Shown here: positions 1 through 64,000 of the stretch, piece by piece
How positions within the stretch are numbered: position 1 is the first letter of the stretch
How the letters are laid out: each line of letters opens with the position of its first letter
Assembly: GCF_003284725.1 (NCBI RefSeq)
Contig: NZ_PGTO01000003.1
Location: forward strand, 282,153-346,152
DNA length: 64,000 nt
Direction of reading: 5' to 3'
Source: Paramagnetospirillum kuznetsovii
Lineage (GTDB): Bacteria > Pseudomonadota > Alphaproteobacteria > Rhodospirillales > Magnetospirillaceae
The notes under the pieces: model-generated
What the model was told of the DNA's origin: nothing
Database searches by the model: none
Seen by the model: only the letters and a program-made list of their open reading frames with translations
Made by a program: the position numbers and the translations under genes

Positions 1-3
1 CGG

Positions 4-903
4 CTAAAGCCCGGCCTTCGTCCTTGGGTCATAGCCGTGACGCGGCCCCCATTTCTCCACCAGCGCCTTGAATTCGCCGTTACGATCGGGCAGCACCACC
101 TTCAGAGTGACCAGCTGGTCGCCCCGGATGCCCTTCGGCCCGGCGATCCCCCTGCCTTTCAGCCGCAGCACCGATCCGGTATTGGAATCGGGCGGAATGC
201 TGAGGGCGACCTTGCCCTCGATGGTGGGAACGGTGATCTTTCCGCCCAGGACCGCTTCCTGCACCGAAATGGGGACGTCGAGCAAGATATCCAGTTCGCG
301 GCGGGTGAAGTGGGGGTGACTGTCCACCTTGACGTCGATATAGGCGTCACCCGGCTCCACTCCGAAGGCTCCCATCCGCCCCTGGCTTTTCAGCCGCAGC
401 GTCTGTCCATCCGTCGTTCCGGGGGGAATGCGGACCTCCACCGAGCGTCCGGGTTCCAACGTCACCCGCTTGGTGGCACCGGCCGCCGCCTCGATGAAGC
501 TGACGGTGACCGTCTGTCGGATATCGACGCCACCCTGGGCACCGGAGGCCTGGGCGCGCCCCTTCTCCTTGCGCCGCAGCAGCTCGGACAAGATGTCGTC
601 CACATTGTCGCCGAAGGGCGACCCGGCGCGGCGACCCCCGCCGGGACCGCCGCCGTGAGAGCGCCAGCCCCGTCGCTTGGCGGCGCCGGTCGCGTCGATA
701 TCACCGGCGTCGAACTGCGCCCGTTTGGTGGGATCGGACAGAAAATCATTGGCGGCGGTGATTTCCTTGAATCGCTCCTCCGCCTTCCGATCCCCTGGAT
801 TGAGATCGGGATGCAGTTCCCTGGCAAGCTTTCTGTAGGCTTTCTTGATGTCGTCGTCGGTAGCGGTCCGCGCCACGCCCAAGACCTGATAGGGATCCTT
901 CAC
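4..903 (-). CDS. DnaJ-class co-chaperone, CbpA-like, without zinc finger
   Basis: This 299-residue protein starts at a GTG (901-903) preceded by GAGG. Residues 1-70 form a J domain with the HPD motif (ELHPDLNPGD) that stimulates DnaK ATPase. A Gly-rich linker follows at about 75-100, then the two beta-sandwich substrate-binding domains of DnaJ. The four CxxCxGxG zinc repeats of true DnaJ are missing, which makes it a class II (CbpA-type) co-chaperone. It should act in the cytoplasm with Hsp70 in protein folding. The gene is complete, stopping 4 bp from the window edge. No dnaK or grpE lies nearby, so it is a stand-alone copy. Confidence 0.9.
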   Translation of the reverse strand: MKDPYQVLGVARTATDDDIKKAYRKLARELHPDLNPGDRKAEERFKEITAANDFLSDPTKRAQFDAGDIDATGAAKRRGWRSHGGGPGGGRRAGSPFGDNVDDILSELLRRKEKGRAQASGAQGGVDIRQTVTVSFIEAAAGATKRVTLEPGRSVEVRIPPGTTDGQTLRLKSQGRMGAFGVEPGDAYIDVKVDSHPHFTRRELDILLDVPISVQEAVLGGKITVPTIEGKVALSIPPDSNTGSVLRLKGRGIAGPKGIRGDQLVTLKVVLPDRNGEFKALVEKWGPRHGYDPRTKAGL

Positions 904-966
904 CGCGCCCTCATATCCACATGCGATTCGCGCATGTTACGGAATGTCGGGCGTCAGTGCCATTGC

Positions 967-1440
967 CTAGTTCTTCGCGGTCCAGCTTCCGTCCGGCTGG
1001 CGGCAGGCGGTGCCGTGAACCACCTCGTCCTTGCCGTCAACGACGATGGTGGATTGGTAGTCGCGGCAACGTTGGCCCGCCTCGTTGATGCTTTCGCCGG
1101 TCGGAGTGACGAAGCCGGAATTGCCGGTCTCGGGATTGCTCCAGCTGACCTTCTCGCCCACCGGGGCGTCGTGCGCCTTGTCCAAGGCGTCGTCGGCCTT
1201 GTCCTGGTCGGCCTTGGCCCAAGCCTTGCCCGCCGCCGATCCCGCCCAGGCGCCCAGCAGGCCGCCGACGGCCGTGGCCGCCATGTTGCCGATGCCGCGC
1301 CCGAACATGCTGCCGATCAACGCGCCGCCGATGGCCCCGACGCCGGTGCCGACGGCTTCCTTGGTGGGGCCTTCGGCGCAGCCCGTCAGGAGACCGGCCG
1401 CGACCACGACGGAAATGAGCTTGCTACGATGTTTCGACAT
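967..1440 (-). CDS. Glycine-zipper lipoprotein, 17-kDa surface-antigen type
   Basis: The 157-residue product has a lipoprotein signal ending in the lipobox LLTGC near residue 21, so it should be acylated and inserted in an envelope membrane. Residues about 30-75 are a Gly/Ala-rich glycine-zipper segment (repeats such as GTGVGAIGGALIGSMFG), like that of the Rickettsia 17-kDa antigen family. The C-terminal half is soluble and resembles the periplasmic end of that family, with two Cys that might pair. It is separated from the divergent pdxH gene by about 100 bp. The precise function of the family is unknown; a role in envelope integrity is likely. Confidence 0.8.
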   Translation of the reverse strand: MSKHRSKLISVVVAAGLLTGCAEGPTKEAVGTGVGAIGGALIGSMFGRGIGNMAATAVGGLLGAWAGSAAGKAWAKADQDKADDALDKAHDAPVGEKVSWSNPETGNSGFVTPTGESINEAGQRCRDYQSTIVVDGKDEVVHGTACRQPDGSWTAKN

Positions 1441-1538
1441 GGGGCGCTCGCGCGTGTGAGGAGTGGTTCGCCTATACAGCTAGGCCCGAATTAAGGCATT
1501 TTTACGCTTGAGCATCCAAGGTGAAAAGCCAGTCAGCC

Positions 1539-2126
1539 ATGTCAGCATCGCAAGACGATCCTCTTTCCCTCTTTCACGCATGGATGGGCGAGGCGGAAAA
1601 GAACGAGATCAATGATCCCAACGCCATGAGCTTGGCCACCGTGGATGGCGAGGGGCGGCCCAGTGTGCGCATGGTGCTGCTGAAGGGCGCCGACGAGGCG
1701 GGCTTCGTCTTCTACACCAATCTGGAAAGCCGCAAGGGCGTCGAGCTGGCCGCCAATCCCTTTGCCGCCCTGTGTTTTCACTGGAAAAGCCTGCGCCGCC
1801 AGATCCGGGTCGAGGGCCGCACCCAGCCGGTCACCGATGCCGAGGCGGATTCCTATTTCGCCAGCCGGGCCAGGACCAGTCAGATCGGCGCCTGGGCCTC
1901 CATCCAGTCGCGGCCTTTGAACGGACGCTTCGAACTGGAAAAGCGCATCGCCGAATACACCGCCAGGTTCGGGATCGGCGCGGTGCCGCGTCCGCCCCAT
2001 TGGTCGGGCTTCCGGCTGGTCCCCGACCGCATGGAGTTCTGGCAGGACAAGCCGTTTCGGCTGCATGATCGTTTCATCTTTACCAAAGAGGACGGCGCAT
2101 GGACACGGCGACACCTGTTTCCGTAA
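1539..2126 (+). CDS. pdxH: Pyridoxamine 5'-phosphate oxidase
   Basis: FMN-dependent oxidase that converts pyridoxine or pyridoxamine 5'-phosphate to pyridoxal 5'-phosphate, the last step of vitamin B6 synthesis and salvage. The split-barrel flavin fold is recognisable: RMVLLKG and [10 protein letters not shown] near the N-terminus, then SRPLNGR, and the C-terminal [10 protein letters not shown] and RLHDR substrate-binding segments. I choose the ATG at 1539 (195 residues) because it begins just before the conserved region; an in-frame GTG lies 18 nt upstream. The 3' end overlaps the next gene by 28 nt, suggesting co-translation. Confidence 0.95.
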
Positions 2127-3025
2127 CCACCGAGGCGGCCCATGGCCGCCTGATGCGGCTGGCCACCTATGCCTCCACCGCCACCGCGGCGGTGCTGATC
2201 TGCGTCAAGCTGGCCGCCTGGGCCGCCACCGGCTCCATGGCGCTGCTCTCCACCCTGATCGATTCGGTGCTCGACCTCGCCGCCTCGGTGCTGAACCTGA
2301 TGGCGGTGCGCCACGCCTTGCAGCCGGCCGACCGCGAGCACCGATTCGGCCACGGCAAGGCCGAGTCCCTGGCCGGTCTGGGTCAAGCCGCCTTCATCAC
2401 CGGCTCCGGCGGCCTGTTGCTGGTGGAGGCGGGCGGCCGCCTCGTCCGGCCGGAACAGGTGGTCCACGGCGACTGGGGCATCGCCGTGATGGTGTTCTCC
2501 ATCGTCGCGACCGCCGCCCTGGTGAGCTTTCAGCGCCACGTCATCGCGCGGACCAAGTCCACCGCCATCTCGGCGGATTCCTTGCACTATGCGGGCGACG
2601 TCATGATCAATCTCAGCGTCATCGTCTCGCTGCTGCTGACCATGAACCTGGGATGGTCGGCCGCCGATCCCGCCTTCGCCATCGCCATCGCGGGCTGGCT
2701 GCTGTTCAACGCCTGGCAGATCATCAGGGGATCGCTGGACACCCTGATGGACCATGAACTGCCCGATTCCGACCGAGCCCGCATCCGCGATATCGCCAAT
2801 TCCCATCCCATGGTCCTCGACCTGCACGATCTGCGGACCCGCACATCGGGACGCCAGGGCTTTATCCAGCTCCATCTGGAACTGCCGGGCGAGCTTTCGC
2901 TGATCCAGGCCCACGGCATCGCCGACGAGGTGGAAGGCGCCATCCAGGCCGCGTTTCCGTCCTTCGAGGTCATTATTCACGAAGACCCCTCCGGCATCAC
3001 CGAGCATCATCACGATCCGGCCTGA
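2099..3025 (+). CDS. fieF: Cation diffusion facilitator, FieF-like metal exporter
   Basis: A 308-residue inner-membrane proton/divalent-metal antiporter (Zn2+, Fe2+, Mn2+ or similar). It has about six membrane helices and a cytoplasmic C-terminal domain. The tetrahedral transport site of FieF is present with its usual spacing: Asp55 and Asp59 in TM2, His163 and Asp167 in TM5. The His-rich loop HRFGHGKAE is at about 81-89, and the last residues are His-rich (EHHHD). It starts inside pdxH, overlapping by 28 nt. Magnetosome MamB/MamM belong to the same family, but no other mam gene is present, so this looks like the housekeeping exporter. The metal specificity cannot be read from the sequence. 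Confidence 0.9.
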
Positions 3026-3031
3026 CCGAGG

Positions 3032-3499
3032 TCACGGCCCGGAGAACCCGGCCAAGGACTTCGCCAGTTGGTGAACCCGCTTGCGCACCTCGGGGTCGCC
3101 GATCCGGTAATAGGCCCTGACCAGATCGAGCGTCTCGCGGTTGCCCAGCAAGTCGATCTGGCGCAATTGGCTTTCCGGCAAAGTCCCCGCCGCGTGGGAC
3201 GGGCAAGTGGCTTTCAACTCGTCACTCATCTCGGCGTAGAAGTAATCCACGTCCACGCCCAAGGCCCGCGCCAGATCGAACAGGCGCGAGGCGCCGATGC
3301 GATTGGCGCCCCGCTCGTATTTCTGCACCTGCTGGAAGGTCAGTCCCATGGCCGCCCCCAGGGCCTCTTGGCTGAGGCCGAGGACAGATCGCCGCGAACG
3401 CAGGCGCGCGCCCACATACACGTCAATGGGGTTGGGCTTCACGGGAGAATTGCGCCGTCGATTTGACTGAATAGCACTCGTCATGATGCACATCCGCAT
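3032..3499 (-). CDS. Xre-family helix-turn-helix regulator
   Basis: The product is 155 residues from the ATG at 3499; an in-frame ATG at 3484 is an equally possible start because neither has a clear Shine-Dalgarno sequence. Residues about 25-85 form a Cro/C1-type HTH (VGARLRSRRSVLGLSQEALG, then QVQKYERGANR), followed by a C-terminal helical region of about 60 residues (DLVRAYYRIGDPEVRKRVHQL). This layout is common in alphaproteobacterial small Xre regulators. The upstream 100 bp is A+T-rich and likely holds its promoter. Targets are unknown. It is convergent with fieF, the stop codons being 6 bp apart, and shares no operon with ndk. Confidence 0.85.
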   Translation of the reverse strand: MRMCIMTSAIQSNRRRNSPVKPNPIDVYVGARLRSRRSVLGLSQEALGAAMGLTFQQVQKYERGANRIGASRLFDLARALGVDVDYFYAEMSDELKATCPSHAAGTLPESQLRQIDLLGNRETLDLVRAYYRIGDPEVRKRVHQLAKSLAGFSGP

Positions 3500-3640
3500 A
3501 AGTTGTGTAGATGCGCAATTTTACCCCCTCAGGAGTGACGTTCAAGTAGTATTCTTTTTAATGCAACAACCACAGTAATATATGCAACTTATTTTTCTTC
3601 ACTTAAGTGTGTTTTCGGCAACTGTCGATTGATCAAGCAA
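3500..3640. other. A+T-rich promoter region of the Xre gene
   Basis: This stretch between the Xre start and the ndk terminator is markedly richer in A+T than its surroundings, with runs such as TATTCTTTTTAATG and AATATATGCAAC. I see no open reading frame in it. It most likely contains the promoter and possibly the autoregulatory operator of the Xre gene. No -35/-10 pair is clear enough to assign. Confidence 0.4.
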
Positions 3641-3667
3641 AAACCCCGGGGCAATGCCCCGGGGTTT
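3641..3667 (-). terminator. Rho-independent terminator of ndk
   Basis: A perfect 12-bp inverted repeat, AAACCCCGGGGC and its complement, is separated by 3 nt. Read on the minus strand it is followed by TTTTTGCTT. It lies 25 bp past the ndk stop codon. Confidence 0.85.
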
Positions 3668-3691
3668 CGAAAGTCCGATCGGACGGCTGGA

Positions 3692-4114
3692 TCAGCCGGC
3701 GATCTCGCAGCCCGCGAAGAAGTAGGCGATTTCGATGGCGGCATTCTCGGCCGAATCGGAACCGTGCACGGAATTGGCTTCCACCGACTCGGCGAAATCG
3801 GCGCGGATGGTTCCGGGGGCGGCATTGGCCGGGTTGGTGGCGCCCATGATCTCGCGGTTGCGGGCGACGGCGCCCTCGCCTTCCAGCACCTGGACGACGA
3901 CCGGGCCGGAGATCATGAAGTCCACCAGTTCGCCGAAGAAGGAGCGCTCGGCATGCACCGAGTAGAACTGCTGGGCCTGTTCCTTGGTAAGGCGGACGCG
4001 CTTCTGGGCGACGATGCGCAGGCCGGCTTCCTCGAAGCGGGCATTGATCTTGCCAGTGAGGTTGCGCCGGGTGGCGTCCGGCTTGATGATCGACAGGGTA
4101 CGTTCGGTAGCCAT
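3692..4114 (-). CDS. ndk: Nucleoside diphosphate kinase
   Basis: This 140-residue enzyme transfers the gamma phosphate of ATP to any nucleoside diphosphate through a phosphohistidine. The catalytic His117 sits in the signature ANSVHGSDS, and the N-terminus [12 protein letters not shown] is typical of the family. I chose the ATG at 4114 because AAGGAA lies just upstream and the length matches other NDKs; the reading frame stays open further upstream to 4288 without homology. A terminator follows the gene. It is divergent from the ABC-F gene. Confidence 0.97.
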
Positions 4115-4286
4115 TCGTGAAATTCCTTTCGGCGGTTGCTCGCGCCGCGTCATCCATAGAAGATCATCGGCGGCTGCGTTCGCCCTCGGCGGCCGGGGCG
4201 CGAGGGACGGCGGGTTATAACGCCAACCGTGTCCAAGAGCAACGGGGTGTTTGTGACATCGCGGCGACCGTGCTATTGACCCGGCC

Positions 4287-6167
4287 ATGCTTCACATCAA
4301 CGACCTGACCTTTCGCTACGGCGGCCGGACCATCTTCGAGAGCGCCACCGTCCATATCTCCGCCGGACAGCGCGTCGGCCTGGTGGGGCGCAACGGCACC
4401 GGCAAGACCACGCTGTTCAAGCTGATCCTCGGCGAACTCCACCTGGATGGCGGCGAGATCAATCTGCGCCCGCGCGCCCGGCTGGGACGCCTGGCCCAGG
4501 AAGCCCCGGAAGGCGACATCAGCCTGATCGACTGCGTGCTGGCCGCCGATACCGAGCGCACCGAACTGTTCGAGGAGGCCGAGACCTGCACCGACGGCCA
4601 CCGCATCGCCGAGATCCACGAGCGCCTGCTGGCCATCGACGCCCATTCCGCCCCGTCGCGGGCGGCCTCCATCCTGTCGGGCCTGGGCTTCAATGCCGAG
4701 GCGCAGTTGCAGTCGGTATCGGATTTTTCCGGCGGCTGGCGCATGCGCGTCGCCCTGGCGGCCTCGCTGTTCGCCAGCCCCGACCTGCTGCTGCTGGACG
4801 AGCCCACCAACCACCTGGACCTGGAAGCCACCTTGTGGCTGCAAAGCCATCTGGCCGCCTATCCCGGCACCTTGGTGGTGATCAGCCATGACCGCGAATT
4901 GCTCAACGAGGTCGCGACCCGCATCATCCATCTGGAAGGCGGCAAGCTGAACGCCTATGGCGGCAATTACGACCGCTTCGAGGCGACGCGGCGCGCCCGC
5001 ATGGAGTTGCAGGGCAAGGCCTTCGTCAAACAGCAGGAACAGCGCAAGAAGATCCAGTCCTTCATCGATCGCTTCAAGGCCAAGGCCACCAAGGCCGCCC
5101 AGGCGCAAAGCCGGGTCAAGATGCTGGAACGCATGGATATGGTGGTCCCGGTGGTGGAGGACAAAGCCATGTCCTTCGACTTCCCCGACCCCGACCCCTT
5201 AAGCCCGCCCATCATCGCCATCGACCACGGCGTGGCGGGGTATGGCGACAAGGTGGTGCTGCGCGGCCTCGACATCCGCATCGACATGGACAGCCGCATC
5301 GCCCTGCTGGGCGCCAATGGCAACGGCAAGTCCACCTTGGCCAAGGTTTTGTCGGGTCGGCTCGATCTGCTGGAGGGTCAGTTCCGTAAGCCCTCCAAGC
5401 TGAAGATCGGCTATTTCGCCCAGCACCAGACCGAGGAATTGCGCCTGGACGAGACGCCCTTCGAGCATATGGCCATGCTGATGAAGGGGCTGCCCGAAGC
5501 CAAGGTGCGCGCCCAGTTGGGCCGTTTCGGCTTCGAACAGGACCGCGCCAATGTCAAGGTCTCCAGTCTGTCGGGCGGCGAGAAGTCGCGGCTGCTGTTC
5601 GCCCTGATGAGCCGGGAAGCCCCCCACCTTATGATTCTGGACGAACCCACCAACCATCTGGACATCGACGCCCGCGAAGCCCTGGTCTCGGCGCTCAACG
5701 CCTATGACGGCGCCGTGATCCTGATCAGCCACGACCCCCATCTGATCGAGCTGACCGCCGACAATCTGTGGCTGGTGGGCAATGGCGAGGTCAAGCCGTT
5801 CGACGGCGATCTCGCCGCCTATCGCCGCCTGCTGCTGGACATGGCCCGCGACGCAAGACGCGGCGGCAAGACCGAAGTCTCCGGCGATGCCGCCACCCGC
5901 AAGGCCGACCGCAAGGCCGCCGCCGAGGCCCGCGCCCAATTGGCCCCGCTGCGCAAGACGGCCCAAGCCGCCGAAAAGGCGCTGGACGACCTGCACAAGA
6001 AGCAAAAGCAGTTGGAAGCCCAACTGGCCGATCCCGCCCTTTACCGGGGGCCGTCGGCCAAGCTGACCGAACTGCGACGGCAGGAGGCGGACCTGGCGCG
6101 CAAGGTCGATGCCGCCGAGGCGACATGGCTGGAAGCCCAGGAAGCTCTGGAAGCCGCCCAGGCATAG
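4287..6167 (+). CDS. ABC-F family ATPase, Uup/YheS type
   Basis: The 626-residue cytoplasmic protein has two ABC domains and no membrane segments. The first has Walker [10 protein letters not shown], signature FSGGW and Walker [16 protein letters not shown]; the second has [18 protein letters not shown] and [16 protein letters not shown] charged linker (ABC-F tower or P-site domain) sits between them at about residues 240-300. The C-terminal 90 residues are a charged coiled coil, as in Uup-like members. ABC-F proteins bind the ribosomal E site and modulate translation; a few give antibiotic resistance. A housekeeping role is more likely here. Which subgroup it belongs to is not settled. Confidence 0.9.
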
Positions 6168-6231
6168 CGCTTTCGTCCGTCACCGCGACACTGTAGGCTT
6201 GACGGAGTCGTGAACAGGCAAGCCTTACTCC

Positions 6232-7962
6232 GTGGTCGATTTCAACGCCCCTCTCCCACCCCCCCCAGCACTGGACATCAAGCGTCCACCGGAAGAGGTG
6301 CGTCAACTGCTCCGGCTATTGATCGGATTGGTGATGGCGCTGATGATCGGCGGCCTGATTGGTGGCCTTTACCATTTGCGCAATGTGGCGCTGGATGGCG
6401 CCGTCGCCAGCACTCAAGGCGTCGCCCGACTGTTGGACGAACACCTCGGCCGGACGCTGGCAACGACCGATGCCATCTTATATCGCGGTGCCAAGATCGC
6501 CACGGCGCGGGCCAAGGGCGAGATTTCCACCGACGAGGAATTGCGTGAATTCCAGCAGCTGGTCACCAGCCTGCCCGAGCGCGGCGCCATTCTCGCCACC
6601 GATGCCGACGGCAATGTCATCGTCAGTACCTCGGCACCAGATTCCAGCAACGTCAACATCGCGTTTCGGGAATGGTTCCAGGATTTGGCGGCAGGCGAGC
6701 AGGTCGTCGTCGGCCCCATGTTCCGCAATCGCTTCAACAATCGCCTGATTTTCACCCTCAGCCGCCGCATCTCCGACGATTTGGGCAATTTCGCGGGCAT
6801 GATCAGCGTGGGAATCGATGTCAGCGTTTTTACCGATTATCACCGCAGCCTGGTGATTGGCCATAACGGCTTCGTCGCGGCCACCACCAAGGGAAACCTG
6901 ATCCTGCGTCAGCCCGAACCAGAAGCCTTTGTCGATCGCTCGCTGGTCGGCGGCAAATTGGCCCAGGCCGCCGCCTCGGAACCCAACGGCACCCTCCGCT
7001 TCACCTCGGATCTCGACGGCATCGACCGCATCGTCTCTTACCGCACCTTGGCCGGTTTCAACGTGGAAGTCAGTGCCGGTCTGGCCGTGGACGATGTTCT
7101 GGCGCCCTGGCGAAAGACGGCGCTGTTGCTGGGCAGCGCCATGGCCGTCGTCGCCTTGGGGCTTTTGGGCGTGGCGTCCATGGCCTTTCGCGCCATCCAG
7201 CGTGAAGAAGCGATTTCCAGCGGGCTCGAGCGCACCGTTCACGAAAGGACCATGGAATCCGAGCAGCGCGCCTTGGAAGCCCGGCTGGCCAATGACAGCA
7301 AGACCCGATTCCTGGCCGCCGCCAGCCACGATCTGCGGCAACCACTGCAAGCGGCCGGTATGTTCACCGAAGTGCTTGCCGCCAATGTGACCACCCCCAT
7401 GCAGACCAAGGTGATCGACAAGCTGCGACAGAGCATCGAGGCCACCAACTCGCTTCTGACATCGCTACTGGACGTATCCACCTTCGAGGCGGGCAAGATC
7501 AAGCCAAAGCTCACCAGCTTCCGCATCATGCCGCTGCTGAACGGTTTGGTGGATCAGGTGGAACCGGAAGCGTCGCGCAAGGGATTGTCCATCGGCGCCA
7601 TTCCCAGTTCCTCGGTGGTAACCAGCGACGCGGTGCTGCTGGAACGGCTGCTGCGCAATCTGCTGGTCAACGCCGTTCGCTATACCGAGCGGGGCGGCAT
7701 TCGCGTCGGCTGCCGTCATCGCGGCGCCAAGGTCGCCATCCAGATTTGGGACACGGGTGTCGGCATTCCCGCCGACAAGATCGGCACCATCTTCGACGAT
7801 TTCACCCGCCTGGACGTCACCCAAGACCGTGGCGCCAGCAAGGGCCTAGGACTTGGGCTCGGCGTGGTCCGTCGCATGGCCTCGGTCCTGGGACACAAGC
7901 TCGAGGTAAAGTCCGTCCCCGGCAAGGGATCGTGCTTCACCGTCATCGTGGCTAAGGGGTGA
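6232..7962 (+). CDS. Membrane sensor histidine kinase with extracytoplasmic sensor domain
   Basis: A 576-residue protein starting at GTG. A first membrane helix (about residues 27-47) and a second (about 290-312) flank a periplasmic region of about 240 residues that looks like a PDC/dCache ligand sensor. The cytoplasmic part has a HisKA domain with phospho-acceptor His366 in SHDLRQPL, then an HATPase domain with N box (NLLVNAVRY), DTGVGIP and GLGLGLGVVRR. The protein ends after the ATPase domain, so it has no receiver of its own, and no response regulator gene is adjacent. Ligand and partner are unknown. The SHDLRQPL H box is usual in hybrid kinases of this order. Confidence 0.88.
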   Translation: MVDFNAPLPPPPALDIKRPPEEVRQLLRLLIGLVMALMIGGLIGGLYHLRNVALDGAVASTQGVARLLDEHLGRTLATTDAILYRGAKIATARAKGEISTDEELREFQQLVTSLPERGAILATDADGNVIVSTSAPDSSNVNIAFREWFQDLAAGEQVVVGPMFRNRFNNRLIFTLSRRISDDLGNFAGMISVGIDVSVFTDYHRSLVIGHNGFVAATTKGNLILRQPEPEAFVDRSLVGGKLAQAAASEPNGTLRFTSDLDGIDRIVSYRTLAGFNVEVSAGLAVDDVLAPWRKTALLLGSAMAVVALGLLGVASMAFRAIQREEAISSGLERTVHERTMESEQRALEARLANDSKTRFLAAASHDLRQPLQAAGMFTEVLAANVTTPMQTKVIDKLRQSIEATNSLLTSLLDVSTFEAGKIKPKLTSFRIMPLLNGLVDQVEPEASRKGLSIGAIPSSSVVTSDAVLLERLLRNLLVNAVRYTERGGIRVGCRHRGAKVAIQIWDTGVGIPADKIGTIFDDFTRLDVTQDRGASKGLGLGLGVVRRMASVLGHKLEVKSVPGKGSCFTVIVAKG

Positions 7963-8159
7963 TTTTTTCGTCATGCGGACATGGCGCCGGGCGCGCCTCT
8001 TCCATCACGACCAACGTCGTCACATGGAAAAGCCACGCCTTTCGGCGCCGCCCCCATATAGGGCGGCACCGCGACCTGCTCCCTCGGGCGGGCGCCCCTT
8101 GCGCGGTCCGTGGCCTGCTTATCCCCTAAATTCGCCATAGGAATTTAGGGGGCAGGACA
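7963..8159. other. Intergenic region without gene
   Basis: A 197-bp gap between the convergent kinase gene and the 75-residue gene. I see no coding sequence. Its last 40 bp hold the perfect inverted repeat listed separately; the remainder has only short GC-rich palindromes such as GGCGCCGGGCGCGCC-like runs. Confidence 0.5.
8123..8151 (-). terminator. Perfect 11-bp inverted repeat, likely terminator
   Basis: CCCCTAAATTC and its complement GAATTTAGGGG are separated by 7 nt. It lies 9 bp downstream of the stop of the 75-residue minus-strand gene and between two convergent genes. That suits a terminator, although no T run follows on either strand. An operator or protein-binding palindrome is the alternative. 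Confidence 0.5.
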
Positions 8160-8387
8160 CTAGGCCTGCACGTCTAGAATCTGTCCGACGCCCGACTTGC
8201 CGACGTCTTCGGGAGAGACGGCCTTGGGCTGTTGCTGCTGAGGTTGCGGGCTCTGCGCGACCACTTGCGCGAACACCTGGGCCGCTTGTTCCTCTTGCTT
8301 GATGGGCGTGAGGGGGGCTTGCGACCCGCTGGTGGCTTTCTGCAAGTACTGCGCCGAATTCGCGACGCCGACGGATGATACGTCCAT
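8160..8387 (-). CDS. Small Gln-rich protein of unknown function
   Basis: The product has 75 residues from the ATG at 8387, which is preceded by AGGCAGGACC; a further in-frame ATG at 8411 is less well placed. It begins MDVSSVG, has a weakly amphipathic N-terminal half and a Gln/Pro-rich stretch (SPQPQQQQPK) at about 45-55. The MDVSS start recalls the short YjfB-type putative motility proteins, but the rest does not let me confirm that. No signal peptide or membrane helix is visible. It stands alone, with its own upstream A+T-rich region and a possible terminator. Confidence 0.6.
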   Translation of the reverse strand: MDVSSVGVANSAQYLQKATSGSQAPLTPIKQEEQAAQVFAQVVAQSPQPQQQQPKAVSPEDVGKSGVGQILDVQA

Positions 8388-8485
8388 GGTCCTGCCTTTC
8401 TGGCTGAACATAAGTAGCTAACGTTAACTCATTCTTCAGGAAATGTCACCACCTGGATTTCATGCCAAGCGTATGGGGTCGTCGG

Positions 8486-9016
8486 CTATTGTGGCTCGCC
8501 CATCAGGTCGCGGGTCATCTGGCCCAGCAGCAACGAGAAGCGACGGTCGTCGGCCCCGCCGATCTTGGCGACCCAGCCTCGCACCGAGGACAGCAAGGAA
8601 TCGCCGTCGCAGAAGGTGGCGATCAGGTCGATACGTCCGCCATCGATCTTGATATTCGCCGCCTTGGCACGGCCAGCGCAGACGGCGCGCTCGTCCAGGT
8701 CGGACGCCGCCCCGGCCACCAGCACGATCCGGAAATTGGGCCGCGCCGCCACCGCCGGGTCCAGGGTCAGGGTGAAGGGGCGCCCCGGAATTCCCGCCGC
8801 CATGGCCGCGACGGCGACGCGGCGCAGATCCCCCGAGCCGGAGGCGAAAGGATCGCCCACCACGTCAAGCAGCAGCGGCCCGTTGTTGGTGGCGTAGACG
8901 AACGAACTCCAGGTCGCCGGACTGCGAAACCCCGGCACCGTGGACGGTCCGTCGCCGCACCCGCCGACCAGACTGGCCAGGGCGGCGGCACCCAGTGATA
9001 TAAGCCGCTTCATCAT
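8486..9016 (-). CDS. Predicted lipoprotein of unknown function
   Basis: The 176-residue protein starts MMKRLISLGAAALASL and has a lipobox VGGC, so the mature protein should begin at Cys20 and be membrane-anchored in the periplasm. The rest is soluble, with two further Cys (VCAGRA and TFCDGD) that could form a disulfide. I do not recognise the family; the length and style recall small periplasmic lipoproteins found in Magnetospirillum. The first two Met codons are adjacent, so the start is 9016 or 9013. The gene is divergent from the HPt gene. Confidence 0.65.
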   Translation of the reverse strand: MMKRLISLGAAALASLVGGCGDGPSTVPGFRSPATWSSFVYATNNGPLLLDVVGDPFASGSGDLRRVAVAAMAAGIPGRPFTLTLDPAVAARPNFRIVLVAGAASDLDERAVCAGRAKAANIKIDGGRIDLIATFCDGDSLLSSVRGWVAKIGGADDRRFSLLLGQMTRDLMGEPQ

Positions 9017-9133
9017 GGCTTGAAGGTGACCTTTGGCGCCGATCCTGTCAACGCGGGCCTGCGGCTAGACGGTGATTTCGCCGCCGCCCGGTGAAGTGCT
9101 AGACTGGCTGATCGAATTGCGCTGGATTCCCTC

Positions 9134-9514
9134 ATGGCCGACAATGCCGACCCGTTTCCCGATTTGGATGCCGCCGCCCTGGAGCGCGCCGAGGCCGCCC
9201 TGGCCAATTTGGCGACCCGCTATCTTGAATGGGCCGAGGCCGATCTGGTGAAGCTCGAAGCCGCCCTGGCGGCGGGTCGTTTCGACCAGATGTTCGGCAT
9301 CGCCCATGACATGAAGGGTCAGGGCGCCACCTTCGCCTATCCCCTGGTCAGCGAGTTGGGCAATCGACTGTGCCGACTTGTGGAGACCGCCCCCACCCCT
9401 GATGCGGCGCAATTGGCGCGCATGGCGGCCCTGGTGGCGGCCATGGGAGAGATCATTCGCGGGCGGTTTTCGGGGGACGGCGGCGACATGGGCCGCCGCC
9501 TGCTCGCACTTTAG
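9134..9514 (+). CDS. Histidine phosphotransfer (HPt) domain protein
   Basis: This 126-residue protein is all helical. The sequence FGIAHDMKGQGATFAYPLV at about residues 55-73 matches the HPt consensus H-x-x-K-G, with His59 the expected phospho-acceptor. There is no other domain, so it would relay phosphate between a hybrid kinase and a response regulator in a multistep phosphorelay. Neither partner lies beside it; the orphan kinase at 6232-7962 is the nearest two-component gene but has no receiver domain to pass phosphate to HPt. Confidence 0.8.
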   Translation: MADNADPFPDLDAAALERAEAALANLATRYLEWAEADLVKLEAALAAGRFDQMFGIAHDMKGQGATFAYPLVSELGNRLCRLVETAPTPDAAQLARMAALVAAMGEIIRGRFSGDGGDMGRRLLAL

Positions 9515-10662
9515 AGCCCCTGAATTTCCCTAAAGCCCTGGACGATCAACCGGGCACGGGCCGATTGACGGGCGTTGAGCGTCTTGGCGATGGCATCGCG
9601 CGCGGCGGCCGCTCCCTCTTCCCCCGCCGAGGCGGCAAGGTCGTACAATACGAAGGCGCGGACGGGATCCTTGACGAACAACCCGTCACCCTTGGCGGCG
9701 TGACCGCCCAGCGCCATGGTGGCCTCGGCGTGCCCTTGGGCCGCGGCGGCCTCCAGCCAGACGATGCCGGCCGCCATGTTCAGCGGCAGATCGATGCCGG
9801 TCACCAGCGCGCTGCCAAGATGGTATTGCGCCTCGGCATGACCGGCGCGGGCGGCGGCTTCCAGGCGGCGTTCGCCCTCCACCATCCCTGGCCGCACGAG
9901 GCTGATCTTTTCATCGCCCCCGGCGGGCTTGGCGGCATAGAGCACGGCGCCGAAGGGCAGCCCCTTGCGCTCGGCGTCCTTCAGGCTCCACTCCTCCTCG
10001 GTTGGCATCCGCCAGAAGCCCTGGCGGGCAAGCAGCAGACGACCGAGCCGGAACTGGGCTTCCACATCGCCGTAAAGGGCGATGGCGACCCGCAGCCAAC
10101 CCTCGACGGCATCGTCATTGGGCGCGACCCCCAGCCCCTTGTCGAAGGCCTCGGCCAGAATCATGGGGGCGCGGGCGTCTCCGGCGGCGGCGGCGGCGGC
10201 GATCCAGGCGGCGCCGTCCTGGCCACCCAATGAGGCGATCTTTCCGGCCAGAACCATCTCGGTCCAGCGGGTGCGGGCCTCGGCATTGCCGAGGACGCCG
10301 GCACGATACAGCCACTGGCCGGCGGCCACCGTATCGCGGCCGACGCCCTGGCCGCGTTCATAGGCGGCGGAGACATCCAGCGCGGCCAAGGCATTGCCGT
10401 TGACCGCCGACAGGACCAGCCAGGACAGGGCGGCGTGATGATCGGTCTTGACGCCGTGGCCGTCGCGATAGGCCAGCCCAAGCTGATGCTGCGCCTCGGC
10501 CTCTCCCCTGGCGGCGGCGGCCATAAGGAGGGTCAGATGGCTGTCGGCGGCCGGTTTGGCCGACTTGACCGCCTTGCCCTTGGCAGGCTTGGCGGTTTCG
10601 GCCTGGACCGACAGCGGCAAACCGATTGCGATCAGCGCGGCGACGAATGCAGCGATCCTCAT
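9511..10662 (-). CDS. Secreted Sel1-repeat protein
   Basis: I place the start at the ATG at 10662, giving 383 residues with a clean signal peptide (MRIAAFVAALIAIGLPLSVQA). The reading frame stays open upstream, but that part does not look like protein. The mature region holds several Sel1/TPR-like repeats of about 36 residues, with motifs such as EAQHQLGLAYRDG, EAQFRLGRLLL, EAQYHLGSALVTG and EATMALGGHAAKG. Sel1 proteins act as protein-interaction scaffolds in the periplasm or cytoplasm; the partner is unknown. The stop codon overlaps the end of the HPt gene by 4 bp in convergent orientation. Confidence 0.8.
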   Translation of the reverse strand: MRIAAFVAALIAIGLPLSVQAETAKPAKGKAVKSAKPAADSHLTLLMAAAARGEAEAQHQLGLAYRDGHGVKTDHHAALSWLVLSAVNGNALAALDVSAAYERGQGVGRDTVAAGQWLYRAGVLGNAEARTRWTEMVLAGKIASLGGQDGAAWIAAAAAAGDARAPMILAEAFDKGLGVAPNDDAVEGWLRVAIALYGDVEAQFRLGRLLLARQGFWRMPTEEEWSLKDAERKGLPFGAVLYAAKPAGGDEKISLVRPGMVEGERRLEAAARAGHAEAQYHLGSALVTGIDLPLNMAAGIVWLEAAAAQGHAEATMALGGHAAKGDGLFVKDPVRAFVLYDLAASAGEEGAAAARDAIAKTLNARQSARARLIVQGFREIQGL

Positions 10663-10816
10663 GAGGTACGGCTTTCCAAGTCCCTGGAGATGGGGGCGCA
10701 TGATTCCACTTCCCGCGAGCGAAGGCAATCGGAGCTTGGAGGCGGGCGGCGTTTCTCCGGTAGCCTGCGACGCCCCAGCAAGGCAAACTGCCGGAAGACG
10801 CGGCGTGGAACGGACA

Positions 10817-12322
10817 ATGAGCATGGGCAAGGGTGTCTTGATTGGGGTAATGGCGCTGCTCTGGGCAGGCTCGGCCATGGCCGAGCAGGTTCGGCTGACC
10901 TTCCTGCATGTCAACGATATCTACGAATACAGGCCGGTGGGCGGTCAGGGTGGGCTGGCGGAATTGATGACCCGCCTGGACGAGAAGCGCGCCAGCGTCG
11001 CCAATCCCGTCTTCACCTTCGGCGGCGACCTGCTCAGTCCGTCACTGGCCTCCAACATCACCAAGGGCGCCCATCTGATCGAATTCTTCAACGCCCTGGC
11101 GCCCGCCGCCGCCGTCCCCGGCAATCACGAATTCGATTTCGGCGCCGCCAATTTCGCCGTCAGAATCGGCGAATCCCGCTTCCCCTGGATCGGCAGCAAT
11201 GTACTGGGGTCCGACGGCAAGCCGTTCGGCGGCATGCTGGCCTCGCTTCTGACCGAGATCGGCGGCGTCAAACTGGGCTTTCTCGGCGTGCTGACGAGCC
11301 AGACATCCCGAATGAGTTCCGCCGATGGCGTCACCTTCGCCGACGAGAAATCCACCGCCCTCGCCATGGCCCAGGAATTGCGCAATCGCGGCGCCGAGGT
11401 GGTGATCGCCCTGACCCATCAGGATATGGACGAAGACCGCCGCCTGGCCTTGAAGGCGCGTGGCATCGACCTGATCCTGGGCGGCCATGATCACGATCCC
11501 ATCAGCTATAAGGAAGACGGAGCCCTGGTGGTCAAGGCGGGTCACGACGCCCAATTCCTGGCCGAGGTGGAAATGCTGGTCGACCGGCCCGATCCCGGCA
11601 AGACCGGCCCTACCACGGTGACGCCGCTGTCCTGGCGCTTCACCCGCGTCGCCGGTGCGCCCCCCAGCCCCAAGCTGGCCGGGCTGGCGGCAAGGGTGGA
11701 CGCCCTCTTGGGCGACGCGCTGGAAGCACCGCTGGCCACCCTGACCACCGCCATGGACAGCCGGACAGGAGCGGTGCGCGGCGACGAATCCGCCATCGGC
11801 AATCTGTTCGCCGATGCGCTTCGCGCCCATTTCAAGGCCGATATGGCGCTGATCAATGGTGGCGGCCTGCGGGGCAATCGGCAATACGAGCCGGGCACCG
11901 TCCTGACCCGGCGCGACATCCTGGCCGAGATGCCGTTCGGCAACGCGGTCATGGCGCTGGACATCACCGGCAAGCAAATGCTGGCGGCACTGGAACATGG
12001 CCTGTCCGCCGTTGCGGCCAAGGCCGGGCGCTTTCCCCAGGTGTCGGGCCTCGCCGTCACCTATGATTCCACCAAACCCGTGGGCAGCCGGGTGATCTCC
12101 GCCCTGGTCAACGGCAAACCGCTGGAGCCCCGCCGGGTCTACCGTCTGGCCACCACCGACTATCTCGGCAATGGCGGCGACGACTATAAGGTGCTGACCG
12201 AGGCCACGGTGGTGGTGGACGCCAGCGGCGGACCGCTGCTGGCCAATGTGGTGACCGACTACCTGACCACCCAAAAGACCGTCGCCCCAAAGGTGGAAGG
12301 CCGGGTGGTGGCGGTCAGATAG
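10817..12322 (+). CDS. Secreted 5'-nucleotidase / 2',3'-cyclic phosphodiesterase family enzyme
   Basis: From the ATG at 10817 the product is 501 residues with a signal peptide cut after GSAMA. The N-terminal metallophosphoesterase domain shows the metal ligands in FLHVNDIYEY, FGGDLLSPS, PGNHEFDFG and GGHDHDP. The C-terminal 5'-nucleotidase domain contains SAIGNLFADALR, INGGGLRGN and the nucleobase-stacking region near TTDYLGNGGDDY. It is expected in the periplasm, where it would dephosphorylate nucleotides for salvage of nucleosides and phosphate. The first T of the usual HTND motif is replaced (HVND), which is common in the family. It stands alone, divergent from the Sel1 gene. Confidence 0.9.
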   Translation: MSMGKGVLIGVMALLWAGSAMAEQVRLTFLHVNDIYEYRPVGGQGGLAELMTRLDEKRASVANPVFTFGGDLLSPSLASNITKGAHLIEFFNALAPAAAVPGNHEFDFGAANFAVRIGESRFPWIGSNVLGSDGKPFGGMLASLLTEIGGVKLGFLGVLTSQTSRMSSADGVTFADEKSTALAMAQELRNRGAEVVIALTHQDMDEDRRLALKARGIDLILGGHDHDPISYKEDGALVVKAGHDAQFLAEVEMLVDRPDPGKTGPTTVTPLSWRFTRVAGAPPSPKLAGLAARVDALLGDALEAPLATLTTAMDSRTGAVRGDESAIGNLFADALRAHFKADMALINGGGLRGNRQYEPGTVLTRRDILAEMPFGNAVMALDITGKQMLAALEHGLSAVAAKAGRFPQVSGLAVTYDSTKPVGSRVISALVNGKPLEPRRVYRLATTDYLGNGGDDYKVLTEATVVVDASGGPLLANVVTDYLTTQKTVAPKVEGRVVAVR

Positions 12323-12363
12323 GACGCCTTGTGCTCTTTCCGTTCCCCCTGTAGTCTCCGGCC

Positions 12364-15162
12364 ATGTCCGACGCTTCCCGCATTCTGCTGCCCCATTGCC
12401 CGGTCCTGGTGACGGGGGCCAGGGGCGCCGTGGCGTTGGAGCCGGACGGCGAGTTCAAGCGGCTGTCCACCCCTCAGGCGGCGCGCTACGCCCGCAATGA
12501 ATCGCCGCTGGTCTGCCACGGCCCGGCGGTGGCGGCCAAGTTGGGCCTGGACGATTTCATCCGCCTCGACATCCTGGAACTGTTCGCCTTCGTGCGGCCC
12601 GCCCGCTTTTGCCTGCCGACGCCGCGCGGCGTGGCCGAGTCCTTGGGCTTGCCTCGCCCGGCGGATATAGAGGACGAGGCCGAGGCGCTGTTGAGCGCGA
12701 CACGGCGCCTGCTGGAGGAACTGGCCCGCGCCACCGCCGCCGAGAAGGCGTCCAAGGCGGTCGATACCCGTGGGCTGGCCTGGATGATGGCGCGGTCGGG
12801 CTGGGGCTGGGGCAGCCCCGTGCTGGCGGCGCTGGGCGTCCAGGGCGATGCCGGGCGCGGCGGCGGAGCCGCGCGGGTGTGGGAGCGGTTGCCGGAATGG
12901 AATGAATTCGCCCCCGAGCCGCCCGCCAGCAGCCTTCCCGTGGAGCCCGCCGAGGCCCGCGACCGCCTGGCTGCCATGCTGGGCGCCGGGGCGGAGCAGC
13001 GGCCCAGCCAGGCCGATTACGCTTCCGCCGTCAGCCAAGCCTTCCAGCCCCGCGACAAGGAGGGCGCGCCGCGTCTGGTGCTGGCCGAGGCGGGCACCGG
13101 CACCGGCAAGACCCTGGGCTATATCGCGCCCGCCAGCGTCTGGGCCGAAAAGAATACCGCGCCGGTGTGGATCAGCACTCATACCCGCAACCTGCAACGC
13201 CAGTTGGATTTTGAACTGGACCGCCTGTTCCCGCTGCCCCACGACAAGGCGCGCAAGGTGGTGATCCGCAAGGGCCGCGAGAACTATGTCTGCCTGCTGA
13301 ATTTCGAGGAACAACTGAACCGCAACCGCAATCAGGACGCCCATGCCCTGGGCCTGATGGCGCGCTGGGTGCTGGCGACGCGGGATGGCGACATGGTGGG
13401 CGGCGATTTCCCCGGCTGGCTGGTGGATCTGCTGGGCCGGGCACGCACCATGGGCATGGCCGACCGCCGGGGCGAATGCGTCTTTTCCGCCTGCTTCCAC
13501 TACCGCAAATGCTTCATCGAGCGCGCCGTGCGCCGGGCGCGCCGCGCCGACATCGTGGTGGCCAATCACGCCCTGGTCATGGTCCAGGCGGCGCTGGGCG
13601 GCCTTGACGACGGTTTCATGCCGACGCGCACCGTGTTCGACGAAGGCCATCACGTGTTCGACGCCGCCGACGCGGCGTTCTCCGCCCATCTCACCGGGTT
13701 GGAGGCCGCCGAGTTGCGGCGCTGGCTGCTGGGACCGGAGGGCGAGGCGGCGTCGCGCTCGCGGGCCAGGGGCTTGCAGCGCCGCGCCGAGGATCTGGTG
13801 GGGCATTCCGAGGACTGCGTGCGCGCCCTGGAACAGGCCCTGGCGGCGGCCCGCGCCCTGCCCGGCCCCGGCTGGCTGCAGCGCCTGGGCGAAGGCGCCG
13901 CCCATGGACCGTCGGAGACCTTCCTGGCCCTGGTGCGCCAGCAGGTCTATGCCCGCGCCCCCCACGGCGATTCGCCGTTCAGCCTGGAGACCGAGAGCCG
14001 TCCACCGCTGCCCGACCTGCCGCTGGCCGCCGCCGATCTGGCCCAGGCGCTGGGGCGGCTGGGGGCGCCCTTGCAGGTGCTGATGAAATCCCTGGCAAGC
14101 CTGCTGGACGACGAGGCCGCCGATCTCGACTCCTCCACCCGCTCGCGCATCGAGGGCATCTGCCGCTCCATCGAGCGCCGCGCCCTGCTGCCGCTGGCCG
14201 GATGGAAGGGCATGCTCGACACCCTGGCCAGCCCCCTCCCCAACCCTCCCCCGGCACAGCCGGGGGAGGGAGGGCCCCGCGAAGCGGGAGGGTGGGGGCA
14301 ATATGTGGACTGGCTGTCGGTGGAACGCATGGACGGCCGCGACATGGATGTGGGCATGCACCGCCACTGGGTCGATCCCACCATCCCCTTCGCCAAGGCG
14401 GTGGTGGAGCCCTCGCACGGGGTGGTGATCACCTCGGCGACCCTGCGCGACGGCTCCGGCGATACCGAGGTTGACTGGCGGGCGGCGGAACGGCGCACCG
14501 GCGCCGCCCATCTGCCCGGCGCCGCCTTGCGCGCCGCCATGGCCTCACCCTTCGATTATCCGGCCCAGACCAAGGTGCTGATCGTCACCGATGTGCGCAA
14601 GGACGACATGGATCAGGTGGGCGCCGCCTATCGGGAACTGTTCCTGGCGTCGGGCGGCGGCGGGCTGGGCCTGTTCACCGCCATCTCGCGCCTGAGGGCG
14701 GTGCACAAGCGCATCGGCGGCCCGCTGGAGGATGCCGGTATCCCCCTGCTGGCCCAGCATGTGGACAATATGGACACCAGCACCCTGGTCGACATCTTCC
14801 GCGCCGAGGAGGAATCCTGCCTGTTGGGCACCGACGCGGTCAGGGACGGCGTCGATGTGCCGGGCCGGTCGCTCAGGCTGATCGTGTTCGACCGAGTGCC
14901 GTGGCCGCGCCCCGACATCCTGCACAAGGCGCGCCGCGCCCATTTCGGCGGCAAATCCTATGACGACATGATCACGAGGCTGCGCCTGAAGCAGGCCTTC
15001 GGGCGGCTGGTGCGCCGGGCGGGCGATCACGGGCTGTTCGTGCTGCTGGACCCCATGATGCCGTCGCGGCTGTTCGGCGCCTTTCCCGACGGCGTCGTGC
15101 CGGTCAAGGTGGGACTGGCGGAAGCGGTGCGGATGACGACCGAGTTCCTGGCGCGGGAGTAA
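12364..15162 (+). CDS. DinG/XPD-type Fe-S ATP-dependent DNA helicase
   Basis: A 932-residue superfamily 2 helicase. Walker A is AGTGTGKT at residues 243-250 and the DEAH-like box is DEGH at 426-429. Four cysteines, C310, C372, C377 and C383, have the spacing of the 4Fe-4S cluster of XPD/DinG helicases, which unwind DNA 5' to 3' and can clear R-loops and D-loops. The C-terminal motifs include ITSATLRDGS and QAFGRLVRRAGDHG. An N-terminal extension of about 200 residues precedes the helicase core. Residues 623-645 are encoded by a palindromic repeat inserted in frame (see findings). The gene is monocistronic. Confidence 0.9.
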   Translation: MSDASRILLPHCPVLVTGARGAVALEPDGEFKRLSTPQAARYARNESPLVCHGPAVAAKLGLDDFIRLDILELFAFVRPARFCLPTPRGVAESLGLPRPADIEDEAEALLSATRRLLEELARATAAEKASKAVDTRGLAWMMARSGWGWGSPVLAALGVQGDAGRGGGAARVWERLPEWNEFAPEPPASSLPVEPAEARDRLAAMLGAGAEQRPSQADYASAVSQAFQPRDKEGAPRLVLAEAGTGTGKTLGYIAPASVWAEKNTAPVWISTHTRNLQRQLDFELDRLFPLPHDKARKVVIRKGRENYVCLLNFEEQLNRNRNQDAHALGLMARWVLATRDGDMVGGDFPGWLVDLLGRARTMGMADRRGECVFSACFHYRKCFIERAVRRARRADIVVANHALVMVQAALGGLDDGFMPTRTVFDEGHHVFDAADAAFSAHLTGLEAAELRRWLLGPEGEAASRSRARGLQRRAEDLVGHSEDCVRALEQALAAARALPGPGWLQRLGEGAAHGPSETFLALVRQQVYARAPHGDSPFSLETESRPPLPDLPLAAADLAQALGRLGAPLQVLMKSLASLLDDEAADLDSSTRSRIEGICRSIERRALLPLAGWKGMLDTLASPLPNPPPAQPGEGGPREAGGWGQYVDWLSVERMDGRDMDVGMHRHWVDPTIPFAKAVVEPSHGVVITSATLRDGSGDTEVDWRAAERRTGAAHLPGAALRAAMASPFDYPAQTKVLIVTDVRKDDMDQVGAAYRELFLASGGGGLGLFTAISRLRAVHKRIGGPLEDAGIPLLAQHVDNMDTSTLVDIFRAEEESCLLGTDAVRDGVDVPGRSLRLIVFDRVPWPRPDILHKARRAHFGGKSYDDMITRLRLKQAFGRLVRRAGDHGLFVLLDPMMPSRLFGAFPDGVVPVKVGLAEAVRMTTEFLARE
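14234..14298. repeat. REP-like palindrome inside the helicase gene
   Basis: A nested palindrome. An outer, nearly complementary arm pair (14238-14250 with 14286-14298) encloses a perfect 12-bp hairpin (CCCTCCCCCGGC at 14244-14255, complement at 14259-14270, loop of 3) and a smaller hairpin CCCGC-GAA-GCGGG at 14276-14288. The reading frame is kept and it encodes a Pro/Gly-rich segment. Confidence 0.85.
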
Positions 15163-15271
15163 TTCCGACGAGCCTTGGCGAGGAGTTGCGGGCAAGGCCC
15201 GGCGCGCTCCATGGCGCGAAAGCCAAGCCGCCGGAGGCGGCGCCCGGCGACTGAGGGACAAACAACAGACC

Positions 15272-16204
15272 CTATTCCGGGCAGATCAGTTCCACCGTGT
15301 CGTTCCCCACCGAAATCTCGGCGGGCAGGCGGGCGACGATGTCGCCGTCGCCCTGGACCGGGGCGCCGCGCGGGCCGGTGATCAGCAAGGTGCGGGCCGA
15401 GATCACCTGGACCTCGGGCAATTCCGACAGCTTGCCCATGGGCAGCGCCAGACCGTAGCGCAACACGCCGCTGATGCCGCTGTTGGGCAGGATGCAGACT
15501 TCCAGCATGGGTTCTTCCAGACTGGCGTCGGGGGCGGCGATGAAGGGACCGCCGTAGAAGCGGCCCTTGCAGGCGACCACCATGCGGCCCTCGTATTCCA
15601 CCCCGTCGGCGCGGATACCCAGCTTGGGGAAATCGTAGCCCACCGCCTGTTTCAGGCTTTCCACCACATAGGCCAGCTTGCCGGTGCGGCGCTTCAGGGC
15701 GACGTTGACGCCCGCCACCACATGGGCGTCCAGCCCGGCCCCGGCCATCAGCAGGAAGCGGCGGCAATTGGCCACCGCCACATGCACATGGCGGGCGGGG
15801 CCGAAGGCGATGGCGCGGGCGATCTGGTCGAGATTGCGGGGATCGAGGCCGATCTCGCAGGCCAGCACATTGGCGGTGCCCAGGGGAATCACCCCCAGCG
15901 CCAGTCCGCCCGATCCGCGCCCCAATCCGTTCAGAACCTCGTTGACGGTGCCGTCGCCGCCAGCGGCGATCACCGCGTCGTAAAGGTCGGGTGAGGCCTG
16001 GGTCGCGAAATCCTCGGCATCGCCGCGCTGGCCGGTTTGCTTGGAGGTGACGGCGCAGCCCAGCAGTTCCAGGCGCTCGATCACGTCCAGCAGGCGACGC
16101 TGCTTGTGGCGCCCGGCGGTGGGGTTATGGACGACCAGCACCCGACGAGGCGTCGTCGGGACACAAAGGGCGGCGGCGGAATCCGTCATGCGAGGTGATT
16201 GCAT
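15272..16204 (-). CDS. Diacylglycerol/lipid kinase family protein, YegS/DgkB-like
   Basis: A 310-residue protein of the DAGK catalytic superfamily. It shows the nucleotide-binding motif VVHNPTAGR at about residues 24-32, the GGDGT motif (VIAAGGDGTVNEVLNGLG) at about 80-97, and GVIPLGTANVLA. The C-terminal domain matches the YegS/sphingosine-kinase beta-sandwich. It should phosphorylate a lipid such as diacylglycerol at the inner membrane. Start 16204 gives MQSPRMTDS; the ATG at 16189 is also possible. It is divergent from the PlcP-like and glycosyltransferase genes, whose products would respectively make and use diacylglycerol. Confidence 0.85.
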   Translation of the reverse strand: MQSPRMTDSAAALCVPTTPRRVLVVHNPTAGRHKQRRLLDVIERLELLGCAVTSKQTGQRGDAEDFATQASPDLYDAVIAAGGDGTVNEVLNGLGRGSGGLALGVIPLGTANVLACEIGLDPRNLDQIARAIAFGPARHVHVAVANCRRFLLMAGAGLDAHVVAGVNVALKRRTGKLAYVVESLKQAVGYDFPKLGIRADGVEYEGRMVVACKGRFYGGPFIAAPDASLEEPMLEVCILPNSGISGVLRYGLALPMGKLSELPEVQVISARTLLITGPRGAPVQGDGDIVARLPAEISVGNDTVELICPE

Positions 16205-16377
16205 GACGCGGTGTATATCGCGACGGCGAAGCCCAAAGTATTAAATTAATGTTACAGAATTAATTCGGATTAATGAAATGTAATCTGCGGGAATCAAAAT
16301 ATATGTACACGGAGACCCGCAAGACACTAAAAGCATACAGCAAGGTCTATCGAGAACTGTGATCGGATGTTTAACCG
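16205..16377. promoter_or_regulatory. A+T-rich divergent promoter region
   Basis: This 173-bp region separates the lipid kinase from the PlcP-like gene. It is rich in TTAAT repeats (TATTAAATTAATG, AGAATTAATTCGGATTAATG) and probably carries divergent promoters. I looked for a Pho box (two CTGTCAT-like half sites) and did not find a convincing one. Confidence 0.45.
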
Positions 16378-17217
16378 ATGAACGCCAATCCAGACACAAA
16401 GCGGCGTTACAGGACCATCTGGATTTCCGATATTCATCTTGGAACCCGTGGCTGCAAGGCCGACGATCTTCTGGATTTCCTCAAGAACACCGAGTCGGAC
16501 ACCCTCTATCTGGTGGGCGACATCATCGACGGCTGGCGCCTGCGCCGCTCGTGGTACTGGCCCCAGGCCCATAACGACGTGGTGCAAAAGGTGCTGCGCA
16601 AGGCGCGCAAGGGCACCACCGTCTTCTTCATTCCCGGCAATCACGATGAATTCGCCCGCGAATATCACGGGCTGCTGTTCGGCGACATCAAGTTGGAAAC
16701 CACCGTCATCCACCAGACCGCCGACGGCAAGAAATTGCTGGTGCTGCACGGCGACGCCTTCGACGGCGTGGTCAAGCATGCCAAGTGGCTGGCCCATCTG
16801 GGCGACGGGGCCTATACCCTGGCGCTGGGCCTGAACCACTGGTTCAACGTGGTGCGCCGTCGCATGGGATTTCCCTATTGGTCGCTGTCGGCCTATCTGA
16901 AGCACAAGGTCAAGAACGCCGTCCAGTTCATCGCCGACTACGAACAGGCGGTGGCCGAGGAAGCGCGCCGCCATGGTGCCGACGGCGTTGTCTGCGGCCA
17001 TATCCATCACGCCGAAATGCGCGATCACGGCGGCATTCTGTACTGCAACGACGGCGACTGGGTCGAGAGCTGCACCGCCCTGGTGGAGAATTTCGACGGA
17101 TCGCTGGAAATCCTCCATTGGCTGGGACGATCCGCCGTCTCCACCGTCACCGAAAGTCCCATGACCGCAGGTCACGGCCGCGACGGCGGCCGCGCGCCAC
17201 ATGGCGCGGAAGCCTAG
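16378..17217 (+). CDS. Metallophosphoesterase, PlcP / LpxH-like
   Basis: A 279-residue calcineurin-type phosphoesterase without signal peptide. The metal-site motifs are all present: SDIHLG (Asp18, His20), GDIIDGW (Asp48), GNHDE (88-91), LHGDAFD and GHIHHAE. Such proteins are usually annotated as UDP-2,3-diacylglucosamine diphosphatases, but the sequence style (RSWYWPQAHNDVVQKVLRKA) and the following glycosyltransferase match the alphaproteobacterial PlcP phospholipase C, which releases diacylglycerol from phospholipids during phosphate shortage. Either activity is possible; I favour PlcP from context. The lipid-kinase gene diverges upstream. Confidence 0.75.
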   Translation: MNANPDTKRRYRTIWISDIHLGTRGCKADDLLDFLKNTESDTLYLVGDIIDGWRLRRSWYWPQAHNDVVQKVLRKARKGTTVFFIPGNHDEFAREYHGLLFGDIKLETTVIHQTADGKKLLVLHGDAFDGVVKHAKWLAHLGDGAYTLALGLNHWFNVVRRRMGFPYWSLSAYLKHKVKNAVQFIADYEQAVAEEARRHGADGVVCGHIHHAEMRDHGGILYCNDGDWVESCTALVENFDGSLEILHWLGRSAVSTVTESPMTAGHGRDGGRAPHGAEA

Positions 17218-17270
17218 GGGTGCGGAGCACCCCGCCCGGCGCTTGAGGGCGCCTGAAGCAAGGAGAAGGT

Positions 17271-18332
17271 ATGCGCATACTCGTCGTTTCGGATGCTTGG
17301 CGTCCTCAGGTCAATGGTGTCGTCCGCACCCTCGACACCCTGAAGGGCGAGCTGGAACGCACCGGCCACGACGTGGTCATGGTCACGCCGGACCGGTTCC
17401 GCAGCATTCCCTGTCCCACCTATCCCGAAATCCGCCTGGCGTTGCGCCCCGGTCGCAAGCTGGCCCAAATGATCGAATCGGCGCAGCCCTGCGCCATCCA
17501 CATCGCCACCGAAGGCCCGCTGGGCTGGGCGGCGCGGCGCTATTGCATCCGCCGCGGCCTGCCCTTCACCACCGCCTATCACACCCGCTTCCCCGAATAT
17601 ATCCAGGCCCGCTTCCGGGTGCCGTTGCGCATGTCCTACGCGGTGATGCGGCGCTTCCACGGCGCCTCGTCCTCGGTGATGGTGGCCACCCAAGGCATCG
17701 AGACCGAACTGGTGCGGCGCGGCTTCGGCAATATCAGCCGCTGGTCGCGGGGCGTCGATACCGAGATGTTCCGCCCCCGCCCCGAGGCCAAGGGCGAGTC
17801 CGGCCCCTTCGCCGGATTGCCCCGCCCCATCTTCCTCTATGTGGGTCGGGTCGCGGTGGAGAAGAACATCAAATCCTTCCTCGCCCTCGACCTGCCCGGC
17901 ACCAAGGTGGTGGTGGGCGATGGCCCCCAATTGGACGAGATGAAGCGCCGCCACCCCGAGGTCCACTTCACCGGCGCCAAGTTCGGCGAGGAACTGGCCA
18001 CCCATTATGCCGCCGGGGACGTTTTCGTCTTCCCGTCGCGCACCGACACCTTCGGCCTCGTCCTGCTGGAAGCCCTGGCCTCGGGCCTGCCGGTGGCGGC
18101 CTATCCGGTGCCCGGCCCCAACGACGTGATCGGGGCGCATCCGGTGGGCGTGCTGGACGGCGACTTGCGAAGGGCCGCCCTGGGCGCCCTCGATCTCGAT
18201 CCCATCGGCTGCCGCGCCTATGCCCTGGAGTTCTCGTGGTCGGCCGCCACCCGACAGTTCGTGGACAATCTCGCCCCGTTCGAGACTTTTCCCATGCCGG
18301 GGCGGCAGGCGAAGCGATTGTCAGTGGCCTGA
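17271..18332 (+). CDS. Family-1/4 glycosyltransferase, likely lipid glycosyltransferase
   Basis: A 353-residue GT-B glycosyltransferase. The N-terminal domain starts MRILVVSDAWRPQVNGVVRTL, a family signature, with EGPLGWAARRY and YHTRFPEY. The C-terminal nucleotide-sugar domain has FLYVGRVAVEKN and the donor-binding segment SRTDTFGLVLLEALASG. ATG 17271 is preceded by AAGGAGAAGGT. It follows the PlcP-like gene by 53 bp and probably forms an operon with it. In related bacteria the Agt enzyme at this position adds sugar to diacylglycerol to form glycolipids; here that is an inference from neighbourhood. The sugar donor is unknown. Confidence 0.8.
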   Translation: MRILVVSDAWRPQVNGVVRTLDTLKGELERTGHDVVMVTPDRFRSIPCPTYPEIRLALRPGRKLAQMIESAQPCAIHIATEGPLGWAARRYCIRRGLPFTTAYHTRFPEYIQARFRVPLRMSYAVMRRFHGASSSVMVATQGIETELVRRGFGNISRWSRGVDTEMFRPRPEAKGESGPFAGLPRPIFLYVGRVAVEKNIKSFLALDLPGTKVVVGDGPQLDEMKRRHPEVHFTGAKFGEELATHYAAGDVFVFPSRTDTFGLVLLEALASGLPVAAYPVPGPNDVIGAHPVGVLDGDLRRAALGALDLDPIGCRAYALEFSWSAATRQFVDNLAPFETFPMPGRQAKRLSVA

Positions 18333-18382
18333 GCGAGGACTAGACTCAAAGCCCAATGCATCGCTGTGGGGGCTTAAAGTCC

Positions 18383-20035
18383 ATGACCAATCCAACCCGG
18401 CTTCCCGCTTGGGCCGCTCTTGAGGCAAGGGCGGCCAAGATCGGCGCGCGCCCCATGCGCGATATGTTCGCCGCCGACCCCGACCGTTTCCGCTCGTTCT
18501 CGCTGCTTTTGGGCGACCTGCTGCTGGATTATTCCAAGAACCGGATCGACTGCGACACCATGGGGCTGCTGGAAGCCCTGGCCAACCAGTCCGGGGTGAG
18601 CGAAGCGCGCGACGCCATGTTCTCGGGCGAGAAGATCAATGCCACCGAGCGCCGGCCGGTGCTGCATGTGGCGCTGCGCAACCGCTCGGACCGACCCATG
18701 CTGGTGGATGGCCACGACGTCATGCCGCAGGTCAGGGCGGTGCTGGCCAAGATGAGGGACTTTTCCGACCGGGTGCACTCGGGCCGGTGGAAGGGCGCCA
18801 CCGGCAAGACCATGGCCACCGTGGTCAATATCGGTATCGGCGGCTCGGACCTGGGGCCGGCGATGGTGACCGAGGCGCTGAAACCCTATCAGCGGCCCGA
18901 TCTGGCGGTGCGCTTCATCTCCAATGTGGACGGCAGCCACGCCGCCGAGGTGTTGAAGGCGTGCGACCCGGAAACCACCCTGTTCATTGTGGCGTCCAAG
19001 ACCTTCACCACCCAGGAGACCATCGCCAACGCCACCACCTGCCGGGATTGGCTGGTCGGCACACTGGGCGAGGCCGCCATCCCGAAGCATTTCGTGGCGC
19101 TGTCCACCAATGGCAAGGCGGTGGCCGAATTCGGCATCGACACCGCCAATATGTTCGAGTTCTGGGATTGGGTGGGCGGGCGCTATTCCCTGTGGTCGGC
19201 CATCGGCCTGTCCATCGCGGTGGCGGTGGGATTCGACCGCTTCGAGGAATTGCTGGACGGCGCCTTCGCCATGGACGAGCACTTCCGCACCGCGCCGCTG
19301 GCCGCCAACATGCCGGTGATCCTCGCCATGCTGGGGGTGTGGTACGGCAATTTCCTGGGCGCCCAGGCCTATGCCGTACTGCCCTATGACCAGTATCTCC
19401 ACCGGCTGCCGGCCTATCTGCAGCAGCTGGACATGGAGAGCAACGGCAAGGGCACCGCCAAGGACGGCAGCCCCGCCACCTGGCAGACCGGCGCCATCGT
19501 GTTCGGCGAGCCCGGCACCAACGGCCAGCACGCCTTCTATCAGTTGATCCACCAGGGCACCAAGCTGATCCCCTGCGACTTCCTGGCCGCCGCCGAGACC
19601 CATAATCCGCTGGGCGAGCATCACCTGATGCTGCTGTCCAATTTCCTGGCCCAGCCGGAAGCCCTGATGCGCGGCAAGACCGAGGACGAGGTTCGCGCCG
19701 AACTGACGGCGGTCGGCATGAGCGAGGCCGAGATCGCCTTCCAACTGCCGCACCGGGTCTTTTCCGGCAACCGACCGACCAATTCCTTGCTGTATCGCCG
19801 CCTCGATCCCCGCACGCTGGGCATGCTGATCGCGCTGTACGAGCACAAGGTCTTCGTCCAGGGCGTGGTGTGGGACGTGTTCAGTTTCGATCAGTGGGGG
19901 GTCGAGCTGGGCAAGGTGCTGGCCAAGAAGATCCTGCCGGAACTGTCGTCCACCACCCCGGTCAGCGGCCACGATTCCTCCACCACCGGCCTGATCGCGC
20001 AGTTGCGGGCGTGGAGAACCCCCCATCCGGGCTGA
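18383..20035 (+). CDS. pgi: Glucose-6-phosphate isomerase
   Basis: A 550-residue cytoplasmic enzyme interconverting glucose 6-phosphate and fructose 6-phosphate. The signatures [30 protein letters not shown], the long [12 protein letters not shown] region and the C-terminal [22 protein letters not shown] are present. I chose the ATG at 18383 because [14 protein letters not shown] aligns with the usual N-terminus of gammaproteobacterial Pgi; an in-frame ATG at 18356 would add nine residues. No neighbour belongs to the same pathway. Confidence 0.96.
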
Positions 20036-20068
20036 TTAGAGAAATTCTGGTAATTTTACCGCCCGCCC

Positions 20069-20110
20069 CTTATACCTACGCAGGGGAAGTTACTACACCG
20101 CTGGTATAAG
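20069..20110. promoter_or_regulatory. Inverted repeat upstream of the diguanylate cyclase gene
   Basis: CTTATACC (20069-20076) is repeated in inverse at 20103-20110 (GGTATAAG), 26 nt apart. This is 26-60 bp before the cyclase start, a position suited to an operator or promoter element. A second short inverse pair, CCGCT/AGCGG, overlaps the right arm. No regulator can be named. Confidence 0.4.
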
Positions 20111-20135
20111 TAGCGGTGGCCGTGGGCGGCGGGGA

Positions 20136-21872
20136 ATGACCGAACAGAGCAGACTGAACGCGGCGGCGGAGCGCCGACGCATGGGGCCACGTTTCAGCGC
20201 CAACTTCATGATGGTGCTGGAAGTGTCGCGCGACCTTGCCTGTCTTTGCGCCGACGGCGTCATCTTGGATATCAACAGCGCCGGAACTCCCATGCTGGGG
20301 GCCGAACGGGCCGACCAGCTGATCGGGCGGCGCTTCTCCGATCTGGTGGGGGACGATTATACCCAGGTCGTCGATGAGCTGCTGCGCCTGACCGAAGTGG
20401 AACGCTCCACCATTCCCGTGCAACTGCGGCGCCTCGATGGCTCGGCGGCCGACAGTGAATTGCAGATTCATCCCGCCCGGGAATTGGGACCGGGCCACGC
20501 GGTGGTCATCGGCCGCGACATCAGCCGCCAGGGACGGTTGGCCCGCACAGCCCGCGAGAGCGAGGACCGCTTCCGGGTGCTGGTCGAGAAGTCCATGCAT
20601 CTCGTCGCCCTGTGCCATGGCGGCCGCATGGTCTACATCAACACCGCCGGAGCGCGTATGCTGGGCGCCGCAACGGCCGGCGACTTACAGGGCACCCCCG
20701 TGGCCGACATGTTCCACGGCGAGTATCGCGCCATTTTCGGCGGCGACCTGACCCTGCTGCTGGGGGAAACCGACATGATGCCGGTTCGCCTCGCCAACCG
20801 GGACGGCGGTGCCTTCGACGCCCAGATCAAGGTGACGCCGCTGCCCTCGGCGGGGGTTGTCCCCGAATTCATGATCGAGGCCCGCGACATCTCCAGCCAT
20901 CTGCGGGCGGTCGCCGCGCTGCGGCACATGAACGAAACCCTGGAAGCGCAGGTCTCCGAGCGAACCCGCGAACTGGCGCAAGAGCGTTCCCATGCCCTCG
21001 AAGCCAAGTCCTTCGTGGAAAGCCTGCTGGAAGCCGTCCCCAACCCCTTGTGGTGGAAGGGAGTCGACGGCTGCTTCAGGGGCTATAACCGCGCCTTTCG
21101 CGAAATGCACGGCATCGGCCCGACGGAATGGATCGGGCGGTCCTCCATCGAAACCCTGCCGGCCTCGTTTGTTCCAACCGCCATCATGTCCGATACCAAG
21201 GCCATGATGACGGGCACCCTGATCCAATACGAAACGCAACTGGAAGTCGCCGACGGCAGTCTTCATGACATGGCGGCCAGCAAGATCGCGTGGCGCTCGG
21301 CCGACGACGTCCCCGAAGGGGTGATCGGCGTCATGCTGGACATCACCGATCGCAAGGCCATGGAGGCCGAATTGCGCCGCATGGCCACCACCGATGTGCT
21401 GACCGGCGTCTATAATCGCCGCCATTTCATGACCATCATCGGCACCGAGGTGGAGCGTGCCCACCGTCATCCCCGGCCGGTCACCGCCCTGATGCTCGAC
21501 ATCGATCATTTCAAGCGCATCAACGACACTTTCGGACATCCGCTGGGCGACGAGGCCATCAAGGCCATGGCCAACGCCTGCCAGGACGCCATTCGCACCG
21601 TCGATGCTCTGGGCCGCCTGGGCGGCGAGGAATTCGCCATCGTCCTGCCCGATACCGATCTTGCCGCCGCCATGGTGGTGGCCGAGCGCATCCGCGCCGC
21701 CGTCATGGCCATCTCCATTGCGACGGGAAAGGGAGTGGTGGAATTCACCACCAGCATCGGCGTCGCCCAGCTCTGCGATGACGACGGCAATGCCGAGGGG
21801 CTGCTGTCGCGGGCCGATGCGGCGCTTTATGCCGCCAAGAACGGCGGCCGCAACAAAGTGGTGGCGGCTTAA
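20136..21872 (+). CDS. Diguanylate cyclase with three PAS-like sensor domains
   Basis: A 578-residue soluble protein with no membrane helix. Three PAS-like regions lie at about residues 20-125, 140-255 and 290-405; a short coiled coil ([22 protein letters not shown]) precedes the third. The C-terminal GGDEF domain has [20 protein letters not shown] and the active-site motif GGEEF at 496-500. The inhibitory I-site RxxD is present as RTVD at 487-490, five residues before it, so the enzyme should be product-inhibited. It would make cyclic di-GMP in answer to an unknown cytoplasmic signal. No EAL domain is present. Confidence 0.92.
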
Positions 21873-21915
21873 GGCCTTCTCCTCGGCGGATCAAACCGGC
21901 TACACTGCCGCCACC

Positions 21916-23712
21916 ATGTCCGTCCGCCTCCTCCCCCCCACCCTGGTCAACCAAATCGCCGCAGGTGAAGTGGTGGAGCGTCCCGCCTCGGCGGTGAAGG
22001 AACTGGTGGAAAACGCCATCGACGCCGGGGCGTCGCGCATCGACGTGGTGCTGATCGAGGGCGGCCAGGCCCTGATCTCGGTCACCGACGACGGCGGCGG
22101 CATGGGGCCGGACGAGATGGATCTGGCGGTGGAGCGCCACGCCACCTCCAAGCTGCCCGACGACGATCTGGTGCGTATCCGCTTCCTGGGTTTCCGGGGC
22201 GAGGCGCTGCCCTCCATCGGCTCGGTGGCGCGCCTGACGCTCACCAGCCGACCCAAATCCGCCGAGTCCGCCTGGAGCCTGACGGTCGAAGGCGGCGCCA
22301 AGGCGAAGCCGGTTCCGGCGGCGCTGACGGCGGGCACCCGCGTCGAGGTCCGCGACCTGTTCTACGCCACCCCCGCCCGCCTCAAATTCCTGAAATCCGC
22401 CCGTGCCGAGATGGCGCAGGCCTCCGACGTCATCGAACGCCTGGGCATGGCCCATCCCGCCATCGGCTTCACCCTGTCCGACGGCAGCCGCAAACTGCTG
22501 GATCTGGCCCCCAAGCGCGGCGAGGCCAAGGCCGCCCTGCTGTCGCGCATCGCCCAGGTGGTGGGCCGCGACTTCGAGGCCAATGCCCTGGAACTGAATG
22601 CCGAGCGCGACGGCGTGCGGCTGACCGGCTGGGCGGGCCTTCCCACCTACAACCGCGCCAGCCCGGCGGCCCAGTACCTGTTCGTCAACGGCCGTCCGGT
22701 CAAGGACCGGCTGGTGATCGGCGCGGTGCGCGGCGCCTATCAGGACGTGCTGAGCCGCGACCGCCATCCGGTGGTGGCGCTGTTCCTCGATCTCGACCCC
22801 GAGCAGGTGGACGTCAACGTCCATCCCGCCAAGGCCGAGGTGCGCTTTCGCGATTCCGGCAATGTGCGCGGCCTGATCGTCGGCGCCATCCGCCATGCCC
22901 TGGCTGGCGCCGGTCACCGGGCCAGCACCACGGTGTCCGAGGCGACCATAGGAGCGCTGGGCGGCACCAACCGCCCCACCTATTCCTGGCAGGCGCCCGC
23001 CCGTCCGTCCCTGCCCCTGATGCGGATGGGAGAAGCGGCCCAGGCGCCGTTCGGACTGGCCGAGGCGCTGCCCGGCCTGGACTTGTCCCCCTCGGCGCCG
23101 CCCGGCGACACCGCCGAGATCGTGCCGTCCGACTATCCGCTGGGAGCGGCGCGCGCCCAGTTGCACGATACCTATATCGTCGCCCAAACCGCCGACGGTC
23201 TCGTCATCGTCGATCAGCATGCCGCCCACGAGCGTCTGGTGCTGGAACGCATGCGCCAGTCCATGGAAGACGGCGGCGTCAAGCGCCAGGGGCTCTTGCT
23301 GCCCGAAGTGGTGGAACTGGGCGAGGCGGGTTGCGCCCGCGTGATGGAACGGGCGGACGACCTCGCGGCGCTGGGCCTCGTGGTGGAGGGATTCGGCCCC
23401 GGCGCCGTGGTGGTGCGCGAGACTCCCGCCCTGCTGGGCGATTGCGATGTCCAGGGCATGGTGCGCGACCTGGCCGACGAACTGGCGGAATGGGGCCAGG
23501 GTCACTCGCTGCAGGAACGGCTGCTGCATGTCTGCGCCACCATGGCCTGCCACGGTTCCGTGCGGGCGGGGCGCAGGCTGGGCATCCCGGAGATGAACGC
23601 CCTGCTGCGCCAGATGGAGGCGACGCCACTGTCGGGCCAGTGCAACCACGGCCGCCCCACCCATGTCAGCCTCAGCCTCGCCGATATCGAGAAGCTGTTC
23701 GGGCGGAGGTAG
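21916..23712 (+). CDS. mutL: DNA mismatch repair protein MutL, endonuclease type
   Basis: The product is 598 residues from the ATG at 21916; the open frame upstream is not coding. The N-terminal GHKL ATPase has [31 protein letters not shown] and [13 protein letters not shown]. The C-terminal dimerisation domain contains [12 protein letters not shown] (Asp433 onward), ACHGSVRAG and GQCNHGRPT, which form the metal-binding endonuclease site of MutL in bacteria that lack MutH. It connects MutS mismatch recognition to strand incision. mutS is not in the window. Confidence 0.96.
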
Positions 23713-23825
23713 AAAGACCCATCAATACGGCTTCTTGCGGCAACCGGCATTCCGCCTTAAGTTTCCAGGTCGTGGATGTTTCTTAGTCGAACCATCCCTT
23801 CCAAGGGCGCTTGAAGGACGATCCC

Positions 23826-25091
23826 GTGCTGACCTCGGTCAAGATTCGCAATTATAAATCCATCGAATCGGTTCCGCTCGATCTTGGCCGCATCAACGTT
23901 CTGATCGGCGAGAACGGCGCCGGTAAAAGCAATATCCTGGAAGCCATCGCCCTGGCCGGAGCGGCCAGCGCGGGCAAACTCAACAACGAATTCCTGGCAT
24001 CGCGCGGAATTCGAGTTGCCGATCCGCAACTCATGCGCCCAGCCTTCGCCGATGGCACCGAAAACACCCCCATTGAAGTCGATCTCGTTGATGGCAGTGG
24101 CACTTCATATGAGTTAGAGCTTAATAACGATAATGCCCCATACTCCCAGTGGCAGTGCAGCTTTAATGGCGGCAGCGGCAATTGGATTGATTTTGATAAA
24201 TTTGGCCCAGCCCTATTGGCAGAGAGGGCAAAGAATGAATCTATCAAAAACGACCTCTCAATATTCATAAACACATTAGACTCAATAATTGAGTTAAATT
24301 CTTTAGAAGAAACCACACATAATGACAACGCTAACAAGACACATCGCATTGACATTGGAGGCGACCTTCCAGTATTTTTTGAGTTTTTGAAAAAAGAAGC
24401 TCCAAAATTTACGAAAATATCAGACCACATTGGCGGCTTTATCATTTACTCACCGGAAAATACGTCTTTGCGCCTATTCGAGCGCGATGGCCAAGTCGAA
24501 CCGCTGGGGATCAATGGCGAGGGGCTGTTCAAACTCTTATCCGTGATCTTCGACGGCGACGACCTTCAAGCCATCGACAGCATCCGGCGCGGTCTCCGGC
24601 TGTTCGGCTGGTTCAAAAATTTCGACGTCCCCAAGGAGACCAGCCACGGTCGCCGCGGCATTCAGGTTCATGACCGTTTCGTCGAGGCCACCAATCGAAT
24701 TCTCGACCAGAAAAGCGTCAACGAGGGTTTCTTGTTCCTGCTGTTCTACGGCGCCTTGTTTTCCAGCAAGCTGACCCCGCGGTTCTTCGCCATCGACAAT
24801 GTGGATGCGTCTTTGAACCCGAAGCTCTGCCAGCACATGGTCAATTATCTGGGCAAGCTTGCGAAAGAGAACGGCAAGCAGGTCATCATGACCACCCATA
24901 ACCCGGCGGTGCTGGACGGACTGAATCTTGACGACGACGACCAGCGGCTGTTCGTCGTCTCGCGCGCGACCTCGGGGCGGACCAAGGTTCGCCGCATCGA
25001 AAAGCCCAGGACGGTCGATGGCGCTCCGCCGGTCCGGCTGTCGGAGGCATTCCTGAGGGGCGCGCTGGGCGGATTGCCCAAGGGCTTCTAA
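23826..25091 (+). CDS. AAA/ABC-type ATPase of the OLD/RecF-like class, cassette gene 1
   Basis: A 421-residue ATPase. I choose the GTG at 23826 because AAGGA lies 7 nt upstream; a TTG at 23811 is in frame. It opens with LTSVKIRNYKSIESVPLDLG, then Walker A GENGAGKS at residues 28-35. Near the C-terminus are FFAIDNVDASLNPKLC (Walker B, with Asn where Glu is usual) and the H-loop region IMTTHNPAVLDGL. This layout matches AAA_15/AAA_21 ATPases of OLD-type and related defence systems. The middle third (about 24100-24480) is far richer in A+T than either end. The next gene follows after 2 bp. Confidence 0.8.
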   Translation: MLTSVKIRNYKSIESVPLDLGRINVLIGENGAGKSNILEAIALAGAASAGKLNNEFLASRGIRVADPQLMRPAFADGTENTPIEVDLVDGSGTSYELELNNDNAPYSQWQCSFNGGSGNWIDFDKFGPALLAERAKNESIKNDLSIFINTLDSIIELNSLEETTHNDNANKTHRIDIGGDLPVFFEFLKKEAPKFTKISDHIGGFIIYSPENTSLRLFERDGQVEPLGINGEGLFKLLSVIFDGDDLQAIDSIRRGLRLFGWFKNFDVPKETSHGRRGIQVHDRFVEATNRILDQKSVNEGFLFLLFYGALFSSKLTPRFFAIDNVDASLNPKLCQHMVNYLGKLAKENGKQVIMTTHNPAVLDGLNLDDDDQRLFVVSRATSGRTKVRRIEKPRTVDGAPPVRLSEAFLRGALGGLPKGF

Positions 25092-25093
25092 CC

Positions 25094-25756
25094 ATGACGA
25101 CATTTGCCCTGATCACCGAAGGGATCACCGACCAGATCGCCTTGGAGCTGATTCTTGAGGGCCATTATCGTGGCAAAACCGACCAAGACATCGACGTCGA
25201 ACCGCTCCAGCCCACTCGTGACGCCACGGACCAGTCACGGCTTCCATCGGACGCGTTCGGCGGCTGGGAACTGGTGCTGGAATATTGTTCGCTCCACGAC
25301 CGCATTCACGAAGCCTTGGCCTTTAACGATTATCTGGTCATTCAGATCGATACCGATTGCGGCGAGGAGGTGAATTACGGCGTTCCCCTGACCATCGACG
25401 GGGCCGAGCGCGCGATCCCCGATCTGGTGGAGGCGGTGCGGGCAAGAATCATCGCCTGTTTGAGTCCTGAACTCCATGAGACGTACAAGGGTCGGATTCT
25501 ATTCGCGATCTGCGTCCACTCCCTGGAATGCTGGCTCCTCCCCCTGCATGAGAGGCAAGGAGACAAGAAGAGAAAGACTCACGCTTGCGCTGACAAACTG
25601 CAACGTGCGCTGGCGCGGAAGACGATTAACTTCGCCAAGGATTATGACACCTACCGCGACATTGCCTTGGAATACCGAAAAGCCAACCATGTGGCGCGCA
25701 ATTTGGAATTCAACGAGAGCTTCGCCATCTTCATCAATGATCTGCCGGTTCTTTAA
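25094..25756 (+). CDS. TOPRIM-like small protein, cassette gene 2
   Basis: A 220-residue soluble protein beginning 2 bp after the ATPase stop. Two motifs fit a TOPRIM fold: an early strand ending in Glu9-Gly with Asp13 (ALITEGITDQ), and a second strand with Asp86 and Asp88 (YLVIQIDTD), the DxD metal site. A third conserved-looking segment, CVHSLECWLLP, recalls DUF4276/DUF4435-like proteins that accompany AAA ATPases. The likely role is a nuclease or effector controlled by the ATPase. The family assignment is from motifs only and is uncertain. Confidence 0.6.
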   Translation: MTTFALITEGITDQIALELILEGHYRGKTDQDIDVEPLQPTRDATDQSRLPSDAFGGWELVLEYCSLHDRIHEALAFNDYLVIQIDTDCGEEVNYGVPLTIDGAERAIPDLVEAVRARIIACLSPELHETYKGRILFAICVHSLECWLLPLHERQGDKKRKTHACADKLQRALARKTINFAKDYDTYRDIALEYRKANHVARNLEFNESFAIFINDLPVL

Positions 25757-25894
25757 TCCGCTGTCTCTCGCGGCCAATCATCGTCAGTCCGTGCCGGGTT
25801 ACTCCTGATTCGTGAGGGGTGGCGCTAGGGGCTTGCCGAAAGCATCGCATCGGCGTAACCCTTGAATCATTCCAATGGCGGATGAGGTGTGCCG
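25757..25894. other. Intergenic region after the ATPase cassette
   Basis: A gap of 138 bp between the TOPRIM-like gene and the Fe-S subunit gene. I see no open reading frame of note, no repeat and no clear terminator hairpin. The GAGG Shine-Dalgarno of the next gene is at 25884-25887. Confidence 0.5.
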
Positions 25895-26359
25895 ATGATC
25901 TCCCTGATGATCAATGGCGAGCGGCGCAAGGTCGACGCCTCTCCCGACATGCCGCTGCTGTGGGTGTTGCGCGACCAGCTCGGCCTGAACTTCACGCGAT
26001 ATGGCTGCGGACAGGGCCTGTGCGGCGCCTGCACCATCTTGTTGGACGGCGAGCCGGTCCGCGCCTGCATGACCCCGGTGGGCGAATTGGCCGGGCGCCG
26101 GATCACCACCATTCACGGCCTCGAAGGCGGCGTCGCCAAACTGGTCAAGGCCGCCTGGGTCGAACTGGACGTGCCGCAATGCGGCTATTGCCAAGCGGGA
26201 CAAGTGCTGGCCGCCACCGTCCTGCTGCGCAAGAACCCCAAGCCCAGCGACGCCGATATCGACGACGCCCTGGACGGCCATCTGTGCCGCTGCGGCACCT
26301 ATCGACGCATCCGCGCCGCCATTCATCTCGCCGCCAGTCGGCTGGGCGGCGCGCCATGA
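25895..26359 (+). CDS. 2Fe-2S subunit of a molybdenum hydroxylase, isoquinoline 1-oxidoreductase alpha type
   Basis: A 154-residue electron-transfer subunit of the xanthine oxidase family. The plant-type ferredoxin cluster is bound by Cys in [17 protein letters not shown], and the second cluster by CGYCQAGQ and CRCGTY in the C-terminal half. The ATG at 25895 has GAGG 7 nt before it; the GTG at 25889 is less likely. The stop codon overlaps the start of the catalytic subunit gene (ATGA). The two-subunit form, without an FAD subunit, is typical of IorAB-like enzymes that hydroxylate N-heterocycles or oxidise aldehydes. Confidence 0.9.
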
Positions 26360-28491
26360 GCCGCTTTGATGCCACGGCCCTCGGCCGCCGAGACTTTCTC
26401 AAGGTCTGCGGCGCGGCGGGCCTGACCCTGGCGGCGGGCAGCACCGCCGCCGCCGAACCGGGCGAATTCGTCGCCAATGCCTTCGTGTCCATCGCCGCCG
26501 ACGGACAGGTGACGGTGACCGTCAAGCATCTGGAAATGGGCCAGGGCGTCGCCACCGGCCTGCCGGTCCTGGTGGCCGAGGAATTGGAAGTCGATCCCGC
26601 CGCCATCCAGATCGCCTACGCCCCCGCCGACGCCAAGCGCTACAATAACCTGTTCTGGGGGCCGTCCCAGGGTACCGGCGGCTCCACCGCCACCGCCAAT
26701 TCGTGGGAGCAATTGCGCAAGGCCGGCGCCGGCGCCCGCGAAATGCTGGTGGAGGCGGCCGCGCGGCGCCTGAAGGTGGATCGCGCCGGACTGGTCGCCC
26801 TCAATGGCGAGGTGGTCCACGGGGCGAGCGGACGCCGCATCGCCTATGGCGATTTGGTCGGCGATGCCGCCAAGCTGACGCCGCCGGATAATCCCCCATT
26901 GAAAGCACCCGCCGATTTCCGCCTGATCGGTCGCGCGGGCGTCAAACGTTCGGACTCCAAGGCCAAGACCGAGGGAACCGCCGTCTATGGCGGCGATATC
27001 AGGCTACCCGGCCTGGTCACCGCCCTGGTGGCGCGGCCGCCGGTCTTCGGCGCCAAGCTGAAGGACTTCGACCGCCGCCCGGCCCTGGCCCTGGCCGGAG
27101 TGGTGGCGGTGGTCCCCATTTCCTCCGGCGTGGCGGTGGTAGGCACGGATTTCTGGTCCGCCCACCGAGGCCGCGAGGCGCTTAAGGTGGACTGGACCAC
27201 CCCCGCCAACCCGCCCTCGACCGAGACGATCCGCCGCGACTGGACCGCCTTGCTGGACAAGCCGGGTCTGGTGGCCCGCGCGCAGGGCGAGGCCGAGGCG
27301 GCGCTGGGGCGCGGGTCCAAGCGATTGTCGGCGGTCTACGAGACCCCTTACCTCGCCCATGCCCCCATGGAACCGCTGAACTGCGTGGTCAAGCTGTCGC
27401 GGGACAAGTGCGAGATCTGGACCGGCTGCCAGTTCCAGACCCATGACCAGGCCATGGCCGCCAAGGCGGCCGGGCTACGGCCCGACCAGGTGGACATCCA
27501 CACCCTGGTGGCGGGCGGCAGCTTCGGCCGCCGTGCCAATCCGGCCTCCGACTACATCGTCGAGGGCGTCGAGATCGCCAAGGCGGTGGGCGCCCCCGTC
27601 CGCCTGATGTGGACCCGCGAGGACGACATCCGGGGCGGCTATTATCGGCCCATGTTCCTGCACGGCTTCGAAGCGGCCCTGGACGCGGGCGGCATGCCGT
27701 CGGCATGGCGTCACCGCATCTGTGGCCAGTCCATCCTGGACGGCGGCCCCTTCGCCGCCATGATCAAGGACGGCATCGACTTCGTCTCGGTGGAAGGCGC
27801 CGCCAACCTGCCATACGCCATTGCCAATCTTCAGGTGGAACTGCATTCCCCCAAGCTTTCGGTGCCGGTGCTGTGGTGGCGCTCGGTGGGGTCCAGCCAC
27901 ACCGCCTTCGCCACCGAATGCTTCCTGGACGAGCTGGCCCATGCGGGCGGGAAAGACCCGCTGGCGCTCCGCCGCGCCCTGCTGGCCGACCATCCTCGCC
28001 ATCTGGCGGTCTTGGAGCTTGCTGCCGCCAAATCCGGTTGGGGTGAACCGTTGCCGCCTGGCAAGGGGCGCGGCCTCGCCGTGCATGAAAGCTTCAACTC
28101 CTTCGTGGCCCAGGTGGCCGAGGTCACCATCGGCCCCAAGGGCGAAATCAAGGTGGACCGGGTGGTCTGCGCCGTGGATTGCGGCATCGCCGTCACCCCC
28201 GACGTGGTCAAGGCCCAGATGGAAGGCGGCATCGCCTTCGGCCTGTCCGCCGCCCTGTTCGGCGAGATCACCCTCAAGGACGGCGCCGCCGAGCAATCCA
28301 ATTTCCACGACTACCGCTGCCTGCGCATGTCCGAGATGCCCAAGGTCGAGGTTCACATCATGCCCAGCGCCGCCGCCCCCACCGGCGTGGGCGAGCCGGG
28401 GGTTCCTCCCATCGCTCCAGCGGTCTGCAACGCCATCTTCGCGGCGACGGGAAAACGGGTGCGGAAATTGCCCATAGGTGAAAAAATTTAG
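26356..28491 (+). CDS. Molybdopterin-binding catalytic subunit, isoquinoline 1-oxidoreductase beta type
   Basis: A 711-residue protein of the aldehyde oxidase/xanthine dehydrogenase molybdenum-subunit family. The N-terminus carries a twin-arginine signal ([14 protein letters not shown]), so the complex should be exported folded to the periplasm, with the Fe-S partner travelling along. Cofactor-binding segments include [39 protein letters not shown] and the C-terminal [17 protein letters not shown] with the catalytic Glu. Substrate is unknown: quinolines, isoquinolines, nicotinate-like rings or aldehydes are candidates. No cytochrome gene follows directly. Confidence 0.9.
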
Positions 28492-28569
28492 GCCGTGATG
28501 CGCGTCGAACGCGTGGCTACGCCGGTAAAGAATGTGTTAAAGTTCGACAATGGGCGGCTATGGGAGGAC

Positions 28570-28764
28570 ATGATGCCGAACATTTTCGAACTGGGAGCTC
28601 GACGCGGCGAAAAGACCGGCGACCTCCGCGATCACGACGAATACGACTACCGGGCGACGGAAGGTCGGGCCAGCACCACGGACCCACGGCTGAAATACGT
28701 GCCGACCCTGGAATTGGAGTCCACCGACGCCTTGCTGGAGATCGCTCCGGGCAAGAAGCGGTAG
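28570..28764 (+). CDS. Small conserved-looking acidic/basic protein, unknown
   Basis: Starting at ATG 28570, which has the strong ribosome-binding site GGGAGGA, the product is 64 residues. It is highly charged (GARRGEKTGDLRDHDEYDYRAT) with no signal peptide, membrane helix or Cys. I do not recognise it. It sits in the short gap before ccmC, 75 bp upstream, on the same strand. The strong Shine-Dalgarno and normal codon use support that it is translated. Confidence 0.55.
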   Translation: MMPNIFELGARRGEKTGDLRDHDEYDYRATEGRASTTDPRLKYVPTLELESTDALLEIAPGKKR

Positions 28765-28839
28765 GTCGGCGAAGCATTGCCGCGAGTTAATGTCGCCATT
28801 TCTTGAGCCGGGCGGAAATCCGGGGTATGAAATGCGCCC

Positions 28840-29574
28840 ATGCATCGCTTCGCCAATCCCGCCCGCTTTCTGCGTCTGGCCAAGGTAATCCTGCCGTATT
28901 CGTCGGGAACCGCCGTACTGTCGCTTTGTCTCGGCCTGTGGTTCGCCCTGGCCGCCTCGCCCGCTGATTACCAGCAGGGCGACAGCGTCCGCATCATGTA
29001 TGTCCATGTCCCCGCCGCCTGGATGGGCATGTTCTGCTATGTGGCCATGGCGGCCTTCTCGGCCATGGCGCTGATCTGGAAGCATCCGCTGGCCGATCTG
29101 CTGGCCAAGGCCACCGCGCCGGTGGGCGCCGCCTTCACCTTCCTGTGCCTGGTGACCGGCAGCTTGTGGGGCAAGCCCATGTGGGGCACGTGGTGGGCGT
29201 GGGATGCGCGGCTGACCAGCATGCTGATCCTGCTGTTCCTCTATCTCGGCTACATGGCGCTGATCGACGCCTTCGACGATCCCGAGCGCGGCCACAAGGC
29301 CGCCGCCATCCTGGCCCTGGTCGGCGCCGTCAACGTGCCGGTGATCAAGTGGTCGGTGGATTGGTGGAACACCCTGCACCAACCGGCCTCGGTGGTGAAG
29401 ATGGGCGGCCCGGCCATCGATTCCTCCATGCTGATTCCGTTGCTGCTGATGGCGCTGGGCTTCAAGGCCTATTGGGTCAGCATCCTGATCCTGCGCGGCC
29501 GCGCCGAAATCGCCGCCCAGAAGATCCGCGTCATCCGCATGGCGCAGATCCACGCCGCCTCGCGGGGGGAGTGA
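28840..29574 (+). CDS. ccmC: Heme exporter protein C
   Basis: A 244-residue inner-membrane protein with six helices. The tryptophan-rich periplasmic loop WGTWWAWDARLTS, flanked by conserved His residues (MYVHVPAAWMG and WWNTLHQPASV), binds heme and hands it to CcmE. This is the first step of system I cytochrome c maturation visible here. It heads a tightly spaced operon ccmC-D-E-F-G-H-I. Confidence 0.96.
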   Translation: MHRFANPARFLRLAKVILPYSSGTAVLSLCLGLWFALAASPADYQQGDSVRIMYVHVPAAWMGMFCYVAMAAFSAMALIWKHPLADLLAKATAPVGAAFTFLCLVTGSLWGKPMWGTWWAWDARLTSMLILLFLYLGYMALIDAFDDPERGHKAAAILALVGAVNVPVIKWSVDWWNTLHQPASVVKMGGPAIDSSMLIPLLLMALGFKAYWVSILILRGRAEIAAQKIRVIRMAQIHAASRGE

Positions 29575-29582
29575 TCAAGATC

Positions 29583-29780
29583 ATGGAATCCCTGTCCGGA
29601 CTGGTCCATATGGGTGGCTATGGCGGTTACGTCTGGCCCGCCTATGGCATCAGCATCGCGGTTCTGCTGGCGGTTCTGGCGGCCTCCATCATGGCCGCCA
29701 GACGCAGCGAAGCCGAACTGGACCTGCTGCAACGTTCCCGTCGGGAAAAGCGCGGCGGCCAAACGGAGATTCCGGAGTGA
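29583..29780 (+). CDS. ccmD: Heme exporter protein D
   Basis: A 65-residue single-span membrane protein, MESLSGLVHMGGYGGYVWPAYG followed by a hydrophobic helix and a basic charged tail. The GGYGGYVWPAYG segment is the CcmD hallmark. It helps release holo-CcmE from the CcmABCD complex. It lies 8 bp after ccmC, and its TGA overlaps the GTG start of ccmE. Confidence 0.92.
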   Translation: MESLSGLVHMGGYGGYVWPAYGISIAVLLAVLAASIMAARRSEAELDLLQRSRREKRGGQTEIPE

Positions 29781-30217
29781 CCCGCAAGCAACGCAGGCTG
29801 TATTTCGTCCTTCTCGGCATGTTGGCCCTGGGGGCGGCGGTGGCTTTGGTGCTGACCGCCATATCGGACAGCCTTGTCTATTTCTATTCGCCCACCGATA
29901 TCGTGTCCCAGCGCATTCCCGAGGGTCGGCGCATGCGGGTCGGCGGTCTGGTGGAAGCCGACAGCGTCAAGAAGGACGGCAAGACGGTGACCTTCAAGGT
30001 GACCGACATCACCAACGCGCTGAACGTGACCTATGCGGGCATCCTGCCCGACCTGTTCCGCGAGGGTCAGGGCGTGGTGGTCGAGGGCCGCATGGAAAAG
30101 GACGGCCTGTTCCATGCCGCCGAGGTTCTGGCCAAGCACGACGAGAACTACATGCCCAAGGAAGTGGCCGACGCCTTGAAGAAGTCCGGCCAGTGGAACG
30201 ACGGCAAGAAGAAATAA
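29777..30217 (+). CDS. ccmE: Cytochrome c-type biogenesis heme chaperone
   Basis: A 146-residue periplasmic heme chaperone with an N-terminal membrane anchor (residues about 8-28) and an OB-fold. The heme-binding His121 and Tyr125 are in LAKHDENYMP. It takes heme covalently and delivers it to CcmF/CcmH. Start is GTG 29777, overlapping ccmD by 4 nt. After its stop a dispersed palindrome separates it from ccmF. Confidence 0.95.
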   Translation: MTRKQRRLYFVLLGMLALGAAVALVLTAISDSLVYFYSPTDIVSQRIPEGRRMRVGGLVEADSVKKDGKTVTFKVTDITNALNVTYAGILPDLFREGQGVVVEGRMEKDGLFHAAEVLAKHDENYMPKEVADALKKSGQWNDGKKK

Positions 30218-30228
30218 TGTACCTGACT

Positions 30229-30281
30229 GCGGGCGGGACGCCCGCGCTCCAACCCTAGCGGGGCGCGGGCGTCCCGCCCGC
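30229..30281. repeat. Dispersed GC-rich palindrome, copy A
   Basis: Perfect 19-bp inverted arms (30229-30247 and 30263-30281, core GGGCGGGACGCCCGCG) surround a 15-nt loop. It lies between ccmE and ccmF and could form a stable RNA hairpin inside the operon transcript. Confidence 0.85.
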
Positions 30282-30338
30282 TTGATGCGCCTACTTGAAG
30301 CGCCCACTTGATGCGACGAATGGGAAAGGATCGACTCC

Positions 30339-32315
30339 ATGATCGCCGAGATCGGCCATTTCGCCTTGGTTCTGGCCCTGTGCGTCGCCCTGGTCCAGGC
30401 GGTGGTGCCGCTGATGGGCGCCAATCGCGGCTGGGCGTCGTGGATGGCGGTGGCGGGACCGGCGTCCAGCCTGCAGTTCCTCTTCATCGCGGTGGCCTTC
30501 GGGGCTCTGACCAATGCCTATGTGACCAGCGATTTCTCGGTGATGAACGTGGCCCAGAACAGCCATACCGAGAAGCCCATGCTCTACAAGGTGGCGGGCG
30601 TCTGGGGCAATCACGAGGGCTCGCTGCTGCTGTGGATCACCATCCTGGCGCTGTTCGGCTTCGCGGTGACCCTGTTCGGCCGCAACCTGCCGCCGGGGTT
30701 GAAGTCCCGCGCCCTGTCCGTTCAGGCCATGATCTCGGTGGGCTTCCTGGCCTTCATTCTGCTGACCTCCAATCCCTTCGCCCGGCTGGAACCGCCGCCC
30801 ATGGACGGCAACGGCCTCAATCCCATGCTGCAGGATCCCGGACTGGCCTTCCATCCGCCCATGCTCTATCTGGGTTATGTGGGCTTCTCCATGGCGTTTT
30901 CCTTCGCCATCGCCGCCCTGCTGGAAGGCCGCGTCGACGCCGCCTGGGCCCGCTGGGTGCGGCCGTGGACGCTGGCCGCCTGGATCTTCCTGACCGGCGG
31001 CATCATCCTGGGCTCGTGGTGGGCCTACTACACCCTGGGCTGGGGCGGCTGGTGGTATTGGGATCCGGTTGAGAACGCCTCCTTCATGCCCTGGCTGGCG
31101 GGAACCGCTCTGCTGCATTCCGCCGTGGTGGTGGAAAAGCGCGACGCCCTGAAAAGCTGGACCATCCTGCTGGCCATCGTCGCCTTCGGCTTTTCGCTGC
31201 TGGGCACCTTCCTGGTGCGATCAGGCGTGCTGACCAGCGTGCACGCCTTCGCCACCGACCCGGCCCGCGGCGTCTTCGTGCTGCTGCTGCTGTGTCTGGC
31301 GGTGGGCGGCTCGTTCACCCTGTACGCCATGCGGGCGCCCGCCATGAAGATGGGCGGATTGTTCTCCCCCATCTCGCGGGAGGGCGCGCTGCTGCTCAAC
31401 AACGTGCTGATGGCCACCGGAGCCGCCACCGTGCTGCTGGGCACGCTCTATCCGCTGATCGCCGACGCCTTGAACCTGGGCAAGGTCTCGGTGGGGCCGC
31501 CTTTCTTCAACGCCGTGTTCCTGCCGCTGATGGCGCCCATGGTGGTGGTCATGGCGGTCGGCCCCATGATGGCCTGGAAGCGCGGCGATCTGGCCGGCGT
31601 GCTGGGGCGCCTGAAATTCGCCGCCGCCATCGCCCTGGGCGGTGCCATGCTGGTGTGGTTCCTCCAAGGCGGGTCGGCCGGTCCATGGTGGACCGGCATC
31701 GGCTTTGCCCTCGCCTTGTGGCTGGGACTGGGCACCCTGCTGGATCTGGCCGAGCGCATCCGCCTGTTCCAGGCGCCCGGCGAGGCGCTGGGCCGCGCCG
31801 CCCGGCTGCCCCGGTCCAGTTGGGGCATGGTGCTGGCCCATCTGGGCGTCGCGGTGTTCATCGTCGGCCTGACCGCGTCCTCGGCCTGGACCACCGAGCG
31901 CATCCAGAGCCAGAAGATCGGCGAGACGGTGACGGTGGGCGGCTTCGGCATCACCCTGACGGGGGTCCACGAGGTTCCCGGCCCCAACTACACCGCCAGC
32001 CGCGCCAGCTTCGACATCAGCAAGGACGGAAGCGTCATCGACGTCATGCAGCCGGAAAAGCGGACCTATCGCATGCCGCCGCGCCCCACCACCACGGCGG
32101 CCATCCGCTCGGGCCTGCTGGGCGACCTCTATGTCGTCATCGGCGATGCCGACCCCAAGGGCGGCTATGTTACCCGGCTGTACTTCAATCCCTGCATTCC
32201 CTGGCTGTGGGCGGGCGGCGCCCTGCTGGTGATCGGCGGACTGATCAGCCTGGGCGACCGCCGCCACCGCATCGGCGCCCCGGCGCAGGCGGCGACCCGG
32301 AGGGTTGCGGCATGA
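30339..32315 (+). CDS. ccmF: Cytochrome c heme lyase subunit
   Basis: A 658-residue inner-membrane protein with about 14 helices. The WWD domain, GWGGWWYWDPVENASFMPW at about residue 234, and conserved His residues (NSHTEKP, HPPMLYLGY, LLHSAVVVEKRD) place heme for attachment to apocytochrome c with CcmH and CcmI. Length and motifs are complete. It ends by overlapping the ccmG start by 4 nt. Confidence 0.97.
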   Translation: MIAEIGHFALVLALCVALVQAVVPLMGANRGWASWMAVAGPASSLQFLFIAVAFGALTNAYVTSDFSVMNVAQNSHTEKPMLYKVAGVWGNHEGSLLLWITILALFGFAVTLFGRNLPPGLKSRALSVQAMISVGFLAFILLTSNPFARLEPPPMDGNGLNPMLQDPGLAFHPPMLYLGYVGFSMAFSFAIAALLEGRVDAAWARWVRPWTLAAWIFLTGGIILGSWWAYYTLGWGGWWYWDPVENASFMPWLAGTALLHSAVVVEKRDALKSWTILLAIVAFGFSLLGTFLVRSGVLTSVHAFATDPARGVFVLLLLCLAVGGSFTLYAMRAPAMKMGGLFSPISREGALLLNNVLMATGAATVLLGTLYPLIADALNLGKVSVGPPFFNAVFLPLMAPMVVVMAVGPMMAWKRGDLAGVLGRLKFAAAIALGGAMLVWFLQGGSAGPWWTGIGFALALWLGLGTLLDLAERIRLFQAPGEALGRAARLPRSSWGMVLAHLGVAVFIVGLTASSAWTTERIQSQKIGETVTVGGFGITLTGVHEVPGPNYTASRASFDISKDGSVIDVMQPEKRTYRMPPRPTTTAAIRSGLLGDLYVVIGDADPKGGYVTRLYFNPCIPWLWAGGALLVIGGLISLGDRRHRIGAPAQAATRRVAA

Positions 32316-32854
32316 GACGCGCCCTGTTCCTGTTGCCGGTGGCGATCTTCGGAATCATGGCTCTGTTGTTCGTCAAGGGCCTTACCATGGACCCCAAGAC
32401 CATTCCCTCGGTGCTGATCGACCGACCGGTGCCCGAGATGGCCCTGGCGGCGCTTCCCGGCCGGGGCGAGACCAGCGGCCTTGCCACCAACGACCTCAAG
32501 GGCCGGGTGTCGCTGGTCAACATCTACGGCTCGTGGTGCATCGCCTGCGTCCAGGAGCATCCCTATCTGCTGGAATACAAGAAGACCGGCCTGGTCGCCA
32601 TCCACGGCATCGACTGGCGCGACGATCCCGCCCTGGGCGCCGCCTGGCTGAAGAAGCACGGCGATCCCTACGAGCGGGTCGGCGTCGATCCCGCGCCGGG
32701 CCGCGCCGCCGTCGACTTCGGGGTGACCGGCGCGCCGGAAAGCTTCATCGTCGATAAGGCGGGCATCATCCGCTACAAGCATATCGGCCCCATCTCGCCC
32801 GAGGTCTGGACCAAGACCCTGCTGCCCATCATCCGGGAGCTGGACAAGAAATGA
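32312..32854 (+). CDS. ccmG: Periplasmic thiol:disulfide oxidoreductase
   Basis: A 180-residue thioredoxin-like protein (also called DsbE) anchored by an N-terminal helix (residues 5-22). The active site is WCIAC at 75-79. The GVTGAPESFIVD cis-Pro region and the acidic groove typical of CcmG are present. It keeps the CXXCH cysteines of apocytochrome c reduced for heme attachment. It overlaps the end of ccmF by 4 nt and is followed by a dispersed palindrome. Confidence 0.95.
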   Translation: MRRALFLLPVAIFGIMALLFVKGLTMDPKTIPSVLIDRPVPEMALAALPGRGETSGLATNDLKGRVSLVNIYGSWCIACVQEHPYLLEYKKTGLVAIHGIDWRDDPALGAAWLKKHGDPYERVGVDPAPGRAAVDFGVTGAPESFIVDKAGIIRYKHIGPISPEVWTKTLLPIIRELDKK

Positions 32855-32874
32855 TATTTCCAATGGATGCATGT

Positions 32875-32930
32875 GGGCGGGACGCCCGCGCTCCCAAGAG
32901 GGGCGCCCCTGGAGCGCGGGCGTCCCGCCC
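32875..32930. repeat. Dispersed GC-rich palindrome, copy B
   Basis: Perfect 20-bp arms at 32875-32894 and 32911-32930 with a 16-nt loop, in the gap between ccmG and ccmH. It keeps an open frame with ccmH, which translates to a GRDARAP...ARASRP pattern; that pattern is a known mark of this repeat class and not of the CcmH protein. Confidence 0.9.
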
Positions 32931-32943
32931 GCTCACCCCGCCA

Positions 32944-33414
32944 ATGCGTCGGGTTCTTTCAGCGGTCCTGATTGTCCTGGCCTTCGCCTCCCCCGCCCTG
33001 GCCGTCAATCCCAGCGAAATGTTGAAGGATCCTGCCCAGGAGCACCGCGCCCGCGAATTGGGCAAGGATCTGCGCTGTCTGGTTTGCCAGAACCAGTCCA
33101 TCGACGATTCCGACGCCGATCTGGCCAAGGATCTGCGCGTCATCGTGCGCGAACGCATTTCGGCCGGTGATTCCGACGACCAGGTCAAGACGTTCGTGGT
33201 GGATCGCTACGGCGATTACGTGTTGCTGAAGCCGCCGTTCAAGGGCACCACCCTGGTGCTGTGGGTCGGCCCCTTCGTCCTGTTCGCCGCCGGACTTTGG
33301 GTGGTGTTCGGCTTTTACCGCCGCCGCGCCACCGGCAGCCAGCCGCCGCCCGCCCCCCTGTCCGCCGAGGAGCAGCGTCGCCTGGACAAGCTGCTCAAGG
33401 AGAAAAGCCCGTGA
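32944..33414 (+). CDS. ccmH: Cytochrome c maturation protein CcmH/CycL
   Basis: From ATG 32944 the product is 156 residues with a signal peptide (MRRVLSAVLIVLAFASPALA). The redox motif LRCLVCQNQS (Cys45 and Cys48) binds the apocytochrome. A three-helix bundle follows, then one membrane helix (about 105-125) and a short cytoplasmic tail. It corresponds to the N-terminal part of E. coli CcmH; the TPR part is the next gene. An in-frame upstream start at 32851 would run through the palindrome and is rejected. Confidence 0.95.
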   Translation: MRRVLSAVLIVLAFASPALAVNPSEMLKDPAQEHRARELGKDLRCLVCQNQSIDDSDADLAKDLRVIVRERISAGDSDDQVKTFVVDRYGDYVLLKPPFKGTTLVLWVGPFVLFAAGLWVVFGFYRRRATGSQPPPAPLSAEEQRRLDKLLKEKSP

Positions 33415-34241
33415 TCTGGATCGTCTTCACCGCCATGGTGGCCCTGGCCGTGGGCGGATTGCTGCGGCCGCTGCTGCGCCCGGCACCGGCCGCCGCCGCC
33501 CGGGTGGATTACGATCTGGCGGTCTACCGCGACCAGTTGGAGGAAATCGCCCGCGACGTGGATCGCGGCTTGCTGTCAGACGATCAGGCGACCGCATCGC
33601 GCACCGAGATCCAGCGCCGCATGCTGGCCGCCGCCGAGACCGACAAGACCGCCGCGCCCGCCGATCAGAGGGCCGGAAAGCGCGCCGCCATGGCCATCGT
33701 CCTGATGTTGCCGCTGGCTGCCCTGGGTTTCTATCTGATGCTGGGCGCCCCGGAGCTGCGCGACCGCCCCTATTCCGACCGGGCGGCTCAGATCGCCGAG
33801 ATGAAGGACCGGTCCAGCCAGATTCAGGCCATGGTGACGCGGCTGGCCGAACGGCTGAAGGCAGACCCCAACGACGGCAAGGGTTGGGCCATGCTGGGAC
33901 GGTCCTACCGCGCGATGGGGCGGATCGAGGAGGCGATGGAGGCCTATGACAAGGCCGTCAAGCTGCTGCCCGGCGATATCCCGGTAAGGCTGGATTACGC
34001 CGCCCTGCTGCTGGAGGAATCGGAAGGCCCATCGCTGCCCGAGGCCGCCATGAAATTGCTCCGCGACATCGGCGCCATCGACCCCGACCAACCGGACAGC
34101 CTGTATTATCTGGGCCTCGACGCCGCCGCCAAGGGCGACAAGGCCACCGCCCGCAAGCTGTGGACCCGGTTGATGACGGTCATTCCCGCCGACTCGCCCG
34201 GCCGCGCCCAGGTTCAGCAGCAGTTGGACAGCCTGAAGTAG
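33411..34241 (+). CDS. ccmI: Cytochrome c maturation TPR protein CcmI/CycH
   Basis: The 276-residue product starts at GTG 33411, overlapping ccmH by 4 nt. It has a first membrane helix at the N-terminus, a cytoplasmic Leu/Asp-rich loop (DYDLAVYRDQLEEIARDVDRG), a second helix at about 88-108 and a periplasmic domain with TPR repeats (GKGWAMLGRSYRAMGRIEEAMEAYDKAVKL). CcmI holds apocytochrome c for the heme-ligation complex. It closes the ccm operon, and a half palindrome begins right at its stop codon. Confidence 0.93.
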   Translation: MIWIVFTAMVALAVGGLLRPLLRPAPAAAARVDYDLAVYRDQLEEIARDVDRGLLSDDQATASRTEIQRRMLAAAETDKTAAPADQRAGKRAAMAIVLMLPLAALGFYLMLGAPELRDRPYSDRAAQIAEMKDRSSQIQAMVTRLAERLKADPNDGKGWAMLGRSYRAMGRIEEAMEAYDKAVKLLPGDIPVRLDYAALLLEESEGPSLPEAAMKLLRDIGAIDPDQPDSLYYLGLDAAAKGDKATARKLWTRLMTVIPADSPGRAQVQQQLDSLK

Positions 34242-34262
34242 CGGGCGAGACGCTCGCGCTCC
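34241..34262. repeat. Half copy of the dispersed palindrome, copy C
   Basis: A single arm, GCGGGCGAGACGCTCGCGCT plus two bases, with two changes from the consensus. It lies exactly after the ccmI stop and before the end of the convergent indolepyruvate oxidoreductase gene. Confidence 0.75.
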
Positions 34263-34268
34263 GGCTCG

Positions 34269-35798
34269 TTACGCCGCCGCTTTCTCCTGGACGGCGGCCA
34301 GGGTCTTGGCCAGCCGGTCGCCCTCGGGGTCGGCCAGGGCGGCGGCCCGCGCATTGGCGATGGCGTCCACCGCGAAGCCCACCGGCCAGGAGCCGCTCAG
34401 GGCGGGCGTGATCAGGCCGTCGTGAATGGCGCGGAAACTGGCTTCGCCCCGCCGCCAGGTCTCGCCATAGCCCTTGACCAGCCGGGCGCATTCCGCCACT
34501 TCCAGGCCCAGCAGCGGCGACAGGGCGATAGCCTTGGTCACCGCATCCAGCCAGATCTCGATGCTCCGCTGCTCGTCGTGGAAACGGTGGCTGAACCGGC
34601 GCCAGCCGCGCAGCCTCGCCATCAGCCACAAAGCGGAAAAGCCGAGGATGCCGCTGCTGGAAACCTCGCGGCCCCAATAGGCCGTCTCAGTCCAGCCCTT
34701 GCGGCGCGACACGGCAAGAATGGGACGGGCCAGGACGCCCGGCAGCAAGCCGCAAATCTCCTCGATGCCCGGCTTCAGGAAGTCCTTCACCACCACCGGC
34801 TGGCCGGGTGCGGCACCGATCTCGGCGCGGATACGGTTGAGTCGGGCCGGGTCCGTCTTCAACTGGGCGACCCGGATGACATCCTCGAAGCTCATGCGCA
34901 CCGCCAGATGACGGGCCACTGCACGGGTCAGGGAACCGTCACCGCCCGCATCGCGCTCCGCCGCCGCGATGGGGGCAAGCCGCTCCAAATAGAGTTGGGA
35001 ATAGCGGCTGTCCTGATAGCGGGCCAGACGCCGGACGCCTTCCTCGGCGGCGGCACGGGCGGGTTCGGGCAATTCGCCATGGGCACGCGCCACCAGCGCC
35101 AGGGCGGCCGGGGTTTCCGGTTGCGCCCGCTTGAAGGATGGCTGGGTCACGGCGGGGACGTCACCCCTGGCCGCCGCCAGTCCCGCCTGGAAGCCGCGCA
35201 GATTACTGTCCACCGACTTGCCGGCGGCGCGGATGCCCGCTTCGAACACCTCGGGCGACATGGGCAGCACGCCGCTGCCCGCGATGGCGCCCAGCAACAC
35301 GGAATTGATCACACAGCCAGCGGCTTTGGCCACCGCTTCCATATCGAACAGAAGACGGGTCTTGGCCCCCGCCTCGATCACTCGCATCAGCTTTTCCGAA
35401 TCGGCGCGGCCGTCGCCCATGGCGGTCTTTTCCGCCACCGCATAGACCCGATGGGTGGATGCGATCAGGCGGGTGCGGGCGGGATCGCTATAGCCGCGCG
35501 CCACGGTACGGGCCGCTTCCATCAACTCGGTGGCGACCACCAGATCCACGTCACCCACCGAGGGCGCCAGGGCCAGCACCGGCCGCTGGCCGCCCAACTG
35601 GGCCAGCGGCACCGGATAGATCTCCACATAATAGGTGGTGGCGCCGGTGCGCTGGGCGACGCCGGGGATGGAGGTGCTTTGCACCGCGAAGCCTTCCGTG
35701 GTGGCGGCCTGGACCAGCCAGTCGGTCAGCACGCCGCCGCCCTCGCCACCCATGGCGGCGATCACGATGGAAATGGGGCGGGGTGAAATGGGCTTCAT
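34269..35798 (-). CDS. iorB: Indolepyruvate/arylpyruvate ferredoxin oxidoreductase, beta subunit
   Basis: A 509-residue protein. The N-terminal about 190 residues form the gamma-type domain of 2-oxoacid:ferredoxin oxidoreductases (ISIVIAAMGGEGGGVLTDWLVQAA and GVAQRTGATTYYVEI). A long C-terminal extension of about 300 residues marks the DUF6537-containing large form found in proteobacteria. Start ATG 35798 overlaps the stop of the alpha subunit by 4 nt. With IorA it decarboxylates aryl 2-oxoacids, such as indolepyruvate or phenylpyruvate, to arylacetyl-CoA while reducing ferredoxin. Confidence 0.88.
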   Translation of the reverse strand: MKPISPRPISIVIAAMGGEGGGVLTDWLVQAATTEGFAVQSTSIPGVAQRTGATTYYVEIYPVPLAQLGGQRPVLALAPSVGDVDLVVATELMEAARTVARGYSDPARTRLIASTHRVYAVAEKTAMGDGRADSEKLMRVIEAGAKTRLLFDMEAVAKAAGCVINSVLLGAIAGSGVLPMSPEVFEAGIRAAGKSVDSNLRGFQAGLAAARGDVPAVTQPSFKRAQPETPAALALVARAHGELPEPARAAAEEGVRRLARYQDSRYSQLYLERLAPIAAAERDAGGDGSLTRAVARHLAVRMSFEDVIRVAQLKTDPARLNRIRAEIGAAPGQPVVVKDFLKPGIEEICGLLPGVLARPILAVSRRKGWTETAYWGREVSSSGILGFSALWLMARLRGWRRFSHRFHDEQRSIEIWLDAVTKAIALSPLLGLEVAECARLVKGYGETWRRGEASFRAIHDGLITPALSGSWPVGFAVDAIANARAAALADPEGDRLAKTLAAVQEKAAA

Positions 35799-37933
35799 GA
35801 CACCGCCTCCGCCTGCAACCATCCCCGCAGCCGGTTGCGCCAGCCGTCCAGCCACAGATCGAACCGGCTGGGGTTCTGCACCACCTCGGCCCGCCAGAAC
35901 GACGGGCACAGCACGGCGGCATGGGCGACCTCGCCGCACAACCCGCAGCCGACGCAGGAATTGATCACCGCGGCGACGGGATCGTCGCGCAACGGGTCGG
36001 GGTTGGGCTTGATGGTCAGCGACGGGCAGCCCGACAGGCGGATGCAGGAATGGTCGCCGGAACAGACCTCGTCATCGACGCCGTAGCGCACCCGAATGAC
36101 CCGTTCCCCCGCCTTCACCTTGGCGGCATCCTCGGACTTCACCCGGCGCTGGCGGGCCAACTGGCATTCGCCGTCGGCGATGATGACCTTCAGCCCCTTC
36201 TCCGTCGTGGTCATGGCGTCCTTGATGACGCCCTTCATGGTGCCCACCGAATAGGAACGCACCGTCTTCAGCCACTTGACCCCCATGACCTTCAGGGTGG
36301 CCTCGATGTTCATGGGCGTCTCGGCGCGGCGGCCCTCGGCGATGGTGGACGGCATGAACTGCTGGCCGGTGGCCGAGGTATAGCCGTTCTGCATGATGAC
36401 CAGGATGCCGTCGCCGCGATTGAACAGGGTTCCCGCCACCCCGGTAATGGAGCCGTTGTGCCAGAAGCCGCCGTCTCCCATCACGCTGATGGGACGCCGC
36501 CCCAGATTGGGGCCGACGGCGGCGGCCGACGCCAGGCTCATGCCGAAGCCCAGGATGGAATTTCCCATGGAAAACGGCGGCAGGGTGCCGAAGGAATGGC
36601 AGCCGATATCGGCGCTGACATGGGTCGGCCCCACATCCTTCTGGGCCAGCTTGAGGGCGGAGAATACCGGGCGTTCCGGGCAGCCGGTGCAAAAGCCGGG
36701 CTGGCGGCCGGGCAGTTCGGCGTCCAGCAGGGCGGCGGCGGTCTGGCGATGATGCTTGAGCGCATCGGCGATCTTCCGGGCCGGACCGGCATCGAAGCCC
36801 TGGGGAACCGCCTGTTCCACAAAGGCGGCCAAGCCCTCGACCATGACGTCCGAGGTGTATTCCCCCGCCTGGGGCAGGCAGTCCTTGCCGAACAGCTTGG
36901 TCTGCAGATCGGCCTTGCGCAGGATCTGGCCCAGCGCCTGCTCGATATAGTCCGGCGTTCCCTCTTCAACCATCAGCACGGCGCGCTTGGAGGCGCAGAA
37001 CGCGGTCACCTCCTCGGGCACCAGCGGATAGGTGACGTTCAGGCAGTAGATGGGAATGCGGGTATTGCCCAGGGCATCGGCGAGATCGAGGCGCATCAAC
37101 GCCCGCATCAGGCTGTTGTACAAGCCGCCCTGGACCACGATGCCGATATCGGCAAGGTCGCCCGCGAACCACTCGTTGAGCTTGTGCTCGCGGATGAAGG
37201 CTTGGGCGGCGGGCATGCGCTCGGTCACCTTGGCGATCTCGTGGGCGAAGGTGCTGGGCGGATGGGACAGCTTGGCATAGTCGAAGGCGGCGGGCTTGCC
37301 CAAGGGGGCATTGCGCGAGAAAGCGGCGGCGCGGTTGTCCTTGGTCTCGAACTCGCCGGTGACGTGGCAGGCCTTGATGCGCAGGTCCAGCATGACCGGC
37401 GAATGGCTGGCCTCGGACAGCTCGAATCCCTTTTCCACCATATGGACGATGGCGGGCAGATGGGGGCGCGGGTCCAACAGCCAGATGGAGGACTTCATGG
37501 CGAAGGCGTGGCTGCGTTCCTGGATGACGGAGGCGCCGTCGCCGTAATCCTCGCCGATGATGATCATGGCGCCGCCGATCACGCCGGGCGAAGCGAGGTT
37601 GGACAGGGCGTCGGAGGCGACGTTGGTGCCCACCACGCTCTTCCAGGTCACTGCGCCGCGAATGGGATAGGCGATGGAGGCGCCCAGCATGGCCGCCGCC
37701 GCCGCCTCGTTGGTGCAGGCCTCGATATGGATACCCAATTCGGACAGCAGATCCTCGGCATCCACCAGCACATCCATCAGATGAGAGACCGGCGCCCCCT
37801 GATAGCCGCCCACATAGGACACGCCCGATTGCAGCAAGGCCTTGGTGACGGCCAGGATGCCCTCGCCCCGGAAGGTCTCGCCCGCGCCCAGGCGCAGGGA
37901 CTGGATCTCATGATGGAATGATCGTTCGGCCAA
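35795..37933 (-). CDS. iorA: Indolepyruvate/arylpyruvate ferredoxin oxidoreductase, alpha subunit
   Basis: I place the start at the TTG at 37933 because AAGGAG lies 7 nt upstream; this gives 712 residues. The pyrimidine-binding domain is N-terminal (EGILAVTKALLQSGVSYVGGYQGAP) and the thiamine-diphosphate domain is central (CHSFGTLPPFSMGNSILGFGM, VMGDGGFWHNG). Near the C-terminus is a ferredoxin-like domain with CVGCGLCG at about 660-667 and further Cys for 4Fe-4S clusters. It forms the catalytic core with IorB. It closes the minus-strand box/paaG cluster, 68 bp after the paaG-like gene. Confidence 0.92.
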   Translation of the reverse strand: MAERSFHHEIQSLRLGAGETFRGEGILAVTKALLQSGVSYVGGYQGAPVSHLMDVLVDAEDLLSELGIHIEACTNEAAAAAMLGASIAYPIRGAVTWKSVVGTNVASDALSNLASPGVIGGAMIIIGEDYGDGASVIQERSHAFAMKSSIWLLDPRPHLPAIVHMVEKGFELSEASHSPVMLDLRIKACHVTGEFETKDNRAAAFSRNAPLGKPAAFDYAKLSHPPSTFAHEIAKVTERMPAAQAFIREHKLNEWFAGDLADIGIVVQGGLYNSLMRALMRLDLADALGNTRIPIYCLNVTYPLVPEEVTAFCASKRAVLMVEEGTPDYIEQALGQILRKADLQTKLFGKDCLPQAGEYTSDVMVEGLAAFVEQAVPQGFDAGPARKIADALKHHRQTAAALLDAELPGRQPGFCTGCPERPVFSALKLAQKDVGPTHVSADIGCHSFGTLPPFSMGNSILGFGMSLASAAAVGPNLGRRPISVMGDGGFWHNGSITGVAGTLFNRGDGILVIMQNGYTSATGQQFMPSTIAEGRRAETPMNIEATLKVMGVKWLKTVRSYSVGTMKGVIKDAMTTTEKGLKVIIADGECQLARQRRVKSEDAAKVKAGERVIRVRYGVDDEVCSGDHSCIRLSGCPSLTIKPNPDPLRDDPVAAVINSCVGCGLCGEVAHAAVLCPSFWRAEVVQNPSRFDLWLDGWRNRLRGWLQAEAVS

Positions 37934-37964
37934 TTTCGGCTCCTTTTTTCGCCGGCGATACGCC

Positions 37965-37990
37965 CGTGTTCCCAATCATGTGGGAACACG
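37965..37990. promoter_or_regulatory. 10-bp inverted repeat before the ior genes
   Basis: CGTGTTCCCA and its complement TGGGAACACG are separated by 6 nt, in the 68-bp gap between the paaG-like gene and iorA, about 30 bp upstream of the iorA start. It may be an operator, a processing hairpin or a weak terminator; no T run follows. Confidence 0.5.
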
Positions 37991-38001
37991 CTCCCATAAA
38001 A

Positions 38002-38787
38002 TCACCTACCCTCGAATTTGGGCACCCGCTTTTCCATGAAGGCGGCAACGCCTTCGCGGTAATCCTTGGTGCGTCCGGCCTGGGCCTGAAGATCGCGTTC
38101 CAGGTCAAGCTGGGCGTCCAGGGAATGAGCCGCCGACGCCGCCAGGGCCTTCTTGGTCAGCGCCAATCCCCGGGTGGGCTGGGCCGCGAGGTGACGCGCC
38201 ATATCATGGACCGTGGTCATCAGGTCGTCGTCACCGACGCATTTCCAGATCATGCCCCAGGCCTCGGCCTGTTCCGCCGAGACCTTGTCGCCCAGCATCT
38301 GCAAGGCGGTGGCCCGCGCCATGCCCACCAGATGCGGCAGCGTCCAGGTGCCCCCCGAATCGGGGATCAGCCCCACCTTGCAGAAGCTTTGCACGAAGCT
38401 GGCCGAGCGCGCCGCGACGACGATGTCGCAGGCCAGCGCCAGATTGGCCCCGGCCCCGGCGGCGATGCCGTTGACCGCGCAGATCACCGGCATCTCAAGG
38501 CTTTTCAGCGCCCGGATCAGCGGATTATAGCGGGCATCCAGCGAGGCGCCCAGATCCGGCGGCGGCGCGCCGGGCGCGCGCACCCGGTCGGCCAGATCCT
38601 GCCCGGCGCAAAAGCCCTTGCCCGCCCCCGTCAGCACAAGGCAGCGGGTGCCGTCCGTCGCCGCCGTGGCGATGGCGGCGCGGACCTCGTCATGCATGGG
38701 GCCGTTGAAGCAATTGAGCTTGTCGGGGCGGTTGAGGGTGATGGTGGTCACCCCCTCGGCCCTGTGGACAAGGATGGTTTCGGTCAT
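38002..38787 (-). CDS. paaG: PaaG-like enoyl-CoA isomerase/hydratase
   Basis: A 261-residue crotonase-fold protein whose sequence tracks PaaG (2-(1,2-epoxy-1,2-dihydrophenyl)acetyl-CoA isomerase) along its length: GAGKGFCAGQDLADR, NGIAAGAGANLALACDIV and KVGLIPDSGGTW. The Asp in LIPD is the isomerase residue kept in PaaG, at about 140. PaaG opens the ring epoxide of phenylacetyl-CoA to an oxepin. Here it sits between a thioesterase (4-nt overlap) and iorA, and not with paaABCDE, which are absent from the window. It may accept phenylacetyl-CoA-derived or benzoyl-CoA-derived intermediates. Confidence 0.82.
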   Translation of the reverse strand: MTETILVHRAEGVTTITLNRPDKLNCFNGPMHDEVRAAIATAATDGTRCLVLTGAGKGFCAGQDLADRVRAPGAPPPDLGASLDARYNPLIRALKSLEMPVICAVNGIAAGAGANLALACDIVVAARSASFVQSFCKVGLIPDSGGTWTLPHLVGMARATALQMLGDKVSAEQAEAWGMIWKCVGDDDLMTTVHDMARHLAAQPTRGLALTKKALAASAAHSLDAQLDLERDLQAQAGRTKDYREGVAAFMEKRVPKFEGR

Positions 38788-39248
38788 GACGCCACTTTCA
38801 GGCAGGCCGTCCGATAGGCTTCCAGGCGAGCGCGCATCAGTTCGGGCATGGGGACCGCCTTTTCCGCTTCCTGATCGGCGACGACGCAGACGAAGCGGGT
38901 CTCGAAGCAGATGGGGCCGTCGTGACGCCGCCCGATGGTGTGGAAGTGCAGCGACGAGCCGCCGATCTTGTCCACCAGCACCTCGATGATGACGCGGTCG
39001 CCTGGGCGCAGCGGCGCCTTCATCTCCATCTCCACCTTGACGAAGGGGGTGCCAAAGCCGTGGACGCGGTTCATGTGGTACCAGTCGAAGCCGATGACGT
39101 CGCACATGAAGATTTCCAGCGCCTCCATGGCGTATTCCAGGAAACGCGGCGTATAGACGATGCGCGCCGCGTCGGAATCGCCGAAATGGACGCGGCGTTC
39201 GTGGCTGAACCTCATTTTCGGCAGACCCAGTTCAGTAGGTTTCGACAT
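38784..39248 (-). CDS. Hotdog-fold acyl-CoA thioesterase, 4-hydroxybenzoyl-CoA thioesterase type
   Basis: A 154-residue single hotdog domain. The motif [27 protein letters not shown] has the active-site Asp and the following helix of the 4HBT family. In box clusters of other bacteria a benzoyl-CoA thioesterase of this class releases CoA when dead-end aromatic thioesters accumulate; that role fits here. It overlaps boxA by 17 nt upstream and the paaG-like gene by 4 nt downstream, so it is translationally coupled in the operon. Confidence 0.85.
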
Positions 39249-40407
39249 GATACCGCCCTTCGGCGCGCAGGGTGGCGCGCAAGCTTGCCCAATCCATGCC
39301 GTTCAGGCGGCAGATATCGGCGAAGGCCTCGTCGCAGCCCTGCTCCATGCCCTTCAGGCCGCAGATATAGATATGGGTCTTGCCATGGGGCAGCAGCGGC
39401 ACCAGATCGGCGGCACGCTCGCGGAGCTTGTCCTGCACATACTGCTTGGGCTTGTCGGGCAGGCGCGAGAAGGCGAGGTTCACGTCGATCAGGCTTTTCG
39501 GCAGCTTCATCAGCGGACCGAAATAGGGCAGTTCCGACGGCGTGCGAGACCCGAAGAACAGCATCAGCTTGCCCGAGGCGTCGGCGGCATTGCGGCGGCG
39601 GCGCTCGGTGAAGGCGCGGAACGGCGCCGCCCCGGTGCCGGTGCAGATCATCACGATATTGGCCTCGGGATCGTCGGGCATCAGGAAGGCGTCGCCGAAC
39701 GGCCCCGCCACCTGGACTTCGTCATCCTTTTTCAGGTCGCAGACATAGTTGGAGCCGATGCCGCCGGAAACGCGCTTCACGGTCAGGGCCAGATTGTTGT
39801 AGCCGCTGCGCTCGCCCTCCCGTGGGCTGGCGACGGAATAGAGGCGGATATTATAAGGACGCCCCTTGTCGTCGGTGCCGGGCGGAATGAGTCCGATGCT
39901 CTGGCCTTCCAGAAAGGGAAAGGCATTGGCGCCGAAGTCGAGCACCACGTGATGGATATCGGACTCGGCGCCCTCGGCGGTGATGCGCATATTACCGGCG
40001 ACCCGGGCGGTGACCGGCGCTTCGCGCGAATAGATGTTGGTATAGGGCTGCGCCGCGCTGGCGGGAGCCGGAACGCGGCCGCCGGTCGCCGTGGTGGCGG
40101 CGTCCAGCAGGGTGGTGACCTCGGCCGGGGTCTCGATGATGGTGGCGCCCAGGGCGGGATGGGATTCGGGCAGCTCCTCCCAGCCGAACTGCTCGTCGAG
40201 GGTCCAGGGCGCATCGGTCAGCAGCCAGTTGTCGATGGCGCCGGTGGGGCACGGCGAGACGCAGGTGCGGCAGCCGGTGCATTTTTCGTAGGACACCACG
40301 TAATTATTGGAATCGTGCGTGATGGCGTCGACCGGGCAGGCTTCCTGACAGGTGTTGCAGCGGATGCAGACCACCGGGTCGATCAAATGCTGACGTCTGA
40401 GTTCCAT
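39232..40407 (-). CDS. boxA: Benzoyl-CoA epoxidase reductase component BoxA
   Basis: A 391-residue flavoprotein. Two 4Fe-4S clusters are bound by Cys14/17/20/24 ([12 protein letters not shown]) and Cys43/46/49/53 ([12 protein letters not shown]). A ferredoxin-NADP reductase part follows, with an FAD-binding RLYSVAS and the NADPH site [14 protein letters not shown]. BoxA passes electrons from NADPH to BoxB for the oxygen-dependent epoxidation of benzoyl-CoA. ATG 40407 is preceded by GGAAGG. The 71-bp gap to boxB holds a repeat. Confidence 0.95.
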
Positions 40408-40424
40408 GGCCGCCTTCCCTTGTT

Positions 40425-40470
40425 GCCCCCTCACCCCATCCCTCTCCCGCAAGGGGAGAGGGGGGGAGAG
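40425..40470. repeat. Purine/pyrimidine palindromic repeat in the boxB-boxA gap
   Basis: The hairpin CCCTCTCCC (40440-40448) pairs with GGGAGAGGG (40454-40462) and is preceded by CCCCCTCACCCCAT. This is a widespread intergenic repeat type in GC-rich proteobacteria. It lies between boxB and boxA and could affect the ratio of the two proteins by stabilising mRNA. Confidence 0.7.
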
Positions 40471-40478
40471 CTTGGTTC

Positions 40479-41900
<1,422 letters not shown>

Positions 41901-41905
41901 TTGAA

Positions 41906-43555
41906 CTACACCCTTTCTTGATTGTAGGCGGCACGCTTGCCGGTGCCGTAAAGCTTGAGCGCGCCGTTCTCGCCGACGGCGTTGGGGCGCTGGAAGATCC
42001 AGTTCTGCCACGCGGTCAAACGGCCGAAGATCTTGGTCTCCATGGTCTCGGGACCGGCGAAGCGCAGATTGGCTTCCATGCCGGTCAGCGAGTCCGGCGA
42101 GAAGGCGGCCCGCTCCTCGATGACGAGGCGGATTTCGTCGTCCCAGTCGATGTCGTCGGGGGTGGCGGTGACCAGACCCAGTTCGGCCACGGCGGCCGCG
42201 TCGAGATCCTTGCCGATGGTATCCTTGGCCTTGCCCACCGAGTCGGGCTCGCCCAGGAAGCGGGTGGCGATGCGAGAGATGCCGTTGCCCATGGGCAGGC
42301 CGTCGAAGTTGAGCGCCGACAGACGGATCTTGGCGGCCGGCAGGTCGCTGTCCTCGAAGGTGCCGTCCAGCATGTAGGAACGGTCCACCGCGAACAGGAT
42401 TTCGGCGATGAAGCCGCCGAAGCAGGAGCCCGGCTCCACCAGTGCGAACAGGGTGCGGCTGGTGACGTCGAGGCGCTTGCAGGTGCGCTTCCAGTACAGC
42501 AGGACTTCGCGCACCAGCCAGTCACCGGCATGCTTTTGCAGGACGGCGTCGTAGCCCGCCACCAGATCCATGTCGCCCTGGCTGCGGATGACCCAGGACG
42601 CCACGGTGGTCTCGTTGGCGCGCAGATGAAGGATGGCGTCGTCCAACTCGCGGGCCAGGGCCAGCGGATAGAAGTCCACCCCCTGGGCGTGGATGGCGGC
42701 CAGATCACTCGGCGCGGCGGCACTCGGCCCCTTGACGGTGATATGGGCGGTGCGGGTGTCGCGGTCGAAGGTGATCTCGAGATGGGGATAGGTGACGGCG
42801 GTGTCGGAGATGGTCCGCGCCGGATGGGTCAACACCACGCCCTTGCTATTGGTCGGACGATCCGAAGTGGCGGCCATGGCCTCGGCCCGCTTCCTGACGG
42901 CGTCCTTGAAGGCCGAGGACGGGATCACCTCGTCCACCAGACGCCATTCCACGGCGCGCTTGCCCTTCACGCCTTCCTCGATGGAGCAGAAGATGTCGGC
43001 CAGATCGCGGCGCACCTTGCGCTTGTCCACCACGCGGGTCAGGCCGCCGGTACCGGGCAGCACGGCTAGCAGCGGCACTTCCGGCAGCGAGACCGCTGTG
43101 TTGCCGTCATCGACCATCATGATGTAGTCGGTGGCCAGGGCCAGTTCGTAGCCGCCGCCGGCAGCGGTGCCGGTCACGGCGCAGAGGTACTTCTGCTTCG
43201 AATTGTCCGACGCATCCTCGATGGAATTGCGGGTCTCGTTGGTGAACTTGCAGAAGTTGACCTTATGGCCATGACTGGACACGCCCAGCATCTTGATATT
43301 GGCGCCCGCGCAGAAGATCTTCGGATTGGCCGAGGCCATCACCACGGTGCGCACCTCGGGATGTTCGAAGCGCAGCCGCTGGACGGCGTCGTACAACTCG
43401 ATATCCACGCCCAGGTCGTAGGAGTTCATCTTCAACTCATAGCCGGGAGCCAGGGTGGAGGTGGGGTCCACATCCATGGTGAGCGTCGCGACGGCGCCGT
43501 CGAAGGCAAGCTTCCAGTGGCGGTAGCGATCGGGAGAGGTTTGAAAATCGATCAT
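41906..43555 (-). CDS. boxC: 2,3-epoxybenzoyl-CoA dihydrolase BoxC
   Basis: A 549-residue double crotonase-fold enzyme that opens the epoxide ring and hydrolyses it to 3,4-didehydroadipyl-CoA semialdehyde and formate. Crotonase motifs NPKIFCAGANIKML and GTAAGGGYELALATDYIMM are in the N-terminal half, and VEPGSCFGGFIAEILFAVDRSY in the C-terminal half. It is the first gene of the minus-strand cluster; 30 bp upstream lies a TGCA-N6-TGCA palindrome typical of BoxR/BzdR operators. boxD, boxR and the benzoate-CoA ligase are not in the window. Confidence 0.96.
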   Translation of the reverse strand: MIDFQTSPDRYRHWKLAFDGAVATLTMDVDPTSTLAPGYELKMNSYDLGVDIELYDAVQRLRFEHPEVRTVVMASANPKIFCAGANIKMLGVSSHGHKVNFCKFTNETRNSIEDASDNSKQKYLCAVTGTAAGGGYELALATDYIMMVDDGNTAVSLPEVPLLAVLPGTGGLTRVVDKRKVRRDLADIFCSIEEGVKGKRAVEWRLVDEVIPSSAFKDAVRKRAEAMAATSDRPTNSKGVVLTHPARTISDTAVTYPHLEITFDRDTRTAHITVKGPSAAAPSDLAAIHAQGVDFYPLALARELDDAILHLRANETTVASWVIRSQGDMDLVAGYDAVLQKHAGDWLVREVLLYWKRTCKRLDVTSRTLFALVEPGSCFGGFIAEILFAVDRSYMLDGTFEDSDLPAAKIRLSALNFDGLPMGNGISRIATRFLGEPDSVGKAKDTIGKDLDAAAVAELGLVTATPDDIDWDDEIRLVIEERAAFSPDSLTGMEANLRFAGPETMETKIFGRLTAWQNWIFQRPNAVGENGALKLYGTGKRAAYNQERV

Positions 43556-43584
43556 GGGCTGAGCGCCTTGTTGGGGTGACTTTC

Positions 43585-43598
43585 TGCACTATAGTGCA
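43585..43598. promoter_or_regulatory. TGCA-N6-TGCA palindrome, BoxR-type operator candidate
   Basis: TGCACTATAGTGCA is a perfect 14-bp palindrome, 30 bp upstream of the boxC start. TGCA pairs spaced by 6 bp are the recognition elements known for BzdR/BoxR regulators of benzoate catabolism. Repression relieved by benzoyl-CoA would be expected. Confidence 0.65.
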
Positions 43599-43626
43599 TG
43601 TTTGCGGGTTTGAAAAGTTCTAAATG

Positions 43627-43640
43627 CGCATTTCAGTGCA
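43627..43640. promoter_or_regulatory. Second, degenerate TGCA-N6-TGCA site
   Basis: CGCATTTCAGTGCA has the same spacing as the perfect site, with one base changed in the left half. It is centred 42 bp further upstream, four helical turns away, so a regulator could bind both on one DNA face. Confidence 0.45.
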
Positions 43641-43820
43641 TGATTGCGTATTTAGCCGCACTAAAGGTCCAGGCGGGGGCGCGGCAGACGTGCGTCCCTC
43701 ACTTTTCCGTCATGGCCGGGCTTGTCCCACGCTGTCCGGTTTAAATTGGCCTGGTTTCATCGAGCGCCTGAGTCTGCCTGTATTTGAAGCCGTCACCTTC
43801 GGTATGGGACTCGAAAGCCG

Positions 43821-44028
43821 ATTGACCACCAAGACACCAAGAGGACGACACGGTTTTTGGCCTTCCGTCATGCCCGTGCTTATCCACGCCCATCCGTCTG
43901 GATTATCGGCTCAAAAGACTTTCAAGCGGAACCGCGTGGGTGGCCGGGACACGCCCGGCCATGACGAGCGAGTGAGGCTTGGCCATTTGCTCCGCTCTCT
44001 TGGTGGCCTTGGTGTCTTGGTGGTCAAT
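43821..44028. mobile_element. MITE-like element with 21-bp perfect terminal inverted repeats
   Basis: The first 21 bp (43821-43841, beginning ATTGACCACCAAGACACC) are the exact reverse complement of the last 21 bp (44008-44028). The interior has further imperfect palindromic halves, CGTCATGCCCGTGC and CGCCCGGCCATGACG. It contains no coding capacity for a transposase, and no obvious target-site duplication was seen. Confidence 0.65.
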
Positions 44029-44126
44029 ACCCTCGGCAGCCAACGGATCGTGTCGCCGAATTTGAGCCGGACAGCCATGGGTCAAGCCCACGCATGACGG
44101 ATCAAGGAAAATCCCACACAAAACAA

Positions 44127-44152
44127 AACGGCCGCCCCAAGGGACGGCCGTT
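44127..44152 (-). terminator. Rho-independent terminator of the phasin gene
   Basis: The hairpin AACGGCCG ... CGGCCGTT, read on the minus strand, is followed by TTGTTTTGTGTGG. It lies 31 bp past the phasin stop. Confidence 0.75.
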
Positions 44153-44182
44153 CGTTCGTTCACTCGAAATGCGGTAAGAAGA

Positions 44183-44620
44183 TTACTTCTTGCCGGCCTT
44201 CTTGAACAGCTCACGGGCCTCGTCGAGGCTCTGGGTGAAGCGCTTGTTCAGCAGGTCGAAAGCCTCGGAGTTCGCCTTGGCGATCATCTCGGACAGCTCG
44301 CGGGCATTGCCGAGGGCCTTCTCGAAGGCGTCCTTGGCATACTCGGCCTGCTTGGCGGCCATGTCCTGGGGGGAGCCGGGCTCGGCGAAGTCCTTGGAGA
44401 CCTGGGCGACTTCGTCCATGGTCTGACGCAGGATCTCGACCTGACGCTTCACGACGTTCTGCAGGCCCTCGAAGGCCAGCTTGTTCGCCTGGGTCAAGGC
44501 TTCGATGTTCTTGCGCTGATTGGCGACGATGGTCTCGACGTCCACGCCGGGAACCTTGAAGTCACCGAGATACTTGCTCACGTCGAAATCGAAAAACTGT
44601 TCAGTCTGCTTGGCGGCCAT
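44183..44620 (-). CDS. Phasin family protein
   Basis: A 145-residue helical protein, MAAKQTEQFFDFDVSKYLGDF onward, with the phasin pattern (NIEALTQANKLAFEGLQNVVKRQVEILRQ) and a Lys-rich C-terminus. Phasins coat polyhydroxyalkanoate granules and limit their size. The ATG at 44620 gives the normal phasin start; the upstream frame is non-coding. The A+T-rich region 44621-44743 upstream should hold its promoter. No PHA synthase gene is in the window. Confidence 0.9.
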   Translation of the reverse strand: MAAKQTEQFFDFDVSKYLGDFKVPGVDVETIVANQRKNIEALTQANKLAFEGLQNVVKRQVEILRQTMDEVAQVSKDFAEPGSPQDMAAKQAEYAKDAFEKALGNARELSEMIAKANSEAFDLLNKRFTQSLDEARELFKKAGKK

Positions 44621-44743
44621 GGTGGCGTCTCCAACCGAGAGGGGCATTGTGCGGTGCAGCGAACATAATCTCGCAAGTGCGAAGGAGTCAATCAGACTCA
44701 AGCACCGTCATAAAAATTATACTAACGATGCATATATATACTG

Positions 44744-45532
44744 CTAGCCCGCAAGTTCCCTGCCGCGCCGGGTGGCGGCGGCGACAGCTTGGCCCATAAG
44801 CGCGGGAAGCCCGTTATTGTCGGCCATCAGTACCGCCAGGGCGGCGGCGGTGGTGCCGCCCGGACTGGTCACGTTCTTGCGCAATTGTTCCGCGCTCTCA
44901 GAGGACTGACGCAGCAGTTCCCCAGCGCCCGCGACAGTAGAGCGGGCAAGACGCACCGCCAGATCGTCCGGCAGCCCCTGGGCGCGCCCAGCCGCCGCCA
45001 TGGCTTCGGCCAGCAGGAACAGATAGGCGGGCCCCGAGCCGGAGACAGCGGTGACCGCGTCCATCAGCGACTCGTCTTCGACCCAGCCGACCTCGCCCAC
45101 CGATTCCAGCAGGGACTGGCACAGAGCCCGCTGGTCCGCGCTCACCCCCGGTCCGGCGCAGCACACGGTGATGCCGCGGCGCACCGCCGCCGGAGTATTG
45201 GGCATGGCGCGGATGAGGTCCGCGTCGGCCCCGAGATGGGTGCGAAAGAAAGCGATGGGCTTGCCCGCCGCGATGGACAGGAAAACCGCCGCGCCGAAGC
45301 GGGCATAGGGCGGCAGCGCCTCGGCCATGACCTGCGGCTTGACCGCAAGGACCACCACGTCGGGCGCGAAATCCGGCGCAATGTCGCATGGAGAAGCGAC
45401 GACGGCGACGCCCAGGCTGGGCAGCGAGGGTTCCACCACCACCACGTCGGACGCCGTGATGCCCTGGTCGAGCCAACCCGACAACATGGCCGAGCCCATT
45501 TTGCCGCAGCCCACCAGCAAGATCTTGGTCAT
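44744..45532 (-). CDS. proC: Pyrroline-5-carboxylate reductase
   Basis: A 262-residue enzyme that reduces 1-pyrroline-5-carboxylate with NAD(P)H to L-proline, the last step of proline synthesis. The Rossmann motif KILLVGCGKMGSAML starts the protein, and the signature SGSGPAYLFLLAEAMAAAGRAQGL with the following dimerisation region (VTSPGGTTAAAL) is complete. ATG 45532 is preferred to an upstream in-frame ATG at 45577. A degenerate copy of the dispersed palindrome lies between it and the YbjN-like gene upstream. Confidence 0.95.
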   Translation of the reverse strand: MTKILLVGCGKMGSAMLSGWLDQGITASDVVVVEPSLPSLGVAVVASPCDIAPDFAPDVVVLAVKPQVMAEALPPYARFGAAVFLSIAAGKPIAFFRTHLGADADLIRAMPNTPAAVRRGITVCCAGPGVSADQRALCQSLLESVGEVGWVEDESLMDAVTAVSGSGPAYLFLLAEAMAAAGRAQGLPDDLAVRLARSTVAGAGELLRQSSESAEQLRKNVTSPGGTTAAALAVLMADNNGLPALMGQAVAAATRRGRELAG

Positions 45533-45594
45533 GAGACGCTCCACGGGGAATGACGCACGGCGACAGAGTAATTTCAACCGCCGTTCCCAGGCAA

Positions 45595-45644
45595 GCGGGC
45601 GAGACGCCCGCGCTCCAATGATGGACGGGGCGCCTTGCCCGCGC
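45595..45644. repeat. Dispersed GC-rich palindrome, copy D, degenerate
   Basis: The left arm is well kept (45595-45616, GCGGGCGAGACGCCCGCGCT core) and the right arm is eroded (about 45630-45644). It lies in the gap between the YbjN-like gene and proC. Confidence 0.7.
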
Positions 45645-45667
45645 GAGAGGGATGATCGAGCGAGCGC

Positions 45668-46174
45668 TTAGGCCTCGCCCATGGTCTCCAGCAGCGAAGC
45701 GGCGACGGCCTCGCGGGCGCTCTTGCCACCCCAGATGACGAACTGGAAGGCGGGATAAAACCGCTCGCACTCGCTGACCGCCAGATCCACCAGATCTTCC
45801 AATTGTTCGGGCGACAGCCCGGCACCGCCCCGCAGCAGCGAGGTGTGGCGGAACATGGGAACCGCATCGTCGTCCCACAACCCGAAATGGCCCAGCCAAA
45901 GCTTCTCGTTGATCACCGCCAGCAACTCGTAGATCGGGCCGCGCTTGGCGTCGGGGATCTTCATGTCGAAGGCGCAGGTGAAGTGCATGGCGCCCATGTC
46001 CTCGCGCCAGGCGAAGTACAAAGAGTAATTGCACCACTGCCCGGGAACCTCGGCGGCCAATTCCTCGTCATTACGGCGGTCGAAGGCCCAATCATTGGCG
46101 GCGACGATCTGTTCGACCATATCCATGGGATTGGCCTGGATCTCTTCATCTTGATAAGCGGTGTTCAATGTCAT
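45668..46174 (-). CDS. YbjN-domain protein
   Basis: A 168-residue soluble protein. The sequence ANDWAFDRRNDEELAAEVPGQWCNYSLYFAWREDMGAMHFTC fits the YbjN family, which shares a fold with type III secretion chaperones and whose function is poorly known (the E. coli gene affects motility and stress). Start ATG 46174 (MTLNTAYQDEE). It lies upstream of proC on the same strand, an arrangement also seen in other alphaproteobacteria, which suggests co-transcription. Confidence 0.82.
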   Translation of the reverse strand: MTLNTAYQDEEIQANPMDMVEQIVAANDWAFDRRNDEELAAEVPGQWCNYSLYFAWREDMGAMHFTCAFDMKIPDAKRGPIYELLAVINEKLWLGHFGLWDDDAVPMFRHTSLLRGGAGLSPEQLEDLVDLAVSECERFYPAFQFVIWGGKSAREAVAASLLETMGEA

Positions 46175-46338
46175 GCCGGCGCCCTCCATGGCATGGCTAC
46201 TGTCTGGATACCGGTCGGAATCAAAACCTTGTGTCCCGACAGCATTCATCCGCACAAGGGGTAGCCAACCACACCACCAGAATCGGCGCAAGGCAATAGT
46301 TGCGAACGACTTGTGAATTTTTGTGGATAACTGGCGTT

Positions 46339-46665
46339 CTAGGCTTTGGGCTTGGGCGCGGCCTTCGGCTTGGGAGACACTGGAGTCTTGGGGGACGCTG
46401 GGGTCTTGGGCTTCTCCGAGGCCGCGAGGCGCGTCTCCAGCGCCTTGACCCGTTCTTCCAGGATTTCCTGCTGCTCGCGGGCCTTGGCGGCCATGGCGCG
46501 GACCACCTCGAACTCCTCGCGCGGCACCATGTCCAGCCCCGTGGTGACCCGCTCGAACTGCTGGCGCACCATGGCCTCCATCTCGGCGCGAAGACCGGAC
46601 AGGGCACCCAGGGCACCGCTGGCGACGCGGGCCAAGTCATCGAAAAACGGCTTCTGGCTCTGCAT
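46339..46665 (-). CDS. ubiK: Ubiquinone biosynthesis accessory factor UbiK
   Basis: A 108-residue protein of the UbiK/YqiC (BMFP) family. It has an amphipathic N-terminal helix (MQSQKPFFDDLARVASGALGAL), the conserved REEFEVVRAMAAKAREQQEILEERVKALE coiled coil that forms trimers, and a Lys/Pro/Ala-rich tail. UbiK assists the soluble ubiquinone synthesis complex with UbiJ. The gene lies upstream of the YbjN-like gene and downstream of cobT, on the minus strand. Confidence 0.9.
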   Translation of the reverse strand: MQSQKPFFDDLARVASGALGALSGLRAEMEAMVRQQFERVTTGLDMVPREEFEVVRAMAAKAREQQEILEERVKALETRLAASEKPKTPASPKTPVSPKPKAAPKPKA

Positions 46666-46722
46666 ATCGGCCTCTCTCGAAAGATACGTCTCTAATAGTA
46701 TGGTCCGGCGACCGGCCGGAGG

Positions 46723-47736
46723 CTAGCCCTTGTCGCTGACACCGGCCTCGGCGAAGGTCGCCATTCCCACATGGCAGGCGACGGCCGCCTTGACAAGACC
46801 CACCGCCACCGCCGCCCCCGAGCCCTCGCCAAGGCGCATGCCCAGGTCCAGCAGCGCCGTCTTGCCCAGCTTGCCCATCAAGCGAAGATGCCCCGGTTCC
46901 ACCGACACATGCCCGACCATGCAATGGTCCAGGGCGTCGGCGCGCTCCAACGCCAAGGCGGCGACCGCCGCCGTGGTCACATAGCCGTCCAGCATGACCG
47001 GCACCCGACCCAGCCGCGCCGCGACCACGGCGCCCGCCATGGCGGCCAATTCGCGACCGCCCAGACGGCGCAGAATGTCCAGCGGCGGATTGCCCCGGTG
47101 CAATTTGACTCCGGCGGCCACCACCTCGATCTTGCGGGCCAATGCGCCGCCCTCGACACCGGTGCCGCGCCCGGTCCAGTCCGCCGCCTCGCCGCCGAAC
47201 AGGGCGCAGGACACGGCCGCCGCCGGAGTCGTGTTGCCGATCCCCATCTCTCCGATCACCAGCAAGTCGGTATCGGCGGGAACCGATTCCATGCCGGAGG
47301 CGAAGGCGGCGACGAACTCGTCCTCGCTCAGGGCCGCCCCTTGGGTGAAATCGGCGCTGGGACGTTCCAGGTCCAGCGCAACCACGTCCAACTGGACATC
47401 GAACGCCTTGCACAACTGGTTGATGGCGGCGCCACCATGGCGAAAATTGGCCACCATCTGAAGGGTAACCTCGGCGGGGAAAGCAGACACCCCCAAGGCG
47501 GCGACACCATGATTACCGGCGAAGACCCTGGCCCTGGGAGTCGCCAGACGCGGAGGATGGCGGCCTTGCCAAGCGGACAGCCATTGGGACAGGTCTTCCA
47601 ACCGGCCCAACGACCCGGCCGGCTTGGTCAATTGGGGCTCGCGAGCCCCCCAGGCGGCAACCGCGTCCAGATCGCGGGACGGCATCTCGGCCAGTAAGGC
47701 TCGAATATCCGCGACGCTAGAAATAGTAAAATTCAA
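46723..47736 (-). CDS. cobT: Nicotinate-nucleotide-dimethylbenzimidazole phosphoribosyltransferase
   Basis: A 337-residue enzyme that activates dimethylbenzimidazole to alpha-ribazole phosphate for the lower ligand of cobalamin. Signatures include KPAGSLGRLEDL, GNHGVAALGVSAFP, GEMGIGNTTPAAA and RLGEGSGAA. The start is a TTG (47736) with GGGAGAG upstream; no ATG or GTG fits the family N-terminus. It is divergent from cobS-cobC with only 52 bp between, so the promoters overlap or are shared. Confidence 0.93.
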   Translation of the reverse strand: MNFTISSVADIRALLAEMPSRDLDAVAAWGAREPQLTKPAGSLGRLEDLSQWLSAWQGRHPPRLATPRARVFAGNHGVAALGVSAFPAEVTLQMVANFRHGGAAINQLCKAFDVQLDVVALDLERPSADFTQGAALSEDEFVAAFASGMESVPADTDLLVIGEMGIGNTTPAAAVSCALFGGEAADWTGRGTGVEGGALARKIEVVAAGVKLHRGNPPLDILRRLGGRELAAMAGAVVAARLGRVPVMLDGYVTTAAVAALALERADALDHCMVGHVSVEPGHLRLMGKLGKTALLDLGMRLGEGSGAAVAVGLVKAAVACHVGMATFAEAGVSDKG

Positions 47737-47788
47737 GGATACTCTCCCAACATATTGCGGGCTTCCCCTGCCCGTCCTATAAACCAGG

Positions 47789-48598
47789 ATGATGAGCAAG
47801 TCACCAGACATTCCGTCGCTTTCCCCGGCGCCTTCCCCGCCGTCGCCGCCAAGCGGTTGGCTGGCCGATCTGCATTTGGCGGCCTCCTTCATGACCCGCA
47901 TTCCCTTACCCGATCCGGGCGTGGTCGCGGGCGGTCTGGCGCCCGCCATGCGCTGCTTTCCGTTGGTCGGACTTGGCCTGGGGCTGCTGGCGGGGCTGGT
48001 GGGCGCCATTGCCACATGGCTGCTTCCCCCCCTCCCCGCCGCCTTGCTGGCCATCCTTACCCTGGTCCTCGCCACCGGGGCGCTGCACGAGGACGGCCTT
48101 GCCGATCTGGCGGATGGGCTGGGAGCGCGAGGCGGAATTGACAAGCGGCTCGAGGTGATGCGCCAGTCCAGCATCGGCGCCTACGGCGTGCTGGCGCTGC
48201 TGTTCTCGGTCGGGCTGCGGGTCGGCGCCCTTGCCGCCATCCCCGGCGGCTGGCGGATGGCCGGGGCGCTGATGGCCGCATCGGCCCTGTCGCGGGCCAT
48301 GATCCCCGCCGCCATGCAAATCATGCCTCCGGTGCGGCCCGATGGACTGGGCGCCGCCGCCGGAGTGCCGGATGCCACCGTGGCGGCCACCGCCGCCGGT
48401 TTGGGATTGGCCGTGGCGGCGCTCGGCATCGGATTGGGCGGCGCCCTGGCCGCCGCCATCCTTGCCATCGTCGCCACGCTGGCGGTCGTCATGGTGGCGC
48501 GCCGCGTCCTCGGCGGTTTCACCGGCGATGTGCTGGGAGCCGTGCAGCAAGCGGCCGAGATCGCCATTCTGCTGGCCGCCGCCATGGTGTGGGCATGA
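47789..48598 (+). CDS. cobS: Adenosylcobinamide-GDP ribazoletransferase (cobalamin synthase)
   Basis: A 269-residue inner-membrane protein with several helices. It joins adenosylcobinamide-GDP and alpha-ribazole (phosphate) to make adenosylcobalamin (phosphate). The family segment LHEDGLADLADGLGARGGIDKRLEVMRQSSIGAYGVLAL at about residues 93-132 contains the metal-binding DGLADxxDG motif. Two adjacent ATG codons open the gene. The stop overlaps the cobC start (ATGA). Confidence 0.95.
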   Translation: MMSKSPDIPSLSPAPSPPSPPSGWLADLHLAASFMTRIPLPDPGVVAGGLAPAMRCFPLVGLGLGLLAGLVGAIATWLLPPLPAALLAILTLVLATGALHEDGLADLADGLGARGGIDKRLEVMRQSSIGAYGVLALLFSVGLRVGALAAIPGGWRMAGALMAASALSRAMIPAAMQIMPPVRPDGLGAAAGVPDATVAATAAGLGLAVAALGIGLGGALAAAILAIVATLAVVMVARRVLGGFTGDVLGAVQQAAEIAILLAAAMVWA

Positions 48599-49209
48599 GC
48601 GGCGGTAGCGGCGCCACGCGCTGGTGGCTGTTGCGCCATGCGCCGGTCCCCTGCCCGTTCGGACGCATTCACGGCCGCCTCGACGTCGCCTGCGACACGT
48701 CGGAGGACGACGCCTTCCGGGCCTTGACGAAGATCATACCGTCCAACCCCGTGTTGGTGGAAAGTGGCCTTATTCGCTGCCGCCAAACGGCGGGGGCCTT
48801 GGAAACCGCCGGAATGCTGCTGCCACCTCCCATTATCGAGCCCGATTTGATGGAACAGGACTTCGGCCGTTGGCAGGGACGCAGTTGGAGCGACCTGGAA
48901 GCGGTCAAGGATCCCGATCTCGCCAGTTTCTGGCGTGATCCGGCCGGAACCGCGCCGCCGGGCGGAGAAAGCTTCGCCGCCATGATCCAGCGGGTCTCGG
49001 CGGCACTGCAAAGCCTGTCGTCAGCCCAATCGGGGCGCGACATTCTGGCCATCGTCCATGCCGGCACCATTCGGGCCGCCCTGGCCCAGGCCCTGGATCT
49101 GGAGCCCGCCACCGCCCTTCGCTTTGCCGTTCATCCGCTGTCCCTGACTCGACTGGACTTCACCGCCGAGGGCTGGCGGATAGAAATGGTGAATGCGCTT
49201 TCCCATTAG
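48595..49209 (+). CDS. cobC: Alpha-ribazole phosphatase, histidine phosphatase family
   Basis: A 204-residue phosphoglycerate-mutase-like phosphatase. The catalytic motif is LLRHAPV with Arg14-His15, and the second catalytic His is in AIVHAGTIR; EQDFGRWQG is the acidic loop. Beside cobS and cobT it should remove phosphate from alpha-ribazole 5'-phosphate or adenosylcobalamin 5'-phosphate. It is translationally coupled to cobS by a 4-nt overlap. Confidence 0.88.
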   Translation: MSGGSGATRWWLLRHAPVPCPFGRIHGRLDVACDTSEDDAFRALTKIIPSNPVLVESGLIRCRQTAGALETAGMLLPPPIIEPDLMEQDFGRWQGRSWSDLEAVKDPDLASFWRDPAGTAPPGGESFAAMIQRVSAALQSLSSAQSGRDILAIVHAGTIRAALAQALDLEPATALRFAVHPLSLTRLDFTAEGWRIEMVNALSH

Positions 49210-49339
49210 TCATCCTGCATAGGCAGGCTTGAAATCAGTCAAGATCGGGGCGCGACCAGCAAATAGAACATGTATTTTTCATTCTTTTTTGGTCATGATA
49301 AGCACCTGGATGGGTGGGCACGCTTATCCTCTGGAGTTC

Positions 49340-51400
49340 ATGATGAGAGCACTTCTTCGAAATCTCAGTCTCAGTTCCAGAATTGGAATCGCCATTCTTA
49401 TCCCGGTTCTGGGGATGCTGGTCTTCTCGGGGATCGGCCTGTCTGAAAAGATCGCCTTCGCCAAGAAGATGAACCAGCTCGAGGAGCTTGCCGGACTTGG
49501 CCCGACCATCGGAACCCTGGTGCATGAGCTCCAGAAGGAACGCGGCATGTCGGTGGGGTTCATCGGCAGCAAGGGCGCGAAGTTCGCCGACCGGCTGCCG
49601 GGCCAGCGCAAGGACGCCGACACCCGCCTCGCGGCGCTGACCGAGGCCCTGCGCAAATTCGAATCCTCCGAGACCTCGGCCGGTCTGAAAGCGTCCATCG
49701 CGGGCGCCAAACCCGGCCTTGAGGCACTTGGTGCCAAGCGTGCCGCCATCGACAGCCTGTCGCTGACCATGCAGGAGACCGCCGGATTCTATACCGCCAC
49801 CATCGGCAAGCTGTTGGCGGTCATCGAACAGATGGCGGTGGTTGATTCCGACGTCCGCCTGTCCAAGGCGATCACGGCCTATACCCAACTGCTGCACGGC
49901 AAGGAACGGGCGGGGCAAGAGCGCGCCACCGCGTCGGGGGGATTCGGCGCCAAAAAGTTCGAGGCCCCCATCCACCGCAAGTTCACCCAGTTGATCGCCC
50001 AGCAGGATACATATTTCGCCACCTATACCATCTATGCCACCGAGGAGCAGAAGCAGGCCCTGGGCGCCGCCTTGGCCGATGGCGCCGCCAAGGAGGTCGA
50101 TCGCATGCGCGTCATCGCCATGGACAGCCCCTTCTCCGGCACCACCGGCGAGGTGGAAGCGCCCGTCTGGTTCGATGCCATCACCAAGAAGATCGATCTG
50201 TTCAAGCAGGTGGAAGACAAGGTCGCCTCCGAACTGATCGGTCTGGCCGCCGCCATTCACGCCGAGACGGAACGGGCACTTTACACCTATCTCGTCGGCA
50301 CCATCGTCCTGCTGGCCGCTGGCATCGGCATCGCCTGGGTGATCGCCGCCGATATCTCTGGCCCACTCAGCAAGATCATCGTCTCCATGGACGTGCTGTC
50401 CAAGGGCGACACGTCCCATGAGGTGGAGGGCGCCGACCGTCACGACGAGATCGGCGCCATGGCCCGTGCCGTCGAGGTCTTTCGCACCGGATTGTTGCGC
50501 GCCGACCAATTGACCTCTCAGCAGAAGGTCGAACAGGAAGCCAAGGACCGCCGCGCCAAGGTGATCGACGGCATCTTGGGCCAATTCAACTTCGAAGTGG
50601 CGGAAGTGCTGGAAACCATGGCGGCATCCGCCACCGAGTTGGAAGCCACCTCGCAGACCATGTCGGCCACCGCCGAGGAAACCTCCAACCAGGCCACCGT
50701 GGTGGCGGCGGCGGTGGAGGAAATGGCGGTCAATATGCGCACCGTGGCCGGTGCCGCCGACCATCTGTCGGATTCGGTGGAAGCCATCAATCACCGGGTG
50801 GCGGATTCGGTCCATATCGCCGAAAGCGCCCGCCACCGGGCGCAGGAAACCAATCAATCGGTGCGCGGATTGTCGCAGGCGGTGCTCAAGATCGGCGCGG
50901 TGGTCAATCTCATCAACGACATCGCCAGCCAGACCAATCTTCTCGCGCTGAACGCCACCATCGAGGCCGCCCGCGCGGGCGACGCCGGCAAGGGTTTCGC
51001 CGTCGTCGCCAACGAGGTCAAGAACCTGGCCAACCAGACGGCGCGCGCCACCGATGAAATCACCTCTCAGATCAGCTCGGTCCAGACTGAAACCCGCGCC
51101 GCCGTGGACGCCATCACGGAAATCACCGGAATCATCGAGCAGATGAGCCAGTTGTCCACCGGCATTTCATCCTCGGTCTCCGAGCAGGATTCGGCGACCT
51201 CGGAAATCGCCAACAATGTCCAGCAGGTCTCGCTGGGCGTCGACGAGGTCAGTTCCAACGTGGTCGGCGTCAATCGGGCGGCGGTGGAAACCGGGCACGC
51301 CGCCGACGACGTCCTCGAGGCGGCGCGCACCGTCGCCGAACGGGCCACCGCGCTCCGCCAGCAGGTGGACGCGTTCCTCACCAATATCCGTGCTGCCTGA
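49340..51400 (+). CDS. Methyl-accepting chemotaxis protein with NIT-type sensor domain
   Basis: From ATG 49340 (preceded by CTGGAG) the product has 686 residues. A membrane helix at about 15-37 is followed by a periplasmic helical region of about 250 residues with [20 protein letters not shown], the hallmark of the NIT (nitrate/nitrite sensing) domain. A second helix at about 315-335 precedes a HAMP domain and the signalling domain with its hairpin tip [22 protein letters not shown]. It should report to CheA/CheW. The gene precedes a STAS protein and an RsbW-like ATPase on the same strand. Confidence 0.92.
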
Positions 51401-51418
51401 TCGCGGGAGAGAACAGTC

Positions 51419-51718
51419 ATGCAATTCACCACCAAGCGCGACGGCAACCGGATCGACGTCTCGGTGTCCGGCAAACTGACCTTCGCCGACTCGGCGACGT
51501 TTCCGCAGTTCGTCGAACAGGTCACCAAGGGCTCTGGAATTTGCGATATCGATCTGGGCGGTCTCAGCTTCATCGACTCCACCGGCATGAGTCTCTTCGT
51601 GCATGTCTATGACGCGGCGCAGGTATCCGGGCTGAAAGTCGTGATCCGGAACGCTACGGGGGCGGTGTCCGAGACATTGCGCCGCGCCAGTTTCGACACG
51701 CTGTTCGAGTTCCGTTGA
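51419..51718 (+). CDS. STAS-domain protein, anti-sigma factor antagonist type
   Basis: A 99-residue single STAS domain. The segment IDLGGLSFIDSTGMSLFVHVYDAA has the usual Ser-Thr pair (DSTG) where SpoIIAA/RsbV-type proteins are phosphorylated. Shine-Dalgarno GGGAGAG lies 8 nt before the ATG. The gene lies 18 bp after the chemoreceptor, and its stop overlaps the possible TTG start of the ATPase gene, so the three genes probably form an operon. Confidence 0.88.
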   Translation: MQFTTKRDGNRIDVSVSGKLTFADSATFPQFVEQVTKGSGICDIDLGGLSFIDSTGMSLFVHVYDAAQVSGLKVVIRNATGAVSETLRRASFDTLFEFR

Positions 51719-52419
51719 GCAACGCCGCCCCTATGTCCATGACCAATGCGGAGGTCGATGCCGTCGTCGCGGCCCGCTTGGACGATGCCATGCGCGACGC
51801 CAATGGCGGGGCGGCACGGCCATTGGCGTTCTCCGCCTTCGACAGCGGCAAGGTCGAAGACCTGGCGCAATTCCTGGAGGCGGCGGTCGGTGTTTGGATC
51901 GACGTCGCCTGTAAGGGGCATGCGGCATTCCAAATTCCGCCCGATGCCGACCTGGTGTTGCGGGTCTCGACGGCGGCGGCCATTCGTCTCGACGTGGCCG
52001 ACGCGGTGGCGCGAGCCATGATGAAGCGGTTCCAACACCTTCAACCGCTGGAATCCGATATTCGCTGCGCGCTTCAAGAAGCCATCGGCAACGCGGTCAT
52101 TCATGGAAATCTTGGCCTGGACGGATCGTTGCGCGCCACCATGGAGGGATTGCGGATCTTTTCCGCCACCATGGAACAACGCCAATCCGATCCCGCCCTA
52201 GCCTGCCTGCCCATCACCATCCGGGCCAAGGCGCACCATGACGGCGTTACCTTTGTGGTCGAGGATATGGGGGCGGGCTTCACGCCTCCGACCATCGGGC
52301 CAGAGCCTATCCCCGCGGTCGCCGCCGGTGGACTTGGCCTTGCCATCATTCATCGCTGCTGCGCCCAGCTTCGGTTCGACAGCGGCGGCCGATGCATCGA
52401 CATGGCGTTCCGACTCTAG
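51715..52419 (+). CDS. RsbW/SpoIIAB-like ATP-binding regulatory kinase
   Basis: The product is 234 residues from TTG 51715, or 228 from ATG 51733; the first overlaps the STAS stop by 4 nt and favours coupling. The C-terminal about 150 residues are a GHKL ATPase domain: N box ALQEAIGNAVIHGNL, G1 VEDMGAGFTPP and G2 GGLGLAIIHRCC. This is the anti-sigma kinase class that phosphorylates STAS antagonists. The N-terminal about 90 residues are of unknown fold. No PP2C phosphatase or sigma factor is adjacent. Confidence 0.82.
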   Translation: MSNAAPMSMTNAEVDAVVAARLDDAMRDANGGAARPLAFSAFDSGKVEDLAQFLEAAVGVWIDVACKGHAAFQIPPDADLVLRVSTAAAIRLDVADAVARAMMKRFQHLQPLESDIRCALQEAIGNAVIHGNLGLDGSLRATMEGLRIFSATMEQRQSDPALACLPITIRAKAHHDGVTFVVEDMGAGFTPPTIGPEPIPAVAAGGLGLAIIHRCCAQLRFDSGGRCIDMAFRL

Positions 52420-52429
52420 CCATCCGGCT

Positions 52430-53485
52430 CTAGTCACGGGGGCCGAGGTCGATAGTGCGGGACTTGAGCTCCGCCCAAAGGGTCTCGTGCCGACGCTGGA
52501 CCTCGCCCCGACACGAGACCAGAAAGCCGACCTTGGCCGGCCAGGGGGCCACCAGTTCGGGCGCCCCCAAGACCAGCGGCAGCATATGGGCCTCGCTGCC
52601 GCGAATCATATTGGCGTAGCCGTTGTAGTTGGACTGCAACGCCGCATTTTCCGGCTTCAGCATGAAGGTGAGAAACTTCAAGGCATTGGCGCGATTGGGC
52701 GGATTGCGCGGAATGGCGATGACGTCGGTCCACACCAGATTGCCCTCACGCGGATAGGCATAGGCCAAGGTCGGACGGCCTTCGCGCGCCCGCATGGCGT
52801 CGCCATTGCGGGTCACCGCCAGCACCACATCCGCACGGCCCAGCGACTGCGCCATTCCGGCCGACTGCACCGGCGGGGTCGCCGCCAGCAGGGGGGACAG
52901 TTGGCGCGCCGCCTTTTCCAGCTTGGCGTCGTCAAGCGTGCAGCGGGGCTCGCCCAGATACAGCAGCGCCAACTGCACCATGTCGGCGTCGTCCATTATC
53001 TTGATATGGCCGAGGATGTCGGGCGGCGGGTCGAACAGCAGGCGAAGCGTGTCGATGTCGCCCTTGTGAACCGAGGTATCCACGGCGAAGGCGGTGGTTC
53101 CCCACTGATGCGGGATGGTGAACTCGTTGCGGGGATCGAAGGATCGCGACCGCCACGGATCCTCGATATTCCAAAATCCGGGCAGTCGGTCCGCCCATAT
53201 TCGCTCCAGAAGCCCGTGCTCGATCAAGCCCATCACTTGGTGATCGGGCGGAAAGGTTATGTCATAGCCGGAATGCCCGCCCGCCAGCTTGGCAACCATG
53301 GCGGAATGGTCGGGCGCCTCATCCAAGATGGCACTAAGATTGGTCTCGCGTTCGAACTTGCCCAGAAGTTCGGGCGAAATGCTGCCGATACGGGCCAGAA
53401 TCCGCAACTCACTGGCCGCCAGGACCGGACCGGCCAGCCCTAGGACGATCAACGCGGCAAAGACGGCGGTGACGGATATCCGCAT
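52430..53485 (-). CDS. Periplasmic solute-binding protein, polyamine-type (PotD/PotF-like)
   Basis: A 351-residue family-1 extracellular solute-binding protein with signal peptide MRISVTAVFAALIVLGLAGPVLA. Segments such as GYDITFPPDHQVMGLIEHGLLERI, PHQWGTTAFAVDT and PENAALQSNYNGYANMI match spermidine/putrescine-binding proteins. No permease or ATPase genes lie near, so it is an orphan and may feed a distant transporter or a sensor. Its ATG overlaps the stop of the upstream peptidase gene (TGATG), implying coupled translation. Confidence 0.82.
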   Translation of the reverse strand: MRISVTAVFAALIVLGLAGPVLAASELRILARIGSISPELLGKFERETNLSAILDEAPDHSAMVAKLAGGHSGYDITFPPDHQVMGLIEHGLLERIWADRLPGFWNIEDPWRSRSFDPRNEFTIPHQWGTTAFAVDTSVHKGDIDTLRLLFDPPPDILGHIKIMDDADMVQLALLYLGEPRCTLDDAKLEKAARQLSPLLAATPPVQSAGMAQSLGRADVVLAVTRNGDAMRAREGRPTLAYAYPREGNLVWTDVIAIPRNPPNRANALKFLTFMLKPENAALQSNYNGYANMIRGSEAHMLPLVLGAPELVAPWPAKVGFLVSCRGEVQRRHETLWAELKSRTIDLGPRD

Positions 53486-53892
53486 CACGCCTCGTCCTCG
53501 ATTCGCTCCATGTCGTCGTCGGACAGGCCGAAATGGTGGCCGATCTCGTGGATCAGCACATGCTTGACCACCGAGGACAGGTCTTCTCCCGTCTCGCACC
53601 AGTAGTCGAGAATGGGGCGACGGTAGAGGAAGATCATGTCCACGTCGCTGGGCGCGCCGCCAAAGGCCTGGATGTCCATGGCGGTGCCGCGATACAGGCC
53701 AAGCAGGTCGAAGGAACTTTCCAGATCCATCTCGCGTTCCACATCGTCGTCGGGAAAGTCCTCGACCCGGATGATCACATCGGCGGCATAGCGGCGCAGT
53801 TCCTCTGGAATATCGGCGAAGGCGATCGCCGCGATGGTTTCCAGATCGGCGCAGCTGGGGGGCGTGCTGTGGTGGGGCATTACTCTGCTCAT
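53485..53892 (-). CDS. Zincin-like metallopeptidase family protein
   Basis: A 135-residue protein of the DUF1025/metallopeptidase family. The zinc-binding motif HEIGHHFGLSD (HExxH plus a third ligand region) is at about residues 115-125, and the segment LDYWCETGEDLSSVVKHVLI precedes it. These minimal zincins are conserved in alphaproteobacteria, but their substrates are unknown. Start ATG 53892; the ATG at 53880 is also possible. The stop overlaps the solute-binding protein start. Confidence 0.85.
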   Translation of the reverse strand: MSRVMPHHSTPPSCADLETIAAIAFADIPEELRRYAADVIIRVEDFPDDDVEREMDLESSFDLLGLYRGTAMDIQAFGGAPSDVDMIFLYRRPILDYWCETGEDLSSVVKHVLIHEIGHHFGLSDDDMERIEDEA

Positions 53893-53963
53893 GAAAAGAA
53901 TTTAGCCTGTCCTTGATGGCGAAGCCAGCAAAGCCCATGTCTGGTGTGCGACCAGGAGCTTCC

Positions 53964-54272
53964 ATGACCCAGACACTGACCGGCCCGGCCCGCGCCGCCG
54001 CCTTGGCCCAATTGCCCGGATGGACGGAGTGCGACGGCCGCGACGCCATCGCCAAGACCTTCGTCTTCAAGGATTTCGCCAAGGCCTTCGCCTTCATGAC
54101 CGAGGTCGCCCTGGCCGCCGAACGCATGAACCACCACCCAGAATGGTCCAATGTGTGGAACAAGGTACAGATAACCTTGTCCACCCACGATGCCGGTGGA
54201 GTCACCGCGAAAGACATCGACCTGGCCAAGGCCATGGAGGCGGCTTCCGGGACTGCCACACTCCGTAAATAG
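53964..54272 (+). CDS. phhB: Pterin-4a-carbinolamine dehydratase
   Basis: A 102-residue PCD/DCoH protein. Signature residues are in [50 protein letters not shown], with the catalytic His pair in MNHHPEW. It dehydrates 4a-hydroxytetrahydropterin, recycling the cofactor of phenylalanine hydroxylase, or has a folate-related role. ATG 53964 has AGGAGCT upstream. No phenylalanine hydroxylase gene is in the window. A half palindrome follows its stop. Confidence 0.92.
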
Positions 54273-54282
54273 CGCGTTGTGT

Positions 54283-54304
54283 GGAGCGCGGGCGTCCCGC
54301 CCGC
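54283..54304. repeat. Half copy of the dispersed palindrome, copy E
   Basis: A single right arm, GGAGCGCGGGCGTCCCGCCC plus two bases, identical to the arm of copy B, 10 bp after the phhB stop. No left arm was found. Confidence 0.8.
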
Positions 54305-54343
54305 CCTGTGGGGCACATCAAGCGACGGCTGCTGGCTAAGCCA

Positions 54344-54799
54344 TCAGCCCCGCGCCTTTTCCTCCCAGCCGCCGCGCTCGGTCTGCTGGTAATAAACCAA
54401 TTCATGACCGGCGGCCTTCCAGTCCTTCCAGCGCTCGCGGGCGGCTTGGACCGCGTCGGGGTCGTTGCCGTCGAACAGGTCCAGGCAACGGGCGAAGCCT
54501 TCCACCGCCTCGGAACGGGCACCGTCGCACATCACCAGAATGGTCGCCTCGTTGGGGTTCTCGTCGCGGTCGGTCAGCCAGATGGGCTGAAGCGCCGGAT
54601 CGCCGTCGCGGGCGGCGCCGTGGGGAATCCACGACTCGGGCTCGAAGGTCCACAGGCGCTCGTTCAGATCATCGACCCGTTCCGCCGATCCCGCCAGCAC
54701 CACCGCCCGGTGCCCCGCCGCCAGGGCCTTGTCCAACAGCTTAGGCAGGGCTTGATCCAGCGACAGGCGCGTCAGGTGGTAAAAGCCGATCTGGGTCAT
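54344..54799 (-). CDS. holC: DNA polymerase III subunit chi
   Basis: A 151-residue protein starting MTQIGFYHLTRLSLDQALPKLLDKALAAGHRAVV, the chi N-terminus, with WIPHG and PIWLTDRDENPN near the middle. Chi is part of the clamp-loader complex and links it to single-strand-binding protein. Its start overlaps the stop of the upstream glycosyltransferase gene by 4 nt, an odd pairing of replication and envelope genes. Confidence 0.93.
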   Translation of the reverse strand: MTQIGFYHLTRLSLDQALPKLLDKALAAGHRAVVLAGSAERVDDLNERLWTFEPESWIPHGAARDGDPALQPIWLTDRDENPNEATILVMCDGARSEAVEGFARCLDLFDGNDPDAVQAARERWKDWKAAGHELVYYQQTERGGWEEKARG

Positions 54800-55734
54800 G
54801 GGGCGGAGGGCGGTCGCGGCCCCGGCGCGGCATATGACAGATAGGCCAGCCGCTTCGCCTCGCGGCGGCCATGGGTGACGGTATCCAAAATGATGCCCGC
54901 GGTCAGGCTGAGAAAGGCCAGGATCATGATGCCGGTGGCCAGGATCGCGGTGGGAAAGCGCGGTACCAGCCCGGTCTGCATGAAAGTGGCGAAAACCGGC
55001 TCGACAAGGATAACGGCCAACAGCGATAAAAGCGCGAAGGCGGCACCGAACAGGGCCAAGGGCTTTTCACGCTTCAACAGCTTGAAGATGGTCACCAGGA
55101 TTCGCCAGCCGTCGCGATAGGTGTTCAGCTTGGACACCGAGCCCTCGGGGCGGGCGAAATAGGGCGTCTCGATCTCAGCCACCGGCATGGACAGGCTCAG
55201 CGCGTGCACCACCAGCTCTGTCTCGGTCTCGAATCCCGCCGACATGGCCGGAAACGACTTGACGAAGCGGCGCGAGAACACCCGGTAGCCCGACAGCATA
55301 TCCTTGAACCGATCACCGAACAGCCAGGCGACGAAGCCGGTCAGCATGTGGTTGCCCAACTGGTGCCCGGCGCGAAAGGCTCCCGCCTCCTCCGTATGCA
55401 GGCGCGATCCCACCACCATGTCGAGGTTTTCGTCCACGAGGCGGGCGATCAGTTCCGGGGCGCTGGGGGCGTGATAGGTGGCGTCGCCGTCTACCATCAC
55501 ATAGATGTCGGCCTCGATGTCGGAGAACATGCGCCGCACCACATTGCCCTTGCCCTGCAAGGGCTCGAACCTTACGACCGCTCCGGCGGCGCGGGCCAGC
55601 GCGACGGTGCGGTCCTTGGAATTATTGTCGTAAACATAGATCGCCGCCTGGGGCAGGGCGGCGCGGAAATCGCGGATCACCTGTTCGATGGCGTGTTCTT
55701 CGTTATAGCAAGGAATCAGGACGGCGATGTTCAT
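54796..55734 (-). CDS. Family-2 glycosyltransferase with C-terminal membrane helices
   Basis: A 312-residue protein. The GT2 domain has MNIAVLIPCYNEEHAIEQVI, the DxD-like MVDGDATYHA and DMLSGYRVFSRRF; two hydrophobic helices at about 232-260 and 268-295 anchor it. It resembles dolichyl/polyprenyl-phosphate sugar transferases, so it probably loads a sugar on undecaprenyl phosphate at the inner membrane. The neighbouring large membrane protein (55835-57625), 101 bp upstream on the same strand, could be the enzyme that uses the product. Confidence 0.85.
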   Translation of the reverse strand: MNIAVLIPCYNEEHAIEQVIRDFRAALPQAAIYVYDNNSKDRTVALARAAGAVVRFEPLQGKGNVVRRMFSDIEADIYVMVDGDATYHAPSAPELIARLVDENLDMVVGSRLHTEEAGAFRAGHQLGNHMLTGFVAWLFGDRFKDMLSGYRVFSRRFVKSFPAMSAGFETETELVVHALSLSMPVAEIETPYFARPEGSVSKLNTYRDGWRILVTIFKLLKREKPLALFGAAFALLSLLAVILVEPVFATFMQTGLVPRFPTAILATGIMILAFLSLTAGIILDTVTHGRREAKRLAYLSYAAPGPRPPSAP

Positions 55735-55793
55735 GGACCTGCCGGGGCTGGGACGCGACGCCACAGACTTTTGGAAAAGCCCGTCCTTGTCAA

Positions 55794-55838
55794 GGTGATC
55801 AGGCGCGTTGGGGTGATCAGGCGCGTTGGGGTGATCAG
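55794..55838. repeat. 18-bp tandem repeat, 2.5 copies
   Basis: The unit GGTGATCAGGCGCGTTGG occurs at 55794-55811 and 55812-55829, and its first half again at 55830-55838. The last half-unit covers the stop codon of the membrane protein gene. Confidence 0.9.
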
Positions 55839-57625
55839 TCCTTTTCCCCGGCCGGGTCGATACCGGGCGGGAACGGCCACGACTTCACCACCCGCCAGCC
55901 GTCGCCTTCGGCCTTCAGCAAATGCGAAGCATCGGGGTCTTGCGCCAAGATACGGGCGACCTCTGGGTTCTGGGTGCGAAGCCAGATGTAGTCGGGTCGA
56001 TGTTCGGTCAGCACCTTGGCCAGCTCAGCGGTGTTGAAGGTGGAGAGATTCTGGCTCACATGCTGGCCGTAGCCCAGATGGTAATTGGTGAAATTGCCGT
56101 AAAACCCGGTTCCTCGGGCGTCGATCACGGTCAGGCGGGCGGCGGGCGGCAATAATGGCGCCATGTCGCGGATGACCCGCAGCGCGTCCATCTTGGCGGG
56201 GTTGCGATCGAAGCGGATATATTTGACGGCGGCGAATGGAATGATGATCGCGGCCAAGCCGCCCACCGCCAAGGCCGCCCGCCTGGCCAGTGAGATTGCC
56301 CCAAGGCGGCCGACCCGCTGGCCGATCACCTGGGTCAGGACGAACATCTCGAGCATTCCGAGATGGGTGTTATAGCGCCAGTACGAGGCGGCGTGAGCGC
56401 TTTCGTATCCGGCCAGAATGGCGAGATACACCACCAACAGGAAAATGTTGTAGCCGAGGAAGCAGAGGGCGAAGAGGGTGACCAGACGCTGTCTGCCCAA
56501 TCCGAGCACCGCGATGGCCACTAAAAGAAAGCCCGCGCCGAAATAGCCGCCCTTGGACAAGATGACACCGGCCATGCTGTTCAGCATGTCCGGCAGCAAA
56601 GCCCATTCCCAGTCCGACACCGCGCGGACCGACAGTTCCCCGACGCCCGCGGTCACATGCAGTCGCCACGCCAGGCTCACCACGATCACCGGCACCATGG
56701 TCAGCGCAAGCTGCTTGCCAAAGCGCGTCACCCCGTCGCCGTGACGCAGGCAATCAAAAACCAGCGCCCCCAGCAGCAACGCCATCAGGGCGAAGTTGCC
56801 CTGCTTGGTCATGGGCAGCAGGGCGAAGACGGCGGCGAATTGAAGGCCGCGCCCCCCGCCTTGGCGCAGTTGAAGCCCCAGAATCGCCGAGAACGCGACC
56901 GCGACGGCGGTGGCGGTATCGGCATAGCCGCTGAAGACCAGCTTGGGAACGAAGGTGGTGCCCAAGGCGGTGACGGCGAGAACGCCCCAGGCGGTGGCCG
57001 ACCAACCGGCGCCGTCATCGCCCCGGAAGAGACGGACCACGAGACGGGCGGAACTGGCCAGCAGCAGAAGGTTGAACCAGGGCGCCACGGTGTCGAAATA
57101 GTGCCCGCCCAGCCGCGAGGACAGCAGATAGATCACCGTCATGGCGGGAGGATAGGCGGGAAAGACGCTGTCGGTGGGGGGATTTCCCGGACCGGGAAAG
57201 GTGTCGAACAGCGTCAGATAGCGGGCATTGGGCAGCCACTGGGAGAACTCGTCCCATTGGGACGGCTCCATGGAGGCGGTCGCCACCAAGATGGGCACCA
57301 TCCACACCAGAATTCTGAGAACGCCCCCATCCAGGGGGGCTTGGCGGCGTCGCCATAAGACAAGGGCCGACCCCAGCGCCAGCAGCAGGGAGACCGCCGA
57401 CAGGATGGTCAGCGATACACCCAGCCAGCCACCGAACACCACGACGATGCCCGCCACCACCGACCAGCCCACCAGCAGATCGGCTTCGGGGAGCCGATCG
57501 CGCCCCGCCAAGGCGGCACCGATGGCCACAAGGCCAAGGACGACCACGACGAGGCAGGCAAGCGCCAGGGCCTGATAGGCGCTGGGCAGGTAGAGGAGGG
57601 CGGCGTTGCCGAGGAGCTGGATCAC
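55835..57625 (-). CDS. Large polytopic membrane protein, possibly a lipid-linked sugar transferase
   Basis: A 596-residue protein with about 12 predicted membrane helices and a C-terminal periplasmic domain of about 130 residues (ARLTVIDARGTGFYGNFTNYHLGYG, then RPDYIWLRTQNPEVARIL). An early loop, ATASMEPSQWDEFSQWLPNARYL, contains acidic residues like those in GT39/ArnT-type C-family glycosyltransferases. I do not recognise the family with certainty. The adjacent GT2 gene supports a role in glycan or lipid modification. Confidence 0.65.
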   Translation of the reverse strand: MIQLLGNAALLYLPSAYQALALACLVVVVLGLVAIGAALAGRDRLPEADLLVGWSVVAGIVVVFGGWLGVSLTILSAVSLLLALGSALVLWRRRQAPLDGGVLRILVWMVPILVATASMEPSQWDEFSQWLPNARYLTLFDTFPGPGNPPTDSVFPAYPPAMTVIYLLSSRLGGHYFDTVAPWFNLLLLASSARLVVRLFRGDDGAGWSATAWGVLAVTALGTTFVPKLVFSGYADTATAVAVAFSAILGLQLRQGGGRGLQFAAVFALLPMTKQGNFALMALLLGALVFDCLRHGDGVTRFGKQLALTMVPVIVVSLAWRLHVTAGVGELSVRAVSDWEWALLPDMLNSMAGVILSKGGYFGAGFLLVAIAVLGLGRQRLVTLFALCFLGYNIFLLVVYLAILAGYESAHAASYWRYNTHLGMLEMFVLTQVIGQRVGRLGAISLARRAALAVGGLAAIIIPFAAVKYIRFDRNPAKMDALRVIRDMAPLLPPAARLTVIDARGTGFYGNFTNYHLGYGQHVSQNLSTFNTAELAKVLTEHRPDYIWLRTQNPEVARILAQDPDASHLLKAEGDGWRVVKSWPFPPGIDPAGEKD

Positions 57626-57644
57626 GTGTCGAACCTCTCAGAAC

Positions 57645-57676
57645 GAAGGCCCGCACTCTTTCGAATGCGAGCCTTC
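57645..57676 (-). terminator. Hairpin after rpsA, weak terminator candidate
   Basis: GAAGGC-C-CGCA pairs with TGCG-A-GCCTTC across a 10-nt loop with one mismatch. It lies 25 bp past the rpsA stop. No U run follows on the minus strand, so it may instead protect the mRNA 3' end. Confidence 0.4.
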
Positions 57677-57700
57677 GCCTACGCTAACAAATCAGGACGA

Positions 57701-59395
57701 CTACTTGTCTTCCTGGGCCTTGCGCATGGCGGCGCCCAGGATGTCGCCCAGGCTGGCGCCCGAATCGGACGAACCGTAATCGGCCATGGCCTGCTTCTCT
57801 TCCTCGACTTCGCGGGCCTTCACCGACAGGGTGATCTTGCGCGAGGCCTTTTCCACGGCGGTGACCTTGGCGTCCAGCTTCTCGCCGACCGCGAAGCGCT
57901 CGGGGCGCTGCTCGGAGCGTTCGCGGGACAGCTCGCCCTTGCGGATGAAGCCGGTCATGCCGTCGACGGCCACTTCCAGACCGTTCTCGGTGACCTGGGT
58001 CACGGTGCAGGTGACCACGTCGCCCTTCTTGATGGACGCCACGGCGTTCTGGAAGGGATCATCGGACAGCTGCTTGATGCCGAGGCTGATGCGTTCCTTC
58101 TCGATGTCCACATCGAGAACCTTGGCCTTGACGATGTCGCCCTTCTTGAAGTCCTGAATGGCGGCTTCGCCCGACTTCTCCCAATCGAGATCGGACATGT
58201 GGACCATGCCGTCGATATCGCCGGGCAGGCCGATGAACAGGCCGAACTCGGTGATGTTCTTGATCTCGCCTTCGACCAGGGTGCCCTGGGGGAAGCGGTC
58301 CAGGAAGCCTTCCCACGGATTGTTCATGGTCTGCTTCAGGCCGAGAGAGATGCGGCGCTTCTGCGGATCCACGTCCAGCACCATGACCTCGACTTCCTGC
58401 GAAGTGGAGACGATCTTGCCGGGGTGGACGTTCTTCTTGGTCCAAGACATCTCGGAGACGTGCACCAGACCCTCGACACCGGGTTCCAGCTCCACGAAGG
58501 CGCCGTAGTCGGTGATGTTGGTGACGCGGCCGGTGAACTTGGCGTCGACCGGGTACTTGGACTCGACGCCCTCCCACGGATCGGCATCCAGCTGCTTGAT
58601 GCCCAGGCTGATGCGCTGGGTCTCGGAGTTGAAGCGGATGACCTGAACCTTGACGGTCTGGCCGATATGCAGCGCCTCGGACGGATGGTTGATGCGCTTC
58701 CAGGCGATGTCGGTGACGTGCAGCAGGCCGTCGACGCCGCCCAGGTCAACGAACGCACCGTAATCGGTGATGTTCTTGACCACGCCCTCGAGGATCTGGC
58801 CTTCCTTGAGGTTCTCGATCAGCTCGGAGCGCTGCTCGGCGCGGGTCTCTTCCAGCACGGCGCGGCGGGACACCACGATGTTGCCGCGCGAACGGTCCAT
58901 CTTGAGGATCTGGAACGGCTGGGGGGTGCCCAACAGCGGGGTGATGTCGCGCACCGGACGGATGTCCACCTGCGAACCGGGCAGGAAGGCGACGGCGCCC
59001 GACAGATCCACGGTGAAGCCGCCCTTGACGCGGCCGAAGATCACGCCGTTGACGCGCTGCTGCGCCTCGAACGACTTCTCCAGCAGGGTCCAGGCTTCCT
59101 CGCGCTTGGCCTTCTCGCGGGACAGAACGACTTCGCCGTTGCGGTCCTCGTAGCGCTCGACGAAGACGTCGACGCTGTCGCCGGCCTTGATGTCGGCGGT
59201 GCGACCGGCGGTCGCGAATTCCTTCAGAGGGACACGGCCCTCGGACTTCAGGCCGACGTCGATCACGGCGAAGTCGCCATCGACTTCGACGATCAGGCCG
59301 GTGATGACTTGGCCTTCGAACGTGCCGCCGACACCCAGGGTTTCATCCAGCAGGGAGGCGAAATCTTCGTTCATGGCAAGAGCGGAATTGGTCAT
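57701..59395 (-). CDS. rpsA: 30S ribosomal protein S1
   Basis: A 564-residue protein with six S1 (OB-fold) domains, recognised by repeated segments such as VVKNITDYGAFVDLGGVDGLLHVTDIAW, RVTNITDYGAFVELEPGVEGLVHVSEMSW and EIKNITEFGLFIGLPGDIDGMVHMSDLDW. S1 binds mRNA on the 30S subunit and aids initiation. Start ATG 59395 has AAAGGAA upstream. It follows cmk in the order aroA-cmk-rpsA, conserved in alphaproteobacteria; the ihfB gene often found next is absent here. Confidence 0.98.
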   Translation of the reverse strand: MTNSALAMNEDFASLLDETLGVGGTFEGQVITGLIVEVDGDFAVIDVGLKSEGRVPLKEFATAGRTADIKAGDSVDVFVERYEDRNGEVVLSREKAKREEAWTLLEKSFEAQQRVNGVIFGRVKGGFTVDLSGAVAFLPGSQVDIRPVRDITPLLGTPQPFQILKMDRSRGNIVVSRRAVLEETRAEQRSELIENLKEGQILEGVVKNITDYGAFVDLGGVDGLLHVTDIAWKRINHPSEALHIGQTVKVQVIRFNSETQRISLGIKQLDADPWEGVESKYPVDAKFTGRVTNITDYGAFVELEPGVEGLVHVSEMSWTKKNVHPGKIVSTSQEVEVMVLDVDPQKRRISLGLKQTMNNPWEGFLDRFPQGTLVEGEIKNITEFGLFIGLPGDIDGMVHMSDLDWEKSGEAAIQDFKKGDIVKAKVLDVDIEKERISLGIKQLSDDPFQNAVASIKKGDVVTCTVTQVTENGLEVAVDGMTGFIRKGELSRERSEQRPERFAVGEKLDAKVTAVEKASRKITLSVKAREVEEEKQAMADYGSSDSGASLGDILGAAMRKAQEDK

Positions 59396-59512
59396 TAGAG
59401 AGAGTTCCTTTCGATCGTATCTTACGGGCCGGCCGGTTGTATCCGGCGGTCTTGACCAAAAATAAACCACCGCCCGGGACGGGCCCAGGCGGCGCGGGTT
59501 CAGCGCATTGTG

Positions 59513-60145
59513 CTATCGGCGGGTTCTTACGATGTCGAGCGCGGCGGCGAAAGCCTGATCGGCGTCGAGATCGGAGGTATCCAGCACGACAGCGCCCTCG
59601 GCCGGGACCAAGGGGGCGACGGACCGGTTGCGGTCACGTTCGTCGCGCTCCTTCAGATCGGCGAGGACGGTGCCGTATATAGCCTCTAGGCCCTTGTCCT
59701 GCAACTCTTTCAGCCGTCGTTCCGCCCTTTTCTCGGCGGAAGCGGTCACGAACAGCTTCACCTTGGCGTCGGGACAGATCACCGTGCCGATGTCGCGGCC
59801 GTCCAGAATGGCGCCCTGGCCCATGGGCGGATGGCTGGCGAATTTGCGCTGGAACGCCAGCAAGGCGGCGCGCACGCCGGGAATGACGGCGACCTTGGAG
59901 GCCGCCTGGGCGGCGGTATCGTCGCGGAGGTCACCGGCTTGCAGATCGGCCGGGGCCAGTTCATCGGCGGCCTTTTCGGCGGTCGCCGCGTCGGTGGGGT
60001 CGAGACCGGCGCGAACAACCTTCATGCCCACGGCGCGATAGATCAGTCCGGTGTCCAGATAGTCGAAGCCCAGTTCGGCGGCAAGACGCCGCGCCAGTGT
60101 CCCCTTGCCGGCCGCCGCCGGCCCGTCGATGGCGATGATAGTCAT
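59513..60145 (-). CDS. cmk: Cytidylate kinase
   Basis: A 210-residue kinase that phosphorylates CMP and dCMP with ATP. P-loop GPAAAGKGT is at residues 8-16, with [26 protein letters not shown] and [20 protein letters not shown]. The start ATG 60145 gives the normal N-terminus MTIIAIDGP. It stands between aroA and rpsA on the same strand. A MITE-like repeat lies in the 129-bp gap before it. Confidence 0.97.
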
Positions 60146-60180
60146 GGGATCGGATCGTCCGTGGTTCATTGACGGTATTA

Positions 60181-60261
60181 ACCACGAAGGCACGAAGCGG
60201 AAAAGAAGAAAAATTCTCAATGCTTTCTTCGTGTTCCTTCGTGTCTTCATGCCTTCGTGGT
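60181..60261. repeat. Imperfect inverted-repeat element between aroA and cmk
   Basis: ACCACGAAGGC (60181-60191) is repeated in inverse at 60251-60261 (GCCTTCGTGGT), with further CACGAAG/CTTCGTG halves inside. The A+T-rich centre has no coding sequence. The pattern ACCAC-AAG-CAC-AAG is shared with the ends of the 208-bp element at 43821. Confidence 0.75.
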
Positions 60262-60274
60262 GAAATTAAAGACC

Positions 60275-61606
60275 TTATTCCGCCGCCCCGATCTTCCCCC
60301 CCAGCCCGTTCATCAGCGCGACGAAATTGGGGAAGCTGGTGTCGATGGCTTCGGCGTCGTCCACCGCGACGGGCCGGGCCGAGGCCATGCCCATGACCAG
60401 GAACGACATGGCGATGCGGTGATCGAAATGGGTGGCGATGGTGGCGTCGCCCGCCGGGATGCGGCCGGTGCCGTGGACGATCAACGTGTCTTGGGTTTCT
60501 TCCACCGCGACACCGCAGGCGGCCAGTCCGCGTGCCATGGCGGCGAGGCGGTCGCTTTCCTTGACCCGCAACTCGCCCAATCCGCTCATGCGGGTGGTGC
60601 CCTCGGCGAAGGAAGCCGCCACCGCCAGGATGGGGTATTCGTCGATCATGGAAGGGGCGCGTTCTGCCGGGACGTCGATGCCCTTCAGCCTGGAGGCGCG
60701 CACCACCAGATCGGCCACCGGCTCGCCCGCCTGATCGCGGGTGTTGTCGAAGCGGATGTCGGCGCCCATGTCGCGCAGGGTCTGGTACAGGCCGGCGCGC
60801 AGCGGATTGATGCCGACGCCGGGCAGCCGGATCTCGGAGCCTTCCACCAGCAGGGCCGCCACGGTCGGGAAGGCGGCCGAGCTGGGATCGGCCGGAACCA
60901 CCACGGCGCGGCCCGTCAGTTCGGGATAACCGGTGACGGTGATGGCCAGTCCGCCGCCCTCGGCGGCCTCGACCCGGACGGTCGCGCCGAAATTGCGCAG
61001 CATCAGCTCGGTGTGGTCGCGGGTGGCTTCGCGCTCGATCACGGTGGTCTCGCCCGGCGTGTTGAGACCGGCCAGCAGGATGGCCGACTTGACCTGGGCC
61101 GAGGCGACGGGAAGCTCGTAGGTGATGGGGGTGGGGCGCTCGGCACCCACCACCGCCATGGGCAGGCGGCCGCCATCGCGGCTGACGAAGCGCGCCCCCA
61201 TCCGGCTCAACGGGTCGGACACCCTGCGCATGGGCCGCGAGCGCAAGCTGGCGTCGCCGGTGAAGAAGCTGGTGAAGGGATGGCTGGCGACAAGCCCCAT
61301 CAGCAGGCGCGCCCCCGTGCCCGAATTGCCCATGTCCAACACGTCGGTGGGTTCGGTCAAGCCGCCGACACCGCGGCCGTACAGACGCCACGAGCCATCG
61401 GGCAGACGCTCGACCTCGGCGCCCAGGGCGCGCATGCAGGCGGCGGTGCGCAACACATCATCGCCTTCCAGCAGGCCGGTGACCGTGCTTTCGCCCACCG
61501 CCAGGGCGCCGAACATCAGCGCCCGGTGCGAGATGGATTTGTCGCCCGGAACCCGCGCCGAACCGGCAAGCTGAGCGGCGCGACTGGAAATCAGGGGTTT
61601 CGCCAT
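60275..61606 (-). CDS. aroA: 3-phosphoshikimate 1-carboxyvinyltransferase (EPSP synthase)
   Basis: A 443-residue enzyme of the shikimate pathway, joining shikimate 3-phosphate and phosphoenolpyruvate. Motifs: [17 protein letters not shown] at about 20-36, [16 protein letters not shown] at about 90-105, and the C-terminal [15 protein letters not shown]. The Ala in the [13 protein letters not shown] segment is a class II-like feature. It heads the aroA-cmk-rpsA run and diverges from the TIGR02300 gene. Confidence 0.96.
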
Positions 61607-61809
61607 GACCTCTCCGAAAAATAATCGCCGACGAGGGCGAAGCTGGGGCCAGCATCGGCCGAACCTCTACCACAGGCGGCTTCGGCGTCATAGGCCCACG
61701 TTCCATGCTGCACCGCAGGTAACTTTTCGTTTTGACACGGGGTGGGGAACATGGCAAATGGCCCCCAGGACAACGGGGCTCGCCCCGATATTTTACAGGA
61801 GGACCGAAG

Positions 61810-62193
61810 GTGGCCAAGCCGGAATGGGGACAGAAGCGCACCTGCCAGAGCTGCGGATGCCGTTTCTATGACCTGACGCGCACTCCCATCATCTGCCCGA
61901 AGTGCAACGCCAACGTCGAGCCCGAGGTGACCTTCAAGGTCCGTCGCGGCAGCGCGGCGGCGGCGGAAGCCAAGGCTGCGGCTCCGGTGGTGGTCAATGC
62001 CGCCATCGCCGATATCGAGGTCGATGACCTTGTGGTGGTCGATGATGACGAGGATGCACTGCCCGCCGAGGACGACGGCGCCGAGGATGACGAAAGCGGC
62101 CTGATCGAGGACGCCTCCGACCTGGGCGAGGACGACGACGACATGGCCGAGGTCATGGAGCACATGGACGAGGAAATCGGGGACGAGGTCTAA
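61810..62193 (+). CDS. TIGR02300 family protein with FYDLN motif and acidic tail
   Basis: A 127-residue protein from GTG 61810, with AGGAGG 7 nt upstream. The N-terminal half is a small zinc-ribbon: CQSCGCRFYDLTRTPIICPKCN has two CxxC pairs. The C-terminal half is a very acidic tail (DDDEDALPAEDDGAEDDES). The family is known only from alphaproteobacteria and lies next to aroA in many of them; function is unknown. It is followed by tRNA-Ala on the same strand. Confidence 0.9.
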   Translation: MAKPEWGQKRTCQSCGCRFYDLTRTPIICPKCNANVEPEVTFKVRRGSAAAAEAKAAAPVVVNAAIADIEVDDLVVVDDDEDALPAEDDGAEDDESGLIEDASDLGEDDDDMAEVMEHMDEEIGDEV

Positions 62194-62303
62194 GCTTCGA
62201 CCTTCGGCGACGGAAGCGAATTTTTTCGCTTGCCAGCCACGTCCTAAATCCATATGTTCCGCCTCCACCGACGGCCCCCCAAACCCGTCGGACCCAAGTT
62301 TTC

Positions 62304-62382
<79 letters not shown>

Positions 62383-62384
62383 CA

Positions 62385-62420
62385 AAAAAGGGCTTAGCTA
62401 GAAATGGCTAAGCCCTTTTT
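62385..62420 (+). terminator. Rho-independent terminator after tRNA-Ala
   Basis: A 14-bp stem, AAAAAGGGCTTAGC with its complement GCTAAGCCCTTTTT, has an 8-nt loop and ends in a T run. It starts 5 bp past the tRNA CCA. Being symmetric it could also stop the minus-strand PIN transcript. Confidence 0.92.
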
Positions 62421-62479
62421 CTTGCTCCGCACCCACCCAATCACGAGGCGGTTGGCGGCAGGGTTTGGGGCCTGCGGTA

Positions 62480-62902
62480 TCAGAACGTCGGCTTGGAGAC
62501 TGGCGCCGTTTCGCAGCAAAGCGTTTGGACATCGTAATTGGCGATGATTTTCGGATCGTTGGTAATCAGGACCAGATCCTCGGTTTGCGCCTGGGTGACC
62601 AGCAGCCGATCGAATGGATCGCGATGGTCGGCGAAGAATGGCAGGTCGGCAACCGCAATGGCGTGCGGTGCCTTCACGTTGAGGAGGATGAGGCCGGATT
62701 CAGCCACTCCTTTGGCGATGACCGAGGGATGAACCATCATCTTCCCCGTGGAGAACTTGATGCCGATCTCCCAAAGGGAGGCCGTGCTGGCGAAGATCTC
62801 ATTGCCAGGGTCTTCAATGATGGCGCGGGCCTCGAGGTTCAGGCTGGCATCGTCGATCAGCCACCAGATCAGGGCGTGGGTGTCGAGAAGGTAACCCTTC
62901 AT
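62480..62902 (-). CDS. vapC: PIN-domain toxin, VapC-like
   Basis: A 140-residue PIN ribonuclease. Acidic active-site residues are visible: Asp7 in YLLDTHALIWW, Glu45 in SLWEIGIK, Asp95/Asp98 in HRDPFDRLL and Asp116 in TNDPKI. The type is the one usually paired with a Phd/YefM antitoxin, here encoded just upstream with a 4-nt overlap. It should cleave RNA when the antitoxin is degraded. Confidence 0.88.
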   Translation of the reverse strand: MKGYLLDTHALIWWLIDDASLNLEARAIIEDPGNEIFASTASLWEIGIKFSTGKMMVHPSVIAKGVAESGLILLNVKAPHAIAVADLPFFADHRDPFDRLLVTQAQTEDLVLITNDPKIIANYDVQTLCCETAPVSKPTF

Positions 62903-63147
62903 TCCTCGATTTCGCCTTCCATGATCGCGGCGAGATCAGCGGGAAATTCCCATGCATCGGCGGGTTGGGCGGTAATCTTGCCCTTCAGGACACCCGGAAC
63001 CCGCAGCTTTTTCATCGGGCACAGCTTGACCATCGCCCGGCCATGGTTGGTGACAACCACCTCCTGGCCCTGTTGGGCCATCGCCAAATAGTCGGAAAGA
63101 TGGGTCCGCAATTCCTTGATGCTGACCCGATATTGCTCCTGCGGCAT
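62899..63147 (-). CDS. Phd/YefM-family antitoxin
   Basis: An 82-residue antitoxin. The N-terminal DNA-binding part is YRVSIKELRTHLSDYLAMAQQGQEVVVTNHGRAMVKLCP; the C-terminal tail (ADAWEFPADLAAIMEGEIEE) would wrap and block the PIN toxin. It overlaps the toxin gene by 4 nt and is expected to repress its own promoter at 63148-63200, where TACACTTTAC and an A/T-rich stretch lie. Confidence 0.85.
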   Translation of the reverse strand: MPQEQYRVSIKELRTHLSDYLAMAQQGQEVVVTNHGRAMVKLCPMKKLRVPGVLKGKITAQPADAWEFPADLAAIMEGEIEE

Positions 63148-63214
63148 GGCGAGCCCCTTCGAAAAGTTACCACAAATATGTACACTTTACGGGAGCGTGT
63201 CAAGACGGGGCGCC

Positions 63215-63234
63215 TCCGTCTGGCCCCACCAAGA
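63215..63234 (+). other. Right copy of the 20-nt tRNA-Ala-end repeat (att-like)
   Basis: TCCGTCTGGCCCCACCAAGA differs at one base from the 3' end of tRNA-Ala (62363-62382). It lies upstream of the toxin-antitoxin promoter and directly before another terminator, as a tRNA end would. The body of a second tRNA is absent. Confidence 0.7.
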
Positions 63235-63237
63235 TCC

Positions 63238-63263
63238 ACCCCCGAGGAAACTCGGGGGTTTTT
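63238..63263 (+). terminator. Rho-independent terminator beside the tRNA-end repeat
   Basis: Stem CCCCCGAG/CTCGGGGG with GAAA loop, followed by TTTTT on the plus strand. It lies 4 bp after the right tRNA-end copy, and may be the original terminator of tRNA-Ala. Confidence 0.88.
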
Positions 63264-63357
63264 CTTTGATCGGCCGATATCTCCCGGCCTTGCCGGTTGC
63301 GATTATTCGTCTTACGCTCATTCCCCAGGGTTGATTGGGATCAGGGGGGATTTAACA

Positions 63358-64000
63358 ATGTTCGAAGCTGCCGAGTTGGGGCGAAAGATATCGCGCGACG
63401 AATTCGACGCCATGGCGCCGGAATTGCGCACCGAATTGCTGGCCTTGCAGCAGCAGCTGCGTCAGGCGGATTTCCCCGTCATCGTGCTATTCGCCGGTGT
63501 GGATGGGGCGGGCAAGAACGAGACCGTCAATCTGATCAACGAATGGATGGACCCGCGCTGGATCGTGACGCGGGCCTATGGCAAGCCGTCGGACGAGGAA
63601 CGGGAGCGGCCGGAATTCTGGCGCTACTGGCGCGACCTGCCGCCCAAGGGCAAGGTCGGGCTGTTCCTGTCGTCATGGTATCATCGTCCCCTGGTGGATC
63701 GGGTCTATGGCAAGACGACGCTGGCCGAACTGGATGAAAATCTGGAACAGATCGTCCATTTCGAGAAGGCCTTGGCCGATGAAGGGGCCCTGATCCTCAA
63801 ATTCTGGATGCACCTGTCGGAAAAGGCGCAGAAGAAGCGCCTGAAGGGCCTGGAAAAGGATCCCATGACCGCGTGGCAGGTCACCAAGACCGACTGGGAA
63901 CATTACTGTCTTTACGACAAATTCACCTCGGCGGCCGAACGGCTGATCATGCATACCAGCAAGGGCCATGCGCCCTGGCAGATCGTCGAGGGCGCCGATT
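63358..64000 (+). CDS. pap: PPK2-family polyphosphate:AMP phosphotransferase, N-terminal part
   Basis: The gene begins at ATG 63358, with GGGGGGA upstream, and runs off the window; 214 residues are visible. The PPK2 P-loop is GVDGAGKNET at about 47-56, with SWYHRPLVDRVYGK, the lid Arg region, and TKTDWEHYCLYDKFT. The sequence fits the first domain of PAP, which uses polyphosphate to convert AMP to ADP and normally has two fused PPK2 domains (about 500 residues). A single-domain PPK2 cannot be excluded because the C-terminus lies outside. Confidence 0.82.
   Translation, partial: MFEAAELGRKISRDEFDAMAPELRTELLALQQQLRQADFPVIVLFAGVDGAGKNETVNLINEWMDPRWIVTRAYGKPSDEERERPEFWRYWRDLPPKGKVGLFLSSWYHRPLVDRVYGKTTLAELDENLEQIVHFEKALADEGALILKFWMHLSEKAQKKRLKGLEKDPMTAWQVTKTDWEHYCLYDKFTSAAERLIMHTSKGHAPWQIVEGAD

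What the first reader, a model, noticed from the sequence alone, without database searches (positions are those of the whole stretch)
23826..25756. Two-gene ATPase plus TOPRIM-like cassette, possible uncharacterised defence system
A RecF/OLD-like ATPase (Walker A at residues 28-35, IDNVDASLNP, TTHNP) is followed 2 bp later by a 220-residue protein with TOPRIM-like motifs (EG-D at 9-13, DxD at 86-88). ATPase and TOPRIM pairs occur in known anti-phage systems (PARIS AriA/AriB, Gabija and OLD in fused form), but the second protein here does not obviously match those. It sits alone between housekeeping mutL and a molybdenum hydroxylase, as a small cassette would. Sequence motifs are seen; the defence role is inferred.
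Basis: partly seen in the sequence, partly recalled or inferred. Interest (0 to 1): 0.72.

Follow-up and report, generated by a model that had tools for sequence, protein, structure and literature searches.

The report
ATPase–TOPRIM gene pair, PDC-M31 type
A two-gene insert that pairs an ATP-binding protein with a probable nucleic-acid-cutting protein sits between two ordinary genes; it belongs to a family already listed, but not known to be tested, as a possible bacterial defence against viruses, and its ATP-binding half lacks a residue normally used to burn ATP.

Summary
Gene A (23826-25091, 421 aa) is an ABC/OLD-type ATPase; gene B (25094-25756, 220 aa) has TOPRIM-type acidic residues and topology. 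The pair matches PADLOC's predicted candidate system PDC-M31 (A 1e-70, B 5e-9). B's family is distantly related to DUF4276/RloB/AbiLii proteins; no AriB/DUF4435 match was found. In 100 records holding B, A lies just upstream in 96; in the other four B is within about 30 nt of the locus start. The cassette is a clean, low-GC 2.1-kb insert: a same-genus genome with the same flanking genes has about 21 nt there. Relatives sit on small mobilisable plasmids, in viral contigs (one with P2-like head genes) and on chromosomes of several phyla. Their neighbours show no clear enrichment in defence genes. New here: the ATPase's catalytic Walker-B glutamate is Asn in 94 and Ser in 2 of 96 family members, never Glu, against Glu in all 29 readable ATPases (of 31 examined) beside DUF4276/DUF4435 genes. 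Best explanation: an abortive-infection module in which an ATP-binding, poorly hydrolysing ATPase restrains a metal-dependent nuclease until infection. Restraint, defence, trigger and target are inferred; the tRNA target rests on analogy with PARIS alone.

The parts
23713..25850 (.). whole insert between the mutL stop and the region upstream of the [2Fe-2S] gene
   Evidence: same-genus genome G003 has 20-21 nt here, flanks 83% (left) and 79% (right) identical in DNA; right border 25851; GC 54.4% against 65.0% for the window, 70.6% mutL, 68.8% hydroxylase
23826..25091 (+). gene A: ABC/OLD-type ATPase, 421 aa, PDC-M31A
   Evidence: PADLOC PDC-M31A 1.1e-70; Pfam AAA_15/AAA_21 about 1e-20; model pLDDT 87.3; 239 PDB matches at E<=0.001, the 50 shown being retron or Septu ATPases, Rad50 and SMC-type heads
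23907..23930 (+). Walker A GENGAGKS, residues 28-35
   Evidence: G28, N30, G31, G33, K34 invariant in 74 of 74 rows of alignment A4
24720..24728 (+). signature-position motif N299-E300-G301, where the comparison ATPases have S-D/E/S-G
   Evidence: N299 in 92 of 96 family members, S in 3 distant ones, gap in 1; comparison sequences
24795..24800 (+). Walker B D324-N325: catalytic-Glu position is Asn
   Evidence: N in 94, S in 2, E in 0 of 96; Glu in 29 of 31 comparison ATPases examined, 2 unresolved
25094..25756 (+). gene B: TOPRIM-type protein, 220 aa, PDC-M31B
   Evidence: PADLOC PDC-M31B 5.4e-9; model pLDDT 94.2, alternating strands and helices in the core; profile comparison with DUF4276 score 53 against at most 21 in 20 reversed or scrambled controls
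25118..25120 (+). E9, acidic residue after strand 1 of B
   Evidence: 83 of 83; strand 2-7
25349..25357 (+). D86-x-D88 at the end of strand 80-86 of B
   Evidence: 83 of 83 for both D; strand 80-86
25526..25534 (+). E145-C146-W147 at the start of helix 145-152 of B
   Evidence: E 82 of 83 (D in one), W 83 of 83; aligned to the Glu of HEFEALL in DUF4276

Best explanation
The cassette is a mobile two-gene module of the predicted PDC-M31 family that most likely protects its carrier, or the plasmid or phage that bears it, by abortive infection. Protein A binds ATP and assembles into a dimer or larger SMC/Septu-like head complex that holds protein B inactive. Because A lacks the usual catalytic glutamate, ATP probably acts as a long-lived clamp and not as fuel. 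An infection signal (a phage protein, or a fall in nucleotide level) loosens the clamp and frees B. B then uses E9, D86, D88 and probably E145 with divalent metal to cut nucleic acid, by analogy with AriB most likely tRNA, and the infected cell stops growing. Shown here: the pair, its close linkage, its motifs, its insertion, its presence on mobile elements and the Glu-to-Asn change. Inferred: complex formation, restraint of B by A, slow hydrolysis, trigger, target and defence.
For: Both proteins match one PADLOC candidate system. Linkage: B in 100 of 100 records, A upstream on the same strand in 96 (gap at most 113 nt); the other 4 (L018, L027, L093, L095) have B within about 30 nt of the locus start (L001 repeats the window and L002 looks like L011). 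In plasmids, A and B searches return the same 7 of 72,556 records. Empty site in G003 and low GC. Small mobilisable plasmids of 5.8-12.8 kb. Viral contig L096 has B next to portal, terminase, scaffold and capsid genes; L097 and L098 show matching gene sizes. B's family is related to DUF4276/RloB, and its best viral model match is an RloB-like protein, prob 1.00, E 4e-3, TM 0.48. Passages read: AbiLii of Fusobacterium is toxic in E. coli (PMC3985639); AAA proteins neutralise TOPRIM_OLD toxins D44 (RloB-like) and D60 (PMC10440598); AriB of PARIS is a two-metal TOPRIM tRNase held by the AriA hexamer (PMC12409363); GajA has likely lost hydrolysis but kept nucleotide binding (stated in PMC12796447).
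Against: I found no defence assay of this family. PADLOC tallies for 106 near and 100 distant genes are alike, and the Pfam families listed for near genes are mainly metabolic. No match in 50,697 phage records at the limits used. Foldseek gives no solved structure for B at E<=0.001. The window's own B has no Pfam match. AbiLi did not neutralise AbiLii in one test, PARIS did not behave as a toxin-antitoxin pair, and AlphaFold2 gave no convincing AAA-toxin interface in PMC10440598, so 'A restrains B' is not secure. In Cran1, changing Walker-B glutamates to alanine had no effect in vitro or in vivo, so the Asn may not abolish turnover. The tRNA target rests on AriB, to which B shows no sequence match.
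Confidence: 0.58

Rival explanations
1. A Gabija-like nucleotide sensor: A binds ATP without hydrolysing it and keeps B off; when a replicating phage depletes nucleotides, B is switched on and cuts DNA, not RNA.
For: Catalytic-Glu position is N or S in 96 of 96. GajA is described as a binder that likely lost hydrolysis, with the TOPRIM domain freed when ATP is depleted (PMC12796447 passage). OLD and GajA TOPRIM domains cut DNA (PMC12409363 passage).
Against: B's family is nearer to RloB/DUF4276 than to OLD-like TOPRIM (6 of 83 weak hits, best 0.014). The substrate of RloB-type proteins is not given in the passages that I read, so this point is weak.
Confidence: 0.22
2. A plain toxin-antitoxin or addiction module that stabilises plasmids and prophages, without a dedicated phage trigger.
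For: Small mobilisable plasmids; AAA neutralises TOPRIM toxins in other pairs.
Against: Most loci fetched come from genome assemblies with metabolic neighbours, where addiction gives little. The constant linkage fits both models.
Confidence: 0.13
3. A host maintenance function (DNA repair or RNA quality control) that happens to lie next to mutL.
For: OLD-like ATPases can have non-defence roles (Cran1, PMC12796447, start of abstract in the listing); the pair sits beside mutL here.
Against: Absent from the same place in G003 and, as a close copy, from 16 of 17 genus genomes; B in 2 of 99 relatives and 3 of 398 phylum genomes, own genome included in both; also on plasmids and viral contigs.
Confidence: 0.05

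Closest known systems
PDC-M31 (PADLOC-DB 2.0.0 phage defence candidate)
   Same: Both proteins match its A and B models, side by side; 74 of 74 A rows and 83 of 83 B rows match too.
   Different: Nothing tested differs. The family is only a prediction: no paper in the library holds the name PDC-M31, and passages of PMC12988326 say that experimental validation is lacking for most PDCs.
AbiL (AbiLi/AbiLii) of Lactococcus
   Same: ATPase plus separate RloB/TOPRIM-type protein; A matches the AbiLi model over residues 1-419, 1.4e-23; 14 of 83 B rows match AbiLii at E<=0.1, best 2.8e-4.
   Different: The window's B itself does not match AbiLii. The AbiLi Walker B residue was not compared here.
PARIS (AriA/AriB)
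   Same: Two-gene ATPase plus TOPRIM layout; A matches AriA 2.5e-26.
   Different: B has no DUF4435 or AriB match; the ATPase-plus-DUF4435 rule used to detect two-gene PARIS (PMC9122126 passage) is not met. AriA's Walker B residue was not compared here.
HEC-01 and DUF4276 ATPase pairs
   Same: 40 of 83 B rows match a HEC-01B model; 29 of 30 DUF4276 loci fetched hold an ATPase ORF that matches A's profile.
   Different: Those ATPases have S-D/E/S-G and D/E-E motifs where this family has NEG and DN. In the profile alignment B's D86 pairs with an Asp of DUF4276 but D88 with a Tyr in the row shown.
Gabija GajA and OLD nucleases
   Same: ABC-type head plus TOPRIM-type acidic residues.
   Different: Separate genes here, no helicase partner among the flanking genes, weak OLD-like TOPRIM similarity.

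Membership tests
PDC-M31 | adjacent A and B genes each matching the PADLOC models | tested here: met
   A 1.1e-70, B 5.4e-9 and 6.2e-5; 2 bp apart. PADLOC's own cut-offs and system rules were not available to me.
PDC-M31 | protects against phage | not testable with these tools
   no experiment possible; no paper in the library names it
PARIS | AAA_15 or AAA_21 ATPase | tested here: met
   75 bits for both against cut-offs of 32.1 and 27
PARIS | DUF4435 (AriB) partner | tested here: not met
   no match for B; DUF4435 not among the 25 of 29 Pfam families listed for the 83 rows
AbiL | AbiLi-type ATPase and AbiLii/RloB-type partner | tested here: inconclusive
   A matches AbiLi 1.4e-23; the window's B does not match AbiLii, 14 of 83 rows do weakly
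Gabija | fused ATPase-TOPRIM GajA with UvrD-like GajB | tested here: not met
   separate genes; next genes are MutL and a molybdenum hydroxylase
TOPRIM superfamily | conserved Glu after strand 1 and DxD after strand 3 in a Rossmann-like alpha/beta core (definition recalled) | tested here: met
   E9, D86, D88 in 83 of 83 after strand 2-7 and at the end of strand 80-86 of a pLDDT 94 model
TOPRIM superfamily | fold match to a solved TOPRIM domain | tested here: inconclusive
   no PDB match at E<=0.001; GajA at rank 31, E 0.26; RloB-like viral model first, E 4e-3
Retron or Septu effector | reverse transcriptase or HNH partner and ncRNA | tested here: not met
   flanking genes by Pfam; no Rfam match at gathering score in 20000-30000

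The most novel reading that the evidence does not exclude
The whole PDC-M31 family runs on an ABC-type ATPase that has permanently swapped its catalytic glutamate for asparagine (and, in the core clade, its signature serine too): a natural ATP-clamped lock, like the Glu-to-Gln trap mutants of SMC proteins, that senses nucleotide level or a phage protein and releases a TOPRIM nuclease. It would be an immune switch that uses ATP binding without ATP turnover, conserved over several phyla.
Probability: 0.3. Interest if true: 0.65.

Novelty: new member of a known kind. Interest (0 to 1): 0.42.

Why it matters
It ties an unnamed ATPase-TOPRIM cassette to a specific predicted defence family, shows copies of that family on plasmids, in viral contigs and as a clean chromosomal insertion with an empty site, and adds a sharp testable feature that sets it apart from the sampled DUF4276 pairs: loss of the catalytic glutamate. 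If confirmed biochemically, it would help decide whether ATP hydrolysis is needed at all in ATPase-TOPRIM immunity.

Tried and rejected
PARIS membership: rejected, since no DUF4435/AriB match was found. Gabija and retron/Septu: rejected by gene content. The DUF4435 set (14 loci) was not cleaned and held fusions and long ORFs, so its non-match (probability 1.4) is weak evidence. The comparison of Walker B covered 31 of the 35 ATPase-type ORFs that one search lists apart from L116; the 4 weakest were not looked at, and 2 of the 31 were not readable by my pattern. Defence-island context: no clear excess. ORFs were called by a greedy rule of mine; 106 of 142 near and 100 of 107 distant ORFs were used, leaving out mostly the longest and, in the near set, also some of the last loci without a rule. 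The tool tallies by family and lists 25, so a modest excess cannot be excluded. 4 of 106 near genes match Uma2 and 4 match PDC-S03, against 1 PDC-S03 match among the 100 distant ones; one near gene matches PDC-M31A itself. Flanking target-site repeats: none convincing. Promoter before A: the only scan hit lies inside A, and the count is that of the shuffles. A first viral scan with the single protein gave nothing; the alignment gave 9 loci. The quick tree clusters strongly by phylum (9 changes against a shuffled mean of 35.6, 66 of 81 rows labelled), so it gives no evidence for frequent transfer between phyla; four plasmid copies and five viral copies group with Pseudomonadota, one plasmid copy with cyanobacteria, and viral L099 is unplaced.

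Full report
What is there. Gene A (23826-25091, GTG start, 421 aa) and gene B (25094-25756, 220 aa) lie 2 bp apart on the + strand between mutL and a [2Fe-2S]/molybdopterin hydroxylase pair. A carries Walker A at residues 28-35 and matches AAA_15 and AAA_21 near 1e-20. B alone matches no Pfam, NCBIfam or PHROG family well, but both proteins match PADLOC's candidate PDC-M31: A at 1.1e-70, B at 5.4e-9. The search for the name PDC-M31 found 0 papers in the library. Passages of PMC12988326 describe PDCs as putative candidates found by 'guilt-by-embedding' and mostly unvalidated.

Family and linkage. A scan of genome contigs with the B alignment gave 127 confirmed places, of which the best 80 were kept. 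Viral contigs gave 9, plasmids 7 of 72,556 records, phage records 0 of 50,697. Over 99 loci plus the window, B was found in 100 of 100 and A upstream on the same strand in 96, with a gap of at most 113 nt; in the remaining 4, B starts within about 30 nt of the locus start. L001 repeats the window and L002 appears to repeat L011, so independent records number about 98. All were found through B, so this does not measure A without B; but a search with A in plasmids at E<=1e-30 returned the same 7 records.

Relationship of B. In the 83-row alignment E9, G10, D86, D88 and W147 are invariant, and E145 is E in 82. The model (pLDDT 94.2) places E9 just after the first strand (2-7), D86 at the end of the strand 80-86 with D88 just after it, and E145 at the start of the helix after the strand 135-140, the order expected of TOPRIM (recalled). 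At E<=0.1, 58 of 83 rows match DUF4276 (best 3.8e-6), 47 RloB (6.1e-6) and 6 OLD-like TOPRIM (0.014) in Pfam; the window's own B matches none. A profile comparison with 17 DUF4276 proteins scored 53 (probability 93) against at most 21 in 20 reversed or scrambled controls. No solved structure matched at E<=0.001; the best viral model is an RloB-like protein (probability 1.00, E 4e-3, TM 0.48). I take B as a diverged RloB/DUF4276-type TOPRIM; the fold is a good inference, not proven.

The ATPase is unusual. A's model (pLDDT 87.3) matches retron and Septu ATPases, Rad50 and SMC-type heads (50 shown of 239 at E<=0.001). Where ATPases of this kind have a catalytic glutamate after the Walker B acid (role recalled), this family has Asn in 94 and Ser in 2 of 96 members, never Glu (97 aligned, the window duplicate L001 dropped). 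The two Ser cases are the similar Acinetobacter plasmid copies L006 and L007. Of 31 ATPase ORFs examined beside DUF4276 or DUF4435 genes, 29 have Glu there and 2 could not be read by my pattern; 4 weaker ones listed were not examined. In one search the profile's idNidaslNP aligns with IDEIDLHLHP of a retron ATPase of known structure. At the signature position the family has N299 (92 of 96) where the comparison ATPases have Ser; three distant members (L009, L010, L116) keep S there but still have N at 325. Slow or absent hydrolysis is therefore predicted, not shown: PMC12796447 (passages) reports that changing the Walker-B glutamates of Cran1 to alanine had no effect, and also that GajA has likely lost hydrolysis while keeping binding.

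Insertion and mobility. Of 17 genus genomes (own included) 17 have mutL. G003 has mutL followed by the same [2Fe-2S] gene, with 20-21 nt between the mutL stop and the point matching window 25850-25851, where the window has about 2.14 kb; DNA identity of the flanks is 83% and 79%. In the 8 other genus genomes whose mutL downstream region was fetched (1.4-2.5 kb), neither hydroxylase gene was found there; the remaining 7 were not fetched. The insert is 54.4% GC against 65.0% for the window, and third-position GC is 66-70% against 86-88% in three nearby genes. B occurs in 2 of 99 relatives and 3 of 398 phylum genomes, own genome included in both. A same-genus genome, G008, carries a distant A-B pair elsewhere. 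Copies lie on mobilisable plasmids as small as 5.8 kb. In viral contig L096 the pair lies next to portal, terminase, scaffold and major head genes, an arrangement I recognise from memory as P2-type, where P2 itself keeps old and tin near the same end; L097 and L098 have matching gene sizes but were not scanned. In L094 it lies next to a baseplate gene.

Context against the defence reading. The 25 Pfam families listed (of 85) for 106 near genes are mainly transporters, biosynthetic and other metabolic enzymes, with 4 Uma2 'putative restriction endonuclease' genes. PADLOC hits at 1e-20 are scattered in both near (106) and distant (100) sets with no clear excess: the commonest near family is PDC-S03 with 4 members, the commonest distant one mad3 with 3. 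The tallies are by family and the near list is cut at 25 of 36, so a small excess cannot be excluded. No recombinase was among the flanking genes scanned and no Rfam family in 20000-30000.

Mechanism. From relatives (passages read only): AriB is a two-metal TOPRIM tRNase held by an AriA hexamer and released on triggering (PMC12409363); PARIS needs both genes and both active sites, but deletion of either is non-toxic (PMC9122126); AAA proteins neutralised an RloB-like (D44) and another (D60) TOPRIM_OLD toxin, without a convincing modelled interface (PMC10440598); Fusobacterium AbiLii is toxic, but its AbiLi did not neutralise it in that test (PMC3985639). I therefore favour abortive infection by a nuclease B held by an ATP-clamped A. 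RNA, probably tRNA, is the likeliest target by analogy with AriB only. Confidence is 0.58 for the module as a whole, and lower for target and trigger.

Novelty. The family is already listed as a prediction, so this is a new member of a known kind. The points that I have not seen in print are the empty site, the spread over plasmids and viral contigs, and the family-wide loss of the catalytic glutamate. For the last, one search for papers holding at least four of TOPRIM, ABC ATPase, catalytic glutamate, Walker B and anti-phage listed 7 papers, none about this family by title; I read passages of one of the seven and found nothing on it. This search is narrow and the library holds open-licence papers only.

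Noticed in passing
L116:1673-5322 (genome G008, same genus): A distant A-B pair of the same kind lies directly after a class I lysyl-tRNA synthetase gene (PF01921, 1.1e-135), which is curious given that AriB of PARIS cuts tRNA-Lys; one case only.
   Followed up: partly
L096, L097, L098: Viral contigs carry the pair beside head genes in what looks like the P2-type variable locus (recalled); only L096 neighbours were identified by PHROGs.
   Followed up: partly
L117-L146: 29 of 30 DUF4276 loci fetched hold an ATPase ORF matching A's profile, and DUF4276 matches reach seven in one genome: a large set of ATPase pairs.
   Followed up: partly
L006:1818-3128 and L007:1927-3243: Acinetobacter plasmid copies have Walker B changed further, to ES in place of DN.
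   Followed up: no
L071: This locus holds two A and two B matches, and one near neighbour in the scanned set matches PDC-M31A itself: a possible tandem copy.
   Followed up: no
window 24020-24460: The middle of gene A falls to 42% GC in a 65% GC window and overlaps the low-confidence part of the model; it may be the sensing region.
   Followed up: no
window 20136-21872: A PAS/GGDEF diguanylate cyclase gene lies just upstream of mutL.
   Followed up: no
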